Source: a virus. Taken from it: a stretch of 44,169 bases of DNA. The stretch's first letter is position 1. Every line of letters starts with the position of its first letter. Below are positions 1 through 44,169 of the stretch, one piece after another. A model generated the notes under the pieces. That model was given only the letters and a program-made list of their open reading frames with translations, was not told where the DNA came from and did not search any database. Location: positions 1 to 44,169 of IMG/VR virus record IMGVR_UViG_3300042319_000827; one strand, 5' to 3'. A program made the position numbers and the translations under genes.

Positions 1-115
1 CCGCAATATGACGCAGTGGTGCCGGCTTCAATGTTACACCCAGCGATCACCACGTTGCGTGCTGTCACACCTGCAAAAGCCGCTTGAATGCCCGCCCGAT
101 ACGCACCCTCAACAA
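1..115. repeat. Terminal direct repeat, left copy (circular overlap)
   Basis: Bases 1-115 are identical to 44055-44169. The repeat lies inside a fibre gene and, when collapsed, restores one reading frame across the junction. This is what an assembler produces from a circular or circularly permuted molecule. A true short terminal repeat is less likely because both copies lie in the middle of a coding sequence with nothing like a packaging site beside them. Confidence 0.93.
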
Positions 116-578
116 CCGTATTTTCAATCAGTACCGTGCCGCCTGATACGGCATTTTGGCAGCCATGCCGACCGCCGCGTAGCCAGCACCCGCGTATTGT
201 CTGGTTTGATACCGCGCTGCCGGTGTTGATCAATGATGTTGTCGGGCTGGTGCTGGTGCCGCGCACTTCGATATTTTCAATCGTGAGCTTAGCCGAGCCG
301 GTGCTTGGAATATTGATCCCACCACCAGCTGATATAATTGCGTGCGGCGCGGTTGGGTCGGCCGGGTCGAACTCGAGGCCCGCTGCTGCGCGGATCACCA
401 GCTCCATTGCGTAGTTGCCTGACGTAGCCAGGCCGGTACTAAGCCCGCCTGTTGTGGTGATAATCTCGCCGATATAGCGATCGCCGGCGCCGCCTGTGCG
501 GGCGGCAAACCAAGTCTGGTAACTGGTGAAATCAGCGCCAGACCCAGACGCTCCGATCGTCTTAATTACATCAGCCAT
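1..578 (-). CDS. Tail fibre with beta-helix and esterase-like domain, N-terminal part (partial)
   Basis: This is the 5' part of a 787-residue gene that leaves the window at base 1 and resumes at 44169; closing the circle gives 788 codons in one frame. The ATG (576-578) shares one base with the Rz stop (TAATG), so it is translationally coupled to the lysis genes. The roughly 190 residues here start MADVIKTIGASGSGADF and continue as short Gly/Thr/Asn-rich beta-strand turns (for example LTIENIEVRGTST, TIRGCWLRGG), the look of a right-handed beta-helix shaft. By inference it is a receptor-binding or glycan-processing fibre. The esterase-like domain and the C-terminal repeats are in the other part, 42269-44169. 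Confidence 0.8.
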   Translation of the reverse strand, partial: MADVIKTIGASGSGADFTSYQTWFAARTGGAGDRYIGEIITTTGGLSTGLATSGNYAMELVIRAAAGLEFDPADPTAPHAIISAGGGINIPSTGSAKLTIENIEVRGTSTSPTTSLINTGSAVSNQTIRGCWLRGGRHGCQNAVSGGTVLIENTVVEGAYRAGIQAAFAGVTARNVVIAGCNIEAGTTASYC

Positions 579-1057
579 TAACGCACCGCCTCATATTCTG
601 CACGGCACGCCATTAGCGCGGCTCTGTGCTTGTCAGCATATCCAGCCAGATTTGTTGCTCTTTGCTCAGCGCGTCCGAACAGCTCGGCGAGCACCAAGGC
701 GTCTGTGGCGGCATTTGCGCGTGCGGCGACAGCGCCGGTATTACCGGCTTGTAACAGACGTTTGCGGGCTTCGATGGCGTCGTGCAGCCGGCCAGACAGC
801 TCAGCGCTATGACGCTCAGCAGCGGCAAGCGCATCCCGCCGCTTTTCAGATTCAGCATGTGATTGCTCCAGTTCGGTTAGTATCTTGGCCTGATCGCGCG
901 CTGCGGATTCAGCAGCGGCTACTTGTGCGTGGGCATCTGCCAGCATGTGGCTGTCCCAGTCGGACTGCCATTTTGAATCGACCGCATAAGCGCCAATCGC
1001 AATCCCGGCGCACCCGTAGAATACCAGCGCAATCAGCTTTGCGCGCAGGCTGATCAT
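578..1057 (-). CDS. Rz: Rz-like inner-membrane spanin (DUF2514 type)
   Basis: This 159-residue protein has one N-terminal membrane segment (LIALVFYGCAGIAIGAYAV) followed by a long Ala/Glu/Arg-rich periplasmic coiled coil. Its C-terminal pattern, ADALVLAELFGRAEQRATNL and then AYADKHRAALMACRAEYEAV, is that of DUF2514 proteins, the i-spanins of many gammaproteobacterial phages. The i-spanin pairs with an outer-membrane lipoprotein to fuse the two membranes at the end of lysis. The ATG at 1057 overlaps the endolysin stop as ATGA and is preferred to an upstream TTG at 1072. The o-spanin gene is embedded in another frame. Confidence 0.85.
   Translation of the reverse strand: MISLRAKLIALVFYGCAGIAIGAYAVDSKWQSDWDSHMLADAHAQVAAAESAARDQAKILTELEQSHAESEKRRDALAAAERHSAELSGRLHDAIEARKRLLQAGNTGAVAARANAATDALVLAELFGRAEQRATNLAGYADKHRAALMACRAEYEAVR
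613..834 (-). CDS. Rz1: Rz1-like outer-membrane spanin lipoprotein, embedded in Rz
   Basis: This 73-residue ORF lies wholly inside Rz in a different frame, the classic Rz/Rz1 arrangement. It begins MRLPLLSVIALSCLAGC: a basic start, a hydrophobic stretch and a lipobox LAGC with Cys17 as the predicted lipidated residue. The mature part is short and Pro-rich (PSKPANVCYKPVIPALSP), as in other Rz1 proteins. The start at 834 was chosen over an in-frame upstream Met at 858 because it gives a normal signal-peptide length. The role as outer-membrane partner of Rz is inferred from family and position. Confidence 0.85.
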   Translation of the reverse strand: MRLPLLSVIALSCLAGCTTPSKPANVCYKPVIPALSPHAQMPPQTPWCSPSCSDALSKEQQIWLDMLTSTEPR

Positions 1058-1518
1058 GTTGTGGACTCGCAAAGTGCGCGCTCCGCAGCCCGACGCCGCA
1101 CCAGCCCCATAAGTTGCTTGCCGCCCGCAGTGGTCCAGCGGCTAAGTTCTTTGCATGCGCCTGGCGCGTCCCCCGCGTTTAGTTTCTTTGCCATAGTCGA
1201 CTCGCAAAACTTTCGGATGCCGACATTATACGCGAAAGAAACGAAAGCTGCTTTCTGGCCGGTTGTCATTTCTGTTTTTACGCACCGCATGACGCCCTCA
1301 GCATGCGCAGCCAGATCGTATTCCAGCAGTGAGTCGCATTCCTCTTTAGTGTACGGCCGGCCGAGCTGGGCGGTTAGCGTATGCCCGGCGCAGGCTGTCA
1401 CAATGCCGACCGGGTCTTTATAGCCGCGCAGTACCATGCCCTCGAATTCTGGCACGAATGCGCCTAAGGCTGTGGCGGCCGCCGCGCCTACCAGTGCGAT
1501 CAACTTACCTTTAGCCAT
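1054..1518 (-). CDS. SAR endolysin, T4/P21-type lysozyme (glycoside hydrolase 24)
   Basis: This 154-residue muramidase has the catalytic triad of the T4 lysozyme family with exact spacing: Glu26, then eight residues, Asp35, then five, Thr41 (EGMVLRGYKDPVGIVT). Residues 3-21 form a weakly hydrophobic, Ala/Gly-rich segment (KLIALVGAAAATALGAF), the signature of a signal-arrest-release anchor. Such enzymes are exported by the host Sec system, held in the inner membrane and released when the membrane is depolarised. The ATG at 1518 has a strong GGAGG six bases upstream and overlaps the previous gene's stop. It is followed directly by Rz/Rz1. Confidence 0.92.
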   Translation of the reverse strand: MAKGKLIALVGAAAATALGAFVPEFEGMVLRGYKDPVGIVTACAGHTLTAQLGRPYTKEECDSLLEYDLAAHAEGVMRCVKTEMTTGQKAAFVSFAYNVGIRKFCESTMAKKLNAGDAPGACKELSRWTTAGGKQLMGLVRRRAAERALCESTT

Positions 1519-1735
1519 GTTCAACCTCCACCGGAACGAGCGCGCGGAATTGCTCTTGACTGTCGAAGCGGTACCGGTAGACCTCCAAGTCAGGAACGCC
1601 GGCGAACCCGTGCGACGGGCTGGCAGGCGTTACCAAGTAGCTGTCAGCGCCTTCAATCGGCTGCAGGCTGTCAACGTGCCAGCCGGGAAGCGCCAATTCA
1701 TTTTCATACAGCGTGCCGAGTTCTTTAATGTCCAT
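1511..1735 (-). CDS. Hypothetical protein, 74 residues
   Basis: This is a small acidic soluble protein (MDIKELGTLYENELALPGWH...) with no recognised domain, no signal peptide and no membrane segment. It overlaps the end of the upstream secreted-protein gene by 11 bases and the endolysin start by 8, so it is translated within the late lysis/fibre unit. The overlaps on both sides make it very likely to be a real gene. Its function is unknown. Confidence 0.7.
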   Translation of the reverse strand: MDIKELGTLYENELALPGWHVDSLQPIEGADSYLVTPASPSHGFAGVPDLEVYRYRFDSQEQFRALVPVEVEHG

Positions 1736-2549
1736 TCGTTGCGCTCCGCATTGATTCGACTACCTCGCCAAAGGTGCCGACAAAGATATATACCCTGAAG
1801 TGATACGAGCCGGACGGGTTTGCGTACCGGTAAACCGTGTTCCACTTTACCACTCTTTCCGGCGTGAACCTCCATCGCCCATACCCTGCGGTCGGCCAAG
1901 CGGCTTGCGGCAATTCTGGCGACCAAGCGCCCATAGCGTGCTGCCCGTCTGGCGTTGTAAAAATAACCGGCAGCGACTGCTCGCCAGGACCATCTGATAA
2001 CGCGCCAATCGACTGCGTGACCGGGTTGTAAGTCCAGAATACTGAGAAATTCTCAGGCATGTAGCCGGTCAGCACCTCGAAGGTCGCGGAGCTGTGCGAT
2101 TCGTTAGCCGGCGCATTGAACTGCACTGAGTATTCAATCTTGTTGTCTGCCAGCACAGTAACACGCTTGTTCAGTGTGTGCTGGCTGATATATGCGCCGC
2201 TAACTGGACGCCAAAATGCCATCTGCGAATAAGTTGCCAGCGTGTCAGTGGTGCGCCAAGATGCGATCAGCCGGCTAGTTGACCGCGACGGGTTCACGCC
2301 GTCAAGCTCTGAGCCTGCCTCGGTCGGGTTGAACGCCTCGCCCAGCCCACTGAACGAACTGGCGCTCTGCAGCTGCCTGCCGTGGTCGTAGTCGTCTACA
2401 TACTCAACGCCTCGAAGAGTTACGCTGCACACCGCGCCGGCGTCGTGCGTGCATGTTTTGACGGTTAGTTGTCCATTACTGATAGTGATTGCCGACGGTG
2501 GCGCTGCTGCCACACAAAACGGAATGAGTAACGCGATTAATTTAATCAT
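1725..2549 (-). CDS. Secreted protein of unknown function, possible beta-sandwich
   Basis: This 274-residue protein starts with a clear Sec signal peptide (MIKLIALLIPFCVAAAPPS; cleavage likely near Ala14-Ala16). The mature part is rich in beta-type sequence, Trp and Tyr, with the stretch VEYVDDYDHGRQLQSASSF and then FNPTEAGSELDG. This is reminiscent of galactose-mutarotase-like or lectin-like beta-sandwich proteins, but that is only an impression. The start overlaps the fibre stop as ATGA. A periplasmic protein between the tail-fibre and lysis genes could act on surface glycans, aid release or exclude superinfecting phage; nothing in the sequence decides among these. Confidence 0.65.
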   Translation of the reverse strand: MIKLIALLIPFCVAAAPPSAITISNGQLTVKTCTHDAGAVCSVTLRGVEYVDDYDHGRQLQSASSFSGLGEAFNPTEAGSELDGVNPSRSTSRLIASWRTTDTLATYSQMAFWRPVSGAYISQHTLNKRVTVLADNKIEYSVQFNAPANESHSSATFEVLTGYMPENFSVFWTYNPVTQSIGALSDGPGEQSLPVIFTTPDGQHAMGAWSPELPQAAWPTAGYGRWRFTPERVVKWNTVYRYANPSGSYHFRVYIFVGTFGEVVESMRSATNGH

Positions 2550-4549
2550 GCTGTGATCGCCTGCAGTTCTGCGTTTGTTAGGCCGCGCGGGATGAAAGTG
2601 ATCCTCGAAACAGTACCGTTAGCCGAGTTAGCCAGTGTGGCGGAACCCTCCCAAGGTGCGCTGCCGATTGTAGCCCTGACCATGCCGGCCGGCAATGCAA
2701 TTGCGGAGCTACTAGTACCCGAAATAGCCCCGTTAACCGCCGCAGCAAAATCGCCGGACTTAACGCGCACTGCTATTTTTACCGGCGTGTCGGTTGTGTG
2801 AGGAAGGCTCAGTACCGGAGCTGCGGAACCGGAAGATCGCAAGTTAAACTGCTTACCCGCGAAGTAAATACAGTTGTCGAAAGTATTACCAAAGCCAAAA
2901 GCGACCGTGTCATCAATCCATTTACCCTGAATTATTATCGTGTACTCAGTCAGGGTGCTGGCGAGTTCTGCTAAGTTTGCGATAGTCGTGAACGCAGCAA
3001 GGCGCGTTACTTGCGCCGAGGTTGTTGGTATGTAGCTTGTCGGCGCAGGACCGGATTCTAGCTGCGCGCCCCATAAAACAACAGTCGCTGCATTCTCCGC
3101 ATCTGACCGTATATTCATGCGCACGACTGCCGTATCTGCGACATACGATAACCAAACTCTAAGCCATCCGTTTTGTTGCGCTTCTACGCCGTGACCGACA
3201 AGTGCTCCGTACGTTGACGTTACGGCGCCCGTGGCCGGATTAACAACAATATGCCTACCCGCGCCAGTATCATCACGGACCATAAGGCGAGTTATGGTTC
3301 CAGCTTTAATATATACAGATTGGCAGTAAGTAGCGCCAACCGTGGCCGTTGCCGATTGATTTAAGCTGACACCATTGTTCGTTGTTAGTGTGTCGGCAGT
3401 CAAAGTCCCATCAGGTGCGGTTGTCGTGTTTGGTGCTATAGTTGCGCCCGCTTGTTTAATCCACGAAGCGTTATCAAACCCATTGGACTGCAGCAGCAAA
3501 TTTGTACGCTGTTCCTCGCAAAGCAAACCAAGCGCATTGCCCGTCGCAGCATCATAAGTGATGCGCGGCGTGTTGATTGCGGCGCTGCCTACAATTGTCG
3601 GCATTTGATATGTGGCCGTACTGTTGCGCGCCGTGGTAATGGCTGTTGTCAGCGCGGTTAACTCGGGGCCGAATGCGCCATATACGTTGTGTCGGTTTGT
3701 CGCAAAGTTCAGATCCAGCGTTGCGCGTTGGAAAAGTTGGGCGACCAGATCCGTTGTTGCTTTTGATTGAACGCCGAGCAAGGCATTTACCGCAGCAGCA
3801 TCAGCGCCCGCGATCACAGAACGCCCAAAGGCTGACAGGTCAGCAGCTGCCGCCGCATCCAAACCGGTAAAATAAATGATCTTGTTTGCCGCAGTGGTAA
3901 CGCCCGCTAGTGCTGTCAGCGTGGCGTCTGCAGCCTGTGCGCTTAGCGCAGTTCGCGCTGCCGCGGCGTCAGCTGTGGCGATCAGGGTCCGGCCATATGC
4001 CGTCAGATCCGCAGAAGCCGCCACATCAGCGCCGGTGAAATAGATAATTTTGTTCGCAGCGGTAGTTACCCCCGCGAGGGCGGCTAAGGTCGCGTCCGAT
4101 GCCTGAGCGCTCAATGCGGTGCGCGCCGCTGCTGCGTCTGCTGCGTTTATCAGCGATTTGCCGAATGTTGTTACCGCCACTGTGCTGAATGCGTTTGCAC
4201 CGGTTCGCTCTACCAGGCCATTTGTCGTCAGCTCGCCGATCGCGGTCTGGTTGGCAAGTGCATTCTGGATGCGGTTGACGATATTTGGAAGCGACTCGTA
4301 GCTATTCCAGCCGATCAGCTTGTCCGTTGTGGTTGGCTGGTCCCAGTTTGCCGCCAGCGTGATGGTGCTGGTTCCGCTAACCGGAGCGGTGCCGCTGATT
4401 GCCGTAACAATGCGTCGCGTGCCCAACTGCAGCACAAAGCCCGGCACGATAAAAGAACAGTCGACATTGCCAGTTACGGATATAGTCGGGCTACCATTTG
4501 TGGCGGTTGCGCTGGCGCTTTCAATAGGGTTGACGGGATTTAGTGCCAC
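2546..4549 (-). CDS. Tail fibre protein with internal repeats and lectin-like C-terminus
   Basis: This 667-residue protein follows the J-like tip gene with a three-base gap. An N-terminal beta-rich attachment part (1-100) is followed by about two and a half copies of a 56-residue Ala-rich repeat (units beginning LINAADAAAARTALSAQ and LIATADAAAARTALSAQ, each followed by GVTTAANKIIYFTG), typical of trimeric fibre shafts. After the motif LLCEEQRTNLLLQS comes a region resembling carbohydrate-binding or concanavalin-like modules (about 325-667). It is inferred to be a receptor-recognition fibre; the receptor is unknown. Confidence 0.85.
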   Translation of the reverse strand: MALNPVNPIESASATATNGSPTISVTGNVDCSFIVPGFVLQLGTRRIVTAISGTAPVSGTSTITLAANWDQPTTTDKLIGWNSYESLPNIVNRIQNALANQTAIGELTTNGLVERTGANAFSTVAVTTFGKSLINAADAAAARTALSAQASDATLAALAGVTTAANKIIYFTGADVAASADLTAYGRTLIATADAAAARTALSAQAADATLTALAGVTTAANKIIYFTGLDAAAAADLSAFGRSVIAGADAAAVNALLGVQSKATTDLVAQLFQRATLDLNFATNRHNVYGAFGPELTALTTAITTARNSTATYQMPTIVGSAAINTPRITYDAATGNALGLLCEEQRTNLLLQSNGFDNASWIKQAGATIAPNTTTAPDGTLTADTLTTNNGVSLNQSATATVGATYCQSVYIKAGTITRLMVRDDTGAGRHIVVNPATGAVTSTYGALVGHGVEAQQNGWLRVWLSYVADTAVVRMNIRSDAENAATVVLWGAQLESGPAPTSYIPTTSAQVTRLAAFTTIANLAELASTLTEYTIIIQGKWIDDTVAFGFGNTFDNCIYFAGKQFNLRSSGSAAPVLSLPHTTDTPVKIAVRVKSGDFAAAVNGAISGTSSSAIALPAGMVRATIGSAPWEGSATLANSANGTVSRITFIPRGLTNAELQAITA
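3780..4150 (-). repeat. 56-residue repeats within the fibre gene
   Basis: Two near-complete copies and one partial copy of a unit of about 168 bp encode the Ala-rich shaft repeat. The protein copies differ at only a few residues, while the DNA copies have diverged mainly at third positions, which suggests an old duplication kept for its protein structure. Confidence 0.75.
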
Positions 4550-4552
4550 AGG

Positions 4553-7500
4553 TTACTCCAGTTTGTTCTCGAATGTTCTGATACTAGCATTTCGCTGAAT
4601 GTAAGTGAAATTCGGCACGCTTCCGCTAAATTCAAAAGTGCCTTCGTACTGATAGTTTTGAATCCCCGCGCCGGGTGTCTCTGACACGTTGGCCGGGAAG
4701 TTCAGAAACCATTCTGTCCGATTTAGCTCAGCGTCGTAAATACCAGCAGCGGCCACAGTAAACTCTGCAATAACGTTGCCCCACCGGTACACTGTCCCCG
4801 TTGCGTAAAGTATAACGCTGCTGTAATCGCCGCCAGTTGTGCGTCCGCGCGCAGAACCGCTGCAAGTGACTTGTATTGGCTTGCCGGCGCTATCATGGCC
4901 CAATGCACTGGCAAGCAGCTGACCGGTCGTCGTGTTACTGCTGCCCGATTTGGTCTCAATGATCTGCCCACTGAAAAAGTCGCCTTTAATAAACCCGGTG
5001 CCGTTGCGCTTAATCCAAAATAGGCCGTTTAAGTCGGTCTTTGACCCGCTACCGATCCACACCAGATACGTGCCGTCGTCGTAGATCTCTGTCCGCACGC
5101 CGCTGCCACTGTCCGTTACTAACCGGCCCTGTATGCCAGCGTTCACCATAGTGCAATCGTTCATTGTGGCGTCACGCATCACCACGTTGCCGGCGGCGTC
5201 GACATAGAACAAGCCGTTCGTTGCGTTTTTCGTTCCGGTGCCGTACCAGAATGGGAAAGGCCCGCTGCCCGACATCTCCGCACGGTAGCCGCTTGTTGCG
5301 GTTTGGAATGTGGCCGCCACAATGTCGCCGGTGTAGATCCACTTGTTGCGCCCCGTGTCCCAGTACAATTGCACAGTTCCGCCAGTGTCGCTTAGGCGTA
5401 AAGTATCCGCCCGAAATTCCAGCGTATTGGTCGCGCCGTCTGCCACGATCCCGGTGACCCGCGTAACGCCTGCCGTCGTGCTACTAACGCCCAAGAATGC
5501 CCGACCGAACGCGAACCCCTGCGCCGGGTCGAAGACAGTCTCGAGTATCACCGCGGCGCTGGCTTCGTTGCCCGGACCCGCGATTGCCGTTTTCAAACCG
5601 TTAACCGCAGTTAGTGCGCCGTTTGCCGTTGACTGCGCCCCGTTTGCAATCGTAGCAGTGGCGGCGAGGCCGGTCGTTGGGTTGTTGACCGTGTTAGTGA
5701 TTGACGTTGCCGAGGACAACGCATCCTCCGCAGTCGACTGAGCTGCGCTTGCGATTGAATAGGTGGCGGCAAGGCCGGTAGACGGATTATTTACTTGGCC
5801 CTGCACGCTGCTTGCTGCGGTGGCCGCACCATCCGCCGTTGTCTTAGCAGTGTTGGCCAGCGTATAGGTAGCCGCCACGCCTGTAGTCGGATTCTTTACT
5901 GTACCCTGCAAAGCGCTGATCGCCGTGCTGTTGCCGGATACATCGCTGGCCACTTCGTTAATCTGCCCGATAATTGCCGTGTCGTCTGCTTGCAGCTGCA
6001 ATATCTGACTGGCGCGTGTAGATGTTTCGGTGGCAAGGGCATCACTAACGTTTGTGATCGCCGCCTCGTTGTCGCCAACCGCAGCGGTCAGCGTCGATAC
6101 TTGGCTGGCGCGCGTGCTGGTCTCTGTAGCCAATGCCGTGCTAACGGTCGTGATCGCGGCCTCGTTATCATCAACAGCGGCGGTTAGCACTGAAATGCTG
6201 GTTGCCGTGGCGCTATCGAGGTCCGCAACGGTCTGGTTTATGATGATAATGCCCGCAGCGTTGTCGTTAACCTGTGACTGCAGCTCTGTGATGTCGGCAG
6301 ACACCGCGCTATCAAGATCCGCAACTGTCTGCTGCAAATTGGTGATGCTAGAAGTATTGGCTCCTACGGCTGTTGTCAGCGTGTTGATGCTGGTAGCGGT
6401 GGCGCTGGTTAGGTCTGCCACAACCTGATTTGTGGTGACGATGCTTGCGGTGTTCACGCCTATAGCCGCGCTCAGCTCTGCGGTTTCTGTCTTGCGCTGC
6501 TTTGTCTCAGTGCTTAGGTCAACGCCGGTTTCAAAGTTGCTCATTGTATTTGCAAGTATATCCAGAATAGACACTCGCGGATCTTCGCCAACTGAGTCAT
6601 TTACCTCGTCGATCCGGTCTGTGATCAGCTGATTTACTTCGATAGTCGTCGGGTAATCGACCAGCGATGCGTCCACAATGTCTTGCAAGTCGCCCTGCAC
6701 TTGCTCCACGACGCCCGGCAATATCTGGCCCGCGATGTCCTCGCCGATCAGGTCGATGATGTCGGTGCCATCTGCTGTCGTGGTTGCGATAGTGCTGGCC
6801 CATGATGAAGTGCCCAGCGCGTTAATCGTCCGCGCATATATCGTGTACTCGGTGGCCGGTGACAGCCCCGCAAATACCATTGAAGCGCCGCGCCCGACAA
6901 TCTGCGATGTTGATCCTATAGCGAACTCGAATGTGGTTCCAAGCCCGATGCCAGCCAGCACCGGGATCGCCGTGATGTCGAAGTTTCCGACAATCGTGCT
7001 GATGCTGCTCGGTGGCACCGGTAGCGCCAGCGTGAAAGAGATTGTGGCGGCCTCTGATGGGAAGCCGATCGTGCTGATTGCGCGCACTTGGATGCTGTAT
7101 GAACCCGTATCGAGCTGCGGGATCACGTAGGACTGGCCGACCGTTTCTGAGCGCTCCAGTTCAGTGGTGCCGGTGAGCAGTACGACAAGGAACCGACGCA
7201 CAAAGGCATTATCCGGATAGCTCCAGGTTAGAGTGCCGCGGGTTGCCAGCGTTGGGTCTGGCGTGATGGTAAGACCGGTTGGCGCCGGAATGTTGGCCGG
7301 GTCTCCCAGATTGGTGCCGCCGATAATCTCAGAGTATTCCAGATCAGACCACGGGTATATCGCGTCGTCGTGCTGTATCGCGGTGATATTGATCAGATAG
7401 TCTTCGCGGTACTCTGTGGCAGCCACACGAAACTCTTTATTAATCCATCCGCGGTTTTCTTCGGTGATATCAATGATGTCTCCGACATCAAGCTGCAACG

Positions 7501-8779
7501 CTTCAGGCGTGGCAGTAAACTGCACAGACTCAGCATTGCGACTGGCTTTTACTGCCACCTCAGCAAGCTGCAGCGCTTCGGCTTTATACACTGTGTATTC
7601 AGCCGTGATCACCTTCTCGAGATTCAGCCCGTTATCTTCTGCCAGCCACTGCGCGTACAGAGGATCATCAGTGGCAGGGTAAAAGCATTCGTCCATCTCG
7701 TATTTGTTTTCGACGTTCGGGAAACGTACCACGACGCGGTTAAACCGGTCTTTAATGCCTGGCAAGGTGCTGGTAATTGAACTGACGATGTTGTCGGCGT
7801 TAAAGCTGTAAACCGGATTGCCTTCAATCTCAGTGCCAATTTTAAGCCGGCCGTCTGAGTCCGGGAAAAACCCCCGGTATGCGTTGGCGATCTCAGACAC
7901 GTTATCAAACAGCGTGCGCCCGGTGTCGATGATGTTGTTATGCGTGAACCGTTTGAAGTTCACAACCTCAGCAGGCCCACCGGTGCAGGTATAAACGCCG
8001 TCAACCGTTTGGCAAATTTGCGTGTCAACTGTGGCGGTTTCGTTAGTGTCGCAGATGTTGGCAACGGCGATGATTGACGCCAGATCGATGTCAGCATCAG
8101 TCATGCCGAGGCCGTAAACTGTCGACCGCAGATAGTCGTAAAGATGCAGCGCCGGATTTTCAGTGTAGCCTGTAGCGCTATTGCGCGGATCCAGACACTT
8201 TTTGCCCTTGATTATTACCGTGATCTGCGGCTCGCCGTTCCAAATTGTGCCGTCTTTATCCTGCCGGAAAGAAAATATTGCAGTGGCCAGGCCGCGGTAA
8301 TGACTTTCAGTTGCACTCCAGCGATTAAACACTGTGCCTGAAGTCAGCGGGTTTTGCTCAGGCGTACCGGTAGCCAGTTGGTAGTTGTAATAGCGCAATC
8401 CATCCTTGGTCCAGCGCGGGTCATTCCAACTCACACCGTTGAAAAAGAACTCTACGTAGCTGTCGATTTCTCCTTGACAGAATACGCAGAACACATGGTA
8501 AACCTCGTTTTCTAAACCGCCAGGCTCGTTACTGACAGCCCGGTCAACGATGATTGCGCCGACCTTGCGAGTACCGTAGACAATTGGGATCGGGTAGTCT
8601 GAGCCAATGCGCTGGATCAGCATGGCCTGCTTATCCGGCATGTCAGGCGTAAGCCACTTTTTCAGCTTACCAATCAGCAGGCCTGAAAGCGCCCCGATTG
8701 CGATGGCGATCCATCCGCCAAAGAATGAACCGACTAAACCGCCAATAACGCCGCCAGCTAACTTTTTCAGGAAACCCAT
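4553..8779 (-). CDS. Tail tip attachment / host-specificity protein (lambda J-like)
   Basis: This 1408-residue protein is the largest in the genome and sits at the J position, after the tape measure and hub genes. The first 45 residues are Gly-rich and hydrophobic (GVIGGLVGSFFGGWIAIAIG), then comes the conserved phage tip core (IPIVYGTRKVGAIIVDRA; RSTVYGLGMTDADID; ANAYRGFFPDSDGRLKIG). Fibronectin-type-III-like segments lie around 500-680 (GLTITPDPTLATRGTLTWSY). A long Ser/Thr/Ala coiled region with repeated heptad-like units (TALATETSTRASQ twice) runs to about 1080, and the C-terminal receptor-proximal domain is beta-rich. It forms the tail tip and contributes to adsorption. The ATG overlaps the upstream stop. 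Confidence 0.9.
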   Translation of the reverse strand: MGFLKKLAGGVIGGLVGSFFGGWIAIAIGALSGLLIGKLKKWLTPDMPDKQAMLIQRIGSDYPIPIVYGTRKVGAIIVDRAVSNEPGGLENEVYHVFCVFCQGEIDSYVEFFFNGVSWNDPRWTKDGLRYYNYQLATGTPEQNPLTSGTVFNRWSATESHYRGLATAIFSFRQDKDGTIWNGEPQITVIIKGKKCLDPRNSATGYTENPALHLYDYLRSTVYGLGMTDADIDLASIIAVANICDTNETATVDTQICQTVDGVYTCTGGPAEVVNFKRFTHNNIIDTGRTLFDNVSEIANAYRGFFPDSDGRLKIGTEIEGNPVYSFNADNIVSSITSTLPGIKDRFNRVVVRFPNVENKYEMDECFYPATDDPLYAQWLAEDNGLNLEKVITAEYTVYKAEALQLAEVAVKASRNAESVQFTATPEALQLDVGDIIDITEENRGWINKEFRVAATEYREDYLINITAIQHDDAIYPWSDLEYSEIIGGTNLGDPANIPAPTGLTITPDPTLATRGTLTWSYPDNAFVRRFLVVLLTGTTELERSETVGQSYVIPQLDTGSYSIQVRAISTIGFPSEAATISFTLALPVPPSSISTIVGNFDITAIPVLAGIGLGTTFEFAIGSTSQIVGRGASMVFAGLSPATEYTIYARTINALGTSSWASTIATTTADGTDIIDLIGEDIAGQILPGVVEQVQGDLQDIVDASLVDYPTTIEVNQLITDRIDEVNDSVGEDPRVSILDILANTMSNFETGVDLSTETKQRKTETAELSAAIGVNTASIVTTNQVVADLTSATATSINTLTTAVGANTSSITNLQQTVADLDSAVSADITELQSQVNDNAAGIIIINQTVADLDSATATSISVLTAAVDDNEAAITTVSTALATETSTRASQVSTLTAAVGDNEAAITNVSDALATETSTRASQILQLQADDTAIIGQINEVASDVSGNSTAISALQGTVKNPTTGVAATYTLANTAKTTADGAATAASSVQGQVNNPSTGLAATYSIASAAQSTAEDALSSATSITNTVNNPTTGLAATATIANGAQSTANGALTAVNGLKTAIAGPGNEASAAVILETVFDPAQGFAFGRAFLGVSSTTAGVTRVTGIVADGATNTLEFRADTLRLSDTGGTVQLYWDTGRNKWIYTGDIVAATFQTATSGYRAEMSGSGPFPFWYGTGTKNATNGLFYVDAAGNVVMRDATMNDCTMVNAGIQGRLVTDSGSGVRTEIYDDGTYLVWIGSGSKTDLNGLFWIKRNGTGFIKGDFFSGQIIETKSGSSNTTTGQLLASALGHDSAGKPIQVTCSGSARGRTTGGDYSSVILYATGTVYRWGNVIAEFTVAAAGIYDAELNRTEWFLNFPANVSETPGAGIQNYQYEGTFEFSGSVPNFTYIQRNASIRTFENKLE

Positions 8780-9324
8780 TATTTACCGCCCCAGCGCAGA
8801 TCGTCGCCTGCTGATTTTGAGTTAATAAAGCTCGTGCTGCTTGGATAGAAACGCTGATAACTGGCCTGAGTTGTCCGGATGCCGCGCACGGCGTCAAACT
8901 GGCTCATATAGTTTGACAGCTGCACGCCGATCCCTGCTGTCACGTCGTCGTCATCAACCGCGTATGTGTCAATTCGCATGGTAGTTGTAAGCAGTGCGCC
9001 GATCACTTGGTCGTTATCATCGCAGAGAACATGCCGCAAAATGACTTTTCTGCCGATCGGGTTGTTGGCCTGGAATAGCGCCAGAATAGACTGGTCAACA
9101 AGTGAGATCTGGAATGTGCAGGTATTAACGCGCAGTTCCTGCTCCTGCTTTACCGTGCCAGTTCCGAGAAAATTACCGCCGGCAAGAAATGTTTGACCAC
9201 CAAAAACAATGTCGTGGTTTGCCGTGGTGAGTCGCACGGTACCGGCAGCCAGTTGCATTTCTACCAGCTCAGTGCGGGCACCTTCACGGATCGCTGCGAG
9301 TATTTCCGGGCTGTAATTCTTCAA
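8779..9324 (-). CDS. Tail tip / baseplate hub protein, DUF2163-like
   Basis: This 181-residue protein lies between the tape measure region and J. Its sequence (ELVEMQLAAGTVRLTTANHDI, then FGGQTFLAGGNFLGTG and later QISLVDQSI) has the pattern of DUF2163-like hub proteins that cap the tape measure end and join the tube to the tip. The start overlaps the upstream stop and its own stop overlaps the J start. The family assignment is from pattern and position and is moderately secure. Confidence 0.65.
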   Translation of the reverse strand: MKNYSPEILAAIREGARTELVEMQLAAGTVRLTTANHDIVFGGQTFLAGGNFLGTGTVKQEQELRVNTCTFQISLVDQSILALFQANNPIGRKVILRHVLCDDNDQVIGALLTTTMRIDTYAVDDDDVTAGIGVQLSNYMSQFDAVRGIRTTQASYQRFYPSSTSFINSKSAGDDLRWGGK

Positions 9325-9884
9325 CCGATCACCTCAATGAATTTCAGATTGCGCGTTACCGGGATCCGGTTTCCAGTGCTGCCAAAGCCGTTGTTAGGCG
9401 CGCCAAGTTTGCAGTGCACTTGTACGTCGTTAAATTTCACAGTCTCACCAGATGCCACCACCCGGATTAAGTTTGGCTCAAAATTGACTACGTTACCGGA
9501 CAAAGACGTGACGCAGTACAATTTCGTGTGACCGGCAAACTGCATGTATAACCCCGGCTCTATGCCGGTAACAGATGCCAGCGTTACCGCTCTCAGTCCG
9601 ATAGCAGCGCTTGCCGCTGTGCTTTTGTCTGTTACTGGCGATTCGCCGTAAAAAGGCAGTGTGATTTGCGTCACAGTGGCCCCGCCTCGCAGACTGGTAA
9701 TGTAGGCGTTTGCGGCGCGGAATTTATCAGGCAGCACCCGGCAGGTAATTTCAATTTCATAACGCTGGCCAAGTGTGCGCCGCGTCAGAAACTGCTTGCT
9801 GCGAGTGTCAGAGCTGATCAGGCTGACATTATCAGTCACTGTCAGCCCGTCAACGATAATGTCGGCATATGGAAACTGAGCCAT
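9321..9884 (-). CDS. Tail protein, probable distal-tail / tip component
   Basis: This 187-residue, mostly beta protein starts MAQFPYADIIVDGLTVTDNV and follows the tape measure gene directly (its ATG overlaps the tape measure stop). Genes in this slot in related siphoviruses encode the first ring below the tube. No catalytic motif or membrane segment is visible. Assignment as a structural tail protein rests on position. Confidence 0.6.
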   Translation of the reverse strand: MAQFPYADIIVDGLTVTDNVSLISSDTRSKQFLTRRTLGQRYEIEITCRVLPDKFRAANAYITSLRGGATVTQITLPFYGESPVTDKSTAASAAIGLRAVTLASVTGIEPGLYMQFAGHTKLYCVTSLSGNVVNFEPNLIRVVASGETVKFNDVQVHCKLGAPNNGFGSTGNRIPVTRNLKFIEVIG

Positions 9885-11731
9885 TAAAGCGTTCTCCCTT
9901 CAGAAGCCAGGCCGATCCGAACGGCGTTTAATACAGCCTCTGGCTGTCCTGCCATTATCGCCTCAAAGTCGGCTTCCTGCGCGTAAATTGTTGGATTGTA
10001 GTTGATCACAATACTGCTGCCGCCTGCCTGCTGCATATCGCGGTTGCTGACTACTTCGCCGCCGCGGGACCCAGGTAGCAGGTATTGCCGGTTGCCTTGC
10101 TTCAGAATTTCCGGCCGGCCGTCTTCCGTTACCGGGTACATGCCGCCAGCCTGTACCGGGCCGCCGTAAAGTTTGCCACTGCCTGCGCTGTATTGCTGGC
10201 CCTGAATTTTCGCAATCTGAACCGCAGCCAAAGCGCCCACAGATGCAGCTAAGCCGACATTGAGCGGATAAGGGATCAGCGGGTTAGCCAATACGTTTGT
10301 GATGGCCAGCGCCGCGCTGATTGCTGCCTGCGCCGATGCCAGCATTTTGTACTGTTTAAATGTTTTCTCGCCGCCTTCTTTGGCGACGTCGGCCAGATTA
10401 CCAAACAGGTCGCCGAAAGCACCAAGCGTTGATTGCGTCGACTGTTGCGCAAATTGCCGCCGCTTCTCCGCCCCTTCATTTGCTATCCGGGTAAGCTCAG
10501 CCTGCTTCTGGTCTTCGACAGCTATAATAGCCTCTGCTGCCTGCTCTGCAGTGATTAGCTGCAATGCCGTGTCACGCTGCAGTACCGCTATTTTTGCCTC
10601 AGCTTCCGCCGCAGCTTTTGCGGCCGGGCTTCCGTCTCCGCCAGATATAATGCCGCTGACATTGGCTTGAGCTTTGTTTTTCGCATCGATTGCGGCCAGC
10701 TCTGCCTGCAGTTCTCTGTCAAGCTCTGCGCGTGATTCTCGCTGCAATTCAAGCGCGGCTTTTCTCTGCTCGTTATTCAGTTTCAGCGCTTCTTCCAGCT
10801 GGAAGTGCTTAACAATCAGATCTTCAATCTGCTGCGGCAGCCGTTCGCCTGCTTTCAGACCCAGCGTTTGCGCTGCGGCATATTTTCTGGCGGCCAGCTC
10901 TCCATCAGTGATTTTCAGCACTGCGGCTTGCAGTTGTGCTACCAGCTGCTCTGTGGCGTTTGTTGAATCTTTCAGGCCATCTTCGAGTTTTCCGGTTACG
11001 TTAGCGCCGGCAAGTTCCTGTCCAACTCGTGCTTGCAGATTGCCGATATTTCTTAGCTCTGCTTCAGCCAGCTTTAGACGCGCCGCATATTGGCCAGCAG
11101 CCACAGCTGCGCCCTGACTTCCTTTGGCAGCCTCAGCAGAATAAGTCGATACTGCGCTGCGCAAATCGGTAACTACTTTCAGCTGCTTTTCGTATTGCGT
11201 GTTGAGCTTGCCTAATTCAGCCTGAGTAAACGCAGCCTGGCTGGCCTCGTCTATTTCTGAGTAGCGTTTTTTGATTTCTTCCAGCTGCTTCTGCATTTCC
11301 TCTGGCAGCTCTTTCATGGCGCCAGATGCATTTTTCAGGCTGGTGTAAAGCACTCCGCCAATCGCTGAGGCGATAGCAATAACGGCGCCCAGCACCGCGC
11401 CGCCTGGGCCAAATGCGCCGGCAAGCTGCGAACCTTGCTGTCCTAGAATGACAAACGCGCTTGTACCGGCCTGAGCCTGCACTGCAACGTCCTGTAATTG
11501 AAAACCCAGGTTGCCGGCAACGCCGCGCATGGAATTCATTGATCCGCTAGCAGCCTGAACTGCTGATGCGGTTTTCGTCATATTGGTATTAACTCCGGCA
11601 GATGCTGTACCTACTCCTGCCAAGTCTTTTTCCATTTTGTCAGCAGTAACGCCGATTGCCTTGCCGGCCTGAATTACGCCTGCGGTGTCGACGCTGGCTT
11701 CTATGTACACTGATCCGACTTTATCAGCCAT
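9884..11731 (-). CDS. Tail tape measure protein
   Basis: This 615-residue protein has the usual tape-measure start (MADKVGSVYIEASVDTAGVIQAGKAIG), long Ala/Gln/Glu coiled coils (about 170-440), a Gly/Ala hydrophobic segment around 110-130 (GPGGAVLGAVIAIASAIGG) and a second Ala-rich stretch around 460-510. It sets tail length and passes through the membrane on ejection. At the usual 1.5 angstrom per residue the tail would be roughly 90 nm. It follows the chaperone gene by three bases, as expected. Confidence 0.92.
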   Translation of the reverse strand: MADKVGSVYIEASVDTAGVIQAGKAIGVTADKMEKDLAGVGTASAGVNTNMTKTASAVQAASGSMNSMRGVAGNLGFQLQDVAVQAQAGTSAFVILGQQGSQLAGAFGPGGAVLGAVIAIASAIGGVLYTSLKNASGAMKELPEEMQKQLEEIKKRYSEIDEASQAAFTQAELGKLNTQYEKQLKVVTDLRSAVSTYSAEAAKGSQGAAVAAGQYAARLKLAEAELRNIGNLQARVGQELAGANVTGKLEDGLKDSTNATEQLVAQLQAAVLKITDGELAARKYAAAQTLGLKAGERLPQQIEDLIVKHFQLEEALKLNNEQRKAALELQRESRAELDRELQAELAAIDAKNKAQANVSGIISGGDGSPAAKAAAEAEAKIAVLQRDTALQLITAEQAAEAIIAVEDQKQAELTRIANEGAEKRRQFAQQSTQSTLGAFGDLFGNLADVAKEGGEKTFKQYKMLASAQAAISAALAITNVLANPLIPYPLNVGLAASVGALAAVQIAKIQGQQYSAGSGKLYGGPVQAGGMYPVTEDGRPEILKQGNRQYLLPGSRGGEVVSNRDMQQAGGSSIVINYNPTIYAQEADFEAIMAGQPEAVLNAVRIGLASEGRTL

Positions 11732-11734
11732 TTA

Positions 11735-12346
11735 TCACCCCGGCAGTTTGCCCAATCGCACCAATAATTCGCGGGCCTCGTCTTGGCTCATGCGGTTTTT
11801 TTCTTTCTCTGACAGTGGAAATTTCGCATCAAAAGCGCGCTGAAATTCGATCATGGTCATCTGCCATGCGTCAGTTAATCCAAGCCCTAAGTGCGCCACA
11901 ATGACGCCGACATATTCAAGCGGATCAAACGGCTTCTGGCTTTTGCTGCTGCGGTGTTTCACCCGGTCGGCATCTGGCTCGCCGGCAATACCTGAAATCA
12001 TCAATGCTTGTGCAATGCCTACCATTGCTTCGAATGTTTCAGCGCCATCAATCCAGACGGTTTCAGACAGTCCGCTCGGCAGCTGCTGCACCTCTGGCTT
12101 ACCGAAAATGCCGGCCGGAAACTCTTTATCTGAGCAGCAGCAGATCACCTTTTCGCAAGCATAAAGCTCGTGCATTACCGGTGGCAGACCTTCCAGCATT
12201 CTGCATTTTGCAGAGATAACCAGCTGCACAGTTTCTGCAATATCTTCAGGCGTGCCAATTTGCTGCAGGTTATATAGCGACGGGCGCAGCGTGTAGCTTT
12301 GCCCGTCAACGTGTACGCCAATTTCACCGATTGCGGTGTTCGCCAT
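11735..12346 (-). CDS. Tail assembly chaperone (DUF6246-like)
   Basis: This 203-residue protein lies between the tube protein and tape measure genes, the position of tail assembly chaperones. It begins with a tube-like N-terminal domain (IGEIGVHVDGQSYTLRPSLYNLQQIG), has a central cysteine cluster (VICCCSD) and ends in a helical part containing DAWQMTMIEFQRAFDAKFP, the pattern of the chaperone C-terminal domain. Both parts are in a single frame, so the programmed frameshift used by lambda G/GT is not needed here. The family name is from memory of the pattern. Confidence 0.75.
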   Translation of the reverse strand: MANTAIGEIGVHVDGQSYTLRPSLYNLQQIGTPEDIAETVQLVISAKCRMLEGLPPVMHELYACEKVICCCSDKEFPAGIFGKPEVQQLPSGLSETVWIDGAETFEAMVGIAQALMISGIAGEPDADRVKHRSSKSQKPFDPLEYVGVIVAHLGLGLTDAWQMTMIEFQRAFDAKFPLSEKEKNRMSQDEARELLVRLGKLPG

Positions 12347-12349
12347 TGG

Positions 12350-12847
12350 TTACGGCGCCGCAACTGCTGTAACGATTGGCGCTTGCTGGCCAGTCCATGA
12401 CATTGTAAATGTCGCTTTGTCATCGTCAGGCGCAGAAAAGCTAAACTCAGTCAGCAACACGTACATTTCTTCGGTAACAGTAGCGCCGGCGGTTGGGCCT
12501 GGGCGTGTCACTTTGATCCATGCGTAAGGCTGGCCAGATGTTGGCGCGTAGAAATACGTTTCAGTTGCGACGATGTTGTACGACGTTTCAGGCAGGTAAA
12601 CGCCGTCTGTGCTGCCGTCAACTGATAGGTAAGTTACCAGCGTTTCGCGCACGTTACCTTCAGAACTGCGGTTAGTGACATCTGTAGTGTCCCAGCTGCC
12701 GTTTTTCTCCAGACCTTTAGTGCCGCCTAGCAACACATAATCGTCATCAGGCGAAACCGGTTTAGGGATAACGCCATTCACTTTTGCGCGGGTGTCTTTA
12801 CCCACTAAAATTTCAATTGAACAATCGCGGCCCAGAAATGCGCCCAT
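12350..12847 (-). CDS. Major tail tube protein
   Basis: This 165-residue protein starts MGAFLGRDCSIEILVGKDT and contains the tube-fold region SSEGNVRETLVTYLSVDGSTDG and a C-terminal YVLLTEFSFSAPDDDKATF, where an extended strand pairs between hexamer subunits. It has no Trp/Cys clusters or enzyme motifs. Its order (terminator, tube, chaperone, tape measure) is standard for siphoviruses. It builds the hexameric rings of the non-contractile tail. Confidence 0.85.
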   Translation of the reverse strand: MGAFLGRDCSIEILVGKDTRAKVNGVIPKPVSPDDDYVLLGGTKGLEKNGSWDTTDVTNRSSEGNVRETLVTYLSVDGSTDGVYLPETSYNIVATETYFYAPTSGQPYAWIKVTRPGPTAGATVTEEMYVLLTEFSFSAPDDDKATFTMSWTGQQAPIVTAVAAP

Positions 12848-12857
12848 GATTCACCTC

Positions 12858-13253
12858 TTAAGTATTGGATAAAATACGAATATCAAGGCTGTACGCCTTT
12901 CTGTTGTTTTGGCTGTCAAAGTACGGACCGCCTACGCCTGCGATCAGCTGAATGCCGAAAGCTGAACCTGTTTTGTACTCAGCAATCAGAAACTGCCGGA
13001 CTGTCTCGCAATCGTCACGGCACTGCTTAATATCTGCTGCGGATGGATTGCCTTTGGTAAACAATAGAATTTTACAGCCGTCTTGGCTGACGTACTGGTC
13101 AGCTTGGCCGCCGTCGCCCATAGTGAGCAGTATTTTTTTCGTCAGGTCGCTGAACGGAAATGCTGCATCGTCGCGGTACGGCGCGCCAGAATAACCAGTG
13201 ATGCCGGATCCGGTCAGTATGTGCTGGCGTATTGTGTCGGCTGTCATTGTCAC
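12858..13253 (-). CDS. Probable tail terminator / minor head-tail protein
   Basis: This 131-residue protein starts MTMTADTIRQHILTGSGITG and includes FTKGNPSAADIKQCRDDCETV. It precedes the tube gene, the usual place of the tail terminator (lambda gpU-like), which stops tube growth and joins the neck. The ATG overlaps the previous stop as ATGA. No motif proves the role; it rests on size and order. Confidence 0.6.
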   Translation of the reverse strand: MTMTADTIRQHILTGSGITGYSGAPYRDDAAFPFSDLTKKILLTMGDGGQADQYVSQDGCKILLFTKGNPSAADIKQCRDDCETVRQFLIAEYKTGSAFGIQLIAGVGGPYFDSQNNRKAYSLDIRILSNT

Positions 13254-13705
13254 CGGCTGAATTCCTCTTTAATTGCGCGCTGCACTTCTGGCCATGCCTC
13301 TTCTAATCCGATGTTCAGCCAATCTTGCCTGGCGCTTGGATTGTAACCGCCAGACATGCCGCTCGTCGGGTAGTTGGCCGCGCTCATTCGCATAGCTCTA
13401 TCCTCTGGCGTTTGCGGCTTCCAACCATCCATCTTTCCGCCAGGCTTCGGCGAGTGCAGAGGCAGCGCGTAAGCGGCAACGAAACCGATTCGCCCAATCG
13501 TCAAGCCTTCCTGCTGCTTAATCTCTTTGAATCGACTATTCAGCAAAGCCCCGGTATCCAGCGGTACATATTCAAGGCTGCGATTCTCAATCAGCGTTAG
13601 GCCGACATACAAGCCGCGCTCAGCCGCTTTTGGCACTTTGTCGCCGACTAGCGTCTGAATGTTTTTCTTCAGCTCGTTAACGCCTTTGACCTTGTTTTTT
13701 GCCAC
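13250..13705 (-). CDS. HK97 gp10-like head-tail joining protein
   Basis: This 151-residue protein has the layout of HK97-gp10-like proteins: a helical start (KGVNELKKNIQTLVGDKVPKA), the short conserved block YVPLDTGALLNS, then RIGFVAAYALPLH and a helical C-terminus. The PLDTG block is the most recognisable piece. These proteins act at the neck during joining of heads and tails. It is the first tail-side gene after the reversed cassette at 13860-15246, which separates it from its usual partner at 15234. Confidence 0.75.
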   Translation of the reverse strand: MAKNKVKGVNELKKNIQTLVGDKVPKAAERGLYVGLTLIENRSLEYVPLDTGALLNSRFKEIKQQEGLTIGRIGFVAAYALPLHSPKPGGKMDGWKPQTPEDRAMRMSAANYPTSGMSGGYNPSARQDWLNIGLEEAWPEVQRAIKEEFSR

Positions 13706-13816
13706 TTTGCACCGCCAATTTATTGACTGTTCGGCGTCAAATTATTGGCTAGTTTAGCGCCGTTTCTGGCCTGTGGCAAACTTGTGCAATTCGCCTTGAT
13801 TTATTCTGATTCGTGC

Positions 13817-13846
13817 TTTACATTGTGAGCTATGGCAAATTATATT
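13817..13846 (+). promoter_or_regulatory. Promoter for the 13.9-15.2 kb cassette, with shared motif
   Basis: TTTACA (13817-13822) and TATATT (13841-13846) are separated by 18 bases, a good sigma70-type core pointing into the reversed cassette. GCTTTACATTGTGAG (13815-13829) overlaps the -35 box and matches the motif found at 22184, 30482, 37497 and 17814. The predicted start point is only about seven bases before the first ATG, so the first message would be nearly leaderless. Confidence 0.55.
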
Positions 13847-13859
13847 TAATCGGTGGCTT

Positions 13860-13997
13860 ATGACAGTCGTCAAAGTCAGAGTGAATAAAACGGGCAAGAT
13901 TATCTGCGTGAAAGAGTGGCAGCATGGCTATACGGACGCGTTCGGTAATTTCTATGCCAGGTCAGAAGTTAAATTTTTGGAGTCGGAGAAGTTATGA
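13860..13997 (+). CDS. Small basic protein, 45 residues
   Basis: MTVVKVRVNKTGKIICVKEW starts at 13860 just after a GGTGG sequence. The protein is basic with no known domain. Its stop overlaps the next start (ATGA at 13994-13997), the same coupling used by most genes in this cassette, which supports it being real. It is the first gene behind the 13.8 kb promoter. Function unknown. Confidence 0.6.
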   Translation: MTVVKVRVNKTGKIICVKEWQHGYTDAFGNFYARSEVKFLESEKL

Positions 13998-14386
13998 AGG
14001 AATTAGTTATTGGAGATACGCCGGCGCAGCTCGGGCAGATTCAAGCCGCCGACGCGATGATGATCGACGGCAAGGTCGTGGCTAAGGCTGATTATCTGGC
14101 ACTGACCGCGCAGGTTGCGGTGCTTAAATCGCACATTGCCAAATTTGCCGAATGCAACTCAGCGAACAAAGTCTCGTTATTGGAGATAAAAGGCAAGGAA
14201 CTTTTGCTCGACACACCACCTGCCTGTCTCGCGCAGGTGCGGGCTAAGGCTGTTAAGTCCGCCATTAAGTTCTGCAATCACTACATGGCTTTCCCTGTAA
14301 ATCGCGGCAATATTGCGGATAAGGTTATCGCAGTCGATGATCTGATCATCTACGCCGAGCGCATCCAGCAAGGCGGTGCAGGGTGA
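13994..14386 (+). CDS. Hypothetical protein, 130 residues
   Basis: A GGAG ribosome site lies just upstream of ATG 13994. The protein begins MKELVIGDTPAQLGQIQAAD and has a short Ala/Leu/Val coiled region (LALTAQVAVLKSHIAKFAE) followed by a helical half. No signal peptide or enzyme motif is visible. It is the largest gene of the reversed cassette and its stop overlaps a GTG start of the next gene. Function unknown. Confidence 0.65.
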   Translation: MKELVIGDTPAQLGQIQAADAMMIDGKVVAKADYLALTAQVAVLKSHIAKFAECNSANKVSLLEIKGKELLLDTPPACLAQVRAKAVKSAIKFCNHYMAFPVNRGNIADKVIAVDDLIIYAERIQQGGAG

Positions 14387-14514
14387 TTACTTTCGTTTGT
14401 GCAATTGCAGAACACTTTATTGGTGCAAATTTTACAGGCTGGCTGTACGTGCTGCCTGCTTTCATGGATCTTGCGTTAATAGGTCGCGCATCAGTTATTG
14501 TGGTGAAGAAATGA
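14383..14514 (+). CDS. Small hydrophobic protein, 43 residues (GTG start)
   Basis: GTG at 14383 overlaps the upstream stop as GTGA, and its own stop overlaps the next ATG. The product (VITFVCAIAEHFIGANFTGW...) is hydrophobic through most of its length and could insert in a membrane. Translational coupling on both sides is the main support. Function unknown. Confidence 0.45.
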   Translation: MITFVCAIAEHFIGANFTGWLYVLPAFMDLALIGRASVIVVKK

Positions 14515-14597
14515 CAATCATCGCATGGCTGCTTTTAGGATGCGCAGTTTCCGGTATCGCGGTTTATGCGCTTGTTCAATTCTTGCCTGGTGATTAA
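14511..14597 (+). CDS. Single-pass membrane peptide, 28 residues
   Basis: ATG 14511 overlaps the previous stop. The peptide (MTIIAWLLLGCAVSGIAVYA, then LVQFLPGD) is essentially one membrane helix; LLLGC also resembles a lipobox. Its stop TAA directly abuts the next ATG. Tiny membrane peptides of this kind are common in phage accessory cassettes. Function unknown. Confidence 0.5.
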   Translation: MTIIAWLLLGCAVSGIAVYALVQFLPGD

Positions 14598-14768
14598 ATG
14601 AAAAACCATAACGGATTATCAGTGGCTGAGCTGCTTGGCAGCTGGCCAAAGACCATAATGCGCAGCAAGTCGAAGCAGTCTCGCGCTGTGGCAGTAGTGA
14701 GCAGCAACAAACGACCGGTGATTGTCAGTTGCGTAAATGGCAAGGTGTCAATGCGGTGGGCTGACTGA
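14598..14768 (+). CDS. Small basic protein, 56 residues
   Basis: ATG 14598 follows the previous stop with no gap and the TGA overlaps the next ATG (TGATG). The protein is strongly basic (KTIMRSKSKQSRAVAVVSSN) and ends in a beta-type segment (RPVIVSCVNGKVSMRW). A nucleic-acid-binding role is possible but unsupported by a known motif. Confidence 0.55.
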   Translation: MKNHNGLSVAELLGSWPKTIMRSKSKQSRAVAVVSSNKRPVIVSCVNGKVSMRWAD

Positions 14769-14953
14769 TGCAAACACAAAAACACCTTCTGGCTGCAATA
14801 TCTGAATGGCAGGCCCGCAACAGCACCACGGCGCTGCCAAAGCGCCTGATTGCCACTGCTGATGTGGTTCATGAGCTGCAGCGTCAGAATGCGATACCGG
14901 AGTTTTTGACGGTGGTTTATTGCGACGGCGATAAGCGGCTAAATGTTGAGTAA
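14768..14953 (+). CDS. Hypothetical helical protein, 61 residues
   Basis: MQTQKHLLAAISEWQARNST begins at 14768, overlapping the previous stop. It is mostly helical, with LIATADVVHELQRQ in the middle, and has no known domain. Its stop overlaps a 14-base sequence (14952-14965) that also occurs at 28871-28884. Confidence 0.55.
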   Translation: MQTQKHLLAAISEWQARNSTTALPKRLIATADVVHELQRQNAIPEFLTVVYCDGDKRLNVE

Positions 14954-14982
14954 ACTTATCAGTTAAGTGATTCGGTGAACTT

Positions 14983-15246
14983 ATGGAATTAAAAGTTGAT
15001 TTAAAAGAACTGCTGAAGTTCTGTCCGTTTGATGACGCTACGGCATTAGTCAGTTACAACAAAACTGAAATTGTAATTGCTTTTGAATGGCGAAAATCAG
15101 GCGGCGAGCATTCCAGATTGGCAAGACACCTAAATATTTTCCAAATGCAGCAATCTATTATTGGAGCTGATAAATGCTTACTTGTTGAGCTTCATAAGAT
15201 GAGGTACGAAATGGAGCTTGCTAAAAACATTGATCAGCCAGTATAG
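14983..15246 (+). CDS. Hypothetical protein, 87 residues
   Basis: MELKVDLKELLKFCPFDDAT starts at 14983 after a weak GGTG. It is the last gene of the reversed cassette and its 3' end overlaps the convergent head-tail gene (15234-15572) by 13 bases. The region around it is AT-richer than the flanking structural genes, which fits a separately acquired unit. Function unknown. Confidence 0.55.
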   Translation: MELKVDLKELLKFCPFDDATALVSYNKTEIVIAFEWRKSGGEHSRLARHLNIFQMQQSIIGADKCLLVELHKMRYEMELAKNIDQPV

Positions 15247-15572
15247 GCCAGATAATCGGCCGGGCCGCGCAATGTGGTACCGGCTACAACTTTCCTGACC
15301 TGCATTGCATCGACAGGTAGTGATGATGGCACTGACGCATCAGCAGCAATCAGCTTGATGTAATCGCCAACCTTCGGATGAACACCAAGGCTGAACACGC
15401 CAGATGGCATAAACTCCTGACCGGCATTATCCCGCTGCAATTTTCCGTCAGTGATGAACTGGCATGCTGCATCGTGCGAAACGCTGTATGTGTCGCCGTA
15501 TCCGTCTGATGATGGCGTTGCTGTCCAGATGATGCAGCGCGATTTGCGGAAGCGGGATGCGGCAAAGCTCAT
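15234..15572 (-). CDS. Head-tail adaptor / head closure protein
   Basis: This 112-residue beta-rich protein (CIIWTATPSSDGYGDTYSVS, later GVHPKVGDYIKLIAADA) has the size and composition of head-tail stopper proteins such as SPP1 gp16-like or HK97 gp7-like proteins. Its ATG overlaps the upstream connector's stop. It is cut off from the next tail gene by the seven-gene reversed cassette. Confidence 0.6.
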   Translation of the reverse strand: MSFAASRFRKSRCIIWTATPSSDGYGDTYSVSHDAACQFITDGKLQRDNAGQEFMPSGVFSLGVHPKVGDYIKLIAADASVPSSLPVDAMQVRKVVAGTTLRGPADYLAYTG

Positions 15573-15949
15573 GAGTACCGCCGACCAACTGAGAAAACCT
15601 GAATATCAGACACGTTAAAAATCGCCTCGATGCACGACGCGCCCGGCATCGATTTAAGCATCATGCCCCACTGCGTACAATCCAGGCCTTTAGCCGCTGC
15701 CGGAGCTGCGTAGGAAACAGAATCGCCAGTCATTGAACGCTCAGACGTTACCTGCCCGCCGTTCATCAATGTGAGCTGGTGGCAGCAGGCGTAAATCTTA
15801 ACCAGCTTTTGCTGGTCTTCTGTGGCTCCAGAGCCGGCTAGGCACGCATCAGCCGCGTCAATGGCATTAATCACCGACTGCACCACGTTGTCAGATTTGC
15901 CGGAATTGTAGAAATCGTTTACGTCGTTGACGTTAATAAGTGCGCTCAT
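15569..15949 (-). CDS. Head-tail connector protein
   Basis: This 126-residue helical protein (MSALINVNDVNDFYNSGKSD) with the central block VKIYACCHQLTLMNGGQVTS resembles small connector proteins (DUF4054-like and gp6-like) that bind below the portal. It overlaps the head-closure gene downstream and the membrane protein upstream by four bases each. Assignment is by size, fold impression and order. Confidence 0.6.
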   Translation of the reverse strand: MSALINVNDVNDFYNSGKSDNVVQSVINAIDAADACLAGSGATEDQQKLVKIYACCHQLTLMNGGQVTSERSMTGDSVSYAAPAAAKGLDCTQWGMMLKSMPGASCIEAIFNVSDIQVFSVGRRYS

Positions 15950-16215
15950 TCCTGCGGATCCTCTTTAGCTGCGCGGCGGCGCTCTTTCCAGTCCATATAT
16001 TTGCCAACGGCAATAAAAAACCGCTCGACTATCAAAAGTAGAACGGCTATTGCAGATAGAAAATCCATCCAAGGAAATGCGGCGAGAATGTCGAAAATGA
16101 AGTAAACCGGGTCGACTATCCATGATGGCAAATTAGCGTGAAGCGTATCGCGGAGCTGGTAAATTGCACTTGTCCCGCCAGCATACGTCAGCACCTTGTG
16201 CTGGATCGTTTGCAT
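15946..16215 (-). CDS. Small membrane protein, possible holin
   Basis: ATG 16215 has GGGG five bases upstream and gives 89 residues; an in-frame GTG at 16272 lacks a comparable site. Hydrophobic stretches (WIVDPVYFIFDILAAFPW and FLSAIAVLLLIVERFFIAV) are followed by a highly charged tail (KYMDWKERRRAAKEDPQE), the composition of many holins. The endolysin is 15 kb further along the same strand, so a holin role is an inference from composition alone. Confidence 0.5.
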   Translation of the reverse strand: MQTIQHKVLTYAGGTSAIYQLRDTLHANLPSWIVDPVYFIFDILAAFPWMDFLSAIAVLLLIVERFFIAVGKYMDWKERRRAAKEDPQE

Positions 16216-16228
16216 GTACGCCCCGGTG

Positions 16229-16357
16229 TCAGTTGTTACGCTCTGAATTAAGTGCTTTACGCTCTCTCTCACGGTTATCGGCTCTGATTTGTTTAATGCG
16301 TTGCCAGCGATTATAGATTAGCCAGCCGGCGATTCCAAGGGCGAACAATTCCGACAC
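16229..16357 (-). CDS. Tiny membrane protein, 42 residues (GTG start)
   Basis: A strong GGAGG lies eight bases before GTG 16357. The product (MSELFALGIAGWLIYNRWQ, then a very basic, charged tail RIKQIRADNRERERK) is one short membrane helix plus a cytoplasmic tail. It overlaps the end of the upstream four-helix protein in another frame and ends 13 bases before the next start. The good ribosome site and consistent composition argue that it is real. Confidence 0.55.
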   Translation of the reverse strand: MSELFALGIAGWLIYNRWQRIKQIRADNRERERKALNSERNN

Positions 16358-16742
16358 TCTGCCGCCCTCCTTTCCAAATGAGGCAATACAGGATAAAAAC
16401 ATCTAATCCGTTGATAAGCCAAGGATAGCACAGGTAAAAAATCGTTTCAGTTTCAGTTAAAATAAAATCGAGCGCCGACAACCAATTAAGGCAGGCAATG
16501 CAGATCAGTGCATTACGGATATTTGATAAAAGCCTGATATTTATTGCGGCGTTGGTGGAATATAGAGCTGCTGCAAGGCAGTAGTACAGAACTGGGTTAT
16601 GGCTGAATGCAGCAAAAAGCCATTCGCCAATCAAGGTAAACGCCAACACTATCAGCGCCTGCCGATTAATGAAAAAAGCCGCAACTAGTGCGGCAGTTTT
16701 CAGAACCTGAAATGCTTCAACGCTTATTAGGCTTGTTAACAT
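16311..16742 (-). CDS. Polytopic membrane protein, about four helices
   Basis: This 143-residue protein is almost entirely hydrophobic (ALVAAFFINRQALIVLAFTL, YYCLAAALYSTNAAI, IFYLCYPWLINGLDVFILYC). It has no recognised family signature. The start at 16742 overlaps the previous gene's stop. It belongs to a run of four small membrane proteins between the structured RNA region and the connector genes. A lysis role or superinfection exclusion is conceivable, with no direct evidence. Confidence 0.6.
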   Translation of the reverse strand: MLTSLISVEAFQVLKTAALVAAFFINRQALIVLAFTLIGEWLFAAFSHNPVLYYCLAAALYSTNAAINIRLLSNIRNALICIACLNWLSALDFILTETETIFYLCYPWLINGLDVFILYCLIWKGGRQSVGIVRPWNRRLANL

Positions 16743-16999
16743 TTTTTGCCGGCTTTGCTGGCTGTTTCGGTGGTTGTTGAGCTTGCGCCATTCTGCTTCC
16801 CCTCTTCTCTGATTAAATATTGAAACGATTTGACGATCAGAAGCACTACCAGATAAACGATGACCGGCAGCACATAATCCCAGTTTAGCGACTTTTCAGC
16901 GCTCCAGTCACGGGAAATAATGAAGATCTTATCTGTGGCATATCCGAAGCCCAGGATGATACCAAGAGCGATAATGACGATGTTGTGTAAGTGGTTCAT
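16736..16999 (-). CDS. Small membrane protein, two helices
   Basis: ATG 16999 has GGAG upstream, giving 87 residues: an N-terminal helix (HNIVIIALGIILGFGYA), a charged loop, a second helix (VLPVIVYLVVLLIVKSF) and a polar Ser/Thr/Lys-rich tail. It is the first gene downstream of the structured RNA region 17030-17650 on the same strand, so that region could be its long leader. Holin-like topology; function not established. Confidence 0.6.
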   Translation of the reverse strand: MNHLHNIVIIALGIILGFGYATDKIFIISRDWSAEKSLNWDYVLPVIVYLVVLLIVKSFQYLIREEGKQNGASSTTTETASKAGKKC

Positions 17000-17029
17000 A
17001 CAATCTCCGTTTATTAATTTGGCCCTGAG

Positions 17030-17650
17030 CGCCCCGGCGGGCAAATCCGGTATGAAGGACTTTCAACCTTGGCTACACATTTGCCAGTCGGTCAGTCCGC
17101 TACAGCTGCACGGGAGGACTGCAAGCTAAAACTGCTGCTTCGATGTGATAACGAACTAAACCGCGACAACCGGCTGCAACATCCTGTCAGTCTCGCCGCG
17201 CGAAATTATCTGAGCTGGCCGGCACTGAACTCCGGCTTCGTCGGTAGGTTTACCCGCAACCCGACTGGACGCTCCAACGCCTTACGGCGCAGCGGCCCTC
17301 CCAAGGTGGATATGCGACCCAGCGCATCAGCCTGCGCATTCAGCTCATTGGTAAGGCATTCGCATTTGCACCTACACTCTTGGAATGTAGCCTGACAGGA
17401 TTACAAACAGAATGCCTTACCAATAAACTGGGCGGCATCTCTGCCGCGATAAGCCGCCATTACAGCGTAAAGTGCATAACGACCTCCAACTGTCCTGCCG
17501 CCACTCTCTTTGGCTGACGGTGTAGCCGCAGTGTATTCAGCTCATTGGTTTATGTGTTTGGCGTGGCTTTGAACCACACTAGGTTGCCCAACCCTGTTCC
17601 GCACTACCACGAGGCACATGATAGCCTTCAAACACATAACCAATAAACTG
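17030..17650 (-). ncRNA. Candidate large structured RNA (about 620 nt)
   Basis: No plausible protein is encoded here on either strand. Two related domains share closing stems: 17341-17361 pairs with 17410-17430 (21 bp), and 17538-17560 with 17629-17650. The outer parts are the same in both domains but the inner stems differ and are still fully paired, which is covariation. Each domain contains an 8-bp hairpin with loop CAA (17372-17390; 17561-17579). Further stems: 17495-17506 with 17520-17531, CGCC-GTAA-GGCG (17278-17289), GCGGCA-GAGA-TGCCGC (17432-17447) and CTATCATG/CGTGGTAG (17604-17624). GNRA loops and G-U pairs occur only on the minus strand, fixing the orientation. It may be ROOL- or GOLLD-like or a new family. 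The ends are approximate. Confidence 0.7.
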
Positions 17651-17777
17651 ATTAAAAAGCCCCGCACGATGGAACGATTGGGGCTGCTTCTAACTTCATG
17701 AAACCTATACGGGCAATATAGGATTCAGATGTGCGACAAACTAAAAGCCTACGCACACTTGCCAACCACTGTTATGC
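17649..17777 (-). ncRNA. Candidate small RNA with own promoter and terminator
   Basis: About 125 nt lie between a predicted promoter (17784-17812) and an intrinsic terminator (17654-17685). The stretch has no ORF but forms hairpins GTGCG/CGCAC (17731-17735 with 17752-17756) and CCTATA-N7-TATAGG (17704-17722) before the terminator stem. It could be a stand-alone regulatory RNA or, with terminator read-through, the 5' part of the larger structured RNA downstream. Confidence 0.5.
17654..17685 (-). terminator. Intrinsic terminator of the small RNA
   Basis: On the minus strand AGCCCC pairs with GGGGCT (17680-17685 with 17658-17663) around a 16-base loop, followed directly by TTTTTAAT. The T tract is present only in this direction. 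Confidence 0.65.
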
Positions 17778-17783
17778 GATTAA

Positions 17784-17812
17784 ACAATAACCGCAAACAC
17801 TCACCATGTAAA
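17784..17812 (-). promoter_or_regulatory. Promoter for small RNA / structured RNA, with shared motif
   Basis: Read on the minus strand: TTTACA (17807-17812), 17 bases, TATTGT (17784-17789). The shared motif GCTTTACATGGTGAG starts at 17814 and overlaps the -35 box, in almost the same register as at 13815. Confidence 0.5.
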
Positions 17813-17813
17813 G

Positions 17814-17990
17814 CTATTCGGCAGAAATTATTTTATTAATCCTCCGATGCCGCCTTGTTCTGCATCTGGAGCGGCATATCACATGCCGTTTGTTTCTGGA
17901 TATGAACCACTCCTGGCACTCGTCGCATTGGCGCAGCTGCGCGCCACAATAGGCGCATTTACCCTTGGCTGTAACCCAGTGCTGTTTCAT
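17814..17990 (-). CDS. Small zinc-finger protein (CGNR-like), 58 residues
   Basis: MKQHWVTAKGKCAYCGAQLR begins at 17990. Cysteines form CAYC, then CDEC ten residues later, then CRSRC followed by a very basic tail (RTRRHRRINK). The second half (CQEWFISRNKRHVICRSRC) resembles the CGNR-type zinc finger, where W..S.N.R..C precedes a Cys and an Arg-rich helix. It probably binds nucleic acid. It lies just upstream of the RNA promoter and structured RNA on the same strand, so it might regulate or bind them; that is speculation. Confidence 0.6.
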   Translation of the reverse strand: MKQHWVTAKGKCAYCGAQLRQCDECQEWFISRNKRHVICRSRCRTRRHRRINKIISAE

Positions 17991-18082
17991 TCTGCGCCTA
18001 CTCTGTTGGACCTAAATTGGATCAACTATACCCCCTTTACGCCGCGCGCTCTGTGCGGTGACTAAATAAGAGGCGTAAAGAA

Positions 18083-18817
18083 ATGGCTACATTCAATGAA
18101 GACATCGTAGGCGGTCGCGGTATGGGTGGCGGCGTGTTCAGTGGTGGTGATTCCGGTGGCGTGATCATGGGCCTGCTGCTTGGTCGGCTTGGTCTGTTTG
18201 GCAATCAGGACAACAACGGCAATGGTCGCTGCGTGACGCAAGACGATCTGAACGCGCAGACGCTGGGCGACATTAAAGCGTCAATTCCATTTAACGAGGC
18301 CCAGGTGCAGCTGGCGCTGGCCGGCGCCGTTTCCGGGTTGACCACTCAGGCAAACAATAACACCCAATACATCACCGCACAGACCCAGGCGCTGGCACTC
18401 GCTCAGGCTAATTTGGCTGCATCGCTGTCACGTGATATTGCGGGCGTAGATACGAATGTGGACAGGCAATCAGCGCAGATCCAAGAAACCATCTTTCGAG
18501 ATGGCGAAGCGACCCGAGCGCTGATCACATCAAACCGCATCGCGGACCTTGAGCAGCAACTGACCGTTGCGCAGCTGCGTGAATCCGAGCAGCGCGGCAT
18601 TAACCGCGAAATCGTCAATACCAACACGATCACAGTGTCGATGAATCAGCAGCAGTCGCAGCAACAGCAGCAAATGCAAGCGCTGCAGTGGCAGTTAAAC
18701 CAGCTGTGCGGCGCGTTTGGTCAAGTAGCACGCGCGACTAATAGCACGGTACAGGTCGGCAATACTGGCACCGTTGCCGGCGCACAAGCCGCCAATCCAA
18801 CAAACGTGGTGGCTTAA
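18083..18817 (+). CDS. Gly-rich N-terminus / coiled-coil protein, 244 residues
   Basis: GAGG lies upstream of ATG 18083. Residues 1-45 are Gly-rich with a short hydrophobic run (GGVIMGLLLGRLGLFG). Residues 75-190 are Ala/Gln/Leu helical, including QQQSQQQQQMQALQWQLNQL, and the C-terminus is Thr/Ala/Asn-rich. This layout suggests an oligomeric coiled-coil protein that may touch a membrane or particle. It is transcribed against the capsid genes and ends at a strong bidirectional terminator. No family recognised. Confidence 0.7.
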   Translation: MATFNEDIVGGRGMGGGVFSGGDSGGVIMGLLLGRLGLFGNQDNNGNGRCVTQDDLNAQTLGDIKASIPFNEAQVQLALAGAVSGLTTQANNNTQYITAQTQALALAQANLAASLSRDIAGVDTNVDRQSAQIQETIFRDGEATRALITSNRIADLEQQLTVAQLRESEQRGINREIVNTNTITVSMNQQQSQQQQQMQALQWQLNQLCGAFGQVARATNSTVQVGNTGTVAGAQAANPTNVVA

Positions 18818-18818
18818 T

Positions 18819-18983
18819 ATGCGTATTGAATTCGATAGCGACGATACGCTGGTGATCATGCCGGAAAACTCTGTGGAAGCGATGGCGCTGAAGTATTGGG
18901 CCAAAGAATATGCGGAGCACGGCGATAAGGTTCTGGAGGTGTCAACCGATGTTGTGCATCGACTACCCGGATCCTCCGATTAA
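18819..18983 (+). CDS. Small acidic protein, 54 residues
   Basis: ATG 18819 lies one base after the preceding stop. MRIEFDSDDTLVIMPENSVE continues into a helical stretch (AMALKYWAKEYAEHGDKVLE). It is acidic, soluble and of unknown function. It is co-transcribed with the coiled-coil protein and ends just before the terminator at 19007. Confidence 0.6.
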   Translation: MRIEFDSDDTLVIMPENSVEAMALKYWAKEYAEHGDKVLEVSTDVVHRLPGSSD

Positions 18984-19006
18984 TCCTCCGCCAGAATAGC
19001 GGTAAT

Positions 19007-19030
19007 AAAAAAGCCCCTTTCGGGGCTTTC
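19007..19030. terminator. Bidirectional intrinsic terminator
   Basis: AAAGCCCC (19010-19017) pairs with GGGGCTTT (19022-19029) around loop TTTC, with A6 on one side and a T-rich run on the other. It can stop both the plus-strand cassette 18083-18983 and the minus-strand capsid genes. Confidence 0.9.
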
Positions 19031-19048
19031 TCTTTTGCCTGTGTCGGC

Positions 19049-19261
19049 TTAGGTGCGGGAGCGACCACGGCGGGCTGAGCCTTCTGCTTCTGCCGCTGGT
19101 GATTCCTCACCGGCTGAGCCTTCTGCTTCTGCTTGCGGAGTTGCCACAACCAAAATTGCCACTTTGCCAACCAGGTTCGCCGGCACATCGCCTTCGCCCT
19201 GGGTGCCAATCGGAATTTCTTTGCCGCCAGAGTATGCGCGCTTAGTGGTGTACCATTGCAT
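19049..19261 (-). CDS. Hypothetical protein, 70 residues, after capsid gene
   Basis: MQWYTTKRAYSGGKEIPIGT begins a small beta-type N-terminal part, followed by a low-complexity Ala/Glu tail made of two near copies of AEAEGSA separated by GEESPA, ending RRGRSRT. The DNA shows the matching short duplication. Small proteins with similar N-termini often follow capsid genes and act as minor head components; no family is certain. Confidence 0.6.
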   Translation of the reverse strand: MQWYTTKRAYSGGKEIPIGTQGEGDVPANLVGKVAILVVATPQAEAEGSAGEESPAAEAEGSARRGRSRT

Positions 19262-19271
19262 GCGATACCCC

Positions 19272-20291
19272 TTAAAGTTTAGTGACCTGAGTCACGCCGC
19301 AATTGCCGTTTGCGTCGAATTTGATTTCGAGCGCAGCTGCTGCCATGAACTGGAACACATAGTCGTCTTCCGGGTTCAGGCGCATTTTCGGACGGCTGGT
19401 TAATGGCATACCGTTCAGGACTTCCACAACGTCACGGCGTTTGCAGACAAAGAGCATTTCGTTCACAGGCACTTTAGATGCTGGTACGAAAGTCACGTTA
19501 GCAATCTCAGAAACGCGCTGCAGGATCGTCTTGTTCGGGTACTGCGTGCTGTAGTCGGTCGCAGAAGCGTAGAACCAGTCGTTCCAGTTCAGGTATACAG
19601 TCGATGGCGTGCGGAAGTTAGCAGTGTGCTGCTTCTCCAGGCCGCCCATTACCGCATCTTTCCAATTTGCACCGGTCGCGCCGTTCAGGTCGAAACCGTG
19701 CGTATCCGTGTTGCGCTCTGGATGGTTGCGCAGGCCGTACAGCTGATCTGAGCCGACTTTGATCGTTGAATCGCCGTTCAGCGTGATGTCTTCCAGCTTT
19801 TCAGCCACTTTGCGGAAATGGTTGTTAGAACCGGCAGAAGTGTAATTGCCGCCGGCGCGCTGGATCATCAGCATTTGGCGCCAGCCCACTGACATTTGCG
19901 AGTCAATGATTGGCAACGGCGTGCCGTGGTAATCAATCACTGGCTGATCTGTTTTGGCTTTGCCGATACCGTCCAAGCTGATATTAGCCTGGCCAGAATC
20001 AGAAACAGTTTGGAAGTGATTAACCAGAACGGACAGATCGACAGCTTTTGACAGGCTTGACAGGTCGTTGAATACCGCCAACACATCGCGGGCAACTTCG
20101 ATGCCGTCACGGTCCCACTGGCCCCAGGCGTCTTTAGGTACTGGGAAGGCGTTACCTACCAGCACTTCACCCGGCGCGTAAATGCTATTGAGCTGGCCGC
20201 CGAACTGCGCATTAAGCGCAATTTGCTGAGCGTTAAACGCTGAGCGCTGGGCCAGAATGTACTTTTGTTGCTGTGGTGTAAAACGTAACAT
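19272..20291 (-). CDS. Major capsid protein (DUF2184 type)
   Basis: ATG 20291 has a GGGGG ribosome site and gives 339 residues starting MLRFTPQQQKYILAQRSAFN. The body contains YHGTPLPIIDSQMSVGWRQM, AEKLEDITLNGDSTIKVGSD and YGLRNHPERNTDTHG, the pattern of DUF2184 major capsid proteins with the HK97 fold. It follows the protease/scaffold and cement genes in the canonical order. A longer in-frame start at 20333 lacks a ribosome site. Confidence 0.88.
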   Translation of the reverse strand: MLRFTPQQQKYILAQRSAFNAQQIALNAQFGGQLNSIYAPGEVLVGNAFPVPKDAWGQWDRDGIEVARDVLAVFNDLSSLSKAVDLSVLVNHFQTVSDSGQANISLDGIGKAKTDQPVIDYHGTPLPIIDSQMSVGWRQMLMIQRAGGNYTSAGSNNHFRKVAEKLEDITLNGDSTIKVGSDQLYGLRNHPERNTDTHGFDLNGATGANWKDAVMGGLEKQHTANFRTPSTVYLNWNDWFYASATDYSTQYPNKTILQRVSEIANVTFVPASKVPVNEMLFVCKRRDVVEVLNGMPLTSRPKMRLNPEDDYVFQFMAAAALEIKFDANGNCGVTQVTKL

Positions 20292-20301
20292 TGCAGCCCC
20301 C

Positions 20302-20733
20302 TTATGGCTTGACGTATGGGCGGGAGATAACAACGTCCGCCAACGCGCCAGCAGCTACAGCGCCACCAGCTTGATCGAAGAAAGCAACAACAACGTTACC
20401 CGTTGCGGCTGCGGCCAGTCGGCCAGATGCTGCAATAGTCAACTCCTGACCTTGCGTATAAGTGGCTGCTGCCATCGCCCAGCGGTATTCCTGTTCAGGT
20501 TCCAGCCGGTAAGCTACGCCAGTCTCACCAGACACGTATGCGTCAGTGTCACCTTGCGCGTAGAAGTTACGGTTGGCCAGCAGACCAATGCGGCCGGCTG
20601 TAGGAGCAGTCGCCTGAGTAAATGCAGTGCCACCGATTAAAACGGCAGTACCTGGCAGCAGTGCGCCGGTAACTGGCTTGTTCAGTGTTTGCGGCTGGCG
20701 TTCAGCTGGGCCGCGATAAATTACGTTAGGCAT
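20302..20733 (-). CDS. Probable head decoration / cement protein
   Basis: This 143-residue Ala/Gly-rich beta protein (VTGALLPGTAVLIGGTAFTQ; YVSGETGVAYRLEPEQEYRW; ends DVVISRPYVKP) is placed between the DUF2213 protease and the capsid protein. Structural cement proteins with the same GTA.. and YR..P.. patterns occupy this slot in related phages. Its stop and start lie within a few bases of its neighbours. Confidence 0.68.
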   Translation of the reverse strand: MPNVIYRGPAERQPQTLNKPVTGALLPGTAVLIGGTAFTQATAPTAGRIGLLANRNFYAQGDTDAYVSGETGVAYRLEPEQEYRWAMAAATYTQGQELTIAASGRLAAAATGNVVVAFFDQAGGAVAAGALADVVISRPYVKP

Positions 20734-22112
20734 TATTTGCGCTCCTGTGCTTCGTCGATAGCAGCGTTCATGTTGTAGCCTTCGAACTCATTACCAGGCT
20801 GAGCATTGAACTGTGGCGCGCTGCGCTGCAGGCCAAATGCCGGCACTGTAGCGGCAGCCAGTTTGTTCAGCACAGTTTCAGGCATCTGCGCCAACTCGTC
20901 TTTGGTGTAGACTGAGTTTGCCGCCATGATCTGGCCGATCACTGCGTCTTTGGCCGCTTGAGCTTGCGCCTGTGCGTTGTTTTCCAGCTGCGCCAGCTTA
21001 TCGTTCAGTGGTTTAACTGCAGCGTTTACAGCAGCGGTGATTGCGTTGGTTAAGTCGGCATTAACTACCGGCTCGCCTTTTTGTTCTGGCTTCGCGGCCA
21101 GTGCGTTGGTCAGCTGCTGCGTCAATTGCTCATCAGTTGCGGTTTCGTCAACTTTCTGGCCGTTGGCTTTCAGCATGCCGATCACTTTATCGCGTGATAA
21201 CATGGATGATTCCCCTGTGTTTAGTGTGTCGCGTTGGCCGCGCCCGCTTGAATTGTCGTCAATTTTCTGACGGTTTGCAAATAAATCAGTCAAAGTCTTG
21301 ACGGCATTGGTGACAGTCTGCCAGACGGTTTTGCGTTTAACCTCTACCGGGTCGCCTGAAAGTTCGATTTTGCCGTCTTTCTCAAGCCAGCCAATTTGGT
21401 ATGTGTTGTACTTTCCGGCGCTTTCGACTTCGAAAATGGCGCTATCTTCTGACCAGTCAACCAGCCATACGTAAGTCTGAGGCAGGCCGCCGAACCGGGT
21501 TTTAATGGCGGCATTCAGCGCATCGCGCTTGTCGTTCATGCTGCCATCCATGCCATTGATCACTTGGTCAATATTCACAACCATAGTTTCAGCGGCGTTA
21601 AACTTCATTTTCGTGGCATCGCCGCCGGCAGGTTCCTCGCCGTTCTCGAGCATGGCCAGGTGATTATACCGCTGCTCAGTTGCGACGTTGTTGACTACGT
21701 TGGTGTAAAGGCCGGTACTGACGCCGATCTCTTCCTTGTTGGTCAGGCGGTCAAAGTAATCCTGTCCATTATCCTGCGCCTGCAGCAGTGACTTTTTAAT
21801 GTCGATGTCGACCATGTTCACTTTGCCGACTTTGTAGCGCTTGGTCACTACGCCGCCGCTGAATTGGTTCTGCAGTGCCTGTGGTGAGTAGGCGTCAATC
21901 GGATGGCCCTTATCATCAAACGGATGGCGCAGCGTCACAACGCAATTCACCAGGCTATCAAGCCCTTTTTCGTTTTCGTCTGCCGGGTATGTGATGCCGT
22001 TCATTACGGCGCCGTCAACGACTACCGGCACGCCAGAGATAAGGAATTTATCCGGCGTTTCTGTGATTTGCGTTTTCTTGATGTTGGTCTGGAAACTGAT
22101 GTGCTGTTTCAT
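20733..22112 (-). CDS. Prohead protease fused to scaffold (DUF2213)
   Basis: This 459-residue protein has two parts. Residues 1-190 match the DUF2213 protease pattern: ITYPADENEKGLDSLVNCVV, TLRHPFDDKGHP with the conserved His, EEIGVSTGLYTNVV with the likely nucleophile Ser, and YNHLAMLENGE. Residues about 290-459 are a charged, Ala/Gln-rich helical scaffold (QLTNALAAKPEQ; KLAQLENNAQAQAQAAKDAV). Such fusions guide capsid assembly and cleave themselves. The reversed cassette 22248-23373 sits immediately upstream. Confidence 0.82.
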   Translation of the reverse strand: MKQHISFQTNIKKTQITETPDKFLISGVPVVVDGAVMNGITYPADENEKGLDSLVNCVVTLRHPFDDKGHPIDAYSPQALQNQFSGGVVTKRYKVGKVNMVDIDIKKSLLQAQDNGQDYFDRLTNKEEIGVSTGLYTNVVNNVATEQRYNHLAMLENGEEPAGGDATKMKFNAAETMVVNIDQVINGMDGSMNDKRDALNAAIKTRFGGLPQTYVWLVDWSEDSAIFEVESAGKYNTYQIGWLEKDGKIELSGDPVEVKRKTVWQTVTNAVKTLTDLFANRQKIDDNSSGRGQRDTLNTGESSMLSRDKVIGMLKANGQKVDETATDEQLTQQLTNALAAKPEQKGEPVVNADLTNAITAAVNAAVKPLNDKLAQLENNAQAQAQAAKDAVIGQIMAANSVYTKDELAQMPETVLNKLAAATVPAFGLQRSAPQFNAQPGNEFEGYNMNAAIDEAQERK

Positions 22113-22181
22113 TTTTAGCCTCGCGTCAATTTGTTGACAGTTTACGCCCTGATTTTATTTTCATCAAATGTGGATTTGTAC

Positions 22182-22210
22182 TTGCTTTAGTTCGTGAGTG
22201 TAATTATATT
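22182..22210 (+). promoter_or_regulatory. Promoter for PAPS-reductase cassette, with shared motif
   Basis: TTGCTT (22182-22187), 17 bases, TATATT (22205-22210), with the shared motif GCTTTAGTTCGTGAGTGT at 22184. The core and motif are nearly identical to the minus-strand site at 30456-30484. The first ATG is 38 bases past the -10 box. Confidence 0.6.
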
Positions 22211-22247
22211 TATCCAGCATCCTCATAAAGCGAATGGAGCGTTAAAT

Positions 22248-22349
22248 ATGAAAAACTTTCCCAAAACACCAAGTCCAGGCGTCGTTTACAACATCGCATA
22301 TGTTGGATTGTGCTATTGGACAAAAACAACTGGATGGGTGAAATTATGA
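22248..22349 (+). CDS. Short leader ORF, 33 residues
   Basis: GGAG precedes ATG 22248. MKNFPKTPSPGVVYNIAYVG then LCYWTKTTGWVKL ends as ATGA overlapping the start of the PAPS-reductase-like gene. It may be a real micro-protein or a translational coupler. Support comes from the ribosome site and the overlap. Confidence 0.45.
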   Translation: MKNFPKTPSPGVVYNIAYVGLCYWTKTTGWVKL

Positions 22350-23188
22350 TTCTATTTCAAGATCGACCAAGTTTCGAAGCGGCTTGGGATGCTACATCTT
22401 ACCGTGTGATTATGGGTGGCATGGGCGACGATACAATCATGATGATCGCGGAGCTGTACGATCGCGGCTACGAACCAGATGAAGTTGTGTTTTGTGACAC
22501 TGGCTCTGAATTTCCGCACACCTACAAAGTCATTGAATTTGTAAAACAGTGGATGGCAGACCGAAACTGGTCGAAGTTCACGCATCTTAAAAAATACAAA
22601 CCAGATGGTACAGAATTAAAGCTGATTGAAATGGTTGAAGAACAAGGGACGTTGCCGGCAGCAGCTTTTGGTAGCAAATCCTGCAGCTTGCGCTTTAAAA
22701 CAGAAACTGCTGACGTTTATTTCAATAATAACCCTGACGTACTTAAGGCAATAGGGTCCGCATACAAAGGCAGTAGATTGGATAGCCACACTGGGCAAAT
22801 ATTGAGGATAGTCGGGATAAACTTTGATGAGCCGGAAAGAGCTGCCAGATGGGTTCCAGAACATAAGTGGTTACAAGTATTTCCGCTATTTGACTGGGAG
22901 ATTGGAGAGCGTGAATCAACAGCGGTCGAAAGAGTCGGACTTTACTACCCCGGAAAATCAAGTTGTGTAATGTGCCCGCATCTGAGCAAATCAGAACTTG
23001 AAATGCTTCAATCGGACTACCCGGAAATATTCATCAGAGTATTAAATATTGAATCTGTTTACCGCGAAACACAGATGACACCAGAAAGCTCAACTATTGG
23101 ATTGTGCAGGGGAAAAACTATAGCGATGAAAATGGCTGAAAGCTTTTGCGATCCATTCGAAAACAAAAAGTGCGGAGAATGCAAATGA
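22346..23188 (+). CDS. PAPS-reductase-like (adenine nucleotide alpha-hydrolase fold) protein
   Basis: This 280-residue protein has the order of phage PAPS-reductase/DndC-like enzymes: nucleotide loop near residues 24-30 (GGMGDDT), then VVFCDTGSEFPHTYKVIEFV, FGSKSCSLRFK, VGINFDEPERAARW and the Cys pair SSCVMCPHLSKSELEML. The loop departs from the usual SGGKDS. The C-terminus adds more Cys (CDPFENKKCGECK), suggesting metal or iron-sulfur binding. Family members activate or transfer sulfur, including DNA phosphorothioation; the function of free-standing phage versions is unsettled. It is encoded against the head genes behind its own promoter. Confidence 0.75.
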   Translation: MILFQDRPSFEAAWDATSYRVIMGGMGDDTIMMIAELYDRGYEPDEVVFCDTGSEFPHTYKVIEFVKQWMADRNWSKFTHLKKYKPDGTELKLIEMVEEQGTLPAAAFGSKSCSLRFKTETADVYFNNNPDVLKAIGSAYKGSRLDSHTGQILRIVGINFDEPERAARWVPEHKWLQVFPLFDWEIGERESTAVERVGLYYPGKSSCVMCPHLSKSELEMLQSDYPEIFIRVLNIESVYRETQMTPESSTIGLCRGKTIAMKMAESFCDPFENKKCGECK

Positions 23189-23373
23189 GCATGCCAAGGC
23201 ACGTATATTTAGAAGCGTTACAACTTGCCGCAGAATACGCAAGACTTGATGAAATAAAGGTTCACAAAAGAAACTTGCGAGAAATGGACAGGATGACTGA
23301 AATAACGCGGAGACTTGAGCGAATAGAGTCGCTTTATACGTTCGACAGTGACCAAGAAGAACAGATGACATAA
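23185..23373 (+). CDS. Small charged helical protein, 62 residues
   Basis: ATG 23185 overlaps the stop of the PAPS-reductase-like gene. MSMPRHVYLEALQLAAEYAR is followed by a highly charged helical run (LREMDRMTEITRRLERIESL), possibly a short coiled coil. It may be a partner of the upstream enzyme given the coupling. It ends 11 bases before the convergent MuF-like gene. No terminator is visible between them. Confidence 0.6.
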   Translation: MSMPRHVYLEALQLAAEYARLDEIKVHKRNLREMDRMTEITRRLERIESLYTFDSDQEEQMT

Positions 23374-23384
23374 GTAACTATGAA

Positions 23385-24350
23385 CTATTCAGCCAACCCA
23401 AAATAAGTCTTGCGCTGCTTAATCAGCTTTTCCTGCAATCCGGCGTCGTACATGACGCCTTTGCTGTCATACATGACTTCGAGTGAAACGCAGTAACAAT
23501 TGATGCTGTTCGCGCCTTCCGCCCACCAGTCGGCCTGCTCCTGGATTGTATAGACCTTGCCGTGCCGCTCAGCGTGCCAAGGCCTGGTTGTCGGCAATAG
23601 CGCTGAGCGGTGCATAACTTTGATATCTAAATCGTACCGCTTTGCCGCTTCTTCAGTTTCCTGCTGCCGCGCTGTCCGATATGCGTTATTAACCTCAGTG
23701 CGCGCGATAGTCATTGCTCGGCTGTGCTTGATGCTGAATTGCTCTGCCATGATACCGGCCAGCGTGCGCGGTGATTTGCCGTTAATCATGGCCTCGCCGA
23801 TTGCGCGGGCCAGGTCTGCGCCCAAGTCGCCGCTAAATTTGTCCATGCTGTTGAATGTGCGCTGGAACACGATTTCGATTCTGCGCCGGTACGAATCAGA
23901 CAAAAGTACCTGTTCAAACGTCAGTTGGCTGGTGATGCCAATTTCATAGCCGGCCTGAACCGCCAATAAATTGACACGCCCAAGCGTGTCTGCAGCACCT
24001 GCGTCATAAGGGCTTCTAATGAAAGCGTCAAAAAACCAGCGCGGCGGCTTTGTTGGCTCGCCGGTTTCAAACCATGAATCGATGGTGTCAAGAATGAATG
24101 CTCGAACATCACGATACGGATCCAGCATGTAGGTATAAACCTCGCGATTCATCGCAAGGCTATTGCCGTCCGGCACTGTGCTGTTCGTGTGTTGCAGGTT
24201 CAGCAGATACGTTTTGATTTCTGCCGCCGCACCTTTCAGTCGCCTATTTAACTCGCGCTCAGCTCTGGCCCGGTTAGCGCTCTGCCGAGTCGGGTCTTGC
24301 TCTACTGTCAGCCGCTTGGCGTTATGGTGCAGCTTGCCGCATTCACACAT
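23385..24350 (-). CDS. Head morphogenesis protein (Mu F-like)
   Basis: This 321-residue protein follows the portal and carries the phage Mu F signature near its end: MTIARTEVNNAYRTARQQET, RPWHAERHGKVYTIQEQADWW, then NCYCVSLEV. These minor head proteins lie inside the capsid and help portal and scaffold assembly. ATG 24350 overlaps the portal stop by 8 bases. An in-frame start at 24395 would add a basic extension inside the portal gene and has no ribosome site. The N-terminal MCECGKLHHN might bind metal. Confidence 0.85.
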   Translation of the reverse strand: MCECGKLHHNAKRLTVEQDPTRQSANRARAERELNRRLKGAAAEIKTYLLNLQHTNSTVPDGNSLAMNREVYTYMLDPYRDVRAFILDTIDSWFETGEPTKPPRWFFDAFIRSPYDAGAADTLGRVNLLAVQAGYEIGITSQLTFEQVLLSDSYRRRIEIVFQRTFNSMDKFSGDLGADLARAIGEAMINGKSPRTLAGIMAEQFSIKHSRAMTIARTEVNNAYRTARQQETEEAAKRYDLDIKVMHRSALLPTTRPWHAERHGKVYTIQEQADWWAEGANSINCYCVSLEVMYDSKGVMYDAGLQEKLIKQRKTYFGLAE

Positions 24351-25767
24351 TGGCCGGCGCTTCCTCTGCGTCAGCTGATTCAGCTTCAGCGTCATCAGGC
24401 AGTGTTTCGTCTGGCATCGGAAAATTATTCCTCAGCTGTTTATACCCAGCCTCTTTCCGGATCTCGTCAGTAGTGAATACCACCCCGTCACCGCCGCGGC
24501 CCTGTACGTTAACCTGCGCCATTTTAAGTGCCGCTTCAATCTTCTGACCGGCTGACGGAGCAGTTAAATCTGACCAAGCCACAACGTGACCATCTTTCGG
24601 CGCTGGCAGTGCTCCGTACATGAAGCACCAGTTCAAAAATGAGTCGATGAAATCAGTGCAGACGTTAACCCGTCGAGACTGCATCATACGCATCAGACCG
24701 GCTGTGTCTTCGTCGCCGGCCTTGACGCCTGATTGTGTGCCAACTAAAACCTTGGCCGGTATTTGCACCGATGCTGCGTATTCTTCCAGCGCCATATCCT
24801 TGTAAATTTTCGGGTCTGGCACTGTGTTATTCATTGGCTTTGCTTCAACGCCGCTCATAAATAAGACTTCGTCAAGGCCTTCTTTCATGTCTTTCAAGCT
24901 GTCATTGATGCCGGTCAATACTTCTTCGCTGATTTGTTGCCCAGGCTGCAGCGGTGTCAGAATTTGCTTGTTCGCAGCCGCCAGCCACGACGCCTCGCCG
25001 CCTGACCCGCGGATCTTGTCCCAGTCCAGCAGCGCATTGAACCCAGCCTCGTTTGCCGGCGTGCCGTAGATGCTTCCGCCCACCGCGTTTTCTGACAGAA
25101 TAATTAGCCGGCTATGGTGAATCGTGAAACTTTCAGCTGCCTTGGCATCACGGTTACCGGTGCCGGTTGCTGAATACGTGTAATTTACCGGTCGATTGTA
25201 GTTTTCGCTGACTGGGTTTGTGTCGATGTCGTTTGGCTCTAACTGGCCCTCCCAAAGCGGCATCAGCTCGATTATTTGCGAGTCAGACACATTGCCAAGC
25301 GGCTTGTCCGGTGCCTGTCCATCACGCACCCGAATGAACAAAGCAGAATACCGACCAGTGCGCTGCATCCGGTCAGCGTCCCTGATGTGTCGCCATAACT
25401 TCAGGCGCTTGGCCATCTGATTAACAGTCTTTTCCCACGGCGTTTCGCTGTGGTCGTCGTCATCACCTTCGCGGACGGTCGGCGAGTCCATCCAGCACAG
25501 GTTCACCGGGATCACAATGCCGGCCTTTGCTAATCCGTTACGCTCAGCCATGTTCCAGTGCATATAAAAGTCGACCTGCATCGGGTAGCCGTAATCAAAC
25601 CATGCTTTAGCGTGCTTCATGTCGGCAAACGGATCTGAACCGCCAAACCCTGAGCCGCGAAAGAATGATTCTCTCCGCTGCGCATTTAGCGCCATAGTGA
25701 GTTTGTTCAGCTGCAGCATCTGCTGATACTGCTGCGAGTTAACGCGCGGCTTGCTTGATTTGGTCAT
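24343..25767 (-). CDS. Portal protein (DUF1073 / Acb1-like type)
   Basis: This 474-residue protein has the portal pattern: GSDPFADMKHAKAWFDYGYP, NGLAKAGIVIPVNLCWMDSP, KRLKLWRHIRDADRMQRTGR, YSALFIRVRDGQ, FTIHHSRLIILSENAVGGS, and VQIPAKVLVGTQSGVKAGDE. It forms the dodecameric ring at the packaging vertex. It stands between TerL and the MuF-like gene, as is standard. The acidic C-terminus (PDDAEAESADAEEAPANV) is unusual but unlikely to alter the call. Confidence 0.9.
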   Translation of the reverse strand: MTKSSKPRVNSQQYQQMLQLNKLTMALNAQRRESFFRGSGFGGSDPFADMKHAKAWFDYGYPMQVDFYMHWNMAERNGLAKAGIVIPVNLCWMDSPTVREGDDDDHSETPWEKTVNQMAKRLKLWRHIRDADRMQRTGRYSALFIRVRDGQAPDKPLGNVSDSQIIELMPLWEGQLEPNDIDTNPVSENYNRPVNYTYSATGTGNRDAKAAESFTIHHSRLIILSENAVGGSIYGTPANEAGFNALLDWDKIRGSGGEASWLAAANKQILTPLQPGQQISEEVLTGINDSLKDMKEGLDEVLFMSGVEAKPMNNTVPDPKIYKDMALEEYAASVQIPAKVLVGTQSGVKAGDEDTAGLMRMMQSRRVNVCTDFIDSFLNWCFMYGALPAPKDGHVVAWSDLTAPSAGQKIEAALKMAQVNVQGRGGDGVVFTTDEIRKEAGYKQLRNNFPMPDETLPDDAEAESADAEEAPANV

Positions 25768-25824
25768 GTTTGTGGCCCCGATTGAGTTAGCGCAATTATG
25801 CGTCAGTTTATTGGCGGTGGCAAT

Positions 25825-27066
25825 TTATCGCCGACCGGGCCGGACAAATGTTATTTCTTGGCCAATCCGGATCCGCTCAACCGCATAGCGTAGTGAATCA
25901 ATGAAATGGTTAAAGTCGTCTATAGGTTTGTTGGTCGGCTTGTTGGTCTTCTTATCGATAGCCCAGCTGTAGTTGTAAAATTCAGTCATAAACTCAACCA
26001 GGTGCGAGTTGACGATTATTTCGTATTCAAGCAGGAAGTCTATGCCGGCATTAACTGAGTCTGGCCCCTTCTGAGCTGGCGATACATTGACGCCTTTCGC
26101 CCTGATGTAGTCGATTGATTTCGGCTCTGAACTGTCTGCAGTGGTCGTGTGCTTATGTGCCAGCATCGACTTTATTTTTTCTGCAATATCAGCGTTTGGC
26201 AGTCCTTTTTCATAAAACCCGTCATAAACTAGAATCCGTTTATTTACCTTGTCCACGTAGGAAATATTGAAAGCAGACGGATCGTTTGTGTAACCAAAGT
26301 CCAGACCCTGGACGCATTCAAGCCCATGCAGCTCTTCCTGCCTGATAACTCGCTGCGTCACATTAGTGAATATCAGGCCTTCAGCCGTACCCCAATTCCC
26401 GAGCGCGTAGATGTTGTAATAACGCGGGTTCGACTTCCTTTTGTTCTCCATTACCATTTTGTATTCATTGTCGATGAATGCGTTATCGGCATAAGTCGTT
26501 TTTAGCGTGAACACTCCCTGGATCGGATCGTCAAAAAATACGCGCTTTATCCAATGCTGTTCGCTGATCGGGTTAAGCGTCAGGATGATTTGTTTTAATG
26601 CTCCGGTCTCACCGCGCAAACGCAAGTCGAGCTGCTCAAAGTCTTCTTGTGTAAGCTCCGTTGCTTCCTCGCACCAAATTGAAGTAACGCCCTCGATCGA
26701 TTTCAGCTTTTCGACATCATCAAGGCCGCTGAACATAATCTGCGCCCCTGTTGACCGGTAAACCATCGTCTTATCTGTCAGGTTTATGTCGAATTCTTTG
26801 ACCAGGCCCCACTTACTGATAATGTTTTTCATCAGCGTGAACACTGAGCGCTTAATGGTGCGATCTACTTTGCGGATAATCAGAAAGTTGTGCTTGCAAT
26901 GCTGCTCTTTCAGCAGCCGGTAAAGTATTTTGCGGGCGACTATGTGCGATTTGCCGGAGCCAGCACCGCCCCATAGAATTTGATAGCGGGACTGATCAAC
27001 GAATGCCGGAACAAATGCCGGCGATTTCTCTTTGACATGCTTTCTGAATAACGCCAGATTTACCAT
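25825..27066 (-). CDS. terL: Terminase large subunit
   Basis: This 413-residue packaging motor has Walker A GGAGSGKS at residues 33-40, Walker B with catalytic Glu in TSIWCEEATELT, and the RNase H-type nuclease acidic residues in GLDFGYTNDPSAF, the middle Asp region (ADSSEPKSID) and DDFNHFIDSLRYA. This is the PBSX/SPP1-like Terminase_3 group, often associated with headful packaging, which agrees with a circularly permuted genome. The start at 27066 overlaps the TerS end. Confidence 0.95.
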   Translation of the reverse strand: MVNLALFRKHVKEKSPAFVPAFVDQSRYQILWGGAGSGKSHIVARKILYRLLKEQHCKHNFLIIRKVDRTIKRSVFTLMKNIISKWGLVKEFDINLTDKTMVYRSTGAQIMFSGLDDVEKLKSIEGVTSIWCEEATELTQEDFEQLDLRLRGETGALKQIILTLNPISEQHWIKRVFFDDPIQGVFTLKTTYADNAFIDNEYKMVMENKRKSNPRYYNIYALGNWGTAEGLIFTNVTQRVIRQEELHGLECVQGLDFGYTNDPSAFNISYVDKVNKRILVYDGFYEKGLPNADIAEKIKSMLAHKHTTTADSSEPKSIDYIRAKGVNVSPAQKGPDSVNAGIDFLLEYEIIVNSHLVEFMTEFYNYSWAIDKKTNKPTNKPIDDFNHFIDSLRYAVERIRIGQEITFVRPGRR

Positions 27067-27473
27067 TCATTTGAGCCGTCATCTACTATGCGGTGAGTTA
27101 CGTCAATCAGCTGCTTATCCAGGCCAAGCAGTTTCGCCTTGCTCATTGTCGCTGAAACCGCCGCTGACGACTGGACAGTCTCAGCGCTTAATGCGGCCTG
27201 CCTTGCTTCTTCCAGCTCAACCAGCAGCGATTCAACAGTTATTGCGGCCTTTTTTGCGATATTATCACGTAAATTTCGTACCCTTACCGCAATCTTATCC
27301 TTAGCCATCATCTGAGACGCCTTAACGTCAACTGTGTCAGGCTTCATCTTCCCAGCATTATAAGCCCGCCGATACGCTTCAGCATATGAGATTGGCTTAT
27401 CGAATTCATCGACTCCGGTCGCAACTTCCAAGCAGAATTTTTCTTCCTTCGCTGTTAATTTTGGCTCTGCCAT
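27060..27473 (-). CDS. terS: Terminase small subunit
   Basis: This 137-residue protein matches Terminase_2 small subunits: KLTAKEEKFCLEVATGVDEF, YAEAYRRAYNAGKMKPDTVD, then a helical oligomerisation part (LLVELEEARQAALSAETVQS) and the C-terminal KAKLLGLDKQLIDVTHRIVD. It recognises the packaging site. It is the first gene of the head block and lies behind a terminator and an isolated copy of the shared motif at 27488-27502. Confidence 0.92.
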   Translation of the reverse strand: MAEPKLTAKEEKFCLEVATGVDEFDKPISYAEAYRRAYNAGKMKPDTVDVKASQMMAKDKIAVRVRNLRDNIAKKAAITVESLLVELEEARQAALSAETVQSSAAVSATMSKAKLLGLDKQLIDVTHRIVDDGSNEW

Positions 27474-27487
27474 ACATCACCAGTTTC

Positions 27488-27502
27488 ATCACAATTTAAA
27501 GC
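27488..27502 (-). promoter_or_regulatory. Isolated copy of shared motif upstream of terS
   Basis: Minus-strand GCTTTAAATTGTGAT matches the motif at one base short of full identity (GCTTTA-N3-TGTGAG). No good -10 box follows at the spacing seen elsewhere. A 6-bp inverted repeat AGTTTA-GCTCA-TAAACT (27503-27519) lies just upstream. Confidence 0.35.
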
Positions 27503-27523
27503 AGTTTAGCTCATAAACTAAAA

Positions 27524-27547
27524 ACGATAAAGCCCGCTATTGCGGAC
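27524..27547 (-). terminator. Probable intrinsic terminator before terS
   Basis: On the minus strand CCGC-AATA-GCGG (27534-27545), flanked by further partial pairing, is followed by GCTTTATCGTTTTT. The stem is short and the T tract interrupted, so strength is uncertain. It separates the replication-side genes from the head genes. Confidence 0.5.
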
Positions 27548-27568
27548 TGTCCACCATCAGGATTATGG

Positions 27569-28051
27569 TTAGTAAATTCTGTTCACGTTAATGCCAGCGC
27601 TTTGCAGGGAGTTATAAACGTCGTTCTTTGCCTGAAACATGGCCTCACCCATAACCCGCTGAAAAAATACACCAGCCATTGCGACCGCCAAGGCATCATA
27701 CCGGCTAAGTGCGCAGTCTTTCAGCTGCGACTCTTGCCCGGCGCCCATGCAAGCCTGCCTGAATTCTTCTGACTCGAGCACGTCTTTCATGCGTGCAGTA
27801 GTTAACGTTTTAACCTGCTCCCAAACCATGATGCGGAACGGACTGACCTCTGCAACAAGTTTTGCGTGGTCGTAGCTAGACGAACCGCGCTTAATCGTAA
27901 ACTCAGCGCCCTGCACTTCAAAGAAAGCCGCAATCTCTTTCTCAATCATTGCCTGGAATGCTTCGTCGGGCAGCATGTTGAAAAACTGCACCTTTACGGA
28001 CTCTTTAATCTTCTCCTGCACTTGCTGAAACGTCGTCAAGTCGTTACTCAT
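27569..28051 (-). CDS. Hypothetical protein, 160 residues
   Basis: GGAA precedes ATG 28051. This mainly helical protein (LTTFQQVQEKIKESVKVQFF; FRIMVWEQVKTLTTARMKDV; RYDALAVAMAGVFFQRVMGE) shows no known motif. Its place after the resolvase and before the terminase suggests a role in DNA processing or packaging, but that is only context. Confidence 0.65.
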   Translation of the reverse strand: MSNDLTTFQQVQEKIKESVKVQFFNMLPDEAFQAMIEKEIAAFFEVQGAEFTIKRGSSSYDHAKLVAEVSPFRIMVWEQVKTLTTARMKDVLESEEFRQACMGAGQESQLKDCALSRYDALAVAMAGVFFQRVMGEAMFQAKNDVYNSLQSAGINVNRIY

Positions 28052-28068
28052 GTTATTTCCTCTGCCAA

Positions 28069-28503
28069 TTAACCATAAATTGCCACAATGGCCGCGTCTC
28101 GCTGGTCGGCGTTACTCTTTCCGGTCCAGCCCGTAATTTTGTTGAAGTATGCCGCGTCTGTTTTCGCCTGCATTTTCACTGGCCCGCGGATCGGGCGAAC
28201 CAGTTTTACCATGTATCCGGCATGCTCAAGCATTTCGTGCAGCAGCCTGGTAACTGCCATTACCTGCCCGACATTTGTCGCCACCTTGATGCTAACCGCT
28301 TTGTTTTTTGTCGCGTGGCTAGCGAAAAGGCCTTTGTTTGCCTCCACGTTCTCGAGCTTTACCACTACCTGCGATTTGTCGAACTGCGAAAGGAACTCCA
28401 GCATTTCGCAGAATTTGACGTTTTTAAGCTGGCCAATTTTGCTGCCAGATACCACTGCAACGCCTGACGCCTTTAAGTCAGGGTCAATGCCCACGACAAT
28501 CAT
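28069..28503 (-). CDS. RuvC-like Holliday-junction resolvase
   Basis: This 144-residue protein has the RNase H-fold acidic residues of RuvC-type resolvases: Asp7 in VVGIDPDLKASGVAV, Glu51 in VVKLENVEA, and Asp133/Asp136 in the C-terminal NADQRDAAIVAIYG. Phage RuvC-like enzymes resolve recombination and replication branches so that DNA can be packaged. It is shorter than cellular RuvC, as is usual for phage. The start overlaps the upstream stop as ATGA. Confidence 0.85.
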   Translation of the reverse strand: MIVVGIDPDLKASGVAVVSGSKIGQLKNVKFCEMLEFLSQFDKSQVVVKLENVEANKGLFASHATKNKAVSIKVATNVGQVMAVTRLLHEMLEHAGYMVKLVRPIRGPVKMQAKTDAAYFNKITGWTGKSNADQRDAAIVAIYG

Positions 28504-28661
28504 TTCCGCACCTCATGCCAGCGCCAAACCATTCCATCCTTAACCAGTTGACCCTGTTCAACCATGCGCTGCGCTACCTCGCGGCTATTCGGCTTCAGAG
28601 CTTGAATAACTACGCCTGATTCCTGGGCGCGCTTTCTGATTTGATCGTGCAGGCTGTTCAT
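28500..28661 (-). CDS. Small protein, 53 residues, possible winged-helix-like
   Basis: MNSLHDQIRKRAQESGVVIQ continues PNSREVAQRMVEQGQLVKDG and ends WRWHEVRK. The spacing of helices and the closing Trp strand resemble very small winged-helix modules, but this is a weak impression. It overlaps both neighbours by four bases (ATGA), good support that it is translated. Confidence 0.6.
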   Translation of the reverse strand: MNSLHDQIRKRAQESGVVIQALKPNSREVAQRMVEQGQLVKDGMVWRWHEVRK

Positions 28662-28861
28662 ACCGGATTCCCCGCAACTTCAATGCAGCATACCGGAACG
28701 CCAACGCCTTTTTCTTTCTGCATTGCTGCGTCGAGCTTTTCGATTGTGTCGCATTCAACACGGCCGCGCACTGCCAAACCACGCTTGCGCCGGACGATTA
28801 CTTTTTTGCCGTTCCGGATCAACGCTTGCGCGTGACTTTTGGTGATTGTCATTAAGTTCAT
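28658..28861 (-). CDS. Small basic protein, 67 residues
   Basis: GGAG lies five bases before ATG 28861. The product (MNLMTITKSHAQALIRNGKK, then VIVRRKRGLAVRGRVECDTI) is strongly basic at its centre and ends in a short beta segment with CC (VCCIEVAGNPV). It probably touches nucleic acid. An in-frame start at 28954 would extend into the upstream gene and lacks a ribosome site. Confidence 0.6.
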   Translation of the reverse strand: MNLMTITKSHAQALIRNGKKVIVRRKRGLAVRGRVECDTIEKLDAAMQKEKGVGVPVCCIEVAGNPV

Positions 28862-28877
28862 ATTTGCTCCAAACTTA

Positions 28878-29135
28878 TCAGTTATCTGATTTAAGGTGGC
28901 GCCAATCAATTTCCTTGATCCGCTCAACTGTCGCCGCGACTTCTTCCAGCCCATTCAGCGCCCGGTTAAAATTCGACTGAGCCACGCCATTCAGGCTTGA
29001 TGCTGTCGCATCTGACAGCCCGCGCACAAGGTAATCACTTAACGCCGCCTTTATGTCATCGCTGGCGATTCTGGTTAAGCTGAAAAGCAGCTGCAGGCGT
29101 TCTGCGGTCTGGCCGCCTTGGGTTAGATATCTCAT
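28878..29135 (-). CDS. PapB/FocB-like transcriptional regulator
   Basis: This 85-residue protein matches the PapB family, which controls fimbrial operons in enterobacteria: LLFSLTRIASDDIKAALSDY, LVRGLSDATASSLNGVAQSN, FNRALNGLEEVAATVERI. The helix-turn-helix lies around residues 40-60. Phage members are probably regulators of phage or host genes. The ATG overlaps the next upstream stop. Confidence 0.75.
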   Translation of the reverse strand: MRYLTQGGQTAERLQLLFSLTRIASDDIKAALSDYLVRGLSDATASSLNGVAQSNFNRALNGLEEVAATVERIKEIDWRHLKSDN

Positions 29136-29452
29136 GATTGACCACCTAACTGGCCGATCATCTTGGAAAACTGGTCTGCGCGCGCCGCTCTTGCGCTCTC
29201 TATAGTGACTGACAGGTCATGAAAATCATCGCACTTTGCTTTTGTTTTCTGTAGCGTGTAGCCATGCGCGGCCATAAACCACAAGAACCAATCAACAGTA
29301 AAAACGTGACCATCTTGCCAATTTACCGGCATATCTTCAGCATTGCTAAAATAATTTAGCATCGCCTTAAATATGTCTTTTTGGTCGTGAAAATCACGCA
29401 TAAAACTAGGAAGGTGTCGCCCTTGTTCTCGCCACTTTTTAAAATCGCTCAC
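29132..29452 (-). CDS. Hypothetical protein, 106 residues
   Basis: MSDFKKWREQGRHLPSFMRD is followed by an aromatic stretch (WQDGHVFTVDWFLWFMAAHG) and a helical charged end. Soluble, no known motif. Overlaps on both sides with neighbouring genes indicate one transcript. The Trp-rich centre may be a binding surface; function unknown. Confidence 0.62.
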   Translation of the reverse strand: MSDFKKWREQGRHLPSFMRDFHDQKDIFKAMLNYFSNAEDMPVNWQDGHVFTVDWFLWFMAAHGYTLQKTKAKCDDFHDLSVTIESARAARADQFSKMIGQLGGQS

Positions 29453-29928
29453 AACTCCCCCTTGCGCACACGCGCCAGGCTTTCACTGATTGAAAATACT
29501 GCATCAGCCAGTTGCGAATCCCCGGACAGCAGGCCTTTGCATGCGTTCAGCTCGTTGTACGCATTTGCCAGATGAAGCGACGCCTCAGCCGGGATGCGAT
29601 CGGCTTTCAGGTTGTCGATGATGGCTTGCAGAATTGCATCAGCTTGGTCGGCCAGTTCTGCGTTTTGGCCGTTGAACTCTGAGGCTTTGCGGGCTGCTGC
29701 AATAAACATTTGCGAGTTTAGCAGGTTAGCGATTGAAACTGGCACTCCTTGATTTTGCGGACGCTCCTGATAGTCGCAAAAAGCTGCTTTGCAAGTTGGC
29801 TTATCGTAAGCGCACGGCACCCAAGCATTTATATGCCCAGCAAAACAATACCCGCTCCTTCTGAATGTTCCCGCTGCATAAAATTCAGCAGCAGCCGGAG
29901 CTTTTGACCAATCAACTATTGCACTCAT
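29449..29928 (-). CDS. Hypothetical protein, 159 residues
   Basis: The N-terminal third has scattered Cys/His (CFAGHINAWVPCAYDKPTCK, AAFCDY) that could bind a metal ion, and the rest is helical (AELADQADAILQAIIDNLKA; LHLANAYNELNACKGLL). It overlaps the downstream gene and the upstream regulator by four bases each. No family recognised. Confidence 0.62.
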   Translation of the reverse strand: MSAIVDWSKAPAAAEFYAAGTFRRSGYCFAGHINAWVPCAYDKPTCKAAFCDYQERPQNQGVPVSIANLLNSQMFIAAARKASEFNGQNAELADQADAILQAIIDNLKADRIPAEASLHLANAYNELNACKGLLSGDSQLADAVFSISESLARVRKGEL

Positions 29929-30110
29929 TGCACCCGCTCCAATTCAGCACAAGCAGCCTCAACTGCGACCATGGTTTTCTCAGTTACATTTTTACCGCTT
30001 ACAAAGTTGTCAACCGTCAGCTTTGCGATGCCGGTTTTGTCAGCGATTGCGCGGGTGCCGATTCTCTTGGCCCGCTCGCGCAGCTTTTCTAAATATTCAA
30101 TTAATGGCAT
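29925..30110 (-). CDS. XRE-like helix-turn-helix regulator, 61 residues
   Basis: The sequence GTRAIADKTGIAKLTVDNFV then SGKNVTEKTMVAVEAACAEL fits the lambda-repressor-like fold, with helices 2-3 at about residues 18-38. It lacks any protease or dimerisation domain, so it resembles a Cro-type or accessory regulator. It lies two genes behind the minus-strand promoter at 30456-30484. Confidence 0.75.
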   Translation of the reverse strand: MPLIEYLEKLRERAKRIGTRAIADKTGIAKLTVDNFVSGKNVTEKTMVAVEAACAELERVQ

Positions 30111-30151
30111 TTTGCTCTCCCGATATTAGCCAGTAACCGACTGGCGGCAGC

Positions 30152-30409
30152 TTAAAAATTTAACCCTTGAAGGTTGTAAGACTGGATTCCTTTATAAATC
30201 AGTGACCGTTCCATTTTCAGAACAATCGTTAGTTCGGCTTTTTCTGTGTGTTTACGCATTGGCGATCCGCCGCACATACCTCCGCAATAATTGTCGTCAG
30301 GCACTTGCAATGACAGAGGCGACGAGATGATCTCTACGTCATCAGGTAGTGATTGCAAATAAGCTACCAGCTCGTCGCGTGTCATATAAAGATTTGATGG
30401 GGCGTGCAT
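30152..30409 (-). CDS. Hypothetical protein, 85 residues
   Basis: ATG 30409 has AGGA seven bases upstream and gives MHAPSNLYMTRDELVAYLQS, followed by PDDVEIISSPLSLQVPDDN and a Cys/Gly cluster CGGMCGG. A longer open frame to 30559 runs through the promoter at 30456-30484 and is rejected. This is the first gene behind that promoter. Function unknown. Confidence 0.6.
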   Translation of the reverse strand: MHAPSNLYMTRDELVAYLQSLPDDVEIISSPLSLQVPDDNYCGGMCGGSPMRKHTEKAELTIVLKMERSLIYKGIQSYNLQGLNF

Positions 30410-30447
30410 TTTTCTGTCCTCACTCACCGGCACCATGCCGCTGCTCA

Positions 30448-30473
30448 TGTGAGTAAATATAATTACACTCACA
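30448..30473. promoter_or_regulatory. Operator-like inverted repeat
   Basis: TGTGAGT (30448-30454) and ACTCACA (30467-30473) form a perfect 7-bp dyad separated by 12 bases and covering the -10 box of the minus-strand promoter. It is a good candidate for a dimeric repressor or a CRP/FNR-like protein. The same half-site, GTGAG, is part of the shared motif elsewhere. Confidence 0.5.
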
Positions 30474-30484
30474 ACATAAAGCAA
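30456..30484 (-). promoter_or_regulatory. Minus-strand promoter with shared motif
   Basis: Minus strand: TTGCTT (30479-30484), 17 bases, TATATT (30456-30461), with GCTTTATGTTGTGAGTGT from 30482. It drives 30409 and the regulators beyond it. The region from -35 to past -10 is almost the same as at 22182-22210. Confidence 0.6.
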
Positions 30485-30503
30485 GCAGCTTAAATAAAAA
30501 TAT

Positions 30504-30707
30504 TTATTTATTTTTGTTCTTCCAGCAAATCCGCAGCCTGCGCGCCATGTCTTGGCCATATTCTCCAGAATGCTGAGCCAGCCACCGCTTTATTCCTTCA
30601 GTGTCATGCTTCTGTGTTAGCTGACTGGCCAATAGCCAGCGCTGCTTGTCCTGCTCGATTGCCTCGCGCACTTCGGCGGCCTGGTTGCATAGGTTGCCGG
30701 TTATCAC
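30504..30707 (-). CDS. Hypothetical protein, 67 residues
   Basis: The ATG overlaps the DUF1367 stop as ATGA. MITGNLCNQAAEVREAIEQD, KQRWLLASQLTQKHDTEGIK and RRLRICWKNKNK describe a helical, basic protein of a type often found beside phage replication genes. No motif is recognised. It ends about 20 bases before the minus-strand promoter. Confidence 0.58.
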   Translation of the reverse strand: MITGNLCNQAAEVREAIEQDKQRWLLASQLTQKHDTEGIKRWLAQHSGEYGQDMARRLRICWKNKNK

Positions 30708-31273
30708 TCAAACCTCAAAAGCGCGTCCGCCAGCTCATCCTGGTTACTAAAAATCCCCGACAGACATAGCTGCCAACAAACATCCAAAATAGCCCGGTAG
30801 TACGCATCGAACTGAACCTGGTCCATCTTGGCAAAGCTAATCGACTTCGGCACCCGCTTCGGGCCGGCTGGCGTGTGTATATCGTCGTAAAACCCGGCTT
30901 GCACTGTGACGTAAGCGCGGAATTGCTCGAAATCTCTGGCAAGTGATATTCCACTGCGTTTACGGTTTAGCTCGCTTATAAATCCGTCGTTAACTGCATT
31001 AATGGTTTCATCGCTCATGCCTAAACGTCGCCAATACTCGGCCAGCTTTTCAACTGTGGCCATTTCCACATTCGACACAAAGCAGGCCGGCTCCCACGAA
31101 TCAAAAGCCAGCTTGAGCAGTGCGAAAGTTTTTCTGTGATGGCCCAGATTGCGCTTAACCTTCACAGTATGCGTATGCTGCACGCCGGCCGGCACCTTGC
31201 GCGCCTGCTCTAAATCGTGCGCAGTGGCAGCACGGAAGATGTCGCCGACTCGGACCAGGTCGAATTCAGCCAT
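30704..31273 (-). CDS. DUF1367 family protein
   Basis: This 189-residue protein fits DUF1367: VKVKRNLGHHRKTFALLKLA, FDSWEPACFVSN, then PKSISFAKMDQVQFDAYYRA and a helical C-terminus. The family is common in lambdoid and related phages next to replication and recombination genes (lambda ninB region) and is thought to act in DNA metabolism, but its activity is not established. The start overlaps the HAD-like gene's stop. Confidence 0.82.
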   Translation of the reverse strand: MAEFDLVRVGDIFRAATAHDLEQARKVPAGVQHTHTVKVKRNLGHHRKTFALLKLAFDSWEPACFVSNVEMATVEKLAEYWRRLGMSDETINAVNDGFISELNRKRSGISLARDFEQFRAYVTVQAGFYDDIHTPAGPKRVPKSISFAKMDQVQFDAYYRAILDVCWQLCLSGIFSNQDELADALLRFE

Positions 31274-31748
31274 TTACATCACCATCTAAACCCAGAATTT
31301 TTCTGCTGGCGTCGTAGTGCTGCAACAACAGGCCATTCATTGGATCTGTTTTTACAAAATTATTCATCTGCTCAGCTAGCATGTCAGCGTCATCGTCAAG
31401 TATTAAATAATTCTCAATTTCTGGATGGCGGTTTAGCCACTCTGCAATTTCATTTCCGCGCCTTGTGCAAAATCCGTTTATCTGCTTTGTTTGCCAGTCA
31501 TCATGAAACGAGTTTGCTATAGCCTTAAATCCGCAGCACCTGAAAAGCTGTTTCAGCTGCCTATCCGTTGAGCCAATACGCCAGCTGGAGCTAATTACAA
31601 TTTTAGCCTTTGCATCTAAAACAAGTCGCTGAACCATATGCATTGCTGCAGGCTCAAATGCGCTAAGCCAGCCAGTTTCATTAATGGCTACGCAATAGCG
31701 CGGGGATTGAATAACTCCATCAATATCAAGAAAAATAATATTCATCAC
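31266..31748 (-). CDS. HAD-superfamily phosphatase-like protein
   Basis: This 160-residue protein has HAD motif I (IIFLDIDGVIQS; Asp8 and Asp10), motif II Ser/Thr (KIVISSSWRIGS) and motif IV acidic residues (NYLILDDDADM). It resembles the compact HAD domain found in RNA-repair and phage proteins. The likely activity is phosphate removal from a nucleotide or nucleic-acid end; the substrate is unknown. It is coupled to the replication genes upstream (ATGA). Confidence 0.8.
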   Translation of the reverse strand: MMNIIFLDIDGVIQSPRYCVAINETGWLSAFEPAAMHMVQRLVLDAKAKIVISSSWRIGSTDRQLKQLFRCCGFKAIANSFHDDWQTKQINGFCTRRGNEIAEWLNRHPEIENYLILDDDADMLAEQMNNFVKTDPMNGLLLQHYDASRKILGLDGDVNG

Positions 31749-32398
31749 GGCTTCCGCCCAAGTAATGCCAAAGCCTTCAGCCGGCCCGGCGTGTTTAAGT
31801 CTGCCCGGAATATATCCCGCGGCTTTTCGATTGCTGCTACCGGCATTTCAGCCGCTAAATTTTCGCCAGATGACAGCCTTGCCAGTGCAATTTTGTATGC
31901 GTCTTTAAACCGTGGCAGCGTGTCGCGCTCCGGCCTGTTCCTCAGCTCAAACCAACCAACCGCCTTGCCTGCGACGTAGACCGCTGGGCTGCTCCACTTT
32001 GCATCGGATAGAAACCCGGCATTGCGGCATGCCTCCAGGTACGCCTCGGCATATCCAAGCGCGTCGACAGGCTCCCGGCACAGGTCGACAAACTCGGCCG
32101 GGTTCGGCATAAACGGCTTATCGCCGGCCATCTTTTCAAATCTGCGAACGCCGTTTTTTATCTGCTCGTCAGACAGCTGAGCTTTAAAAATTGCCTTGGC
32201 AAATTCCTTTGCGACGAATTCAGGCATAGCTGCAGTTTTTGCCATGAAGTCCCGCGCATACAGCTGGAATTTCGGGAAGATCTGATCAGTAACCATCTGG
32301 GCCAAGTTCAGCAAGTTCCTGCGCGATCCGGTCTGACATTGCTTGTCGTCTTTGTTCAAATTCGATTGCTGCAGCTGCTGCTGATTGTGGTCCTGCAT
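31745..32398 (-). CDS. Replication protein P-like helicase loader
   Basis: This 217-residue protein has lambda-P-type features: RRNLLNLAQMVTDQIFPKF, FAKAIFKAQLSDEQIKNGVR and FMPNPAEFVDLCREPVDALG, followed by YAEAYLEACRNAG. P-like proteins deliver host DnaB helicase to the O-bound origin. Its first 113 bases overlap the end of the O-like gene in another frame. If an internal Met is used instead the overlap shrinks; no clear ribosome site settles this. Confidence 0.8.
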   Translation of the reverse strand: MQDHNQQQLQQSNLNKDDKQCQTGSRRNLLNLAQMVTDQIFPKFQLYARDFMAKTAAMPEFVAKEFAKAIFKAQLSDEQIKNGVRRFEKMAGDKPFMPNPAEFVDLCREPVDALGYAEAYLEACRNAGFLSDAKWSSPAVYVAGKAVGWFELRNRPERDTLPRFKDAYKIALARLSSGENLAAEMPVAAIEKPRDIFRADLNTPGRLKALALLGRKP

Positions 32399-33152
32399 AA
32401 GTCTTTTCTCCTGCTCCGATGTTCATGGCAAATTTTTCAAGTTGGCTGCCGGATCTGCAAATCAATGTCAGATCGTCGTAAACGGTCCCTTTGTCATTTT
32501 TGCCCATGTGAAACTCACTGCGCTTGCAGCCGTCTATTGCCTGCATGATGTGCGCGACTGTATACGACTCTTTTAGTCTGCCAATAATGCAGGCCTGCCG
32601 TTCCTTGGTCAGTTTGGACCGTCCGGTTTTGTTCATGACTTTGGCCCAGTGGTCGAAGACCTGTTTTATTTCCTCAGCGAACTTTGTCGGCTTTTCTTTT
32701 TCAGCAACTTCAGGAGATTCGACAGAATCGACGTTTATATTTAGGTTGTTAGGTTGTTGGGTTGTTAGGTTGTTAGGTAGCATACCGTTCGCATTGCGTT
32801 CGCTATGCGTTGGCAATGCGTTCGCATTTTTAACCTTCTGATTTTCCCAGCGTTTTTCTGCGCTCTTTTTTGCTTTCTCCGACTTGTCATAAATCTTGTT
32901 CAAAGTCGTGTCAGCTTTACTGTTTACATAGCCTGATTCTGTGAGTGTAAAAAACTCGCGCAATACGTTCGCAATGCAATCGCAATGCGTTCGCATACGT
33001 ATGAGTTTTGCTATCTCTTGAATGCTGACCGGAAGCGGCGACTCTTTCAGATAGTACAGATCGAGCATCCTTCGATATGCCAGATCTTCCATCTCATCCA
33101 GATGCGCAGTATCCCGCATGTAATCGCCTATGTTAAATTCATAGTAGTGCAT
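32286..33152 (-). CDS. Replication initiator, DUF1376 (YdaU-like / O-like)
   Basis: This 288-residue protein starts with a DUF1376 domain (MHYYEFNIGDYMRDTAHLDE; DLAYRRMLDLYYLKESPLP), a winged-helix-type DNA-binding module. A low-complexity linker follows (about 105-145), encoded by the short DNA repeats at 32742-32829. The C-terminal half (KQVFDHWAKVMNKTGRSKL) resembles O-like initiators. The iterons lie inside the gene, as in lambda O. GGAG precedes ATG 33152. It is followed by the P-like gene. Confidence 0.85.
   Translation of the reverse strand: MHYYEFNIGDYMRDTAHLDEMEDLAYRRMLDLYYLKESPLPVSIQEIAKLIRMRTHCDCIANVLREFFTLTESGYVNSKADTTLNKIYDKSEKAKKSAEKRWENQKVKNANALPTHSERNANGMLPNNLTTQQPNNLNINVDSVESPEVAEKEKPTKFAEEIKQVFDHWAKVMNKTGRSKLTKERQACIIGRLKESYTVAHIMQAIDGCKRSEFHMGKNDKGTVYDDLTLICRSGSQLEKFAMNIGAGEKTYAGPQSAAAAAIEFEQRRQAMSDRIAQELAELGPDGY
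32742..32781. repeat. 8-bp tandem repeat TAGGTTGT (five units)
   Basis: Units start at 32742, 32750, 32758, 32766 and 32774; the third begins TGGG and the last ends TAGC. They encode the Asn/Gln-rich linker of the initiator and adjoin the first iteron array. They may be part of the origin or a slippage-prone linker. Confidence 0.8.
32786..32829. repeat. Iteron array 1 (4 x 11 bp), candidate origin
   Basis: Four tandem 11-mers: CGTTCGCATTG, CGTTCGCTATG, CGTTGGCAATG, CGTTCGCATTT. The consensus is shared with array 2 at 32955. Repeats of one helical turn inside an initiator gene are the lambda-type origin layout. Confidence 0.8.
32955..32998. repeat. Iteron array 2 (4 x 11 bp), candidate origin
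   Basis: Four 11-mers: CTCGCGCAATA (degenerate), CGTTCGCAATG, CAATCGCAATG, CGTTCGCATAC. The two arrays frame about 125 bp that include T-rich stretches, a possible unwinding region. Confidence 0.78.
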
Positions 33153-33180
33153 GCTATAGTTTGCTCCGATTGTTTCCTTT

Positions 33181-33209
33181 AGCCCGTTGCGTAATTGCCG
33201 GGCTTTTTT
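33181..33209 (+). terminator. Terminator-like hairpin pointing right
   Basis: AGCCCG (33181-33186) pairs with CGGGCT (33199-33204), followed by T6. It would end plus-strand transcripts, although no plus-strand gene lies to its left for almost 10 kb. It overlaps the end of the small regulator gene on the other strand. It may stop antisense transcription over the replication genes. Confidence 0.5.
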
Positions 33210-33381
33210 ATTTCTCGCAGCGACCTTCGAAGTATTTGCTCAGCCTTTCTGTGACTTCTGCACTGGTTCTTTTTGGGTCTTTGGCCACGCGCCGCACGGT
33301 CTCATAGCTGACGCCTGATTTATCGGCCACTGCACGCCAGTTCATATCCTGCAGCAATTCCTTAATCCTACTGATAACCAT
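33208..33381 (-). CDS. XRE/Cro-like regulator, 57 residues
   Basis: MVISRIKELLQDMNWRAVAD, KSGVSYETVRRVAKDPKRTS and AEVTERLSKYFEGRCEK form a five-helix lambda-repressor-type fold, with the recognition helix near SYETVRRV. GGAG lies upstream of ATG 33381. It is the first gene of the replication operon and is expressed from one arm of the symmetric promoter pair at 33421-33454, so it probably controls that switch. Confidence 0.75.
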   Translation of the reverse strand: MVISRIKELLQDMNWRAVADKSGVSYETVRRVAKDPKRTSAEVTERLSKYFEGRCEK

Positions 33382-33420
33382 ATTTACTCCACTTTGTGAT
33401 TAATTTTTTACTATCAAGCG

Positions 33421-33449
33421 TTGACATACTAGTATTGCCGTTTAATACT
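33421..33449 (+). promoter_or_regulatory. Early rightward promoter
   Basis: TTGACA (33421-33426), 17 bases, AATACT (33444-33449), and AAGGAGG followed by ATG 33477. It overlaps the leftward promoter on almost the same bases. Confidence 0.75.
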
Positions 33450-33454
33450 GTCAA
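33426..33454 (-). promoter_or_regulatory. Leftward promoter for regulator and replication genes
   Basis: Minus strand: TTGACA (33449-33454), 17 bases, TAGTAT (33426-33431). Both promoters lie inside the inverted repeat AGTATT-N7-AATACT with outer arms TTGACA/TGTCAA, so RNA polymerase can occupy only one at a time and a dimeric repressor could block both. Confidence 0.7.
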
Positions 33455-33476
33455 CTCAATTTGAAAAGGAGGCATC

Positions 33477-33920
33477 ATGTTTTATAAAGCTCAATTAGCG
33501 ATGACCGAAGAAGGTATGCAAGTTCTGTTTGAAGAATTTCACCCAATCCACGAAACCAAATGCTATTCGTACTGCGTGCGCGGCTGGAATTACCCGGTAC
33601 CACTGGCATTAAAGCGGAAAGGTGAAACAGACCTGCGGGCCGCAAAGCGCATGCGCTATAAGATCACGCGCATCCACAAAGACTGCAGCCGCATCGCTTT
33701 TGCAACAAAAGAGCAGGCTTTTAAGCAATTGATTTTCCTTAAAAAGCGTCAAATTAACCACATGCGCAGAGATATTGATCTACTGACGTATTTTTTAGAG
33801 CGAACTTCAGAAAGCGGCCTGCAGGCTCTTACTGAAAACACAACGCAGTACAACCGCGGCACGATCCATACACTGCCGGATTCAGCGGAAAAGCTGCAGC
33901 AATACTATGTTTTTGATTAG
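33477..33920 (+). CDS. Hypothetical early protein, 147 residues
   Basis: A near-perfect AAGGAGG site and a consensus promoter make this likely to be strongly and promptly expressed. The protein is basic (VPLALKRKGETDLRAAKRMR; QLIFLKKRQINHMRRDIDLL), starts MFYKAQLAMTEEGMQVLFEE and has no known domain. First-expressed, small phage proteins often take over host functions or block defences; nothing specific can be shown here. Confidence 0.75.
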   Translation: MFYKAQLAMTEEGMQVLFEEFHPIHETKCYSYCVRGWNYPVPLALKRKGETDLRAAKRMRYKITRIHKDCSRIAFATKEQAFKQLIFLKKRQINHMRRDIDLLTYFLERTSESGLQALTENTTQYNRGTIHTLPDSAEKLQQYYVFD

Positions 33921-33930
33921 TGGCGGAACC

Positions 33931-34077
33931 ATGAAAACAACACTCCTAATTTACACCCTGGCCGGAGCACTTAAGCTGGCCGTGCCATTCAGCAGCGCTG
34001 AGGCCTGCGACCGGGCTGCGGCGCATATGGCAAAGCAGCAGACTGCGCATATCTTTGTTTGTGAGGTGGTGGAATGA
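33931..34077 (+). CDS. Small protein, 48 residues
   Basis: MKTTLLIYTLAGALKLAVPF then SSAEACDRAAAHMAKQQTAH. The start could be read as a weak signal peptide, but the pattern resembles a small soluble fold. A GGCGG-like site lies upstream and the stop overlaps the next ATG (ATGA). Function unknown. Confidence 0.55.
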   Translation: MKTTLLIYTLAGALKLAVPFSSAEACDRAAAHMAKQQTAHIFVCEVVE

Positions 34078-34367
34078 CCTACACACTCGAACAGCTCCAA
34101 AAAATGCGCAAAAGTAGCGTTGATTTTGCGCTGGCAAAACTGGTTCTGAAAAGGCCGATTGAGCGCGGCGGGCATCCGTCTTACTGCGTATTTGCCGGCG
34201 ATACTATGCCGCTGGCATTTCAGCATAAGATTTGCCTCATAAATTCAGAAAGCGGCTGGATTGCGTTTTTATTTGACACCACCAATGGAGATATTGAGTT
34301 TGAAGATAAAAATCCGCTACGGGCTATCGCCTGCTGTCTGATTCTGGTTCTTCAGGAGCAAAAATGA
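34074..34367 (+). CDS. Hypothetical protein, 97 residues (NinX / DUF2591-like?)
   Basis: MTYTLEQLQKMRKSSVDFAL starts a small protein whose end (DKNPLRAIACCLILVLQEQK) follows the pattern seen in DUF2591 (NinX-like) phage proteins, where NPLRA is followed by a helix. The middle contains PSYCVFAGDTMPLAFQHKI. The assignment is tentative. It overlaps both neighbours by four bases. Confidence 0.6.
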   Translation: MTYTLEQLQKMRKSSVDFALAKLVLKRPIERGGHPSYCVFAGDTMPLAFQHKICLINSESGWIAFLFDTTNGDIEFEDKNPLRAIACCLILVLQEQK

Positions 34368-34525
34368 CCCACCACAGAGCCACAGACGGCACGCTACTTT
34401 GGCGCTCAGGCTTCTGGGCGTGCGGTCCAATACTTTACGACGGCAGCAGCTTTCAGGCTGCCATTAACGCGACCTTGGCAGTTGAGCTGGTCGATTTGCA
34501 TATTCTGCGCATGATGCGCGGTTGA
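34364..34525 (+). CDS. Small protein, 53 residues
   Basis: MTHHRATDGTLLWRSGFWAC followed by GPILYDGSSFQAAINATLAV. AGGAG lies just before the ATG, which overlaps the previous stop. It is a compact, probably soluble protein of the kind found in phage early regions. No known family. Confidence 0.55.
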   Translation: MTHHRATDGTLLWRSGFWACGPILYDGSSFQAAINATLAVELVDLHILRMMRG

Positions 34526-34538
34526 TTGGAGAATTAAC

Positions 34539-35339
34539 GTGACGAAAAATGATTTGATTGATAATGCAATAATCGATCTGGCTAACTGGCCATCAAATGA
34601 GCCAGAGGAAAACCATTTGTACCAATTAAGTTCCGGCAGATTTGTCGCCGGCATTGCTGGCGGTATCACTCCGGCGCCGTTTTGCACCCGAGAAGAATTC
34701 GAGGCGCGCAAGGCTGAGCGGCAGAATAAGCCGGACTGGAAAGATTTGCCAGACTGGGCGCAGTGGCTGGCGCAAAATGAAAGCGGGGTTTGGCATTGGT
34801 TTCAAAACAAGCCGCTGAATGGTTTTACTGGATTTAACAGCGGCGGAAGTTGCGGATATGCAAACACAGGCAAAGTAATCGGCGACTGGCGCAACACACT
34901 GGAGCGGCGGCCGGAAACAACTGAAATTAGCTGGCCAGAAGAGTCGCGCATTGATGTCGTCGGCACCAATGGCAATGATGGGCTGCATTATCACGCTAAA
35001 GCGCCTGAGCTCACATTTGGCGCCGGCGTATTCAGCCTGGTTGACGATTCACCAAAAACAGCATCCGATTACCTTGCTGCGTGCACCAAGGTTCAAGACG
35101 AGCGCGGCAAGCAATACGACGCCAGCAGCACCGGCGAACGCAGTTTTGATGCAGCGGCAGAGGCGTTTAATTGCGTTACCGGAAAAGACCTTCGCGGAAG
35201 CGATGTCTGCTTAATCCTGGAGATGGTGAAGTTGATCCGGCAGTACAGCGATCCGACGCGGCTGCATGCCGACTCTGTGCTGGATAAGGTGAGTTATTCT
35301 GCATTGTGGGCCGAGCAGCTGACTAAGGAATTATCGTGA
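34539..35339 (+). CDS. DUF6378-containing protein, 266 residues (GTG start)
   Basis: GGAGAA precedes GTG 34539. The last 85 residues match the DUF6378 pattern: ERGKQYDASSTGERSFDAAA, EAFNCVTGKDLRGSDVCLIL and MVKLIRQYSDPTRLHADSVL. The N-terminal part (PFCTREEFEARKAERQNKPD; DLPDWAQWLAQNESGVWHW) resembles short modules found in other phage accessory proteins, so this may be a fusion. Biochemical function of the family is not established. Confidence 0.72.
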   Translation: MTKNDLIDNAIIDLANWPSNEPEENHLYQLSSGRFVAGIAGGITPAPFCTREEFEARKAERQNKPDWKDLPDWAQWLAQNESGVWHWFQNKPLNGFTGFNSGGSCGYANTGKVIGDWRNTLERRPETTEISWPEESRIDVVGTNGNDGLHYHAKAPELTFGAGVFSLVDDSPKTASDYLAACTKVQDERGKQYDASSTGERSFDAAAEAFNCVTGKDLRGSDVCLILEMVKLIRQYSDPTRLHADSVLDKVSYSALWAEQLTKELS

Positions 35340-35554
35340 CAGGCGCCTACGAATCGATCGCGGTGTGCTTAGCGCGCCGCATCGCCATGAAATACGGCGA
35401 GAACCAGCAAGCGGCTATCATCCAGACTGCAGCGCGAATGCTGGACGATGCGGACGAAACAACTAAGCTGGCGTTGCTTGACTTGATTGCTGCGACTCCA
35501 TCTGAGCGGCAGCGCATTGTTGCTTATGCTGAAGTTATGATATTGACTTGCTGA
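35336..35554 (+). CDS. Hypothetical helical protein, 72 residues
   Basis: GTG 35336 overlaps the previous stop as GTGA. MTGAYESIAVCLARRIAMKY and the rest are helical and acidic, with a Ser/Arg turn (IAATPSERQRIVAYAEVM). It is the last gene of the first early block and is followed by a strong terminator. Function unknown. Confidence 0.6.
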   Translation: MTGAYESIAVCLARRIAMKYGENQQAAIIQTAARMLDDADETTKLALLDLIAATPSERQRIVAYAEVMILTC

Positions 35555-35566
35555 ATACTGATAAAC

Positions 35567-35593
35567 AAAAGCCGGGTGATTAGTCCGGCTTTT
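35567..35593. terminator. Bidirectional intrinsic terminator
   Basis: AAAAGCCGG (35567-35575) pairs with CCGGCTTTT (35585-35593). It separates the convergent plus-strand early block from the minus-strand Cro-like gene, whose stop codon lies inside the loop. Confidence 0.9.
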
Positions 35594-35840
35594 TCTCTTT
35601 CCGCTTCACCCGGCAGATCCGTTCAATCTCTGCCAGCCTGTCCGGATTATCTCGTGTTTCCGACTTATAGCAGGACAGGTCAACCGACAGCAGGCCGCCG
35701 GTGATGTGCTGCAGCTCGAATGCCATACCGCGCGGCACGACTGGACCCCAGTTTGAGATCGTGCCGGTGCTGCCCAGGCCAAGCGCCTTTGTTGCGGCGC
35801 TATTGCCGCCGAATAAATCCAGAACCTTTTCAGTCCGCAT
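35580..35840 (-). CDS. P22 Cro-like DNA-binding regulator
   Basis: This 86-residue protein begins MRTEKVLDLFGGNSAATKAL, then LGLGSTGTISNWGPVVPRGM and LQHITGGLLSVDLSCY. This matches the P22 Cro family (helix-turn-helix around 11-32, ISNW in the recognition helix, VP turn). The C-terminal tail is charged. It is transcribed alone from a strong promoter at 35870-35899, opposite a rightward promoter, so it probably represses one or both. Confidence 0.85.
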   Translation of the reverse strand: MRTEKVLDLFGGNSAATKALGLGSTGTISNWGPVVPRGMAFELQHITGGLLSVDLSCYKSETRDNPDRLAEIERICRVKRKEKKPD

Positions 35841-35869
35841 ATGCCACCCTCTTTAAATTTCCGCTTTAA

Positions 35870-35899
35870 AGTATAAGCCTCACAGGATGAAGCGGTCAA
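35870..35899 (-). promoter_or_regulatory. Promoter of the Cro-like gene, with operator repeats
   Basis: Minus strand: TTGACC (35894-35899), 18 bases, TATACT (35870-35875). CTTTAAA occurs at 35851-35857 and 35864-35870, and the related TTTAAA(A)GCGG at 35861-35871 (minus) and 35919-35929 (plus); these are candidate Cro operators around both promoters. Confidence 0.65.
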
Positions 35900-35935
35900 A
35901 CTGAAAATAAATCTCATATTTAAAAGCGGCAGATG

Positions 35936-35974
35936 TTGACCAATTCGCTTTAGATGATAAGATTGAATTATATT
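35936..35974 (+). promoter_or_regulatory. Rightward promoter for the recombination block
   Basis: TTGACC (35936-35941), 16 bases, TAAGAT (35958-35963). Just downstream GCTTTA at 35947 and AATTATATTTAT (35967-35978) resemble the shared motif promoters at 22184 and 30482, although the GTGAG part is lost. Confidence 0.5.
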
Positions 35975-35992
35975 TATTTAACGGGGAAAATA

Positions 35993-36307
35993 ATGGACAC
36001 CAACCAACTTGTAAAACTCTCGCAAAGTCTCGACGCGGCAAGGTCGACCCTATCAGACTGCATCAAAGCACGCAGCATTGTTAATAACGCTGGTACCCAC
36101 CAGTCTGAAATATCTATCCGCTGTGGAAATGTCACAGTTAGCGTAACTGAAATGGACCGCGGTTATACGCAAAGCATAATTCGCGGACGTGAGATGATAG
36201 CTCTTGGCATCAAGAAGGTATTAAACGCCAAAATTGACGATGCGCAGGACAAAGTGAAACGCATTGAGGCGGAAATCAAAGCACTGACAGCCGGAGATAA
36301 ACCATGA
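35993..36307 (+). CDS. Hypothetical protein, 104 residues
   Basis: GGGG precedes ATG 35993; an in-frame start at 35954 lies inside the promoter and is rejected. MDTNQLVKLSQSLDAARSTL is followed by a short beta part and a C-terminal helix (DDAQDKVKRIEAEIKALTAG). First gene of the recombination block; function unknown. Confidence 0.65.
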   Translation: MDTNQLVKLSQSLDAARSTLSDCIKARSIVNNAGTHQSEISIRCGNVTVSVTEMDRGYTQSIIRGREMIALGIKKVLNAKIDDAQDKVKRIEAEIKALTAGDKP

Positions 36308-36576
36308 CAACACCAGAACGCGCAGCCGTCTTGCTGCAGTATGAACAGCTGGCCCAGCAATTCGATGACCTGCACCACCCGCATAACACCGGCATTGGCC
36401 GCAAAGGACTGCAGAAGCAGCGCATTGATACCGGAATGCGGTTGTTCCGGATCCGCAAAGAGCACAGGATCACGGTGCAGGAAATGACAGAATTTAAACG
36501 CCGGGGCCGCCCGGTATGCTCAACAGTGGCACAGGCAATGACGCAGATGTGCCGGTTTTTTGGAGTGCAGCAATGA
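36304..36576 (+). CDS. Hypothetical basic protein, 90 residues
   Basis: MTTPERAAVLLQYEQLAQQF, DDLHHPHNTGIGRKGLQKQR and FRIRKEHRITVQEMTEFKRR describe a helical basic protein, possibly DNA-binding. ATG 36304 overlaps the previous stop and its own stop overlaps the exonuclease start, both as ATGA, so all three are co-translated. Confidence 0.65.
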   Translation: MTTPERAAVLLQYEQLAQQFDDLHHPHNTGIGRKGLQKQRIDTGMRLFRIRKEHRITVQEMTEFKRRGRPVCSTVAQAMTQMCRFFGVQQ

Positions 36577-37463
36577 TCACCCCATCTTTTGACGATTTCG
36601 ACGCACCAGCGCCGGCACCAGTAAAGCCAGCGCTGCCAGTTGCAACCAAAGACATTAAGCCCGGCATTTACTACGATATGAGCAACGAGCAGTACCACGG
36701 CGCAAACGGCATCAGCTGCAGCGGCCTGAAGCATGTGCTCGAATGCGAGGCCGATTATATCTGGTCGAAGCAATGCCCGCAGGATCCGGAGGCATTGCGC
36801 ACGTTCGATATTGGCACTGCGTTTCACTGCATTTTACTGGAGCATGACCAGTACGACCGGCGGTATATCATCGCGCCAGAATTTAACCGGCGCAGTAACC
36901 AGGGCAAGGCTGATGAAGCTGCATTTTTGGCTGAAGTCGCGCACGAAAATAAAATAGTCCTGAGCCATGAAGACAACAAGCAGTTGCAAATGATGCGAGA
37001 AAGCTGTTACGCGCACCCAGCTATCCGGTGGCTATTGGAAGCTGACGGCACTGCAGAAGCGTCAATTTTTTGGCGTGACCATGAAACCGGCGAAATACTG
37101 AAGATCCGCCCAGACAAGTTTATCCAGATTAATGATCACCATATCATCCTTGATGCCAAGTCAATCGGTCAGTTTGACCAGATGGAAAACCAAGTCGAGC
37201 GCATGGGTTATCACATTCAGGACGCAATGTATTCTGATGGGTACAGTCAACAATTTGACGCTATTCCGGATTTTTACTTTGCATTCTGCAGCACCACAAT
37301 GAGCTGCGGACGATACCCGGCAACATGCCGCCAGCTGCCTTATGACTGGAAATCAGCCGGGCACCAGCTGTATCGCGATGCGCTGCACAAATACCATGCG
37401 GCAAAACGTGACAGCGACTGGCTGAAAATCCCAGAGCTTACCCGGCCACGCTGGGCTAAATAA
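36573..37463 (+). CDS. PD-(D/E)XK exonuclease (exonuclease VIII / RecE-like)
   Basis: This 296-residue protein has the fold of phage RecE-type nucleases (PF12684-like): YYDMSNEQYHGANGISCSGL at the start, FDIGTAFHCILLEHDQYDRR, the catalytic region KIRPDKFIQINDHHIILDAK (Asp, then Asp-x-Lys) and QVERMGYHIQDAMYSDGYSQ. It resects double-stranded ends to give single strands for RecT, encoded next. ATG 36573 overlaps the upstream stop; a longer frame from 36516 is not needed. Confidence 0.88.
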   Translation: MITPSFDDFDAPAPAPVKPALPVATKDIKPGIYYDMSNEQYHGANGISCSGLKHVLECEADYIWSKQCPQDPEALRTFDIGTAFHCILLEHDQYDRRYIIAPEFNRRSNQGKADEAAFLAEVAHENKIVLSHEDNKQLQMMRESCYAHPAIRWLLEADGTAEASIFWRDHETGEILKIRPDKFIQINDHHIILDAKSIGQFDQMENQVERMGYHIQDAMYSDGYSQQFDAIPDFYFAFCSTTMSCGRYPATCRQLPYDWKSAGHQLYRDALHKYHAAKRDSDWLKIPELTRPRWAK

Positions 37464-37496
37464 TCTTAAATTACTGAGCAAAATATATTTACTTAT

Positions 37497-37521
37497 GCTT
37501 TAATGTGTGAGAATGTATTTT
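37497..37521 (+). promoter_or_regulatory. Shared motif upstream of recT
   Basis: GCTTTAATGTGTGAG (37497-37511) is followed by TATTTT at 37516. The core promoter is weak (TTATGC, 17 bases, TATTTT), but the motif is complete. recT therefore may have its own regulated start. Confidence 0.45.
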
Positions 37522-37541
37522 TGTTTTCAACCGGAGGAATT

Positions 37542-38459
37542 ATGTCTAACAACACACTGCAAAGCTATGCAGCAACCGCGCTGCAGGCTTGGAATGAAAC
37601 GAACCCAGGATTAGCTGCGCGTGGCATTGATGAGTCAACGTGGAATGCGCTGTGCTCAACCATTTATCCCGGCGCAAAGCCTGACTCGGTGGTTATGGCT
37701 GTCGATTACTGTCGGGCGCGCGGCCTTGATGTGATGTTAAAGCCTGTGCATCTGGTGCCAATGAACGTCAAAGATGCGCAGACCGGTCAATACGGCTGGC
37801 GCGATGTGCCGATGCCCGGCGTTGGCCTTTACCGCATCCAAGCCGACCGCAGCAAAACATATGCTGGCGCCGATGAGCCTGAATTTGGCCCATCAATCAC
37901 TCAGGAGTTTAAAGGCAAAAACGGCAAAGTAACGGTGACTTTTCCGGAATGGTGCCGCTATACAGTCCACAAAATCATTGGTGATCGCATTGTCCAATTT
38001 CATGCCAAAGAATACTGGATCGAAAACTATGCCAGCGAAGGTAAAGATAACGACGCGCCAAACTCCATGTGGAAAAAGCGCCCATTTGCACAGCTGGCAA
38101 AATGCGCTGAGGCGCAAGCACTTCGCAAAGCATGGCCAGAGATTGGCCAAGAGCCGACAGCTGAAGAAATGGAAGGCAAATCATTTGACAGCGAGATCAA
38201 AGATATTAACCCGGCGCCAGCCGCCAAATCGCTGAAGTCTATTCAGCAGTCAGCGCCAGTAGCGGTACCTGAATTCGAAGATGCGCCGGACGATTTAGCC
38301 AAAGCGGTCAGCATGTCGCTTGATTGCCAAACAGAATCAGACCTTGGCCAGTGGTGGCAGCAATACTGCCGGTACGCTGAAGGCACCAAAGAACACCAAA
38401 CCTTATCGGCGGCATACTTCGATCGCCTGAACGAAATCAAACAAGCGGGAGCAATTTAA
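37542..38459 (+). CDS. recT: RecT/Bet-family single-strand annealing protein
   Basis: GGAGG lies before ATG 37542; the frame upstream to 37503 is non-coding. The 305-residue protein has the family pattern AVDYCRARGLDVMLKPVHLV, GLYRIQADRSKTYAG and WKKRPFAQLAKCAEAQALRK. The acidic, Pro/Ala linker and helical C-terminus (DDLAKAVSMSLDCQTESDLG) are as in phage Bet proteins. It pairs with the upstream exonuclease for recombination and repair of phage DNA. Confidence 0.93.
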   Translation: MSNNTLQSYAATALQAWNETNPGLAARGIDESTWNALCSTIYPGAKPDSVVMAVDYCRARGLDVMLKPVHLVPMNVKDAQTGQYGWRDVPMPGVGLYRIQADRSKTYAGADEPEFGPSITQEFKGKNGKVTVTFPEWCRYTVHKIIGDRIVQFHAKEYWIENYASEGKDNDAPNSMWKKRPFAQLAKCAEAQALRKAWPEIGQEPTAEEMEGKSFDSEIKDINPAPAAKSLKSIQQSAPVAVPEFEDAPDDLAKAVSMSLDCQTESDLGQWWQQYCRYAEGTKEHQTLSAAYFDRLNEIKQAGAI

Positions 38460-38460
38460 C

Positions 38461-39642
38461 ATGACAGAACAGATCCAAAACTTGCCGGCAGTTGAGTCGG
38501 TGGAATTATCCGCAGTGATTGCAACGCCGGTGGTTATCTCCGGCAACTTCGATGCGGTTAAATCATACGTATCAAACGAACTGCAGCGCTATGACGTCGT
38601 TGTCACAGCTGACACCCTGTCCGACTGCAAAAAGCTGGCAACGCAGCTGAACAAAATGGCCAGCGAAATTAAAGCCCGCGGTAAAGCAATCACAGACGAA
38701 GCAGCGCAGCCAATCAACTTGATCAAAGAGCAGATCGCAGAAATCGTGCAGATGTGCTTGTCAGGGCGCGAAAAGCTGACTGCTCAGGTCAAAACGTTTG
38801 AAGATGAAACGCGCAAACTGTGTGAACAGCTTCTGGTCGCGTGCCGGGCTGAACTGTGGGAATCAACCGGCGTGCAGCCGGAGTTCCGCCGCACCCAGTA
38901 TTTGGACCTGATTATTTTAACCAACGTCACCGGCAAAGGCGCGTTAACCGGCAAAGCAAAACAGGAAGTGCAGAACCGGGTTAATGCTGACAAGCGGCTG
39001 CAGGACCAGACTGAAAAACGCCTGCTGATGCTGGAAAATGTTTGCCTTAAAGCCGGCATGATTGCCGCGCTGACCCGTGCGCACGTTGAAACATTCCTGT
39101 TTGCTGATGATGCAACATACCAGCAGCGACTGGACGCAATGATCGCATCAGAATTGGAGCGCCAGCGCGCCACTGAGCAGCGTTTGCGTGAACAGCGAGA
39201 CGCAGAGCAGGCACGCATCGATGAGCAGCGCCAGCGTGAAGCTGAGCAAGCAAAACAGCGTGCGCTGGATGAGCAGGCCGAACAGTTCCGGCAGCAACAA
39301 CAATCAACCCGGGTTGAACAGTCTGAAATTGTGTACCCGGGTGAAATGACTACTGCGCCGACACAAATCAAGCCGGCGCCATTGTCCGCCCCGGGTAACA
39401 ACTTCCAGCAGCGCCCAGCCCCGGCACAGCCGGCCGCCGCACCGTCGATTGTTTTCGGTTTCGGCGATCGCTCTACCGGCAAATTGACTGGCCGATCAAA
39501 TGACATTACCGACGCAGCGCAGCAAGCGCTGGATCTGTGGCAACAGTCAGGCACAGAGCTTGGGATCTGGCAAAAAGACAGCTCAGGCGTTTTATTGGTC
39601 GCCATCGTTACAGATGGTTCAGTTTTCTGGCGGGCGCAGTAA
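38461..39642 (+). CDS. DUF1351 recombination-associated protein
   Basis: This 393-residue protein lies one base after recT. Residues 25-230 are helical with the DUF1351 pattern (LSDCKKLATQLNKMASEIKA; ITDEAAQPINLIKEQI). A Glu/Arg/Gln coiled coil spans about 225-290 (ELERQRATEQRLREQRDAEQ). The Pro/Gln-rich C-terminus ends in a small folded segment (LGIWQKDSSGVLLVAIVTDG). DUF1351 genes regularly accompany RecT-type genes; they may organise or assist annealing. Confidence 0.8.
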   Translation: MTEQIQNLPAVESVELSAVIATPVVISGNFDAVKSYVSNELQRYDVVVTADTLSDCKKLATQLNKMASEIKARGKAITDEAAQPINLIKEQIAEIVQMCLSGREKLTAQVKTFEDETRKLCEQLLVACRAELWESTGVQPEFRRTQYLDLIILTNVTGKGALTGKAKQEVQNRVNADKRLQDQTEKRLLMLENVCLKAGMIAALTRAHVETFLFADDATYQQRLDAMIASELERQRATEQRLREQRDAEQARIDEQRQREAEQAKQRALDEQAEQFRQQQQSTRVEQSEIVYPGEMTTAPTQIKPAPLSAPGNNFQQRPAPAQPAAAPSIVFGFGDRSTGKLTGRSNDITDAAQQALDLWQQSGTELGIWQKDSSGVLLVAIVTDGSVFWRAQ

Positions 39643-39660
39643 TGCGCCTTTGGAGTGTGT

Positions 39661-40029
39661 ATGTTCGCAGTTTTCGGAATTAACCAGACCAAAGCAAGAG
39701 CGATGGCCGTTAAAAAAACACCAAAGACAACCGGAAAAGGAAAGCAGCTGCGCGCATTGACTGATCAGGAATACCAGGATCTTTTGCAGCAAAACACTGA
39801 GCGGTATATGCAGCAGATGAAGCCGGTTATCTTAAGCCCAGAATACAGCACGCCAGATATTTGTCTTGATTTTATAAAAATGGCAACAGATGGCGGAGCC
39901 ACGCGATGTCAGATCATGATTAAAGCGCCGGTAGAAAGAAAAGGCAGGGGCGGCCGGGTATCGATTGGCAAGAGCTGGATGCCCTATGAGGCTGGCAAAG
40001 ACTATTCCATTAAATCAACATTAATCTGA
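39661..40029 (+). CDS. Hypothetical basic protein, 122 residues
   Basis: GGAG lies five bases before ATG 39661. MFAVFGINQTKARAMAVKKT is Lys-rich, followed by ALTDQEYQDLLQQNTERYM and a C-terminal half with a basic Gly-rich loop (PVERKGRGGRVSIGKSW). It probably binds DNA or a protein of the recombination complex. No family recognised. Confidence 0.65.
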   Translation: MFAVFGINQTKARAMAVKKTPKTTGKGKQLRALTDQEYQDLLQQNTERYMQQMKPVILSPEYSTPDICLDFIKMATDGGATRCQIMIKAPVERKGRGGRVSIGKSWMPYEAGKDYSIKSTLI

Positions 40030-40039
40030 GCGTAACAGA

Positions 40040-40597
40040 ATGAAAAAATACTCAGTAATTTACGCAGATCCGCCTTGGTCATTCAGCAACAAAAAGACCG
40101 GTGGCAGCATGAAGTCCGGCGCAGCGGCCCAGTATGACACCATGAGCATTGAGCAATTAAAAAAGCTCGATGTGCCGGCTATCTGCGCTGACGATTGCGT
40201 GTTGGTTATGTGGTATGTAGGCAGCCAGCCACAAGAAGCAATCGACCTTTGCAAAGCCTGGGGATTTACTATCAAAAACATGAATGGCTTTATCTGGGTA
40301 AAGCTGACCGAAATGTTTTTGCAGTTCTTTGGTATGGGCTTCTGGACCCGCGCAGGCGCCGAGTGCGCTATTATTGCCACCAGAGGCAAGCCGAAACGCG
40401 CCAGCGCTGCTGTACGTCAAGTAAGGCTTGCTCTTATCGGTCGACACAGTGAAAAGCCGGCAGAGTTTCGCGCCGACATTGAAAAGCTGTGTGGCGACGG
40501 TAATAAACTGGAAATGTTTGCGCGACAATCTGCTGCAGGATGGGATGTTTTCGGGAATCAGGTTGAAAACTCAATCACAATTAACACAAAGGAATGA
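40040..40597 (+). CDS. MT-A70-type adenine methyltransferase
   Basis: This 185-residue protein has the DPPW catalytic motif at residues 10-13 (YSVIYADPPWSF), VLVMWYVGSQPQEAIDLCKA, and GFWTRAGAECAIIATRGKP, typical of phage MT-A70 enzymes (N6-adenine methylation). It ends with RADIEKLCGDGNKLEMFARQ, GWDVFGN, the family end motif. It may protect phage DNA against restriction. No companion nuclease is seen. Confidence 0.9.
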   Translation: MKKYSVIYADPPWSFSNKKTGGSMKSGAAAQYDTMSIEQLKKLDVPAICADDCVLVMWYVGSQPQEAIDLCKAWGFTIKNMNGFIWVKLTEMFLQFFGMGFWTRAGAECAIIATRGKPKRASAAVRQVRLALIGRHSEKPAEFRADIEKLCGDGNKLEMFARQSAAGWDVFGNQVENSITINTKE

Positions 40598-40599
40598 TC

Positions 40600-40680
40600 A
40601 TGGATCCAAGCGCAATTTTATGGATGATAGCAGCGGCTTATGTGCTTGGATTTGTAGCAAATAAGGTGAGACGGAAATGA
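40600..40680 (+). CDS. Single-pass membrane peptide, 26 residues
   Basis: AAAGGA lies upstream of ATG 40600. MDPSAILWMIAAAYVLGFVA, then NKVRRK, is one membrane helix with a basic cytoplasmic end. The stop overlaps the next ATG. It is one of three tiny membrane proteins in this block. Function unknown. Confidence 0.5.
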   Translation: MDPSAILWMIAAAYVLGFVANKVRRK

Positions 40681-40925
40681 ACGAAAAACAAAAGGTTTTA
40701 GCATCCGTGATGCTTGATAAATATTCAATCGTTTTGGCCAGCAATGTTTGCAACGATTGGCATTACCCAGAAAATTGGACCGAGCAGGAAAAGGCGGAAT
40801 TCTGCAAAGGCTACCACGATTGGAATGGAGATCCTGAAGAGTTTGATCTGGACAATCTGCATTTGCCTGATTTCGGAGTTGCTGCATACCTTGCGCATTT
40901 AATGGTGGAAAGTGAACCCAATTAA
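40677..40925 (+). CDS. Hypothetical acidic protein, 82 residues
   Basis: ATG 40677 overlaps the preceding stop. MNEKQKVLASVMLDKYSIVL, NVCNDWHYPENWTEQEKAEF and GYHDWNGDPEEFDLDNLHLP make a Trp-rich, acidic protein. Acidic small phage proteins are sometimes DNA mimics that block host nucleases, but this is speculation from composition. Confidence 0.6.
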   Translation: MNEKQKVLASVMLDKYSIVLASNVCNDWHYPENWTEQEKAEFCKGYHDWNGDPEEFDLDNLHLPDFGVAAYLAHLMVESEPN

Positions 40926-41043
40926 GCCGCGCTATTGGGCGCATGAGCTAATCCAGCTCAGGTATGAGCGCGCAGCACGGATTAAGCGTTACACCGTCGC
41001 TGCGCTTTGTTTTGGCCTATTAATTTTGATGGTGATGCTATGA
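40912..41043 (+). CDS. Small membrane protein, 43 residues (GTG start)
   Basis: GTG 40912 starts within the end of the previous gene. The N-terminal half is basic and polar (NPIKPRYWAHELIQLRYERA) and the C-terminal half is one membrane helix (YTVAALCFGLLILMVML). The stop overlaps the next ATG. GGTGGAAA lies upstream. Confidence 0.5.
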   Translation: MNPIKPRYWAHELIQLRYERAARIKRYTVAALCFGLLILMVML

Positions 41044-41168
41044 ACGATAACTATGATGACGAAATGCAGGATATTCAGGATCTGATTGATGCCACAAAGC
41101 AATCTTTAAAGATTTTGGCAGGCATAGCAGTAATTGCAGTATCAATCGCGCTGGTTGTGCTGTTATGA
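41040..41168 (+). CDS. Small membrane protein, 42 residues
   Basis: MNDNYDDEMQDIQDLIDATK is acidic and followed by a membrane helix (SLKILAGIAVIAVSIALVVL). ATG 41040 overlaps the previous stop and its own stop overlaps the next gene, so this acidic-headed membrane protein is coupled to the basic-headed one before it. The two may form a pair; lysis or exclusion roles are possible, with no evidence. Confidence 0.55.
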   Translation: MNDNYDDEMQDIQDLIDATKQSLKILAGIAVIAVSIALVVLL

Positions 41169-41677
41169 CAGTCCGCCAGCAGATTGAAGCGCTGATACAT
41201 GCCGGCGCCAGAGATTGCGAAATTGAGCAGCAACTTAAATGCGACCGGGCCTATATTTACCGGGTACGAAAAGCAACTGGCATTGCCAACAAAAATGCTT
41301 ATGCTCAGCGGATGCCAAAGCTTATTGAGTTGGTCGCTCAAGGATTAAGTGACGAACAGATCGCGCCGCACTTTGGTATCAGTCCAGAATCAGTCAGAAA
41401 AATGCGCAACGCCGGCAATGTTCGCAGGATCAGGCTGCACGAAAAGCATCATGAAGTTGTCGCCCTGCTGCGGCAGAAAAACAAACAGATTTATGTTGCT
41501 GCTCTTTTTGGTCTGTCTGAATGGGTCGTGATGAACATATGGCGGAAACAGCAGTTGATTGATAAGAAAGCCGGCACCAAAACAGCTAGTGCCGGCTGTA
41601 ACAATCAGCAGGTTGATATAATGACAGTGACAGATTTGCAGTCTGACCGGTCGTCTGACATTTCTACTTCGATATGA
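41165..41677 (+). CDS. Helix-turn-helix protein, 170 residues
   Basis: This protein has three similar helix-turn-helix units: RQQIEALIHAGARDCEIEQQ, LIELVAQGLSDEQIAPHFGI and VVALLRQKNKQIYVAALFGL, each followed by a recognition-like helix. This is like repeated HTH modules in phage late-gene regulators or transposase-type DNA-binding domains. It is the last rightward gene and overlaps the convergent late gene by 73 bases, so it may regulate late transcription. Confidence 0.7.
   Translation: MTVRQQIEALIHAGARDCEIEQQLKCDRAYIYRVRKATGIANKNAYAQRMPKLIELVAQGLSDEQIAPHFGISPESVRKMRNAGNVRRIRLHEKHHEVVALLRQKNKQIYVAALFGLSEWVVMNIWRKQQLIDKKAGTKTASAGCNNQQVDIMTVTDLQSDRSSDISTSI
41561..41597 (-). terminator. Terminator at the end of the late operon
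   Basis: A perfect 9-bp stem AGCCGGCAC/GTGCCGGCT (41569-41577 with 41589-41597), 11-base loop, followed on the minus strand by TTCTTATC. It lies eight bases beyond the last late gene and inside the convergent gene's coding region. Confidence 0.7.
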
Positions 41678-41886
41678 ATTTTTGACCGGCCAGCAGCAAC
41701 ACCAGTAACCATAAAGCCAATTTCGTTGCCGGATATGTCAGTGTCACCGATAGTCAGCACGGCCGCATTTTCAGCAGTGACAACGGCGCTTGAAATTGTG
41801 GCGCCTGCCATCCAGGATAAATCCAGCCGGATCCAATACCGGTCAAATGAGCCAGCCGGCAACGGCCTTGGTATGGTCACTGACAT
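41605..41886 (-). CDS. Small Ig-like protein, end of late operon
   Basis: This 93-residue beta-rich protein (WIRLDLSWMAGATISSAVVT, VTGVAAGRSKIHIEVEMSDD) resembles a short immunoglobulin-like or fibre-accessory domain. It follows the second fibre and another small beta protein, with a one-base overlap (TAATG type). It is likely a particle or fibre component. Confidence 0.65.
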   Translation of the reverse strand: MSVTIPRPLPAGSFDRYWIRLDLSWMAGATISSAVVTAENAAVLTIGDTDISGNEIGFMVTGVAAGRSKIHIEVEMSDDRSDCKSVTVIISTC

Positions 41887-42260
41887 TATGCACCCCGCGT
41901 CAGAGTCACGGATGTGATCTGAGAAGTTCCGCCAGAAACATAGCTTGTGGTTGTGACGATTACCGGCGTGCCTGATGTGCCGACAGCCAACTGCTCAGTG
42001 TATGAACCGGCGACAAGGCGCGCAAATGTTGCGGTTCCGGTTGCATCAATGGTGTCGTTTGCAATGGCATTGGCTGTCATTGACCCGGACGATGGGCTGC
42101 CAAATCCGGCCAATGTATGCGCAGCCAGTGCTGTGTTGCCAGACAGCGCTGCATCGGCGTTTGCCGGCGGAGTGCCGGAGTAAATAGTTAAAACAGCAGT
42201 TGTCATAATAGTACCGTAATCGGTCAGCTGCTTATTGCGTAATGCGACGTTACCAGACAT
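41886..42260 (-). CDS. Small structural/fibre-associated protein, 124 residues
   Basis: MSGNVALRNKQLTDYGTIMT, LTIYSGTPPANADAALSGNT and TTTSYVSGGTSQITSVTLTR describe a Thr/Ala/Ser-rich beta protein. YSGTPP with later FARLVAG is a pattern seen in small proteins placed next to phage fibres. GGTGAG precedes ATG 42260. No enzymatic motif. Confidence 0.65.
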   Translation of the reverse strand: MSGNVALRNKQLTDYGTIMTTAVLTIYSGTPPANADAALSGNTALAAHTLAGFGSPSSGSMTANAIANDTIDATGTATFARLVAGSYTEQLAVGTSGTPVIVTTTSYVSGGTSQITSVTLTRGA

Positions 42261-42268
42261 ATCTCACC

Positions 42269-44169
42269 TCAAAATTGTACGCCGCGTGACGGCTCTTTAA
42301 ATTGAATGCCAGCACCAACGCCGGTCATTGGGTTTGAACTAACAACTCGCGCAGATACTGCGAAAGAAATTGCACCTATATCATAACCGATTGTAGCACT
42401 GACGTCCTGCGGTGCTGGCCCGGCAGCTGATGCAGATACAGCAAAAACAATTTCGCCGATATCAAAACTGACGGTAGCTGCAGATCCAGGCGATGACGCT
42501 GCGGCAGTGATGCTGAACGATACCTCGCCGATATCATAGCTTGCCGTCGCTGAAACTACCGGAACTGATGACTCTGCCGACACATTGAAGTCAATTGCAC
42601 CAATGTCATAAGCGATTGTCGCAAAATTACCTGCAGGCGCTGCGGATGCTTGGATATTGAAATCTATAGCGCCGATGTCGTAGCTGATCTCAGACTGCAC
42701 AACTGGCACTGATGACGAAGCGTTGATGCTGAATTCAATGGCCCCGATGTCATAACCTACGGTCGCACCAACAACCGGCACAGATGAACTTGCAGAAATT
42801 GCGAATGCTATCTCTCCGATGTCATAGCTGACAGTTGATTGCACGCCAGATGAATAGAAACTGGCGATCATGCCGTCGCCGACGGCACCCGCTGCTAGTG
42901 CGGTTTCTGTGTCGGTCTCATAGTGGATCTTCTGGTATAGCGGCCAAATCTCCGGAACCACATTGGACACGTTGGCGCTTGTGGCGGCAATGTCTTTAAT
43001 CCACTGTCGCACGTTGGCATATGGCGTCGTGTTCTCGCCGCTGATTGCCACCAGCATACTATCCGCGCCGGTCAATGTTTTTAGCTGGTCGATCACCGTG
43101 TTGTAGCGTGATTTAAAATCAGCTTCAGCGGTCTCTAGCACTGAGTCGCCTTCGCCGATCCAAGTTGCTACTGCTTCAACGTGGCCGGTCGGTGACTCTG
43201 CTGCGTAAAACGTCAGCATACGGTTATTTAGCGATTGGCCAGGCTGCCACTGCGCTAGTGACGTTCCGCCCGCTGCAACACCAATGAACAGCACCGGGCA
43301 TTCCAGTGCTGTAGTCAGCTGCGTTGCGAGCAGCGGGAATATTGAACCGTTAACGGTGTAAGTATCAAACGGGTCAGCGGTTGCGACAACTTGCGTATTG
43401 CTTTCAACGGCCCGCTTTCTCCACCAGCCAGCCGGCCCCGTGTAGGTTTGCGCGTTGTTTGCGCGGCCTGAAAAATTTGACTGGCCCCAGAATAAAAACT
43501 TAGCGCCCACGGCGATGCCCGCGTGGCTATCCGTGGCGGCCACAAAGTTAGATACACGCACCTCTACGGCGCCGACGCCAACTGCAGCACCGGTTAACGT
43601 GCCGGAAAATGTGGTTGTTGGGGCTGCGTCGATTACTTGCCACGCCCCGCCGTTGAATCGCGCCTCAATAGTAGCGCCTACAGTCAAGTCGGAGCATGTG
43701 CCGTTAATGGCGATGTTGCCGGTGTTGGTGGTCTTGTCGCGCGCCAAAAATACGTTAGCTGCTGGATTAATTAGCAGGATGGTCGGGTTTGAAGTTGTCA
43801 CAATACCGCGATCGTTACCGGACGGACCTGTGCCATCTAACACGCCGCCAGTCGCCGCCGTAAAAATGTCGTTTGCGTAATCCGTGAACGCTGCAGCAGT
43901 TACGCCGGTTAACGCGCCGGTACCTGATGCGCTGGTGTCGCCAGACGCCATAAAGCTGACGGTCGCTGCCGTGGTTGAGCCAAAGAAGTCCACCACACTG
44001 TTGCCGTATGCGACCACATTTTCGATCACCGTGCCCGCAACATCTTTGCGCATCCCGCAATATGACGCAGTGGTGCCGGCTTCAATGTTACACCCAGCGA
44101 TCACCACGTTGCGTGCTGTCACACCTGCAAAAGCCGCTTGAATGCCCGCCCGATACGCACCCTCAACAA
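42269..44169 (-). CDS. Tail fibre with SGNH esterase-like domain and C-terminal repeats (partial, 3' part)
   Basis: This is the continuation of the gene starting at 578 across the window edge. After the beta-helix part there is an SGNH/sialate-O-acetylesterase-like domain: block I FLFWGQSNFSGR with the likely nucleophile Ser, GVAAGGTSLAQWQPG, AISGENTTPYANVRQW and the His block PLYQKIHYETD. The Asp usually three residues before this His is Gln here. The C-terminus is seven repeats of about 24 residues around YDIGAIDF. It is inferred to bind and perhaps deacetylate host surface polysaccharide. Confidence 0.82.
   Translation of the reverse strand, partial: VEGAYRAGIQAAFAGVTARNVVIAGCNIEAGTTASYCGMRKDVAGTVIENVVAYGNSVVDFFGSTTAATVSFMASGDTSASGTGALTGVTAAAFTDYANDIFTAATGGVLDGTGPSGNDRGIVTTSNPTILLINPAANVFLARDKTTNTGNIAINGTCSDLTVGATIEARFNGGAWQVIDAAPTTTFSGTLTGAAVGVGAVEVRVSNFVAATDSHAGIAVGAKFLFWGQSNFSGRANNAQTYTGPAGWWRKRAVESNTQVVATADPFDTYTVNGSIFPLLATQLTTALECPVLFIGVAAGGTSLAQWQPGQSLNNRMLTFYAAESPTGHVEAVATWIGEGDSVLETAEADFKSRYNTVIDQLKTLTGADSMLVAISGENTTPYANVRQWIKDIAATSANVSNVVPEIWPLYQKIHYETDTETALAAGAVGDGMIASFYSSGVQSTVSYDIGEIAFAISASSSVPVVGATVGYDIGAIEFSINASSSVPVVQSEISYDIGAIDFNIQASAAPAGNFATIAYDIGAIDFNVSAESSVPVVSATASYDIGEVSFSITAAASSPGSAATVSFDIGEIVFAVSASAAGPAPQDVSATIGYDIGAISFAVSARVVSSNPMTGVGAGIQFKEPSRGVQF
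42340..42840 (-). repeat. Seven C-terminal DIG repeats in the second fibre
   Basis: Seven units of about 72 bp (one of 81) each encode [S/G/A]-[Y/F]-D-I-G-[E/A]-[I/V]-x-F followed by a Ser/Ala/Pro-rich strand and linker. Cores are constant and linkers vary (SSSVPVV, SAAPAGN, AASSPGS). Confidence 0.88.
44055..44169. repeat. Terminal direct repeat, right copy
   Basis: Identical to bases 1-115. See the left copy. Confidence 0.93.

Follow-up and report, generated by a model that had tools for sequence, protein, structure and literature searches.

The minus strand of positions 17650-17040 in a 44,169-nt viral sequence (IMG/VR record IMGVR_UViG_3300042319_000827, the whole of which is here called the window) is confirmed by sequence analysis as a structured noncoding RNA of ~620 nt. 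Part of it, termed module C (17209-17348, minus strand), is a previously uncatalogued tRNA-shaped building block that recurs with the same frame and a different insert, known from hundreds of phage and prophage sequences, including enterobacterial phages such as P1 as well as Pseudomonas, Burkholderiales, and Halomonas genomes. Comparison of its copies has shown it to be a structured module whose pairing is under selection, and in which the frame stays constant and the inserts can be exchanged.

The RNA separates the capsid gene from the structural genes that come next. The gap in coding noted in the initial annotation is real, but it is nearer 1.1 kb (17003-18082) than 620 nt, being bounded by a small gene starting near 17002 and a plus-strand gene at 18083. 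On the minus strand, an ORF scan found no frame of at least 60 aa inside the RNA region or the gap, and the blastn alignment of positions 17355-17231 with Klebsiella phage VLCpiS13b (74% identity) contains gaps of 4 nt and 1 nt, as expected of a noncoding sequence. This homologue is intergenic and lies just 5′ of tRNA-Arg and tRNA-Met genes. A 108-aa TTG ORF on the plus strand was rejected as merely mechanical. Between the plus-strand gene and the RNA, a possible small minus-strand ORF of 58 aa (MKQHWVTAKGKCAYCGAQLRQCDECQEW..., 17990 to ~17817) has paired CxxC motifs and is zinc-ribbon-like. In two relatives by capsid, L330 and L331 (51% and 45% identical), the RNA is absent and the next gene follows ~25-50 nt after the capsid gene, so the RNA behaves as an accessory insertion.

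The predicted fold of the 621-nt minus strand has an energy of -260 kcal/mol (z -4.9; equalled by 0 of 20 shuffles), whereas the plus strand folds less well (z -2.8). The large minus-strand structured RNA proposed in the initial annotation is upheld, its pairing being kept by compensatory change in homologues, and the sequence and coordinates recorded for it were correct on re-reading. Two outer stems, CAGTTTATTGG/CCAATGAGCTG, pair 17650-17640 with 17548-17538 and 17430-17420 with 17351-17341, and the inner stems of the two domains differ in sequence and are still paired. The minus strand likewise has the GNRA-type loops described there (GCGGCA-GAGA-TGCCGC and CGCC-GTAA-GGCG), the pair of 8-bp hairpins that close on CAA, and, in a T-arm-like hairpin at 17578, the loop TTCAAAG. 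Some points require correction. Each outer-stem strand has an alternative second partner, and the evolutionary unit is not one 620-nt class but a small module of ~60 conserved nt plus a variable insert, among several modules strung together. The part conserved elsewhere, 17348-17209, overlaps and extends beyond the second hairpin, and the hairpins themselves are not the conserved part.

Module C, supported by a covariance model and the VLCpiS13b homologue, has on the minus strand of the window the 5′ strand of stem P1, UGAGCUG (17341-17347, partner 17217-17211). It continues with the D-arm-like hairpin P2, GCGC-AGGCUGAU-GCGC (17322-17337), an 85-nt variable insert at the place of the tRNA anticodon arm (17237-17321, within the stretch shared with VLCpiS13b), and the T-arm-like hairpin P3, GCCGG-AGUUCAGUG-CCGGC (17218-17236), whose loop pairs with that of P2. 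The 3′ strand of stem P1, CAGCUCA (17211-17217), abuts P3 without any spacer. The general order is stem P1, AA, P2 with loop AGGCUGAU, insert, P3 with loop AG(A/U)UCAGC(A/G), and the closing strand of stem P1; the window shows all the features by which module C is recognized, namely stem P1, P2, P3, complementarity between the P2 and P3 loops (CUGA/UCAG plus one G-U), and the tRNA-like order. The window insert has its own hairpin, GUCGGG...ACCGAC, in common with VLCpiS13b, and is otherwise unique. An exact 18-mer of this hairpin had no match in viral contigs, so the insert appears nearly private.

Module C was defined by comparing VLCpiS13b-linked regions. Blocks of the VLCpiS13b region recur in more than 800 phage records (Felix O1-like, Kuttervirus, Skatevirus, and N4-like phages, P1, and lambdoids), most of which match another block, the tmRNA-like tag modules described below, rather than that of the window. 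The pattern TGAATGCGNAGGCTGATNCG matched at least 120 viral contigs and at least 119 genome contigs, against ~7-8 matches expected by chance in 257 Gb of genomes for its 18 fixed bases, by our own estimate. Among the hosts are many Enterobacterales, Pseudomonas, Pandoraea, Achromobacter, Massilia, Variovorax, Janthinobacterium, Halomonas, and Xanthomonadales, and a few odd matches in metagenome-assembled genomes may be due to chance. The complete geometry of stem P1 and P3 was present in 257 of 282 distinct copies, and a geometry scanner returned no module from 184 kb of shuffled sequence. The window element had no blastn match in E. coli genomes or plasmids; no prevalence in E. coli is claimed, since many of the 2,512 E. 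coli genomes matched in a separate search share with its query the 5′ end alone and not module C.

Every part of the frame covaries, that is, stem P1, P2, P3, and the pairing between the P2 and P3 loops. When 39 copies are aligned without the window, 96.9% of cells are paired and the covariation score is 0.250, compared with 0.088 ± 0.008 after shuffling (reached in 0 of 500 trials) and 0.03-0.08 when the alignment was slid, so the check proposed in the initial annotation, that homologues keep the pairing, came out in favor of the RNA. Stem P1 is 100% paired in these 39 relatives, with double changes, and occurs in dozens of compensated forms, such as GTTGTGGTG/CACCACAAC, GATTGGATG/CATCCAATC, and TGCAGATG/CATCTGCA, with TGAGCTG/CAGCTCA in the window. 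The apical pair of P2 is complementary in all of the first 126 copies (CG 106, TA 12, AT 4, TG 3, GC 1). The loop-loop pairing changes as a unit, from GCUGA/UCAGC to GUCGA/UCGAC: with P3 chosen blind to its loop, a P2 loop with CTG goes with TCAG in 198 copies and with TCGA in 1, and a P2 loop with TCG goes with TCGA in 14 of 15. A covariance model, R1, built from the 39 copies with the window excluded, found a single match in the record, at 17348-17209 on the minus strand (72.9 bits, E ~1.5e-15, E-values being rough owing to short calibration), and also finds phage P1 69,817-69,918 (63.7 bits) and E. coli prophages. It is very improbable that the locus is not an RNA at all but a DNA-level repeat, a recombination site, or a set of chance hairpins; the mosaicism of the modules would suit such an origin, and inverted repeats fold as DNA too, but the covariation, including that between loops, largely refutes it, and G-U pairs, strand asymmetry, and the single-strand fold also speak for RNA.

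The module C family is tRNA-shaped in the sense of its connectivity, a claim derived from sequence of which charging or ribosome entry forms no part. The outer stem of 7-13 bp is followed by a 2-nt AA linker, a 4-bp stem with an 8-nt loop, the insert, and a 5-bp stem abutting the outer stem, so that stems and linkers are connected as in tRNA and the tRNA-like domain of tmRNA. Some copies end in NCCA, found directly after the helix in 18 of 119 modules where ~2 are expected. A strict T-arm pattern was present in 4 inserts and in 10 of 249 upstream regions, and controls had none. In contrast to tRNA, module C mostly lacks an anticodon arm, has Watson-Crick kissing loops, and is not called by tRNA finders. 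In the window, NCCA is absent (CAGCUCA is followed by GAUAA), the strict T-arm pattern occurs once on the entire minus strand, at 17578 in hairpin A, and ARAGORN made no call. The tRNA-shaped cloverleaf suspected in the initial annotation pointed in the right direction, but neither ARAGORN nor the Rfam tRNA model recognizes one in the window. These resemblances, together with several module arrays that lie within or adjoin tRNA clusters, might also suggest a tRNA-mimicking decoy that soaks up host enzymes or tRNA-targeting defence nucleases or toxins, an arms race diversifying the inserts. We consider this unlikely, as only a minority of copies have NCCA or T-arms, the D/T-like loops kiss by Watson-Crick pairs, unlike those of tRNA, and the window copy escapes the tRNA searches.

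All families of Rfam 15 were searched at their gathering scores and then at E up to 10 in 16900-17900, without a credible match, which agrees with the new class suggested as one possibility in the initial annotation. The identity with ROOL or GOLLD considered there is not supported, as neither model (RF03087 and RF02032, respectively) matched even at E up to 10, the GOLLD test being made with the Rfam model of its conserved 3′ half. The likeness to the two is of a general kind. ROOL and GOLLD are large, phage-borne RNAs, often near tRNAs, with kissing loops and a conserved frame plus a variable part that sometimes includes tRNA pieces (PMC12286853). On this analogy, kissing loops might join copies into an RNA-only multimer with the insert inside as a linker; this seems rather improbable, because the window RNA matches neither in sequence or structure, its conserved unit is much smaller (merely ~60 nt), and kissing loops within one module are most parsimoniously intramolecular.

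The nearest named relatives of module C would be STnc100 (RF02076) and PasD, judged by layout. Read against module C, the RF02076 alignment has the same arrangement: the outer stem is followed by GGUGAAU, an early hairpin, and a middle part that varies, and the final hairpin, CCGG...CCGG, lies directly against the CACC strand. STnc100 occurs in lambdoid prophages, and its copies are transcribed in EHEC, one of them as seen by northern blot (PMC5331693). PasD1 and PasD2 of EPEC, which lie near antiterminator Q, are reported structural relatives of STnc100 and are Hfq-bound, with RNA partners detected by RIL-seq and functions not yet elucidated (PMC13192938). Unlike STnc100, module C has other P2 and P3 loops and a longer, covarying kissing pair, and its window copy belongs to an RNA of several modules. 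In distribution, PasD is known chiefly from pathogenic E. coli; module C occurs in several orders of proteobacteria and also in virulent phages. RF02076 matches a second module of phage P1 at 33.4 bits (gathering score 47), where R1 scores 24.9 bits, but neither the window nor the C1-type modules match it, the window at E up to 10. The link to STnc100 is thus one of layout and a single overlapping locus, and the window RNA is placed beside STnc100 rather than within it. It is probable that module C and STnc100 represent related branches, and the window RNA is possibly a variant near the STnc100 kind within one superfamily. A STnc100-like variant with the short loops GCUAA/AAGCA is present at L003:3176-3299 (phage P1) and L009:1550-1658.

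The rest of the window RNA lies on the same strand. Hairpin A (17538-17650) folds into a cloverleaf-like shape in which the T-arm-like GUGUGG-UUCAAAG-CCACGC abuts its stem, and hairpin B (17341-17430), an H-type module, is a 21-bp helix, CAGTTTATTGGTAAGGCATTC/GAATGCCTTACCAATGAGCTG, whose 3′ strand is common to stem P1 of module C. Linker domain X (17431-17537), which includes the GAGA hairpin at 17447-17432, is a putative element suggested by complementarity and constrained folding; it would be closed by an alternative pairing of the outer strands of A and B. The 3′ region (17040-17208), with the stem GGCAAAT/ATTTGCC (17085-17079 with 17046-17040), is predicted from folding and its membership in the RNA is uncertain. 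A terminator-like hairpin with a T-run just upstream of hairpin A (17659-17675, minus strand) comes from a consensus scan in which such hits were no more numerous than in shuffles. Homologues of A, B, X, and the 3′ part (17208-17040) were not found outside the window, and the case for hairpins A and B is therefore their internal duplication.

The window array can be written a'-A-a-X-a'-B-a-C-a''. Strand a (AATGAGCTG) can pair either to the left with a', closing A or B, or to the right, closing X or C; because one strand of A and one of B also serve in the outer stems of the adjacent elements, two foldings compete. At 19 of 115 loci, an upstream helix of at least 14 bp shares the strand of stem P1; shuffled sequences gave none. 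The strand sharing is real and would suit a bistable chain, but the modelled energies, calculated without a loop-loop term, favour the left register (-190.9 vs -174.0 kcal/mol). Such strand sharing, along with short ORFs lying closely 3′ of some copies (as read by eye), could be taken as a sign of a cis-acting switch in the late transcript, in which the A/B-closed and X/C-closed registers control termination, processing, or downstream translation. We regard this as doubtful, considering that the energy difference of 17 kcal/mol in the window (again without the kissing term) lies with one register, that VLCpiS13b-type arrays can form the inner hairpin and module C simultaneously, and that modules stand beside unrelated genes in both of their niches, after Q and after CI.

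These niches emerge from IMG/VR contigs, in which the module is most often found downstream of antiterminator Q or CI-type repressors and upstream of lysis genes, and some copies adjoin promoter-like or terminator-like sequence as read by eye. The inserts are mostly ~27-180 nt long and highly diverse (176 clusters in 243 modules), and the same insert occurs under different stems, one cluster of 9 using 7 different stem P1 strands. The idea of inserts as strongly folded cargo was rejected, since their folding does not exceed that of control sequence (mean z -0.49 vs -0.39); this level of folding fits a partly single-stranded pairing region.

Several other elements accompany module C in other phages. 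Modules of a third type are found at L003:2600-2835, at L011:1593-1716, and downstream of module C in L030; their last hairpin carries the loop ACGUAA or CCGUAA between GCCGG/CCGGC stems. In phage P1, plus-strand H and C modules are overlapped by annotated minus-strand coding sequence, namely the ORF plp and the end of upl (L003:2600-3016, equal to P1 69,502-69,918), and this ORF annotation may be spurious. The tmRNA-like tag modules, which adjoin these RNAs at L002:3785, L003:2042 (phage P1), L004:1510, L005:1555, L007:1447, L008:1309, L009:1336, L010:1257, L015:1020, and others, consist of AUAAAU followed by a 10-codon frame and encode 11 different tags, for example ANDDVVLMAA*, ANDDLMMVAA* (phage P1), ANDNVFLAVA* (Felix O1-like), and ANEEVYLAVA*. 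They give sub-threshold matches to the Rfam tmRNA models and no ARAGORN call, and are possibly split or permuted phage tmRNAs. Such a module was rejected as a part of the window RNA, as the tag pattern is nowhere in the window, although it is present in neighbouring phages. In the Felix O1-like Salmonella phage Mushroom (L004), a tRNA-like domain with CCA follows directly after the tag module (L004:1665-1746); the Rfam tmRNA match there reaches 22 bits, with the two ends of the model alone matched. The tRNA genes of this phage are annotated on the strand opposite to the ARAGORN calls.

Taken together, the reading we prefer, with a probability of roughly 0.4, is that of a phage sRNA transcribed late and acting in trans, whose frame would give stability and whose insert would give specificity. 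We infer that the strung-together modules may be transcribed from the minus strand together with the structural operon and then processed. The core would fold into a tRNA shape, with an outer stem and two hairpins of 4 and 5 bp whose loops kiss, the second of them stacking on that stem, and would thereby keep the RNA stable and present a rapidly exchanged insert. By analogy with STnc100 and PasD, the insert, as the putative specificity part, would act in trans on phage or host RNAs, making the molecule a regulatory sRNA in infection or lysogeny. This sRNA reading draws support from the covariation, the switching of the loop pair as a unit, the exchange of inserts, and the R1 match in the window. 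Additional support is provided by the transcription of STnc100 (PMC5331693), the Hfq binding of PasD (PMC13192938), and the phage P1 locus shared by STnc100 and R1, as well as by the promoter- and terminator-like sequences beside some copies and the position of Q or CI upstream and lysis genes downstream. It is weakened by the fact that the window copy sits within a 600-nt assembly and is not a lone sRNA, by the strong hairpin in its insert, and by the failure of C1-type modules to match STnc100 in Rfam.

At a broader level, we put at about even odds a superfamily of tRNA-shaped phage RNA cassettes, with STnc100 as an outlying branch, that would combine a fixed kissing-loop frame with freely exchanged cargo and be arrayed together with tRNAs and tmRNA-like tag modules in phages both virulent and temperate, P1 among them (the tag modules also in Felix O1-like phages). 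If true, this would be a general RNA accessory-gene system overlooked by gene finders. A conserved frame into which different inserts can be exchanged is reminiscent of a cargo system. One covariance model provides a ready probe for phage RNAs in the gaps left by protein annotation, and module C sets in a wider frame of reference the expressed prophage sRNAs STnc100 and PasD, for which functions are still to be worked out. Structured RNAs that annotation has missed appear to be present in phage P1 and other laboratory phages, and the whole accessory RNA class may therefore be testable at once in standard strains.
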